Shown here in pieces: positions 1 through 7,290 of a stretch of 7,290 nt of DNA; position 1 is the stretch's first letter; each line of letters starts with the position of its first letter. The stretch comes from Nitrospinota bacterium (GTDB lineage Bacteria > Nitrospinota > Nitrospinia > JACRGO01), in NCBI GenBank assembly GCA_016212295.1, contig JACRGO010000069.1, positions 1-7,290 of the forward strand, in the 5' to 3' direction. The translations under genes were made by a program, and so were the position numbers. The notes beneath the pieces were generated by a model. The model was given only the letters and a program-made list of their open reading frames with translations, did no database searches and was not told where the DNA came from.

Positions 1-48
1 ACACTGGAGCTCTGTCTCTGAATGACGGTTTTACTTGATTATCCTTTT

Positions 49-76
49 TTGACACGATATTCTACTCCCATTCAAT
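49..76 (+). promoter_or_regulatory. possible sigma-70-type promoter upstream of leader hairpins
   Basis: A perfect -35 hexamer TTGACA (49-54) is followed after 16 bp by TTCAAT (71-76), which matches four of six positions of the -10 consensus. If used, it would transcribe through the hairpins at 103-138 and on towards purB, giving a leader of roughly 320 bases. Only the -35 is strong, and AT-rich spacers produce such matches by chance. Confidence 0.22.
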
Positions 77-102
77 AGGCATTCATGAAGACGTCACCTT
101 TC

Positions 103-138
103 GCCAGTAGTAAGTGTTGCGTTAGCTACTGGCTAACG
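103..138 (+). other. two overlapping, mutually exclusive hairpins in the purB upstream region
   Basis: GCCAGTAG (103-110) pairs perfectly with CTACTGGC (126-133) across a 15-nt loop. CGTTAGC (120-126) pairs perfectly with GCTAACG (132-138) across a 5-nt loop. The two stems share bases 126-133, so they cannot form together. A run of seven T lies downstream at 161-167, but about 20 nt from the second stem, too far for a standard intrinsic terminator. It may be a leader switch or only another dispersed GCTA-type repeat; the sequence does not decide. Confidence 0.4.
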
Positions 139-146
139 GGCTCAAA

Positions 147-180
147 TCTATAAAATTTTGTTTTTTTAGCAAAGTTCTTT
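147..180 (+). repeat. AT-rich hairpin repeat, copy 1 (degenerate)
   Basis: This stretch reads TATAAAATTTTG, then a T run, then AGCAAAGTT. It matches the copy at the right end of the window (7004-7036) in the same orientation over about 30 bp with a few C/T differences. The hairpin is weaker here: two G-C pairs of the right-hand copy become possible G-U pairs on the + strand RNA. It lies directly before the CTTTAG-type repeat at 188-272. Confidence 0.5.
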
Positions 181-187
181 CCAATTC

Positions 188-272
188 AAGTTTAAAGTGA
201 CTAAAGTTGCGGTGGAAAAGCAATTTTTTAACTTTAGCCACTTTAGTTCACTTTAGCAGGCACTTTAAATTT
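188..272. repeat. CTTTAG-type interspersed repeat with inverted arms
   Basis: The left arm AAAGTGACTAAAGTT (194-208) pairs with AACTTTAGCCACTTT (230-244) with one mismatch and a 21-nt loop. The right side continues as a near-tandem array of ACTTTAG units about 9-12 bp apart (231-266). An outer arm 188-199 also matches 261-272 in inverted orientation with one mismatch. The same units, inverted, occur at 4801-4839. No coding sequence overlaps it except a reading frame that I reject. Confidence 0.6.
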
Positions 273-323
273 GGTCGCGGGGAATCGCGCCTTGCAATTC
301 TCAAGAGACCCTGCTCCAATGCC

Positions 324-352
324 TTGCATCTCTTCATCACATTAAGTACACT
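324..352 (+). promoter_or_regulatory. weak candidate purB promoter
   Basis: TTGCAT (324-329) and TACACT (347-352) are separated by 17 bp, 48 bp before the purB start. The spacing is ideal, but the hexamers match consensus at only three and four positions. No purine riboswitch core is visible between here and the start codon. Confidence 0.2.
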
Positions 353-400
353 GAAAAAAATAATGGCTCAATATGGGTTTTTTAACGGGGCGGTATACTA

Positions 401-1741
401 ATGATACCAAGATATTCAAGGCCGGAAATGGCGGGCGTCTGGTCCGAGGAAAATAAACTCAATAAATGGCTCGAAGTGGAAATCCTCGCCTGTGAGGGCT
501 TGGCGGAGTCAGGGGCCATTCCAAAGGACGCGGCCAGGATTATCCGGCAAAAAGCCGGTTTCAACATGGAGCGGGTCAGGGAAATTGAAAAAATCACGAA
601 ACACGACGTAGTTGCCTTTGTCTCGAATATGGCGGAGTACGTTGGGCCTGAAGGCCGGTTTATACATCTGGGGTTGACCTCTTCCGATGTGCTGGACACA
701 GGACTATCCGTTCAATTAAAAGAGGCGTCCGCGTTGATTCTGAAGGAAATAGATATCTTTCTTGCCGTTTTGAAGGAAAGGGCATTCGAATTCAAGCACA
801 CCGCCACCATTGGGAGGTCCCACGGCATCCACGCCGAACCCACCACCTTCGGACTCAAGCTGGCCCTTTGGCACGAAGAGATGAAAAGAAACAGGGAACG
901 CATGGCCAGGGCCGCCGAGGTTGTCTCCTATGGCAAGATTTCCGGGGCGGTCGGGACCTTCGCTAACATTGATCCCTTTGTGGAAAAATACGTCTGCGAA
1001 AGACTTGGCCTCAAACCCGCGCCGATTTCCACTCAGGTCTTGCAACGGGACAGGCATGCGGAATATCTTTCCACCATGGCCCTGATCGGTTGCTCAATTG
1101 AAAAGATAGCGCTGGAGATACGCCACCTTCAGAGGACGGAGCTTGGGGAAGCGGAGGAATGTTTTACCAAGGGACAAAAGGGATCATCCGCCATGCCGCA
1201 TAAGCGGAACCCGGTGGTTTCGGAGCAACTGTGCGGCCTGGTGAGAATACTGCGCGGGAACGCCATGGCCGCGATGGAAAACGTGGCTCTGTGGCATGAG
1301 CGGGACATCAGCCACTCATCCGTGGAGCGAGTTATTTTTCCGGACAGCGCCATCCTGCTCCACTATATGCTAGGCAAGATCCGCGATATCATTTCCAACT
1401 TGGTTGTATATCCAGAAAAAATGCTTGAAAATCTGAATGAAACAAAGGGCCTTATTTTCTCACAACTTGTGCTTCTGGAGCTTGCCAGGGCAGGGGTGGC
1501 AAGGGACGCGGCCTACCGGATGGTCCAGCGCAACGCCATGAGGGTTTATGAGGAGGGAGAGGATTTTTTGAATCTGCTTCTGGAGGACCCGGAAATAGGC
1601 GCGCATTTGAAGCCTGACGCAATTAAATCCTGCTTCGATATACGTTACCATACGAAGCATGTGGACGCAATTTTCGAAAGGGTGTTCCAAAACCATGAAG
1701 CCCCAAATCTCAATTGTCAAATAACAAATAAATCCCGATAA
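401..1741 (+). CDS. purB: adenylosuccinate lyase
   Basis: Adenylosuccinate lyase acts in the cytoplasm as a homotetramer. It removes fumarate from SAICAR in de novo purine synthesis and from adenylosuccinate in AMP formation. The 446-residue product carries the family's active-site residues at positions I recall from the Bacillus subtilis enzyme: His68 (KHDVVAF), His89, TSSD at 93-96, general acid His141 in GRSHGIHAEPTTFG, and the signature loop SSAMPHKRNP at 262-271 with catalytic Ser262/263, Lys268 and Glu275. The family fold would end near residue 430 (HVDAIFERVF); the last 16 residues look like a tail read from AT-rich repeat DNA. The ATG at 401 is chosen because MIPRYSRPEM is the normal N-terminus of the family; the upstream ribosome site is weak (GGGGCGG). 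No other pur gene adjoins it, so it seems to be transcribed alone. Confidence 0.97.
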   Translation: MIPRYSRPEMAGVWSEENKLNKWLEVEILACEGLAESGAIPKDAARIIRQKAGFNMERVREIEKITKHDVVAFVSNMAEYVGPEGRFIHLGLTSSDVLDTGLSVQLKEASALILKEIDIFLAVLKERAFEFKHTATIGRSHGIHAEPTTFGLKLALWHEEMKRNRERMARAAEVVSYGKISGAVGTFANIDPFVEKYVCERLGLKPAPISTQVLQRDRHAEYLSTMALIGCSIEKIALEIRHLQRTELGEAEECFTKGQKGSSAMPHKRNPVVSEQLCGLVRILRGNAMAAMENVALWHERDISHSSVERVIFPDSAILLHYMLGKIRDIISNLVVYPEKMLENLNETKGLIFSQLVLLELARAGVARDAAYRMVQRNAMRVYEEGEDFLNLLLEDPEIGAHLKPDAIKSCFDIRYHTKHVDAIFERVFQNHEAPNLNCQITNKSR

Positions 1742-1774
1742 CCAAAATTACAAAAAACAAACAAGGAAATGGAA
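1691..1774 (+). repeat. AT-rich CAAAT/ACAAA repeat overlapping the purB 3' end
   Basis: From codon 431 of purB onward the sequence changes to a low-complexity pattern of CAAAT, CAATT, ACAAAT and ACAAAC words, and continues past the stop codon into the spacer. A similar pattern, including the shared 8-mer CCCCAAAT (1702-1709), occurs inverted at 2014-2050, where its complement ATTTGGGG is at 2036-2043. The pattern resembles dispersed intergenic repeats that I have seen in environmental genomes; the boundary is approximate. Confidence 0.45.
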
Positions 1775-1874
1775 TTGCTGAATTGTTTTGTACATCCGGT
1801 AATTGTAATTTGAACGTATAGGAATTTCCATTTTTTTTGCTTATAAATCAGCTAATTAACTAAAAGAAAAAAAG

Positions 1875-1957
1875 TTTTTTAGCGTCTCGATTACTTCTCG
1901 ATTAAAAATCTTGAAGGAATCAAGAGGCTAAAAATGTTTCTTCTTTTATTTTTTTAA
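1875..1957 (+). terminator. possible purB terminator: long imperfect hairpin and T-rich tail
   Basis: TTTTTTAGCGTCTCGATT (1875-1892) pairs with AATCAAGAGGCTAAAAA (1918-1934) with two mismatches. A T-rich tract follows at 1936-1957, including a run of seven T at 1949-1955. The stem is AT-rich and begins about 130 bp after the purB stop, so it is not a classic terminator. It is the best candidate in this spacer. Confidence 0.35.
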
Positions 1958-1984
1958 TCCGTGAAAATCTGTGTAATTAGTGGC
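1955..1984 (-). repeat. CACAGATT-type repeat, minus-strand orientation
   Basis: Read on the minus strand, this contains successive units like CACTAATTA, CACAGATTTT and CACGGATTA. It is the same family as the copy at 7047-7078, in the opposite orientation. It sits in the 384-bp purB to membrane-protein spacer. A short hairpin CGCCC-GAA-GGGCG follows at 1995-2007 without a T run. Confidence 0.5.
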
Positions 1985-2013
1985 GAAAAAAGTCCGCCCG
2001 AAGGGCGTTAAGT

Positions 2014-2050
2014 TCTTTGTGATTTGCTGTTTGTCATTTGGGGTTTTGTT
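2014..2050 (-). repeat. inverted copy of the CAAAT/ACAAA repeat
   Basis: On the minus strand this reads as CAAAT, GACAAAC and CCCCAAAT words like those at the purB 3' end (1691-1774). The two facing copies bracket most of the 1742-2125 spacer. The similarity is in words and composition, plus one shared 8-mer, rather than a clean alignment. Confidence 0.35.
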
Positions 2051-2080
2051 TTCCTTTTGGTTGCGGCCATGCCGCGCTAT
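2048..2080 (+). repeat. GCGGC-hairpin repeat, copy 1
   Basis: This 33-bp unit starts GTTTTCCTTTTGG and ends TGCCGCGCTAT. It is identical to 3112-3144 at 30 of 33 positions by eye. Its centre forms a small hairpin, GCGGC-CAT-GCCGC. It lies 45 bp before the start codon of the membrane-protein gene. Two more distant copies occur at 3460-3492 (minus) and 3579-3611 (plus). Confidence 0.75.
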
Positions 2081-2125
2081 GCTATTAGTTTAACAGAATG
2101 GTAAGAAAGAAAAATCATAGGACCA

Positions 2126-2866
2126 ATGCGGCCTCTCAATAAATTTCTCGATTGGTTCCATGGGGAAAAGGTCATTGTTTACCTCTGCGCCACAACCCCC
2201 CTTTCCGTGTTCCTGGGCTTGGCGGCCCACAAGATCATCCTCCCCTTTCTCAACACCATCTTTCTCTTTCCCGTGTTCCTGAAATTTGTAAAGGAAAGGG
2301 AACGAACCAGGAATATTTCTTACATGCTTTTTTGGGCCGCGCTAATGAGCGCCTGCGTTATCATCGCGACCGTGAATTTTCCGGAGGCGGTGGAGGAAAA
2401 AATAATCAACGGAAAGGCGTATAAGGAGGAAATGCTCGGATGGGTCAAAACAGGAATCGGCCCGGAGGGGGACATCCGGTTGTTCCTGCCCCTTCATGTC
2501 CGGCATTATTCACTGTTCCTGATATGCACGGCCCTCAGCGGCGGCTTTCTTTCCCTGGCCATGGGGTCAATTCTGTTGAACTACATGAATTTTTATGTTG
2601 GGATGCTATACCTGCGCGCATCCGATCACTTGACGGTTTTTCTTTTTGGATGGCCCGTTTGGGCCGCCTGCCGGGTGGCTGGTTTCATCATCGCCGCCGT
2701 CATTCTTGCTGAGATCATGGGGTCAAGGCTCTTTAATTATCCGCTGGACAAAAAAGCCGTGGGTAGATATTTATGCGCAAGCCTTGCGCTTATTCTATCG
2801 GATGTTTTTCTTAAATTTTTTTTCGCCCCCTATTGGCAGAAGACCTTGAACGCGGTCATGAATTAA
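2126..2866 (+). CDS. unrecognised multi-pass inner-membrane protein
   Basis: The 246-residue product is strongly hydrophobic. Likely membrane segments by eye are 17-35, 37-52, 66-84, 127-150, 168-197 (long, possibly with its neighbours forming a hairpin) and 213-234. The basic stretch KFVKERERTR (53-62) should face the cytoplasm by the positive-inside rule, which puts the N-terminus inside and the acidic 85-126 loop outside. That outer loop contains EAVEEK and ends near HVRHYS (124-129). No signal peptide, catalytic motif or nucleotide site is visible, and I do not recognise the family. The ATG at 2126 has a modest AGGA three bases upstream. The gene stands alone between two repeat-filled spacers of more than 300 bp, so neighbours say nothing about its role. 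Hydrophobic pattern, length and codon use make it convincing as a real gene. Confidence 0.85.
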   Translation: MRPLNKFLDWFHGEKVIVYLCATTPLSVFLGLAAHKIILPFLNTIFLFPVFLKFVKERERTRNISYMLFWAALMSACVIIATVNFPEAVEEKIINGKAYKEEMLGWVKTGIGPEGDIRLFLPLHVRHYSLFLICTALSGGFLSLAMGSILLNYMNFYVGMLYLRASDHLTVFLFGWPVWAACRVAGFIIAAVILAEIMGSRLFNYPLDKKAVGRYLCASLALILSDVFLKFFFAPYWQKTLNAVMN

Positions 2867-2874
2867 CAACTGGT

Positions 2875-2900
2875 TTTTAGTGGCGCTGGAGCCAAAATTT
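2875..2900 (+). terminator. weak possible terminator of the membrane-protein gene
   Basis: TGGC (2881-2884) pairs with GCCA (2891-2894) around a 6-nt loop. The stem can extend through TTTT/AAAA with a two-base bulge, and a short T run follows (2898-2902). It begins 9 bp after the stop codon. The GC stem of only four pairs makes this doubtful. Confidence 0.22.
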
Positions 2901-2904
2901 TTAA

Positions 2905-2926
2905 ACTCAGCGTCTTTGCGGTTAAT
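2905..2926 (-). repeat. CGCAAAGACGC-type interspersed repeat fragment
   Basis: The minus strand reads AACCGCAAAGACGCTGAG, a word that I associate with dispersed intergenic repeats in many environmental bacterial genomes. There is only one copy in this window, so the call rests on recall. The rest of the 2867-3210 spacer shows no gene and no other clear structure besides the repeat at 3112-3144. Confidence 0.35.
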
Positions 2927-3111
2927 TTAATCGCTCTTTGGGGACACAAATTCAAAAACGCGGCGGGATGTTTTCGAGCAAGGGAAGGAGCAAAAATATT
3001 TTGCCGGGTTAGAAGCTATTTATCCTCTGCAAGAAAAAATTCCATTAGCTCACTTCACGCAATGAGAATGCTTTTTACGGGAATTCCCCCAAATTCCGCT
3101 GGAATAGATAC

Positions 3112-3144
3112 GTTTTCCTTTTGATTGCGGCCGCGCCGCGCTAT
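3112..3144 (+). repeat. GCGGC-hairpin repeat, copy 2
   Basis: This is the second near-identical 33-bp copy (compare 2048-2080). The central hairpin is GCGGC-CGC-GCCGC; its loop differs from copy 1 while the stem is kept. It lies 67 bp beyond the 3' end of the minus-strand 72-residue gene. Confidence 0.75.
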
Positions 3145-3210
3145 TTGAAATTCAATAGTCAGGCAAGCCTCCAAAGCTCAAGGTAGGAATTGAATCCGCG
3201 GCAAATCCGG

Positions 3211-3429
3211 TCAAATGAAGATATTGACCTTATTGCCCATCTGGAGGTTTGCTCGATTTACCTGGCCGGTAATCATTTCGGATATCTTTCTGCCATGGTC
3301 CAGCGTCTCTCCAGGCCCTCCAAAGCTCCCGTTGTTGTTTTTGTCAAGGGGATTTGGAGTGGCCGAATTTATCTTCCGGATATTTTCATGGCCCGCAGGC
3401 GCCGCTGCCGGGGATACGGCTGAGCTCAT
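3211..3429 (-). CDS. small unrecognised protein with Asp/Asn-rich loop
   Basis: The predicted product has 72 residues and no signal peptide or membrane segment. The N-terminus is rich in Ser, Ala and Pro (SSAVSPAAAPAG). Residues 28-36 (LDKNNNGSF) resemble the first half of an EF-hand calcium loop, but the expected acidic residue at loop position 12 is shifted to 13 (Glu41), so calcium binding is only a thought. The C-terminal half looks like a short amphipathic helix ending NKVNIFI. An upstream start at 3471 is possible, but its first codons lie in a repeat element and it has no ribosome site. The ATG at 3429 has GGAAAGGA about 10 bases upstream and is preferred. It lies on the same strand as, and downstream of, the 3681-4118 gene, behind a terminator, so it is probably transcribed separately. 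I do not recognise the family. Confidence 0.6.
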   Translation of the reverse strand: MSSAVSPAAAPAGHENIRKINSATPNPLDKNNNGSFGGPGETLDHGRKISEMITGQVNRANLQMGNKVNIFI

Positions 3430-3459
3430 TTTTCTGGTTCCTTTCCAGCTAAGGTTGGT

Positions 3460-3611
3460 AAAGCGCGGCATGTCCGCAACAAAATAAATTTCGATGGATT
3501 CAAACGTTCGACGATATTATTACATTCAGAAATTTACATTTTCCGCTTTTAATAAAACCGGCGTTGAATGCTTCAAGAGAAATTTATTTTGATTGCGGCC
3601 ATGCGCGCTCC
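3460..3611. repeat. about 150-bp imperfect inverted-repeat element, MITE-like, made of two GCGGC-repeat copies
   Basis: The left arm (3460-3506), read on the minus strand, aligns with the right arm (3562-3611), read on the plus strand. Shared blocks in order are CGTT(T)GAAT, then GAAATTTATTTTG, TTGCGG, CATG and CGCGCT, with small gaps. The arms enclose about 55 bp of AT-rich sequence. Each arm ends in the same GCGGC core as the 33-bp copies at 2048 and 3112, so this is a facing pair of the same family. No transposase is present. It is comparable in layout to paired REP/BIME units or a small non-autonomous element; which one is undecided. Confidence 0.65.
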
Positions 3612-3623
3612 GAGAAAAGGTTG

Positions 3624-3648
3624 AAAAATTTGCGCGGAAAACGCAAAT
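3624..3648 (-). terminator. intrinsic terminator of the leftward paralogue
   Basis: On the minus strand, ATTTGCG (3648-3642) pairs perfectly with CGCAAAT (3634-3628) across the loop TTTTCCG. A TTTT run follows (3627-3624). It lies 33 bp beyond the stop codon at 3681, on the correct strand and at the right distance. Confidence 0.6.
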
Positions 3649-3680
3649 CTCTGAACGTAATAATATATAATCCCCATTGA

Positions 3681-4118
3681 TCAGGACTGGGTATTCACGT
3701 TTGTTCCTTTTCCGATTTCAACGGAATTCGCCGCTTTTCCGGTATCAATGGGATTTGCCATGCCGCCGCCGGGATCTAACGGCTGGCTGTGGGCCTGGAG
3801 CATGGCGGCCTGTCCGGCCATGTCCTTGGCGGTGCCTCTTTGGAGATTCCCCACGGTTTTCTCCATACTCGCCTGCAACTGCTGAGCCCTCTCGGCGCCT
3901 GTTGCGGCCATTGTCTTTCCCTTTTCATTGAGCGAGCTGGAAATCCGCTCTCCTTCCTTAGGAACGGCGTCAAAGGCGGCCTTTGTTTCGTTAATCCTGC
4001 TGATAGTGGCGTTTAAAGTCCGCTGGTCCAGCATATTTTTCAGACTGCTGGCCGCGGCGGACGAGCCGAATCTGTTCCCGACCTGTGGACCGGTAGGAAA
4101 AGGGGACACCTTAGGCAT
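3681..4118 (-). CDS. unknown small helical protein, paralogue A of a divergent pair
   Basis: The 145-residue product is soluble, mostly helical by composition, and lacks a signal peptide, Cys and membrane segments. It starts MPKVSPFPTGPQVGNR. It aligns without gaps to the product of 4389-4793 over residues 1-113, with 47 identities by hand count (about 42%); strong blocks are the N-terminus, DQ..LNA, RI...KA, KE..RI, and TxKDM with SQP at 96-113. The C-terminus after the GGG at 117-119 is low-complexity and carries a tandem motif: IDTGKAAN (124-131) then VEIGKGTN (133-140), present once in the paralogue. The start is fixed by AAGGAGG at 4132-4126, seven bases before the ATG at 4118; an ATG two codons earlier is only one base from it. 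I do not recognise the family. The PTGP/GNR start could be a handle for export or a partner, but that is speculation. Confidence 0.85.
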   Translation of the reverse strand: MPKVSPFPTGPQVGNRFGSSAAASSLKNMLDQRTLNATISRINETKAAFDAVPKEGERISSSLNEKGKTMAATGAERAQQLQASMEKTVGNLQRGTAKDMAGQAAMLQAHSQPLDPGGGMANPIDTGKAANSVEIGKGTNVNTQS

Positions 4119-4125
4119 AAACATC

Positions 4126-4132
4126 CCTCCTT
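4126..4132 (-). promoter_or_regulatory. ribosome binding site deciding the start of paralogue A
   Basis: The sequence AAGGAGG on the minus strand is seven bases upstream of the ATG at 4118 and one base from the ATG at 4124. Only the downstream ATG has workable spacing, and it also matches the N-terminus of the other paralogue. Confidence 0.75.
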
Positions 4133-4230
4133 GAAAAATGTCAATAAAAATTTTAAACTTTTCCTTGATGTACTTATCGGCGCTTTTATTTAAAACTTTA
4201 GGGGGAAATCATTTTTTTTAAATCAGGGAA

Positions 4231-4244
4231 GAAAACCGGTTTTC
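4231..4244. promoter_or_regulatory. perfect 14-bp palindrome, candidate operator between divergent paralogues
   Basis: GAAAACCGGTTTTC is perfectly self-complementary and lies close to the middle of the 270-bp divergent spacer, 112 bp from one start codon and 144 bp from the other. Its dyad symmetry suits a dimeric repressor or activator. It has no loop, which argues against a transcript hairpin. No regulator gene is in the window. Confidence 0.4.
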
Positions 4245-4319
4245 AGCGAATGCTCTCTAATTGGGGCGCCGGTCTTTTTCAAGAACATGGCTTAGCGAAT
4301 TAATTAATGAAAAACAAGG

Positions 4320-4348
4320 TTGAATATCGCGGCCTCTGGAACTATATT
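4320..4348 (+). promoter_or_regulatory. sigma-70-type promoter of paralogue B
   Basis: TTGAAT (4320-4325) and TATATT (4343-4348) are separated by exactly 17 bp and match the consensus at four and five of six positions. Transcription would start near 4355, leaving a leader of about 35 bases that includes AAGGA eight bases before the ATG at 4389. This is the best promoter match in the window. Confidence 0.55.
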
Positions 4349-4388
4349 AATTTTGTAATGCAAAGGGAATTTTTAAAAGGATACTACC

Positions 4389-4793
4389 ATGCCAAAAGTC
4401 TCAGGTGTTCCAACCGGCCCTTTCATGGGCAACAGGCTTGCCACTGATGTGGCGGCAAAGGGAGTGGAAACCATAGGTGATCAGCAGGTTTTGAACGCCG
4501 CAGTTGAGAGGATAGGCAAAATCAAGGCCTCGTATGACATGGTCTTAAAGGAATCCAACCGCATAGGAGAATCCATACATGGGAGGGCGGACGTCCTTAA
4601 GAAGAAGGGGACGGAAGACGCGGACAGGCTTAGAAGCATTCTGGACAAAACCTTTCAGGATGTCCAGCAAAGCACTTCAAAGGACATGGGAATGAAGACC
4701 GCTCTTATCCAAGCCACCAGCCAGCCGGGTTCCCAGGGGGGAGGCAGCGCCGTTGAAACCGGTAAAGGCAATAATATAAGCGTGAAGGCATGA
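4389..4793 (+). CDS. unknown small helical protein, paralogue B of a divergent pair
   Basis: The 134-residue product starts MPKVSGVPTGPFMGNR and is the divergently transcribed paralogue of 3681-4118 (about 42% identical over 113 ungapped positions). It has no signal peptide, Cys or membrane segment. Residues 30-110 are charged and heptad-like, consistent with long helices (RIGKIKASYD, DADRLRSILDKTFQDVQQ), followed by SQP, a Gly-rich stretch and a basic tail VETGKGNN..SVKA. B is more basic than A in the middle, with KKKG at 71-74 where A has AATG, so the two may have distinct roles or form a heteromer. The ATG has AAGGA eight bases upstream. It ends 55 bp from the convergent mutase gene, with a CTTTAG-type repeat in between. 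Size and helix-only character recall small secreted or structural subunits, but no family is recognised. Confidence 0.87.
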   Translation: MPKVSGVPTGPFMGNRLATDVAAKGVETIGDQQVLNAAVERIGKIKASYDMVLKESNRIGESIHGRADVLKKKGTEDADRLRSILDKTFQDVQQSTSKDMGMKTALIQATSQPGSQGGGSAVETGKGNNISVKA

Positions 4794-4800
4794 TATAGAG

Positions 4801-4839
4801 GGACTAAAGTGAGCTAAAGTTAAAAGTGACTAAAGTTAA
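4801..4839. repeat. CTTTAG-type interspersed repeat, second site
   Basis: Three CTAAAGT units (ACTAAAGTGAG, CTAAAGTTAA, ACTAAAGTTAA) occur in about 39 bp. Read on the minus strand they match the ACTTTAG array at 230-266 near the left end of the window. The repeat fills the gap between two convergent genes almost exactly, leaving seven and eight bases to the stop codons. I see no GC-rich terminator for either gene here. Confidence 0.6.
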
Positions 4840-4847
4840 TGAATCGA

Positions 4848-6221
4848 TCAGGCCTTTTCAACTAAATATTTTTGTGAAGGGTAAGACGCCAACTTTTCAA
4901 AAAATATTTTTTTTATCTCCTCCAGCCTCTCCACGCTTCCGGCCTCGAAGCGAAACACCAGGACAGGCTGCGTGTTGGAGGCGCGGATGAGTCCCCATCC
5001 GTCCCCGAAATCCACCCGCGCCCCGTCTATGTCAACCACTTCGTGCCTCTCCTTGAACCAGGCCGTGATGTCCTTGACCAGGTCGAATTTGACGTCGTCC
5101 GGGCAATCCACCCGTATCTCAGGGGTGTTATAAACTTTTGGCACTCCGTCGAGAAATCGGGAAACCTTCTTGTCCGTTTCGGACATGATCCTTAAAAAAC
5201 GCGCGGTGGCGAAGGTGGCGTCGTCGAACCCGAAATAATCTTCCTTGAAAAAAATATGGGCGCTCATCTCGCCAGCCAATTCGGCCTTTTCCCTGGAAAG
5301 GCGCGCCTTGATCAGGGAGTGGCCAGTGGGGTTTATGATGGGACGCCCGCCGTGCTTGCGGACGTATTCCTCAAGGTTCCTGGTGCATTTGACGTCATAG
5401 ATGATTCCCGCCCCTGGTTTCCGCGTCAGGATGTCCCTGGCGAAGATCATCAGCAACTGGTCTCCGAACAGAATATTTCCCTCCTCGTCCACTACGCCGA
5501 TCCGGTCCGCGTCGCCGTCATACGCAAAACCCGCCTCTGCCCCGGTTTCCTTGACCTTGGCGATGAGGTTTTTCAGATTTTCCGGGACCGTGGGGTCGGG
5601 GTGGTGATTGGGAAAGGTCCCGTCCAGCTCGCAAAAAAGTTCAATCACTTCGCATCCCAATTCCCGCATCAAGCGCGGGGTGAGTATGGCGGCGCAACCG
5701 TTTCCAGCGTCAAGGACCACTCTCGGTTTTCTCTTCAGGCGGATCTTGCCCTTCACCATTGATATATAATCTTCCTTGACGTCGACTTCCTCAATAGTCC
5801 CATTCCCTTTCTCGTAGTCTCCCTTTTCTATCATTGCCGCTATGTCCTGAATCCCATGGCCGTGTATGGAATCGGTCCCCAGATTCAGCTTGAAGCCGTT
5901 GAATTCCGGGGGATTGTGGGAGCCGGTGATCATGGCCCCGCCGTCAACATGGAGATGGTGAATGGAAAAATACAGCAAGGGGGTGGGGACTAGTCCTATG
6001 TCCACTACATCCACTCCAGTTGAGTTGATTCCTTTAGCCAGGGATTGAAAAAGGCCTGGACTGGAAGGCCTGGCATCGTATCCAACTGCGGCCCTCTTGC
6101 CCTTGTTTCTTCGGATGATTGTGCCGAAGGCCCTGCCGATGCTTTCCACTATTTGGGGCGGAAAATCCTTGTCCACAACGCCGCGGATGTCGTATTCCCT
6201 GAATATCTGCTTATTTATCAT
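4848..6221 (-). CDS. manB: phosphomannomutase/phosphoglucomutase (AlgC/ManB family)
   Basis: This is an alpha-D-phosphohexomutase that interconverts mannose-6-P/mannose-1-P and glucose-6-P/glucose-1-P through a phosphoserine and a bis-phosphate intermediate. It feeds nucleotide-sugar synthesis for polysaccharide or LPS. The 457-residue length fits the Pseudomonas AlgC type (about 463). All four domain signatures are present in order: TGSHNPP at 99-105 with phospho-Ser101, the Mg2+ loop DGDADR at 235-240, the sugar-specificity loop GEMSAHIFF at 317-325 (Glu318, Ser320, His322), and the phosphate loop RASNTQP at 413-419. The GEMS loop and overall length favour the dual-specificity PMM/PGM over phosphoglucosamine mutase. 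The ATG overlaps the upstream stop codon as ATGA, with AAGGG seven bases before it, so it is probably translationally coupled to the cytochrome gene. The symbol is by family; algC would be equally apt. Confidence 0.95.
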   Translation of the reverse strand: MINKQIFREYDIRGVVDKDFPPQIVESIGRAFGTIIRRNKGKRAAVGYDARPSSPGLFQSLAKGINSTGVDVVDIGLVPTPLLYFSIHHLHVDGGAMITGSHNPPEFNGFKLNLGTDSIHGHGIQDIAAMIEKGDYEKGNGTIEEVDVKEDYISMVKGKIRLKRKPRVVLDAGNGCAAILTPRLMRELGCEVIELFCELDGTFPNHHPDPTVPENLKNLIAKVKETGAEAGFAYDGDADRIGVVDEEGNILFGDQLLMIFARDILTRKPGAGIIYDVKCTRNLEEYVRKHGGRPIINPTGHSLIKARLSREKAELAGEMSAHIFFKEDYFGFDDATFATARFLRIMSETDKKVSRFLDGVPKVYNTPEIRVDCPDDVKFDLVKDITAWFKERHEVVDIDGARVDFGDGWGLIRASNTQPVLVFRFEAGSVERLEEIKKIFFEKLASYPSQKYLVEKA

Positions 6222-6922
6222 TTTAAACCCTTTAAATAGTTGATTATGGCGGCCCGATCCACAGGTTCTGGGATTTTAGTGACCATTTTGGACTTAGGCA
6301 CGACATTTTTGGAGTCTGTTATCCATGCATCAAGGTTTTTTACGTCCCAGATTTTTCCTTGAAATGCCTGGAGGAAGGCGTTCGTGTATTGAAAATCCTT
6401 GGATTTGCCTGCTTCTGACCCGTAAATTCCGAATAAGTTAGGCCCGACCCTGTTCATGCCGCCCTGATTAAAGGTGTGGCATACCTCGCACTTACTCAGC
6501 ACAGCGGGCTTTTCCACAATTGCCGGCGGAGCGGCCGTGGTTGAAACCACCGGCTCAGGTTCCGGCGCTTCATCGGCTGGAGGAGGAGGCGGAATTTTTT
6601 CCTGGGTTTCAGGAGGCGGAAAGCCGTCCTGGGACTCCGGGGCGTTGAAAATTCCTCCTTCTTCGGGTTCAATGGACTCATGAGACTCCTGTGCCGTTCC
6701 CTCTCCAGCCGGTTTCTGTCCCGGTACTTCCGGAGCGGCTGTTTCCTTGGGAATTGCGGCCGCTTCTTGAGGGACAGCGCCAGGCGCCTTATCCATGGCC
6801 TTCGACGCCGCTATTTTATCGCCTTGTTTTTCCGCCTGGACAACGGTTTCCACGGATTTTTCCTCTCCGCACGCCACGGCAAAAAAACAAACAAGCAGTA
6901 AAAGCGAAAAAATTATTTTCAT
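6218..6922 (-). CDS. lipoprotein-anchored monohaem cytochrome c
   Basis: The 234-residue product has a lipoprotein signal MKIIFSLLLLVCFFAVAC with lipidated Cys18. A long, probably disordered linker (about 19-138) rich in Glu, Pro and Ala follows, with runs such as IPPPPP at 110-115. The C-terminal class-I cytochrome c domain (about 139-234) has the haem site CEVCH (145-149), the GPNLFGIYG motif (160-168), the likely axial Met213 in PKSKM, and the closing helix DRAAIINYLKG. It should act in the periplasm, tethered to the membrane, as an electron shuttle. The longer reading frame from 6982 is rejected: AAGGAGG at 6934-6928 lies five bases before the ATG at 6922, and only this start puts the signal at the N-terminus. 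The stop overlaps the mutase start. Why a cytochrome is coupled to a sugar mutase is unclear; this could be a local accident. Confidence 0.92.
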   Translation of the reverse strand: MKIIFSLLLLVCFFAVACGEEKSVETVVQAEKQGDKIAASKAMDKAPGAVPQEAAAIPKETAAPEVPGQKPAGEGTAQESHESIEPEEGGIFNAPESQDGFPPPETQEKIPPPPPADEAPEPEPVVSTTAAPPAIVEKPAVLSKCEVCHTFNQGGMNRVGPNLFGIYGSEAGKSKDFQYTNAFLQAFQGKIWDVKNLDAWITDSKNVVPKSKMVTKIPEPVDRAAIINYLKGLK

Positions 6923-6927
6923 ACAGG

Positions 6928-6934
6928 CCTCCTT
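6928..6934 (-). promoter_or_regulatory. ribosome binding site deciding the cytochrome start
   Basis: AAGGAGG on the minus strand is five bases before the ATG at 6922. It selects the lipoprotein start over the in-frame ATG at 6982. Confidence 0.8.
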
Positions 6935-7003
6935 CAGGCAAAGGATTAGTTTAACTGGCGCTTTTGATAAAGTCCAGGTCATTCAATGCTCCGTACTACA
7001 AAC

Positions 7004-7036
7004 TTATAAAACTTTGCTTTTTTAGCAAAGTTTTTA
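7004..7036 (+). repeat. AT-rich hairpin repeat, copy 2 (intact stem)
   Basis: AAAACTTTGCT (7008-7018) pairs perfectly with AGCAAAGTTTT (7024-7034) around a TTTTT loop, giving an 11-bp stem. It is the same repeat as at 147-180, in the same orientation, with sequence before and after the stem also similar. It is 80 bp or more upstream of the cytochrome gene on the other strand; its A/T-rich flanks on both sides could let it act as a terminator for either strand. Confidence 0.6.
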
Positions 7037-7046
7037 AAAGCATTTT

Positions 7047-7078
7047 TAACCACAGATTTCACAGATTGCGCAGATTTT
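7047..7078 (+). repeat. CACAGATT-type repeat, three tandem 9-mers
   Basis: CACAGATTT, CACAGATTG and CGCAGATTT follow one another without gaps (7051-7077). The family also appears at 1955-1984 in the opposite orientation. The type is, from memory, common between genes in environmental genomes. Confidence 0.55.
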
Positions 7079-7148
7079 ATAAAAAATAATTGTAACTATT
7101 CAGCGAAATATTATATAACCCCGATAGTCGCCGTTAAATGCATCTTTA

Positions 7149-7257
7149 TATCCCCCTTAATCCCCCTTTGTTAAGGGGGAATGGGTTGTGCCGTCCATCG
7201 CGGTATGTTCCCAGACATCGCCTGATTCCCCCTTGGAAAAGGGGGCCAGGGGGATGT
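7149..7257. repeat. paired CCCCCTT repeats, head-to-head
   Basis: The unit 7149-7182 (ATCCCCCTTAATCCCCCTTT, then TTAAGGGGGAAT) aligns with the reverse complement of 7225-7257 over its full length with a few changes, leaving a 42-bp centre. Each unit also folds alone: 7161-7168 with 7173-7180, and 7228-7234 with 7239-7245. The 6923-7290 spacer holds no gene that I can support; besides this pair it contains the two repeats at 7004-7078. Confidence 0.7.
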
Positions 7258-7290
7258 AAAAAGACCGCAGGCTCCCTTTAACTATAAAAA

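Follow-up and report, generated by a model that had tools for sequence, protein, structure and literature searches.

Among the systems described so far, three are the closest to the proteins examined here. YjfB (PF14070, "putative motility protein") is conserved together with sigma-28 over many phyla, and we know of no function described for it. The Fed proteins of Campylobacter (flagellar co-expressed determinants) are small, sigma-28-dependent, dispensable for the core flagellum and secreted by flagellar export, and promoters of the FliA (sigma-28) type are active after the completion of the hook-basal body. FlgV is a membrane protein at the basal body, and its cytoplasmic tail carries a conserved peptide at the C-terminus that was suggested to tether factors to the flagellum; in terms of co-conservation, FlgV stands where the flhF-flhG module meets the sigma-28/FapA/YjfB module, and YjfB tends to be conserved together with sigma-28 and FlgV across bacteria (PMC11607428).

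In the window (i.e., the whole stretch of 7,290 nucleotides analysed), two divergent genes, A and B, encode members of a protein family that resembles YjfB in having an octapeptide in the same register at the C-terminus, sigma-28 sites upstream, small size and solubility. YjfB, nonetheless, has a KTA.DVQKQEG core and a length of about 60 aa, whereas the family members are 128-145 aa long and do not have this core. Indeed, none of the seven family members matched PF14070 (cut-off, 27 bits) at E <= 5, and a comparison of the full-length family with the YjfB profile by hhalign was not significant (P 0.09), yielding no more than an insignificant K..xD...QEG alignment. Full homology to YjfB was thus tested for and not found, and the family is therefore not filed under PF14070; it has a signal in common with the YjfB group and probably works in the same setting. 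In FlgV (BB0268 type 1), which is encoded in a flagellar operon, the same C-terminal peptide was found in 10 Nitrospinia genomes, but FlgV is a basal-body protein with two transmembrane helices and an Arg residue in the second, whereas A and B have neither. In the genus of the window, furthermore, YjfB was not found and the FlgV-like protein has no tail; a PF14070 match on contig C128 of the window's genome (E 0.2) was rejected, as no YjfB-like ORF was present there. Export, as known for the Fed proteins, might apply to the family by analogy.

A divergent gene pair and its copies in one genus

The earlier note on this DNA described two back-to-back genes for paralogous proteins, and both ORFs are indeed present (Table 1). 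The first 113 residues match without gaps at 47 identities (41.6%), close to the 42% given before, and the earlier description of the common start MPKVS..PTGP..GNR and of the end block holds as well; in BLASTP, the two proteins aligned at 107 bits (E = 1e-35, 39% over 145 columns). Both are polar throughout with no membrane segment and, as noticed before, contain no Cys, to which the absence of Trp can be added. Either a helical bundle or a coiled coil had been proposed. Given seven sequences, AlphaFold predicted, at low confidence (pLDDT 61), one long helix that spans residues 16-110 and is flanked by disordered ends; this is compatible with a coiled coil, and the model did not show a bundle. 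A marked divergence of charge in the middle region turned out to be weak, residues 60-100 having 8 basic and 8 acidic residues in A and 6 and 4, respectively, in B.

Table 1. Positions of the features in the window and of the further copies in the window's genome
Feature	Position	Strand	Description
Gene B	3681..4118	minus (start 4118, stop 3681)	145-aa helical paralogue, C-terminus ...VEIGKGTNVNTQS; profile E 7e-56
Gene A	4389..4793	plus	134-aa helical paralogue, C-terminus ...VETGKGNNISVKA; profile E 2e-56
Octapeptide of B	3684..3707	minus	GTNVNTQS
Octapeptide of A	4767..4790	plus	GNNISVKA
Sigma-28 (FliA)-type promoter of B	4174..4200	minus	TAAAGTTT-N11-GCCGATAA; 12/12 scored consensus positions
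Sigma-70-like promoter of A	4320..4348	plus	TTGAAT-N17-TATATT; 1% of shuffles
Third small gene	3211..3429	minus	72 aa, similar tail ...MGNKVNIFI
Palindrome-ended repeat	3461-3610		between B and the third small gene
Cytochrome c gene	6221-6982	minus	lipoprotein-like
Copy C	L006:5053-5466		third intact copy in the window's genome (G000)
Copy H	L008:1-330 + L026:1-300		fourth copy, split between contigs C14 and C31 of G000

For this genus, the analysis covered two fragmented metagenome assemblies, one from each of two species, and four copies were found per genome, one of them (H) broken by an insertion sequence. In addition to the copies of Table 1 in the window's genome (G000; 3.74 Mb, 237 contigs), the sister species, Nitrospinia bacterium OFTM173 (G001), has copies D and E and a tandem pair, F-G. 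These further copies in the genus (third, tandem and others) show that A and B represent a real protein family. As for copy H, both contig ends carry the 10 bases CCAATACAGC beside matching inverted ends (CAGGGTGAATTTGTTC / CACGGTAAATTTGTTC), and we infer that C14 and C31 hold the halves of a single gene, into which an insertion sequence has jumped and thereby duplicated 10 bp of the target; this copy is also devoid of about 30 residues ahead of the tail, the tail itself being kept.

When related genomes were searched, further copies were found solely in one genus among 77 Nitrospinota genomes, none being found in the other genera. A search of genome contigs with two peptide patterns hit only the sister species, OFTM173, and no relatives were found among viral contigs and phage records. 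Nothing convincing was found in Pfam, NCBIfam, PHROGs and PDB sequences, so that the description of the family as unrecognised holds, and Foldseek with the low-confidence helix model gave no match in PDB. The ideas of an R-body, a toxin-antitoxin system and a secretion effector received no support. Judged from sequence, the family is a new one of small helical proteins and is genus-specific within Nitrospinia.

Promoters and flagellar neighbours

The region between A and B had been regarded as a shared regulatory spacer; it contains two separate promoter-like sites of different type (Table 1). The sigma-28 site of B was reached in none of 300 shuffles and is the sole site with a perfect core across G000, and the sigma-70-like form in front of A recurs before three more copies. 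A sigma-28-like site lies 82-94 bp ahead of the start codon in copies B, D, F, and H (perfect in B; near-perfect, at 89-94 bp, in D, F, and H), none of which has a sigma-70-like site. In copies A, C, E, and G, by contrast, TTGAnn-N-TATATT is located 65-74 bp ahead of the start codon, and a sigma-28 site is absent; each of these sites was found in 0-2.3% of dinucleotide shuffles. Each genome is thereby equipped with two copies of the sigma-28-like and two of the sigma-70-like class, which never overlap, and the tree of the copies shows no grouping by promoter kind. In both genomes, fliA was found above the cut-off, in an operon of the order flhG, gene for a protein with two transmembrane helices, and fliA, and B, D, F, and H, not A, C, E, and G, are hence the copies having a FliA-type promoter in a fliA-bearing genome. 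There are five perfect sigma-28 cores in G001, three of which precede D, F, and an operon led by flaG, and two of which are located among unrelated genes. Since a genome scan for the sigma-28 pattern with one mismatch allowed was not above the control, only sites with a perfect core or at the right distance were used.

The split of the copies between sigma-70 and sigma-28 suggests an early and a late form, as predicted from the promoters. Of the two interpretations offered in the earlier note, alternately expressed forms are supported at the level of promoter sequence (sigma-28 for B, sigma-70-like for A, and the 2+2 split in both species), and two partners of one complex are not suggested because the sister species has its copies scattered or arranged in tandem. 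The observation in that note is thus confirmed and its interpretation partly supported, to which the flagellar link, a YjfB-type C-terminal octapeptide and a third tailed gene in the window are added here.

With regard to neighbours, copy E and a flagellin gene form a divergent pair in G001, and both the tandem pair F-G in G001 and the broken copy H in G000 are convergent with fliS-fliD; no flagellar genes were found beside copies A, B, and C. That the family would belong to the flagellar regulon is well supported. Most Nitrospinia have flagellin and not the family, and flagella per se were hence rejected as an explanation of its distribution. Given this absence from other flagellated Nitrospinia, the family is not considered to be a core flagellar part.

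The C-terminal octapeptide and its possible meaning

The last eight residues in the family follow the consensus G-x-N-[IVL]-[DNS]-x-x-A, and the ending typical of YjfB, G-x-N-[IV]-[DN]-x-x-A/V, was found in the family. Indeed, PF14070 proteins in other genera of Nitrospinia end with TGNNIDVTA, PGRNIDVSA, PGQQVDVTA, and TGQNIDIQA, and an annotated YjfB of Ewingella ends with GRNINIAV; the register of the YjfB tails from the stop codon is identical to that of A and B. PF14070 also has a match in Bacillus subtilis. Of the 12 YjfB genes in Nitrospinia, 9 have a sigma-28-like site that agrees at 10 or more of the 12 positions and lies no further than 200 bp away. In G001, the product of the small gene behind flaG also resembles the family in its ending, LETEKGGKVNFFA, and a search with the tail revealed more small and mutually unrelated proteins on contigs C108, C221, C237, C76, and C138 of G000. 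The tailed protein on C76 has an orthologue on C499 of G001, and the tail is kept though the rest differs.

The tail motif was noticed by inspection and statistically tested only afterwards, when a matrix made from YjfB tails alone separated the eight family tails from 502 ends of long ORFs (Mann-Whitney P = 6e-7). A second matrix, for which the training tails came only from YjfB and FlgV in other genera, was applied to 2783 ORFs; A, the proteins on C237, C108, and C221, G, and B rank just below the training proteins and their like and above nearly all other ORFs. The tails of C, D, F, and G have modest scores. In a scan of the 77 genomes for G-x-N-[hydrophobic]-[DN]-x-x-A-stop, 39 matches were obtained versus 20 for the reversed pattern, and no fewer than 21 of these 39 belong to FlgV-like proteins (10), YjfB (8), the family (copy F is one), or other tailed small proteins; a further tail pattern gave 10 matches versus 5 for its reversed control. 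The 10 FlgV-like matches are proteins with two transmembrane helices that end with KG[IVTA]NLD[QR]TA and are encoded between flhG and fliA, the place of FlgV, in all 10 genomes. A tailed protein directly after flaG was found in three genomes of two families, with 67 aa in the two genomes of the other family. At the sequence level, it is one octapeptide that ends FlgV, YjfB, post-flaG proteins, and the family in Nitrospinota.

We propose, with about even confidence for and against, that A and B are genus-specific accessory proteins of the flagellar regulon, namely helical rods docking on a flagellar partner via the C-terminal tail. Each protein would consist of a long helix, probably a coiled coil, between a disordered start and a disordered end, the latter carrying the YjfB-type octapeptide. 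The A-type copies would be made from housekeeping promoters and the B-type copies from sigma-28 promoters, and a basal level of the A-type might be joined or replaced by the B-type when late flagellar genes switch on. By its tail, the protein may dock on a flagellar component in the cytosol, one that is also reached by the FlgV tail at the basal body in related genera. In our reading, a common ligand is offered to one kind of partner by YjfB, the family, and the other tailed proteins. Tailed small proteins are numerous in the window's genus, and we conjecture that they replaced tailed FlgV and YjfB in their role. Since the FlgV-like protein of this genus is untailed and no YjfB was found there, the idea of a shared receptor rests on other genera. 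More tentatively, and with doubt prevailing, the octapeptide might be a general docking code at flagellar C-termini; FlgV, YjfB, flaG-linked small proteins, and the family would share one receptor at the flagellar base, where soluble proteins made under sigma-28 would compete with or replace the earlier ones and thereby signal the stage. One short tail, common to FlgV, YjfB, and otherwise unrelated small late-flagellar proteins including the family, also offers a route to very small flagellar proteins that are missed in profile searches.

Alternatively, the flagellar type III apparatus could export the proteins, which would then have their function in the filament or outside the cell. The analogue would be the Fed/Cia proteins of Campylobacter, which depend on sigma-28 and are secreted by the flagellum, and the tail would be a chaperone-binding or export element. 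The control by sigma-28, the neighbouring flagellin, fliD, and fliS, and proteins without Cys that have a polar disordered N-terminus and a long helix would all be in line with export, but the sigma-28 site is absent from half of the copies, and FlgV, which ends with the same octapeptide in related genera, bears it on a cytoplasmic tail (PMC11607428) and is no export substrate. Because FlgV is not exported, a docking ligand is a more likely role for the tail than an export signal, and we regard export as unlikely.

We hold it improbable, furthermore, that the octapeptide is a product of convergence, in which short disordered ends rich in Gly and Asn would be alike by chance or composition and the family would be an unrelated small protein regulated by sigma-28. 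Such convergence would be consistent with the definition of the motif after inspection, with the modest scores of some tails, and with the insignificant profile comparison to YjfB, but the position of the tail is fixed at the stop codon and the excess of both scans over the reversed controls consists of flagellar and tailed small genes. The tail has also outlasted the divergence between the C76 and C499 orthologues and the loss of residues ahead of it in copy H. A phasin-like amphipathic helical coat of granules or surfaces with no special flagellar role, to which the long predicted helix and matches to TIGR01985 (phasin_2; best E 0.0026, short of the curated cut-off) in two of the seven members would point, is very improbable, given that other coiled-coil models are equally weak and that the sigma-28 sites, the flagellar neighbours, and the YjfB-type tail are left unexplained; docking via the tail is the reading that we prefer.

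Other tailed genes and features of the window

The third small gene of the window has no Pfam match, and its product is homologous to the tailed protein on C237 (...SGKGINVDAFA) with a Smith-Waterman score of 97, which was reached in none of 500 shuffles; this relation was missed by BLASTP. In G001, a sigma-28 site, flaG, and then the 104-aa disordered protein ending with LETEKGGKVNFFA were found in this order (L044:505-1351). In the other family, the order of flaG and the gene for the tailed protein is seen at two loci (L231 and L232), followed at L231 by a chemoreceptor gene. We also noticed two adjacent tailed proteins at one locus (L234, on contig C26 of G043), where the YjfB gene is followed by the gene for a different protein of 63 aa with the tail GNNVDVTA. 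Two orthologous tailed proteins of 66 aa (L223, KGSKLNVFA; L230, KGSKVNLFA) have strongly diverged from the start to the tail, and their genes adjoin the same outer-membrane-like gene in both species. A tailed protein of 91 aa, with a partial sigma-28 site, is encoded directly upstream of a gene for a product with a metalloprotease-like VSAHESRHA motif (L135:836-1111).

The repeat located between B and the third small gene has palindromic ends, CATGnCCGCAAnnAAAATAAATTTC, with the facing end about 111 bp away. These ends have 151 matches in G000 versus none for the control, and the repeat looks like a high-copy miniature inverted-repeat element, another copy of which lies behind the broken gene H (L026:300-360). 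Further along the window, the lipoprotein-like cytochrome c has a long linker rich in Pro and Glu ahead of its haem domain.
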